8,709 nt of DNA, taken from NCBI GenBank assembly GCA_025935735.1, contig JAICUS010000232.1, positions 1-8,709 of the forward strand, read 5' to 3'. The notes beneath the pieces were generated by a model. It was not told where the DNA came from and made no database searches. It saw only the letters and a program-made list of their open reading frames with translations. A program made the translations under genes and the position numbers. Positions 1 to 8,709 of this stretch are shown here, piece by piece (within the stretch, counting starts at the first letter, position 1; each line of letters starts with the position of its first letter). This stretch comes from Solirubrobacteraceae bacterium. GTDB taxonomy: Bacteria > Actinomycetota > Thermoleophilia > Solirubrobacterales > Solirubrobacteraceae.

Positions 1-1
1 G

Positions 2-1849
2 CGGCTGCTCTCCGGCTTCGCGCGCTCGGCGGTCGAGCAGCGCGCGGCCGCGTTCGCCCCGGCGGCGCGCGCCCAAGGGGCGAGCGACAACCGCCGGTCG
101 CAGGCCAACGGCTGCCCGGTCGACCACGGCTCCAACGTGCGCCTCAACCAGGACTGCCTGAACCTCACCGACCCCGACCTCCAGGGCCGCGGCCAGGCGC
201 AGAACGAGACGGCGATCGCCCAGGACCCGAGCGACCCGGACCGGATGGTCGCGTCCTCGAACGACTACCGGCGCGGCGACGCCAACTGCTACACGTACTA
301 CTCCTCCGACGGCGGGCGCAACTGGCAGGACTCGACGCCGCCGATGGGCTTCACCCGCGGCACGGCGTTCGGCGGCGCGGCCCGCCAGTACTGGCAGGCC
401 GGCGGCGACACCTCGGTCGCCTTCGACACCGAGGGCAACGCCTACCTGGCCTGCCAGATGTTCATGCGCGGCGCCGGGGCGACGAACAACCCCGACCAGT
501 CGAGCGCGTTCTACGTCTTCCGCTCCACCGGCACCGGCGGCGCGTCGTGGAACTTCCCCGCGCGGCCGGTGGCCGAGCACGACGACGTGGCCGGCGCGGG
601 GGACACCCTGCTCGACAAGGAGTACCTGACCGTCGACGACAACCTGCGCAGCCCGTTCCGGGACCGCCTGTACGTCACCTGGACGCTGTTCGCCGCCGAC
701 GGCACCGCGTACATCTACGAGGCGTACTCGAGCGACCACGGCGAGAGCTTCAGCTCGCCCAAGCTCGTCAGCGCCACCAGCGCGCTGTGCACCAACACGC
801 AGGGCGGCCCGACGCCGCAGGGCACGTGCAACAGCAACCAGTTCTCGCAGCCGTTCACCGGCCCCGACGGCGCGCTCTACGTGGTCTGGGACAACTACAA
901 CCTGACCGGCGTGCGCCCGGGCGAGGGCGACGAGGGCGGCGGTGACGGCGGCGACGCGAGCCGCAACGCCGCGCCGGCCGCGGTCGACAACCGCGGCCAG
1001 GTCCTGCTGGCCAAGTCGACCGACGGCGGTAACACGTTCTCGGCGCCGGTCAAGGTGAGCGACTACTACGACCTGCCCGACTGCGTGACCTACCAGGGGG
1101 AGGACCCCGGCGTGGGCTGCGTGCCGGAGAAGGGGGAGACGCACGACTCGATCTTCCGCGCGGCCAACTACCCCGTCGGCGCCGTCAACCCGCGCGACCC
1201 GAGCGAGATCGACGTCACGGTCGCCAGCTACATCAACCGCCACTCCAACGAGACGCGGCGCAACCCCTGCGTCCCGCAGGGCTACAACCCGGACACGTTC
1301 CAGCCGCTCTACACCGGCGTCAAGACCCCGGGGGCGTGCAACAACGACATCGTGATCAGCCGTTCGGGCAACGGCGGGCGCTCGTTCACCGGCGGCTCGA
1401 GGGACGTGCGCACGCTGCCCGCCGCGCGCGACGGCGACAACCAGACCGACCAGTTCTGGCAGTGGGCGGCGTTCGACCGGCGGGGCCGCCTGGCCGTGTC
1501 GTTCTACGACCGCGCCTACGGCGACGACGAGCAGACGGGGTTCTCGGACCTCAGCCTGTCGGGCACGCGCGACGGGGTGAACTTCGGCACCACGCGCGTG
1601 ACCACGGCGTCGATGCCGCCCGAGAGCCAGTTCGAGGGCGACTTCTTCGGCGACTACAGCGGGCTGACGGCCGACGACGTGGCGCACCCGGCCTGGGCGG
1701 ACAGCCGCGACCCGGACCTGTTCGTGTGCCGCGACTCGGCCGGTCACGTCACTCAGCCGCCGAGCGTCTGCACCGCCGGGGCCGACAATGCCCCGTACGC
1801 CAACGACGAGAACGTGTTCACGGACGCGGTGGCGATCCCGCTGCGGTGA
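2..1849 (+). CDS. Secreted Asp-box (BNR/sialidase-fold) beta-propeller protein, 5' end outside the window
   Basis: The reading frame is open from the first complete codon at position 2, so the GTG at 137 is internal and the true start and any signal peptide lie off the left edge; 615 residues are visible. Asp-box repeats of the S-x-D-x-G-x-x-W/F type are seen as SSDGGRNW (302-325), SSDHGESF (728-751) and STDGGNTF (1016-1039). Degenerate copies are SGNGGRSF (1364-1387) and GTRDGVNF (1562-1585). Short strand motifs such as DGALYVVWDN and GRLAVSFYDR alternate with them, as expected for a propeller. The visible part has twelve cysteines, an even number that fits an exported, disulphide-bonded protein. 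A Gly/Asp/Glu-rich loop lies around 925-960. Such proteins are often labelled exo-alpha-sialidase, but I see no FRIP-type Arg motif and cannot place the Asp/Tyr/Arg catalytic triad, so sugar cleavage is unproven. The C-terminal GDYSGL and HPAWADSRD segments recur, from memory, in actinobacterial members of this group. Confidence 0.8.
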   Translation, partial: RLLSGFARSAVEQRAAAFAPAARAQGASDNRRSQANGCPVDHGSNVRLNQDCLNLTDPDLQGRGQAQNETAIAQDPSDPDRMVASSNDYRRGDANCYTYYSSDGGRNWQDSTPPMGFTRGTAFGGAARQYWQAGGDTSVAFDTEGNAYLACQMFMRGAGATNNPDQSSAFYVFRSTGTGGASWNFPARPVAEHDDVAGAGDTLLDKEYLTVDDNLRSPFRDRLYVTWTLFAADGTAYIYEAYSSDHGESFSSPKLVSATSALCTNTQGGPTPQGTCNSNQFSQPFTGPDGALYVVWDNYNLTGVRPGEGDEGGGDGGDASRNAAPAAVDNRGQVLLAKSTDGGNTFSAPVKVSDYYDLPDCVTYQGEDPGVGCVPEKGETHDSIFRAANYPVGAVNPRDPSEIDVTVASYINRHSNETRRNPCVPQGYNPDTFQPLYTGVKTPGACNNDIVISRSGNGGRSFTGGSRDVRTLPAARDGDNQTDQFWQWAAFDRRGRLAVSFYDRAYGDDEQTGFSDLSLSGTRDGVNFGTTRVTTASMPPESQFEGDFFGDYSGLTADDVAHPAWADSRDPDLFVCRDSAGHVTQPPSVCTAGADNAPYANDENVFTDAVAIPLR

Positions 1850-1857
1850 GCCGCGGC

Positions 1858-1894
1858 GGTCCGGGCGGCGGCGTGCGCCGCCGCCGCCCGGGCC
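1858..1894 (+). terminator. GC-rich hairpin, probable terminator of the Asp-box gene
   Basis: Bases 1861-1873 pair perfectly with 1879-1891 (13 bp) around a 5-nt loop. One G-U pair and two further G-C pairs extend the stem to 1858/1894. It begins 9 bases after the stop codon. No T-run follows, so it would be a U-less terminator of the kind proposed for high-GC actinobacteria, or a 3'-end stabiliser. Because it is symmetric it could also act on readthrough from the opposite strand. Confidence 0.6.
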
Positions 1895-1914
1895 ATGTCA
1901 CAGCGGCGCGAGAT

Positions 1915-1937
1915 GTGCAACTGATGCACTTGCAGTG
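1915..1937. promoter_or_regulatory. Operator-like cluster of overlapping dyads
   Basis: Three dyads overlap in 23 bases: GTGCA-ACTGA-TGCAC (1915-1929), TGCAA with TTGCA (1916-1920 and 1930-1934), and CACT-TGC-AGTG (1927-1937). The stretch is markedly less GC-rich than its surroundings and sits in a gap between genes. This is the look of a binding site for a small dimeric regulator (MarR, PadR or TetR type). The regulator and the controlled gene are unknown. The only rightward candidate is the weak ORF starting at 1935, which overlaps the site. Confidence 0.35.
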
Positions 1938-2114
1938 AGGAACTTCGACGCGCTCGGCCGGCGGCTCTCCGCCCGGCGGCGGGCGGACGCCCCGCTCCGC
2001 GCCGCGGCGGCGCCGCCTCCGCGCCGGCGGCCGATGTCGCGGCGGCTCGCGCGCTTCGTCGACGGGTTCGCGGCCGAGCTGTCGGCGGCGGCGCGGCGTT
2101 CCCGGCGGCGCTGA
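1935..2114 (+). CDS. Doubtful small Arg-rich ORF (59 residues)
   Basis: A GTG at 1935 opens a frame of 59 residues ending at the TGA at 2112-2114, two bases before the end of the convergent DUF5996 gene. The product would be very basic, starting VRNFDALGRRLSARRR and ending in RRSRRR, with one plausible amphipathic stretch (LARFVDGFAAELSAAARR). I see no Shine-Dalgarno sequence, and the start lies inside an operator-like dyad cluster, so translation would have to be leaderless. In DNA this GC-rich, open frames of this length arise by chance and Arg-rich composition is typical of such false frames. It could also be the tail of a lost regulator gene. I do not recognise a family. It is listed only because the 1850-2116 gap otherwise holds no gene. 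Confidence 0.2.
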   Translation: MRNFDALGRRLSARRRADAPLRAAAAPPPRRRPMSRRLARFVDGFAAELSAAARRSRRR

Positions 2115-2116
2115 GG

Positions 2117-3034
2117 TCAGGTCACCGGCGGCGGGTCGCCCTCGGCGCTGGCCAGCAGCGGCGGGTCCCACTCGCACACCGTGCAGGCGTGGCGGAACGC
2201 GGAGCGCGCGAAGGTGAGCGCCGCCGCGCCGGGATCCGGGCTCGCGACCACGTCATCCCAGTCGAGCACGTACTCGCCCAGCGCGCCGTCCCAGCGCGCG
2301 GCGTCCGGCTCCAGGCGCGCCTCCTGGAAGTCGTCGCGCGGCGGGTGGGTGTAGGCGTAGAACGCGGGCCGGTCGTAGCGGCCGTCGCCCGGCCACCAGC
2401 CGACGGCCACCTCCTGCGCGTCCATCGCGTTGCGCATGATGAAGTCGTCCGACGGCGGGGCGGCGGGCTCGCCGGAGAAGAGGTTCACCGCCAGGTCGAA
2501 CGAGCCCCACCAGGCGTTGACCGGCGTCGAGCGGCCGCGGTAGGGCGCGCGGAACGCCGCCAGTGCGAGCGCCGCCCGGGTGGCCGCGGCGAAGTAGCGC
2601 TCCACCTGGGTCTCGTCGTAGCGGGCGTGCTCGGAGTCCTCGTCGAGCGCGACGGTCCAGGCGACCTCCTGCGGCGTGGGGTCGATCTCCACCGGCCCGG
2701 CCAGCTCGCGCACGGCGGCGAGCACGTCGCGGGTCACGTCGCCCACCGCCCGGTGCGGGGTCAGCGCCACCTTGTGCCGCCCGCCGGCGCTGTGCTCGGC
2801 GACCGCCACGTGCCGGTGCAGGTCGAGCACGAGCGCGAACGCGCCCGATCCATCCGGCGCCGGCAGCGGCGGCGTCTCCCAGCCGCGCGCGGTCAGCCGC
2901 AGCGCCGCGTGCTGCAGCTGCGGCTCGGGAGGCGCGTAGACGGCGGCGAGCTTGCCCAGCACCTGCGTGTGCGCGTGCAGCGTGTCGCACGTCTCCCGCC
3001 AGCTCGCATAGGTGCCGAGCGCCGGCCAGCTCAT
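2117..3034 (-). CDS. DUF5996 family protein
   Basis: This 305-residue protein has the layout I associate with DUF5996. An N-terminal W-x-x-T-x-x-T-L-H-x-x-T-Q segment (residues about 12-25) is followed by LTARGW (47-52), a central GRSTPV...WWGSFDLAV block (about 167-183), FSG (186-188), and a C-terminal half rich in Trp and acidic residues (for example VGWWPGDG and FYAYTHPP). The biochemical role of the family is not known to me, and no classical catalytic motif or signal peptide is visible, so it is probably cytosolic. I chose the ATG at 3034, which gives MSWPAL as in the usual family start. A GTG three codons upstream at 3043 is also possible. An AGGG purine stretch lies about 9 nt before the ATG. 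The gene stands alone. It runs convergent to the weak ORF on its left and divergent from the broken transporter on its right, with a perfect palindrome at 3045-3058 immediately upstream. Confidence 0.85.
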   Translation of the reverse strand: MSWPALGTYASWRETCDTLHAHTQVLGKLAAVYAPPEPQLQHAALRLTARGWETPPLPAPDGSGAFALVLDLHRHVAVAEHSAGGRHKVALTPHRAVGDVTRDVLAAVRELAGPVEIDPTPQEVAWTVALDEDSEHARYDETQVERYFAAATRAALALAAFRAPYRGRSTPVNAWWGSFDLAVNLFSGEPAAPPSDDFIMRNAMDAQEVAVGWWPGDGRYDRPAFYAYTHPPRDDFQEARLEPDAARWDGALGEYVLDWDDVVASPDPGAAALTFARSAFRHACTVCEWDPPLLASAEGDPPPVT

Positions 3035-3044
3035 GGCGCGCACC

Positions 3045-3058
3045 CTACCGGCCGGTAG
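3045..3058. promoter_or_regulatory. Perfect 14-bp palindrome CTACCGGCCGGTAG, probable operator
   Basis: The sequence equals its own reverse complement and lies 10 bases upstream of the DUF5996 ATG and 36 bases before the surviving part of the broken transporter. ACCGG/CCGGT-type palindromes are common operators for TetR-family repressors of DHA2 pumps in actinobacteria. A repressor bound here would sit over the leader of the leftward gene. No regulator gene is present in the window, so this is inferred from symmetry and context only. Confidence 0.4.
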
Positions 3059-3093
3059 CGCTCGGCGCCGGTTCGAAAGGGGGTGTCTCGTCG

Positions 3094-3990
3094 GGGGACA
3101 TCCGCGGGCGCCGCCGCATGTTCGTGACCGGGCTGCTGGGGTTCAGCGCGGCGTCCGCGCTGTGCGGCGCGGCGCCCACGATCGGCGTGCTGATCGCCGC
3201 GCGCGCCCTGCTCGGGCTGGCCTGGCGCTCGGTGTTCCTGGTCAACGTGCCGGTCGGGCTGGCCGCCGCCGTCGCCGCGCTGCGGGTGCTGCCGGCGGAC
3301 CGGCCGGAGGCGGGCACGCGGCTCGACCTGGGCGGCGTGGGGCTGCTCGTGGCGGCGCTGGCGCTGCTCGCCGTGCCGCTGCTGGAGGGCCGCAGCGCCG
3401 GCTGGCCGGCCTGGGCGTTCGCCTCGCTCGTCCTCGCCGTGCCGGCCTGGGCCGCCTTCGCCGCCTACGAGCGCCGTGTCGACGCGCGCGGCGGCGCGGC
3501 GCTCGTGCCGCCGCGGCTGTTCCGCAACCGCAGCTTCGCCGGCGGCATCCCGATCGCGCTGCTGTTCATGCTCTCCTACGCCGGCTTCCTGCTGCTGCTG
3601 GCGATCTACCTGCAGGCCGGGCTGCACTTCTCGCCGCTGCACGCCGGCGCCGTCTACACGCCCTCGGCCGTGGGCTTCTTCCTCGCCTCGCTGGCCGCGC
3701 CGCGGCTCGTGCCGCTGCTCGGCCGCCACGTGCTCACGGTCGGCTACGTCGTGGCGGCCCTCGGGCTGCTCGGCGCCGCGGGCACGGTGGCCGCGGCCGG
3801 CGCCGAGCTCAGCGGCTGGGAGCTCGGGCCGACCCTGTTCGTGGCCGGCATCGGCCAGGGCCTGGGGCTGAGCCCGCTGGTCGGGACGATCATCTCCGGC
3901 CTGGCGCCCGAGGAGGCGGGCTCGGGCGCCGGCGTGGTCACGACGACGCTGCAGGCCGGCAACGTCCTCGGCGTGGGGCTCGGCGGCCTG
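3094..3990 (+). pseudogene. Decayed DHA2 (EmrB/QacA-type) MFS transporter
   Basis: Frame-1 translation shows about 300 residues of clear DHA2 character without a full protein. Similarity starts abruptly in the motif A loop (GDIRGRRRMF, 3094-3123), so helices 1-2 are missing. Helix 3 and the motif B equivalent (ARALLGLA) are then joined directly to WRSVFLVNVPVG. In the intact pump at 6522 about 50 residues separate the same two points, covering the rest of helix 4, helix 5 and antiporter motif C. The remainder follows in order: helices 7-8, the PPRLFRNRSF loop, and helices 9-13, ending near VGLGGLGGG. After that the frame loses hydrophobicity and helix 14 is absent. There is no in-frame stop, but stops are rare at this GC content, so that does not argue for function. 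An ATG at 3118 could start a product, but it would lack essential parts. An unrelated short fragment may occupy 3991-4133. Confidence 0.75.
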
Positions 3991-4133
3991 GGCGGCGGCC
4001 CAGCCGGGCAGGCGCTCGATGAGCGTGCTGCCGCAGGTGACCCGGATGACCACGGGCCGCGCGCCCGCGGACCCGGAGTTCGCCGCGGCGTGGGAGGCGT
4101 TCCTGCGCGAGGTGGGCGCGCGGCTGGGGCCGG

Positions 4134-4403
4134 TCAGCGGCCGGCCATCACCGCCTGCGTCTGGGCCGACGTGGTGACCGGCACGATCTCGAACCGCGTG
4201 AGGTCGGTCCAGCCGGCGATCCACTCCTGCAGCCGCGCCGCATCGTCGCACTCCATGACCTGGAAGCAGCCGCTCAGGTCGGCGCGCACCCAGCTGTCGA
4301 CGTAGCGCAGACCGTCCGGCAGCGAGCGCCCGCCCTCGCGGACGCGCGCGTAGATGTCCGCGACCGCGTCGTCGCGGAAGCGCTCGATGACCATGAAGAG
4401 CAT
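4134..4403 (-). CDS. DUF3303 family small protein
   Basis: This 89-residue protein opens MLFMVIERF and contains GLRYVDSWV, CFQVMECDD and LQEWIAGWTDL, then a V-P-V-x-T segment. This pattern matches small DUF3303 proteins, whose compact ferredoxin-like alpha/beta fold resembles that of monooxygenase-type dimeric proteins. No enzymatic function is established that I know of, and no membrane segment is seen. The ATG at 4403 follows the stop of the second Ku gene after only 12 nt on the same strand, so it is probably the fourth gene of the Ku operon. No strong Shine-Dalgarno sequence is visible in the gap, which again suggests translation linked to the upstream gene. Whether it has anything to do with DNA repair is unknown, since DUF3303 genes are widespread in unrelated contexts and it may simply be a passenger. 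I see no clear terminator beyond its stop. Confidence 0.8.
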   Translation of the reverse strand: MLFMVIERFRDDAVADIYARVREGGRSLPDGLRYVDSWVRADLSGCFQVMECDDAARLQEWIAGWTDLTRFEIVPVTTSAQTQAVMAGR

Positions 4404-4415
4404 CGCCGCACTCTG

Positions 4416-5222
4416 TCATGCGGGGGTCTTGCGCTTGCCGTCCTTGATCTCGGCCAGCGTCTGCTCCAGCGCGGCCATCAGGTCGGGCACGGGAGAGGTG
4501 TCGTCCTCGCGCTCGGGCGCCTTGACCGTCTCGCCCTTCTCCTTGCGCTTGATCACGCGCTTCAGGCGCTGCTGGTAGCGGTCCTTGTAGCGGGAGGGGT
4601 CCCAGTCGCAGGCCAGCGCCTCGATCACCGCCACGGCCTGGTCGACCTGCTTCTTGGACGGCTTGGCCTTCTTGGTCGGCGTGGGGACGGCCTTGGTCTC
4701 GCGCACCTCGTCGTGGAAGCGCAGCGTGGTCAGCACGAGCCGCTCGTCGCGCTCGCGGATCAGCACGAGGTACTCCTTGGTGCGCATGACGAAGCGGCCG
4801 AGCGCGGCGCCCTCGGACTTCGCCATGACCTCCAGCAGCAGCCGGTAGGCGCGCTGGGTGCCCTCGCTGTCGCCGGCCGGCATGAGGATGTAGGGGTGGT
4901 CGAAGTAGATCGGATCGACGTCCTGGAGGTCGACGAACGCCTCGATGTCGATCGTCCGCGTCTTGCGCGGCGCGGCCGTGGCCAGCTCGGCGTCGGTGAG
5001 CACGACCTGGTCGCCGTCGTCGGTCTCGAAGCCGTGGCCGATCTCGTCGTAGCCGACCTCCGTGTCCTCCTCCTTGCAGAACCGCCGCGTCTCGACGGGC
5101 GTGTGATCGGAGTCATGGAGCTGGCGGAAGTGCACGTCGGTGTCCTTGACGCCGCTGAACAGCTGCACGGGCACGTTGACGAGCCCGAACGACAGCGAGC
5201 CGGTCCAGATCGAGCGGGGCAT
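4416..5222 (-). CDS. ku: Ku protein, paralogue 2 (non-homologous end joining)
   Basis: This is a 268-residue bacterial Ku, the homodimeric or heterodimeric ring that threads onto DNA ends and recruits LigD. It opens with the Ku signature RSIWTGSLSFGLVNVPVQLF (residues 3-22) and continues with YDEIGHGFE (58-66), DVDPIYF, and RFVMRTKEYLVLIRER. The C-terminal arm reads DWDPSRYKDRYQQRLKRVI, then PDLMAALEQTLA and a basic tail, KDGKRKTPA. Cys49 stands where many Ku proteins have the first cysteine of a CxxC pair, but the second position is Glu52. A Lys-rich linker (KKAKPSKKQ) precedes the C-terminal helices. The ATG at 5222 shares one base with the TGA of the upstream ku gene (TGATG), a mark of translational coupling, and gives the family's normal N-terminus. 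Paralogue 1 lacks the basic tail, and such tails bind DNA in other bacterial Ku proteins. LigD is not in the window. Confidence 0.95.
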   Translation of the reverse strand: MPRSIWTGSLSFGLVNVPVQLFSGVKDTDVHFRQLHDSDHTPVETRRFCKEEDTEVGYDEIGHGFETDDGDQVVLTDAELATAAPRKTRTIDIEAFVDLQDVDPIYFDHPYILMPAGDSEGTQRAYRLLLEVMAKSEGAALGRFVMRTKEYLVLIRERDERLVLTTLRFHDEVRETKAVPTPTKKAKPSKKQVDQAVAVIEALACDWDPSRYKDRYQQRLKRVIKRKEKGETVKAPEREDDTSPVPDLMAALEQTLAEIKDGKRKTPA

Positions 5223-5986
5223 CAGGCGAGGCTCGCCTCCAGCGCGGCCATCAGGTCGTCCGGCTGCGCCTCCTCGGGCTCCTCGGGCGCCTCGATCTGC
5301 TTGCCGGACGCCTTGCGCTCGATCAGCTTCTCCACCTCGCGCCGGTGCTCGTCCGCGTAGTCGCTCGGGTCGAAGTCGGTGTGCAGCCCCTTCACGAGCT
5401 TGCCGGCCATGTCGATCTCCTTCTTGCCCGGGTTGCGGCTCACGCGCGGGAGCTTCAGCGAGCCCGGGTCGACGAGGTCGGCGGCGAAGCGCATCGTGTG
5501 CAGCGCCAGCACGTCCGCGAGCGGCCGGACGATCACCGTGCGCTCGCGGTTGTGGAACACCCAGCGGCCGACGCCGGCGCGGCCGGAGCGCTCCAGCGCC
5601 GCGGCCAGCAGCGCATAGGCGTCCTTGCCGTCGTCGCCCGCGCCCAGGTAGTAGGTGCGCTCGTAGAACACCGGGTCGATCTCGTCGGCCGGCACGAAGT
5701 GGTCGACCTCGAGCAGCCGGGTCTGCGCGCCCGCGGCCGCGGCGATCTCGTCGTCGGTCAGCTCGACCCACTCGCCCTTGCGGACCTCGAAGCCCTTGAC
5801 GATGTGGTCGTAGTCGACCTCCTTGTCGTCGTTGGGGCAGATCCGCCGGTGCTCGATCCGGCTGCCGTCCTCCAGGTGCACCTCGTGGAAGTGCACGGTC
5901 TTGGACTCGGTGGCCGTGTAGACCTTGACGGGCACGCGGATGAGCCCGAAGGAGATGGTGCCGTTCCACAGCGAGCGGGGAGCCAT
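5222..5986 (-). CDS. ku: Ku protein, paralogue 1 (non-homologous end joining)
   Basis: This 254-residue Ku has the signature RSLWNGTISFGLIRVPVKVY (residues 4-23), then YDHIVKGFEV, ADEIDPVFYERTYYL, and the core helix KEIDMAGKLVKGL followed by DFDPSDYADEHRREVEKLI. It ends in DDLMAALEASLA, the conserved minimal C-terminus thought to contact LigD, with no Lys-rich extension. Cys50 is present, but the second cysteine of the usual CxxC pair is Asp53. It is closer in pattern to the canonical M. tuberculosis-type Ku (which, from memory, keeps the CxxC pair) than paralogue 2 is. The two differ at most positions, so the duplication is old. The ATG at 5986 overlaps the stop of the 164-residue gene by one base (TGATG), and its own stop overlaps the next ku start in the same way. 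No Shine-Dalgarno sequence precedes the ATG, which fits coupling. The open frame runs further upstream, but only this start gives a normal Ku N-terminus. Confidence 0.95.
   Translation of the reverse strand: MAPRSLWNGTISFGLIRVPVKVYTATESKTVHFHEVHLEDGSRIEHRRICPNDDKEVDYDHIVKGFEVRKGEWVELTDDEIAAAAGAQTRLLEVDHFVPADEIDPVFYERTYYLGAGDDGKDAYALLAAALERSGRAGVGRWVFHNRERTVIVRPLADVLALHTMRFAADLVDPGSLKLPRVSRNPGKKEIDMAGKLVKGLHTDFDPSDYADEHRREVEKLIERKASGKQIEAPEEPEEAQPDDLMAALEASLA
5224..5238. repeat. 15-bp near-perfect palindrome at the ku-ku junction
   Basis: AGGCGAG-G-CTCGCCT has 7-base arms around one central base. It covers the last codons of ku paralogue 1 and ends one base before the start codon of paralogue 2. 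On the message, a 5-bp stem with a 5-nt loop could form just ahead of the coupled start. It may equally be a by-product of the codons for the conserved EASLA tail. Confidence 0.5.
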
Positions 5987-6480
5987 CACGCGCGCCCGAA
6001 GGTCTCGGCCGCGGCCTGGGTGCGCAGCTCGCCGAGGCGCTCGAGCTGGGAGCGCGCGCGGTCGGCCAGCTCGCCGAAGTCGATGTCGGCGAGCCGCGGG
6101 TCGCCGCCCCGGGTCTCGGACAGCGAAACCCAGAGAGAGAGTTTGCCAGTGACCCCGAGAATCAGTGACTCGATCTCCTCCAGGCGGCCGAGCGCGTGGC
6201 GGTCGAGCAGCCAGGGCAGCGGCAGCACGCGGCGCGCCTTCTCCACCCCCCACCCGGCGAGCATCCGCAGGTGGTCGCGGCCCATCTCGAGACGGTCCAT
6301 GACCTCCTGGAGCGTGTCGCGGTCGGCCGCGATCTCGCCGGCGATCTCGGCCATCTCGGCGCCGTAGCCGTTGCCCTCGTTGTCGCGCGCGATGCGCCGC
6401 GCGAGGTCGAGCCCGGCGGTCGCGCCGGCCAGGTGGTCGTTGAGGTAGGTGGAAAGTCGATCCCCGTTGAGCAGCAGCAC
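5986..6480 (-). CDS. Uncharacterised helical protein, first gene of the Ku operon
   Basis: This 164-residue protein is not one I can assign to a named family. It looks entirely alpha-helical, with amphipathic stretches at about 8-33, 38-65, 68-87, 92-121 and 134-162. Heptad-like Leu/Ala/Ile patterns suggest a helical bundle. The stretch EEIESLILGVTGKLSLWVSL (101-120) is the most hydrophobic but too polar for a clear membrane helix. There is no signal peptide, no cysteine, and no di-iron E-x-x-H motif. The frame opens at a GTG at 6480 preceded by GAGGAG with about 4 nt spacing; this is short, but the best site available. Its TGA overlaps the ATG of ku paralogue 1 by one base, so it is made from the same message and probably in fixed ratio with Ku. 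An accessory role in end joining is inferred from this coupling alone. An unrelated housekeeping role is equally possible. Confidence 0.75.
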   Translation of the reverse strand: MLLLNGDRLSTYLNDHLAGATAGLDLARRIARDNEGNGYGAEMAEIAGEIAADRDTLQEVMDRLEMGRDHLRMLAGWGVEKARRVLPLPWLLDRHALGRLEEIESLILGVTGKLSLWVSLSETRGGDPRLADIDFGELADRARSQLERLGELRTQAAAETFGRA

Positions 6481-6521
6481 GAGGCTCCTCTACCCGCGCC
6501 CGGGCTTCTAGGCTTCATCGC
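6481..6521. promoter_or_regulatory. 41-bp divergent control region between the Ku operon and the efflux pump
   Basis: Two genes start outwards from this gap, so both promoters must lie in it or reach into the flanking coding sequence. It contains GAGGCTCCTC (6481-6490, which gives the GAGGAG ribosome site on the minus strand) and the palindrome GCCCGGGC (6498-6505). TAGGCT at 6510-6515 is a possible -10 element for the rightward gene. If so, the efflux message would be nearly leaderless, in keeping with the absence of a Shine-Dalgarno sequence before 6522. No confident -35 element is seen. Confidence 0.45.
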
Positions 6522-8033
6522 ATGGCGACGACGCAGCAGGAGAACACCGGAGCGGGACTCGACCGCGAGGTGATGCTCGTCGCGACGGTGGTCGTGCTCG
6601 GCGCGATCATGTCGATCCTCGACGTGACGGTCGTCAACGTGGCGATCAACACGCTCGCGAAGGAGTTCAAGACCACCCTGCCGACGATCCAGTGGGTGGC
6701 CACCGGCTACACGCTGGCGCTGGCCACGGTGATCCCGCTGACCGGCTGGGCGGCGGACCGGTTCGGCACCAAGCGGCTGTACATGATCTCGCTGGTCCTG
6801 TTCGCCTGCGGCTCGGCGCTGTCCGGGCTCGCCTGGTCGGCCGAGTCGCTGATCGCCTTCCGCGTCCTGCAGGGCTTCGGCGGCGGCATGATCATGCCGG
6901 CGGGCATGACGATCCTCACCCGCGCCGCCGGCACCGACCGGGTCGGCCGCGTGATGGCGATCATCGGCGTGCCGATGCTGCTGGGTCCGATCTGCGGGCC
7001 GATCCTCGGCGGCTGGCTGATCACCTCGTTCTCCTGGCGCTGGATCTTCTTCATCAACCTGCCGATCGCCGTCGCGGCGGTCACCGCGGCCTGGCGGATC
7101 CTGCCGCGCGACGTGTCCAAGCACGACGAGCGGCTCGACGTGCTGGGCTTCCTGCTGCTCTCGCCCAGCCTCGCCGCGATCATCTACGGGCTGGCCGAGT
7201 CCGGCTCCTCCGGCGGCTTCGGCACGGCCAAGGTGATCGTCCCGATCGTCTGCGGCGCGATCGTCCTGACGCTGTTCGTCTTCCACGAGCTGCGCGCGAC
7301 GCAGCCGCTGATCGACCTGCGGCTGTATCTGAATCGCATCTTCACGGTCTCGTCGATCACGCTGGTCCTGCTGGTGGTCAGCGTCTTCGGCGGCATGCTG
7401 CTGCTGCCGCTGTACCTGCAGGTGGTGCGCGGCGAGTCGGCGATGGACACCGGCCTGCTGCTCGCGCCGCAGGGGTTCGGGGCGATGCTCTCGATGCCGA
7501 TCGCCGGCCGGCTGACCGACCGCACCGGGGTGGGCAAGATCGTGCCGTTCGGCCTCGTCCTGGTCGGGCTCTCGTTCCTGGCGCTGACCCAGCTGTCGGC
7601 CGACACGTCCTACGTGTGGTTCGGCGTCGTGCTGTGGGTGATGGGCCTCGGGATGGGCGCGACGATGATGCCCACGTTCTCCGGGGCGATGCAGACGCTG
7701 CGCCAGTCCGACGTCGCGCGGGCGAGCACGACGCTGAACATCCAGCAGCAGGTGGGCGCGTCGATCGGCACCGCCGTGCTCAGCGTGCTGCTGGCCAACG
7801 CGATCTCCTCGCGCCTCGGCGGCCACGGCGGCATCGGCGGCGCCACCGCGGCGGTCCCGCCGGGGCAGCGGGCGGCGGTCATGGAGAAGCTGGCGGACGC
7901 GTTCGGCCACACCTACTGGTGGGCGCTCGCGCTGGTCATCGTGGCGTTCTGCGTGGCCACGCCGCTGCTGCCCAAACGCAAGCCGGCGCCGGTCGGCGAC
8001 GCGTCCGACGCGCCGCCCATGCTCATGGGCTGA
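6522..8033 (+). CDS. DHA2 family (EmrB/QacA-type) MFS drug efflux transporter
   Basis: This intact 503-residue inner-membrane protein has about 14 hydrophobic segments. Such proteins are proton antiporters exporting drugs or other small hydrophobic compounds. The hallmarks appear in order: LDVTVVNVAI in helix 1 (33-42), motif A GWAADRFGTKR (75-85), motif B RVLQGFGGG (114-122), and antiporter motif C GPICGPILGG (155-164). WRWIFFINLPI opens helix 6, and PLIDLRLYLNRIF lies between helices 8 and 9. Helix 13 (NIQQQVGASIGTAVLSVLL) is followed by an outside loop, helix 14, and a short cytoplasmic tail. The substrate cannot be told from sequence. The ATG at 6522 places a normal short N-terminal tail before helix 1. 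No Shine-Dalgarno sequence is visible. The gene diverges from the Ku operon and its stop overlaps the cupin start (TGATG). It offers a same-family internal reference for the broken copy at 3094-3990. Confidence 0.93.
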   Translation: MATTQQENTGAGLDREVMLVATVVVLGAIMSILDVTVVNVAINTLAKEFKTTLPTIQWVATGYTLALATVIPLTGWAADRFGTKRLYMISLVLFACGSALSGLAWSAESLIAFRVLQGFGGGMIMPAGMTILTRAAGTDRVGRVMAIIGVPMLLGPICGPILGGWLITSFSWRWIFFINLPIAVAAVTAAWRILPRDVSKHDERLDVLGFLLLSPSLAAIIYGLAESGSSGGFGTAKVIVPIVCGAIVLTLFVFHELRATQPLIDLRLYLNRIFTVSSITLVLLVVSVFGGMLLLPLYLQVVRGESAMDTGLLLAPQGFGAMLSMPIAGRLTDRTGVGKIVPFGLVLVGLSFLALTQLSADTSYVWFGVVLWVMGLGMGATMMPTFSGAMQTLRQSDVARASTTLNIQQQVGASIGTAVLSVLLANAISSRLGGHGGIGGATAAVPPGQRAAVMEKLADAFGHTYWWALALVIVAFCVATPLLPKRKPAPVGDASDAPPMLMG

Positions 8034-8410
8034 TGCGGCTGCGGCGGCTGCCGGCCGAGCCGGACGCGGTCGCGCCCGACGGCTCGGCGGTGCGCGTGCT
8101 GCTCGCGCTGGGCGGCGGGAGCATGGCGCACTTCGAGCTGGCGGCCGGGCAGACCTCCCTGGCGGTCCGCCACCGCACGGTCGAGGAGCTCTGGTACTTC
8201 GTCGGCGGCCGCGGAGAGATGTGGCGGCGCGACGCTGGCGGGCGCGAGGCGGTCGACGCGGTCGAGCCGGGCGTCAGCCTCGACATCCCGCTGGGCACGA
8301 GCTTCCAGTTCCGCGCGCTGGGCACCGAGCCGCTGCGCGCGGTCGGCGTGACCATGCCGCCATGGCCGGGGGAGGACGAGGCGGAGCTCGTGGACGGCCC
8401 CTGGAGCTAG
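8033..8410 (+). CDS. Cupin-fold protein with incomplete metal site
   Basis: This 125-residue single-domain cupin is coupled to the efflux gene, since its ATG shares the A of the upstream TGA. Cupin motif 1, G-x5-H-x-H-x3-E-x6-G, aligns to G39-G58. His47 and Glu51 are kept, but the first His is Val45. Motif 2, G-x5-P-x-G-x2-H-x3-N, aligns to G80, P86 and G88, with Phe91 in place of His and Ala95 in place of Asn. Two of the four usual metal ligands are therefore gone. The protein may be non-metal, use other ligands, or act by binding a small molecule. The phrase EELWYFVGGRGEMWRRD is typical of small actinobacterial cupins of unknown substrate. The coupling suggests it handles or senses the compound exported by the pump, but this is inference. 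No signal peptide is seen, so it is probably cytosolic. The stop is TAG at 8408-8410. Confidence 0.85.
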   Translation: MRLRRLPAEPDAVAPDGSAVRVLLALGGGSMAHFELAAGQTSLAVRHRTVEELWYFVGGRGEMWRRDAGGREAVDAVEPGVSLDIPLGTSFQFRALGTEPLRAVGVTMPPWPGEDEAELVDGPWS

Positions 8411-8430
8411 GCGGGAGCCCGGATCGCGGT

Positions 8431-8498
8431 GCGCAGATGGGTGTCCTGCGCCGTGCGGGGCCCGGCGAACGGCCGGCTGGGTAGGCCGGCGGTCGGGC
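8431..8498 (+). terminator. Clustered GC hairpins after the pump-cupin operon, candidate terminator
   Basis: GCGCAG (8431-8436) pairs with CTGCGC (8446-8451). GCCGGC (8472-8477) pairs with GCCGGC (8485-8490) across a 7-nt loop, and outer arms GCCCG (8460-8464) and CGGGC (8494-8498) could enclose it. Two T residues follow. These stems are short, GC-rich DNA forms them easily, and there is no T-run, so the call is tentative. Position after the last gene of a two-gene unit is the main support. Confidence 0.35.
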
Positions 8499-8568
8499 TT
8501 GGGTCGATCTCGAGGGTCGGGTATGGGCGTTTTGCCCGCAGCATCACGAGATTCGATCAGTACCGCGC

Positions 8569-8623
8569 ACCGCGACGATGCACCCCTTTCACGTGTGTGC
8601 ACTAAGTCGCGGTATACGCGACT
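8569..8623. repeat. Interlocking inverted repeats (two mutually exclusive hairpins)
   Basis: ACCGCGAC (8569-8576) is the reverse complement of GTCGCGGT (8606-8613). Nested inside, TGCAC (8579-8583) pairs with GTGCA (8597-8601). The same right arm takes part in a second dyad, AGTCGCG (8605-8611) with CGCGACT (8617-8623), around the loop GTATA. TACCGCG (8561-8567) could also pair with CGCGGTA (8609-8615). Sharing of one arm between alternative stems resembles attenuators and riboswitch expression platforms. As DNA, the 19-bp element at 8605-8623 could instead be an operator. Confidence 0.5.
8588..8618 (+). promoter_or_regulatory. Weak promoter-like pair of hexamers
   Basis: TTCACG (8588-8593) and TATACG (8613-8618) are 19 bp apart and resemble -35 and -10 boxes facing right. 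The -10-like box lies in the loop of the 8605-8623 dyad, so a protein bound to that dyad would block it. The spacing is longer than ideal and the -35 match is poor. Confidence 0.25.
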
Positions 8624-8709
8624 GAAGTGACTCAACCGGAATAGTCGGGATTGGCGATCGATCACCCGACCCGCCCGGCCGCCAGGAGGGACCACCGCCC
8701 TACCCAGCC

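What the first reader, a model, noticed from the sequence alone, without database searches (positions are those of the whole stretch)
4134..6480. Operon of an unknown helical protein, two Ku paralogues and a DUF3303 gene with one-base overlaps
The 164-residue gene, ku 1 and ku 2 are joined by two successive TGATG overlaps (5986 and 5222), and DUF3303 starts 12 nt after ku 2. Such packing is usual for proteins made in fixed proportion. Known bacterial end joining needs Ku and LigD; a dedicated partner encoded first in the message would be new. The helical protein has no recognisable catalytic motif, so it could be a structural or regulatory partner of the Ku ring. The coupling is seen directly; the functional link is inference.
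Basis: partly seen in the sequence, partly recalled or inferred. Interest (0 to 1): 0.75.

Follow-up and report, generated by a model that had tools for sequence, protein, structure and literature searches.

The report
Stress-promoter operon with paired Ku genes
A small helical protein of unknown function lies ahead of an old pair of DNA-end-binding Ku genes, behind what looks like a general-stress promoter; it is probably a companion gene sharing the Ku pair's stress switch, because its relatives elsewhere show no tie to Ku.

Summary
The layout is real: h164 (164 aa), ku1, ku2 and DUF3303 lie head to tail with TGATG overlaps at 5986 and 5222. A dedicated Ku partner is not supported: 0 of 80 relatives in named genomes have Ku in their flanks, and h164 does not track tandem Ku in one order (10 of 30 against 62 of 232 genomes). 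What is conserved is the Ku pair: 30 of 30 loci around the best ku1 relatives have ku2 next, and first and second genes each form one clade. In 27 of 30 loci a GGGTA box lies 14-18 nt before ku1, as in sigma-B/SigF promoters. The window's ku1 lacks it, but h164 has GCCT-N14-GGGTAG 15 nt before its start. The other two exceptions have a PRC-barrel gene (with its own box) or a LigD-type gene before ku1. h164 is modelled as a ferritin-like bundle, nearest YciE. Best reading: a general-stress operon whose first slot varies; h164 is a co-regulated stress protein. Binding to Ku is neither shown nor excluded.

The parts
6510..6513 (-). -35-like box GCCT (fits the loose GNNT form, not GTTT), 14 nt from the -10 box
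6490..6495 (-). -10-like box GGGTAG, beginning 15 nt before the GTG of h164; sigma-B/SigF type
5986..6480 (-). h164: 164-aa protein of an unnamed family, modelled as a ferritin-like helical bundle
5222..5986 (-). ku1, 254 aa, first gene of an old tandem Ku pair
   Evidence: TIGR02772 276.6 bits; clade of first genes
4416..5222 (-). ku2, 268 aa, second gene of the pair
   Evidence: TIGR02772 278.9 bits; clade of second genes
4134..4403 (-). DUF3303 protein, 89 aa, 12 nt after ku2; not found beside Ku in the 20 relatives' regions
   Evidence: PF11746 107.7 bits

Best explanation
This is a general-stress operon built on an old, strictly paired set of Ku genes. A sigma-B/SigF-type promoter (GCCT-N14-GGGTAG, giving a nearly leaderless mRNA) is inferred to drive h164-ku1-ku2, perhaps with DUF3303. 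In most relatives a promoter of this type sits directly before ku1; here h164 lies between box and ku1, so h164 was either placed behind the Ku promoter or brought a similar one. h164 is inferred to be a ferritin-like stress protein (YciE/YciF-like in fold) made together with Ku under stress, not a dedicated part of the Ku ring. ku1 and ku2 probably form a heterodimer that holds DNA ends, with LigD encoded elsewhere. Shown: gene order, the promoter-like sequence and its conservation, Ku pairing and clades, the modelled fold. Inferred: transcription from that site, stress induction, the heterodimer, the role of h164.
Confidence: 0.62

Rival explanations
1. h164 is a lineage-specific accessory protein that binds the Ku pair, coupled in translation because its amount must match that of Ku.
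For: One-base overlap and shared message; another exception in the slot before ku1 is a LigD-type gene, a true end-joining partner (L165).
Against: 0 of 80 relatives near Ku; no co-occurrence; the genome with the closest ku1 (G199, 69%) shows no h164 match; the slot is taken by an unrelated PRC-barrel gene in L159.
Confidence: 0.13
2. Chance neighbour: h164 landed before ku1 by rearrangement and is read through from a shared promoter, with no functional bearing on stress or repair.
For: The layout was seen only here; genes before the Ku pair vary among relatives: nitroreductase (L168 scanned), AsnC regulator (L176 scanned), a HAD-like protein by eye in L167.
Against: The box spacing of 15 nt fits h164 itself, and relatives of h164 carry the box more often than other ORFs of the same loci in the named-genome set.
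Confidence: 0.2
3. GGGTA is not a promoter but another signal near the start codon, such as a translation signal or protein-binding site.
For: It lies at a fixed short distance from start codons (peak at 15 and 16 nt), and the -35 box is only loosely conserved.
Against: GNNT enrichment at promoter spacing; presence before SigB/SigF/SigG-family sigma genes; the M. smegmatis SigF table lists GGGTA at positions 8-11 from the start codon for several genes (passage of PMC4694148).
Confidence: 0.05

Closest known systems
Bacterial Ku of two-component end joining, including genomes with several Ku
   Same: Both Ku score above the TIGR02772 and PF02735 cut-offs. Several Ku per genome are known: 84% of end-joining bacteria have one, the rest 2-8 (PMC7719229, passage); three in Streptomyces ambofaciens, with heterodimers speculated (PMC5124664, passages).
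   Different: Here the two are tandem neighbours in 30 of 30 loci examined and form two sister-type clades kept together, besides solo Ku elsewhere in some genomes. No LigD was recognised in the 8.7-kb window, where the proteins scanned are those.
Sigma-B/SigF-type general stress promoters of actinobacteria
   Same: -10 box GGGTA with a short leader as listed for M. smegmatis SigF (PMC4694148); looser GNNT -35 as for S. coelicolor SigB, SigL and SigM (PMC8346170).
   Different: The classical GTTT -35 is absent in the window and rare before ku1. The known general-stress ku-ligD case is under EcfG in Sphingopyxis (PMC7083833).
YciE/YciF (DUF892) ferritin-like stress proteins
   Different: No DUF892 match by Pfam; profile probability only 12.7%. 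By eye, the glutamates of helix A and helix D in DUF892 are not conserved in h164 (alignments); not mapped on the model.

Membership tests
Bacterial Ku (TIGR02772) | Model score above the curated cut-off, both proteins | tested here: met
   276.6 and 278.9 against 150 bits
Bacterial Ku (TIGR02772) | Ring-shaped dimer that binds DNA ends and works with LigD | not testable with these tools
   No complex prediction or assay on offer; no LigD among the window proteins scanned
DUF3303 (PF11746) | Score above the gathering cut-off | tested here: met
   107.7 against 21.2 bits
DUF892 / YciE-YciF | Pfam PF05974 match | tested here: not met
   h164 shows no PF05974 hit at E 1; profile comparison P 0.0023 with probability 12.7%, P 0.14 with fewer sequences
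DUF892 / YciE-YciF | Ferritin-like four-helix fold | tested here: inconclusive
Ferritin-like superfamily | Conserved di-iron ligands | tested here: inconclusive
   Invariant E49, D53, E102, E104 and H16, but no conserved acid in helix D by eye; not mapped on coordinates
Sigma-B/SigF-type promoter | -10 box GGGTA at promoter distance | tested here: met
   Before window h164 and before 27 of 30 tandem-first ku genes
Sigma-B/SigF-type promoter | -35 box GTTT (strict) at 12-19 nt | tested here: not met
   GCCT in the window; GTTN in 4 of 27 relatives; the loose GNNT is met in the window and in 16 of 27
Sigma-B/SigF-type promoter | Transcription by that sigma factor | not testable with these tools
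   Needs transcript mapping and a sigma mutant

The most novel reading that the evidence does not exclude
This group of actinobacteria has an end-joining module driven by a stress sigma factor, with an obligate two-subunit bacterial Ku, and the gene in the first slot behind the promoter (h164 here, a PRC-barrel or LigD-type gene elsewhere) encodes a swappable accessory factor that works with that Ku; h164 would then be a ferritin-like Ku accessory protein.
Probability: 0.12. Interest if true: 0.75.

Novelty: new variant of a known kind. Interest (0 to 1): 0.45.

Why it matters
If right, end joining in these bacteria is part of a sigma-B/SigF-type general stress response, so repair proteins are made together with other stress proteins. 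The strictly paired Ku genes offer a clear, testable case for a two-subunit Ku in bacteria, where Ku is usually treated as a homodimer. The comparison of what fills the first slot is also a caution: a gene that leads a Ku operon need not be a Ku partner.

Tried and rejected
Dedicated Ku partner across bacteria: rejected by context. A named family for h164: none in NCBIfam or Pfam; nothing in the PDB by sequence (best E 0.26). Conserved neighbours of h164: none stands out (the gene caller is crude and lost h164 itself in 20 of 100 loci). Viral origin: no relative confirmed in viral contigs; 8 plasmid records carry distant relatives. Ligase near h164: a ligase-only gene with the box lies about 2.3 kb from h164 in G004 (loci L198 and L004), and G217 (L206) has Ku and a ligase about 9 kb from h164; I judged this near chance by a rough estimate, not by a test. 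Linkage among metagenomic homologues by equal contig length: h164-ku1 6 against 4.0 expected, h164-ku2 2 against 4.0, positive control ku1-ku2 14 against 4.7: inconclusive for h164. Homology of h164 to DUF892: suggestive only. The first ORF control for GGGTA (50 of 479) included ku genes and was redone without them. A first motif count on h164 relatives (11 of 49, and 0 of 16 in the order/class loci) used a strict peptide pattern and missed members; replace it. In some searches only part of the first-look candidates was scored in many genomes, so weak relatives may be missed.

Full report
OBSERVATION. The array is as described: h164 (6480-5986), ku1 (5986-5222), ku2 (5222-4416) and DUF3303 (4403-4134), all on the minus strand, with two one-base TGATG overlaps and a 12-nt gap. 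Both Ku are full bacterial Ku (TIGR02772, 276.6 and 278.9 bits). DUF3303 is PF11746. h164 matches no NCBIfam family, and Pfam gives only a hit far below cut-off.

CONTEXT OF ITS RELATIVES. 475 stretches in the named-genome collection encode relatives; the best 80 were kept, from Streptomyces, Amycolatopsis, Frankia, Myxococcus, Truepera, Thermoleophilia and others. tblastn with the window's ku1, ku2 and DUF3303 found none of them in these 80 loci (flanks up to 8 kb, many shorter). A later search with a ligase protein found a ligase in one of the 80 (L004). In the order that holds G002 (the record title of L002 reads Solirubrobacterales bacterium) 62 of 232 genomes have a relative; in its class 64 of 399. 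The best identity is 53%. Comparing the lists by eye, I found one relative (G217) on the same contig as a Ku gene, about 9 kb apart; the list is truncated. h164 occurs in 10 of 30 genomes with a fetched tandem Ku locus, against 62 of 232 overall (Fisher p 0.38). The genome with the closest ku1 (G199, 69%) is not among the 62. So the linkage is local to this window's lineage; whether it is stable there I could not test.

THE KU PAIR. 171 of 232 genomes of the order have a match to ku1. In 30 of 30 loci around the best ku1 matches a ku2-type gene follows; in the 21 loci measured the gap is -8 to +4 nt. In a tree of 75 Ku proteins the 30 first genes form one clade (support 99/98), the 30 second genes another (100/99), and 15 solo Ku lie outside both, one of them a long branch placed beside the first genes with low support (83/44). 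The pair is thus an old duplication kept together, which suggests, but does not show, a heterodimer.

THE PROMOTER-LIKE SEQUENCE. A GGGTA box lies 14-18 nt before a candidate start in 27 of 30 tandem-first ku genes (the window's is one of the 3 misses), in 0 of 30 second genes and in 7 of 14 solo ku genes. Other ORFs of the same Ku regions have it in 10 of 224. A GNNT box 12-16 nt further up is present in 16 of 27, against a shuffled mean of 6.75, with 0 of 1000 shuffles as high; the strict GTTN in only 4 of 27. This is the layout of sigma-B/SigF promoters: GTTT-N14-19-GGGTA in M. smegmatis, for several genes 8-11 positions from the start codon (PMC4694148, passages), and a looser GNNT for SigB, SigL and SigM in S. 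coelicolor (PMC8346170, passages). [quoted passage not shown]

HOW THE WINDOW FITS. The window's ku1 has no such box; GCCT-N14-GGGTAG lies 15 nt before the GTG of h164 (6513-6490). The two other exceptions also have a gene directly before ku1: in L159 a PRC-barrel gene, with its own GGGTA box, ends 3 nt before the ku1 start; in L165 a frame with LigD polymerase and ligase C-terminal domains ends 5 nt before it, with no box in the stretch held. Elsewhere the genes before ku1 include a nitroreductase (L168 scanned, others alike by eye), a HAD-like protein (L167, by eye) and an AsnC regulator (L176 scanned), with the box in the gap. So unrelated genes have come to stand between box and ku1, or upstream of it. 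h164 is a plausible member of the same regulon: in the named-genome loci its relatives carry the box in 11 of 78, against 20 of 675 other ORFs (Fisher p 1e-4); in the order sample there is no excess, 5 of 38 against 25 of 223.

CONCLUSION. Best reading (0.62): a general-stress operon in which a ferritin-like stress protein shares a promoter with an old Ku pair. The dedicated-partner idea survives only as a lineage-specific possibility (0.13). General-stress control of ku-ligD is known in Sphingopyxis (PMC7083833, one passage), and several Ku per genome are known (PMC7719229, PMC5124664, passages). I did not see the strict tandem Ku pair or a sigma-B-type promoter on it described in the titles and abstract starts listed, nor in the passages I read of seven papers (those five here plus PMC11936186, and PMC3184153); I read no paper whole, so this is no proof that it is unpublished.

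Noticed in passing
L137-L186, just before ku1; also L081, L086, L087, L089, L090, L092, L206: Conserved GGGTA box 14-18 nt before tandem-first ku genes and before 7 of 14 solo ku genes, pointing to sigma-B/SigF-type control of end joining in this order.
   Followed up: yes
L137-L166: Strict ku1-ku2 order in 30 of 30 loci and two clades kept together: a candidate two-subunit bacterial Ku.
   Followed up: partly
L159 2263-2835 (minus); L165 107-1492 (plus): A PRC-barrel gene with its own GGGTA box, and a LigD-type frame, directly before ku1 in two relatives.
   Followed up: partly
L198 9715-10656 (minus): ATP-dependent DNA ligase gene with a GGGTA box, about 2.3 kb from an h164 relative.
   Followed up: partly
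L186, second ku gene (308 aa): This ku2-type protein has an extra C-terminal tail that by eye resembles a SAP-like helix pair (recalled, not scanned).
   Followed up: no
window about 3075-4100, plus strand: A frame (part of ORF 2563-4305) that by eye reads like part of an MFS transporter lacking segments; not scanned.
   Followed up: no
window 6481-6521: Only 41 nt separate h164 from the start of the divergent MFS transporter gene (6522-8033), so the two promoters must crowd or overlap.
   Followed up: no
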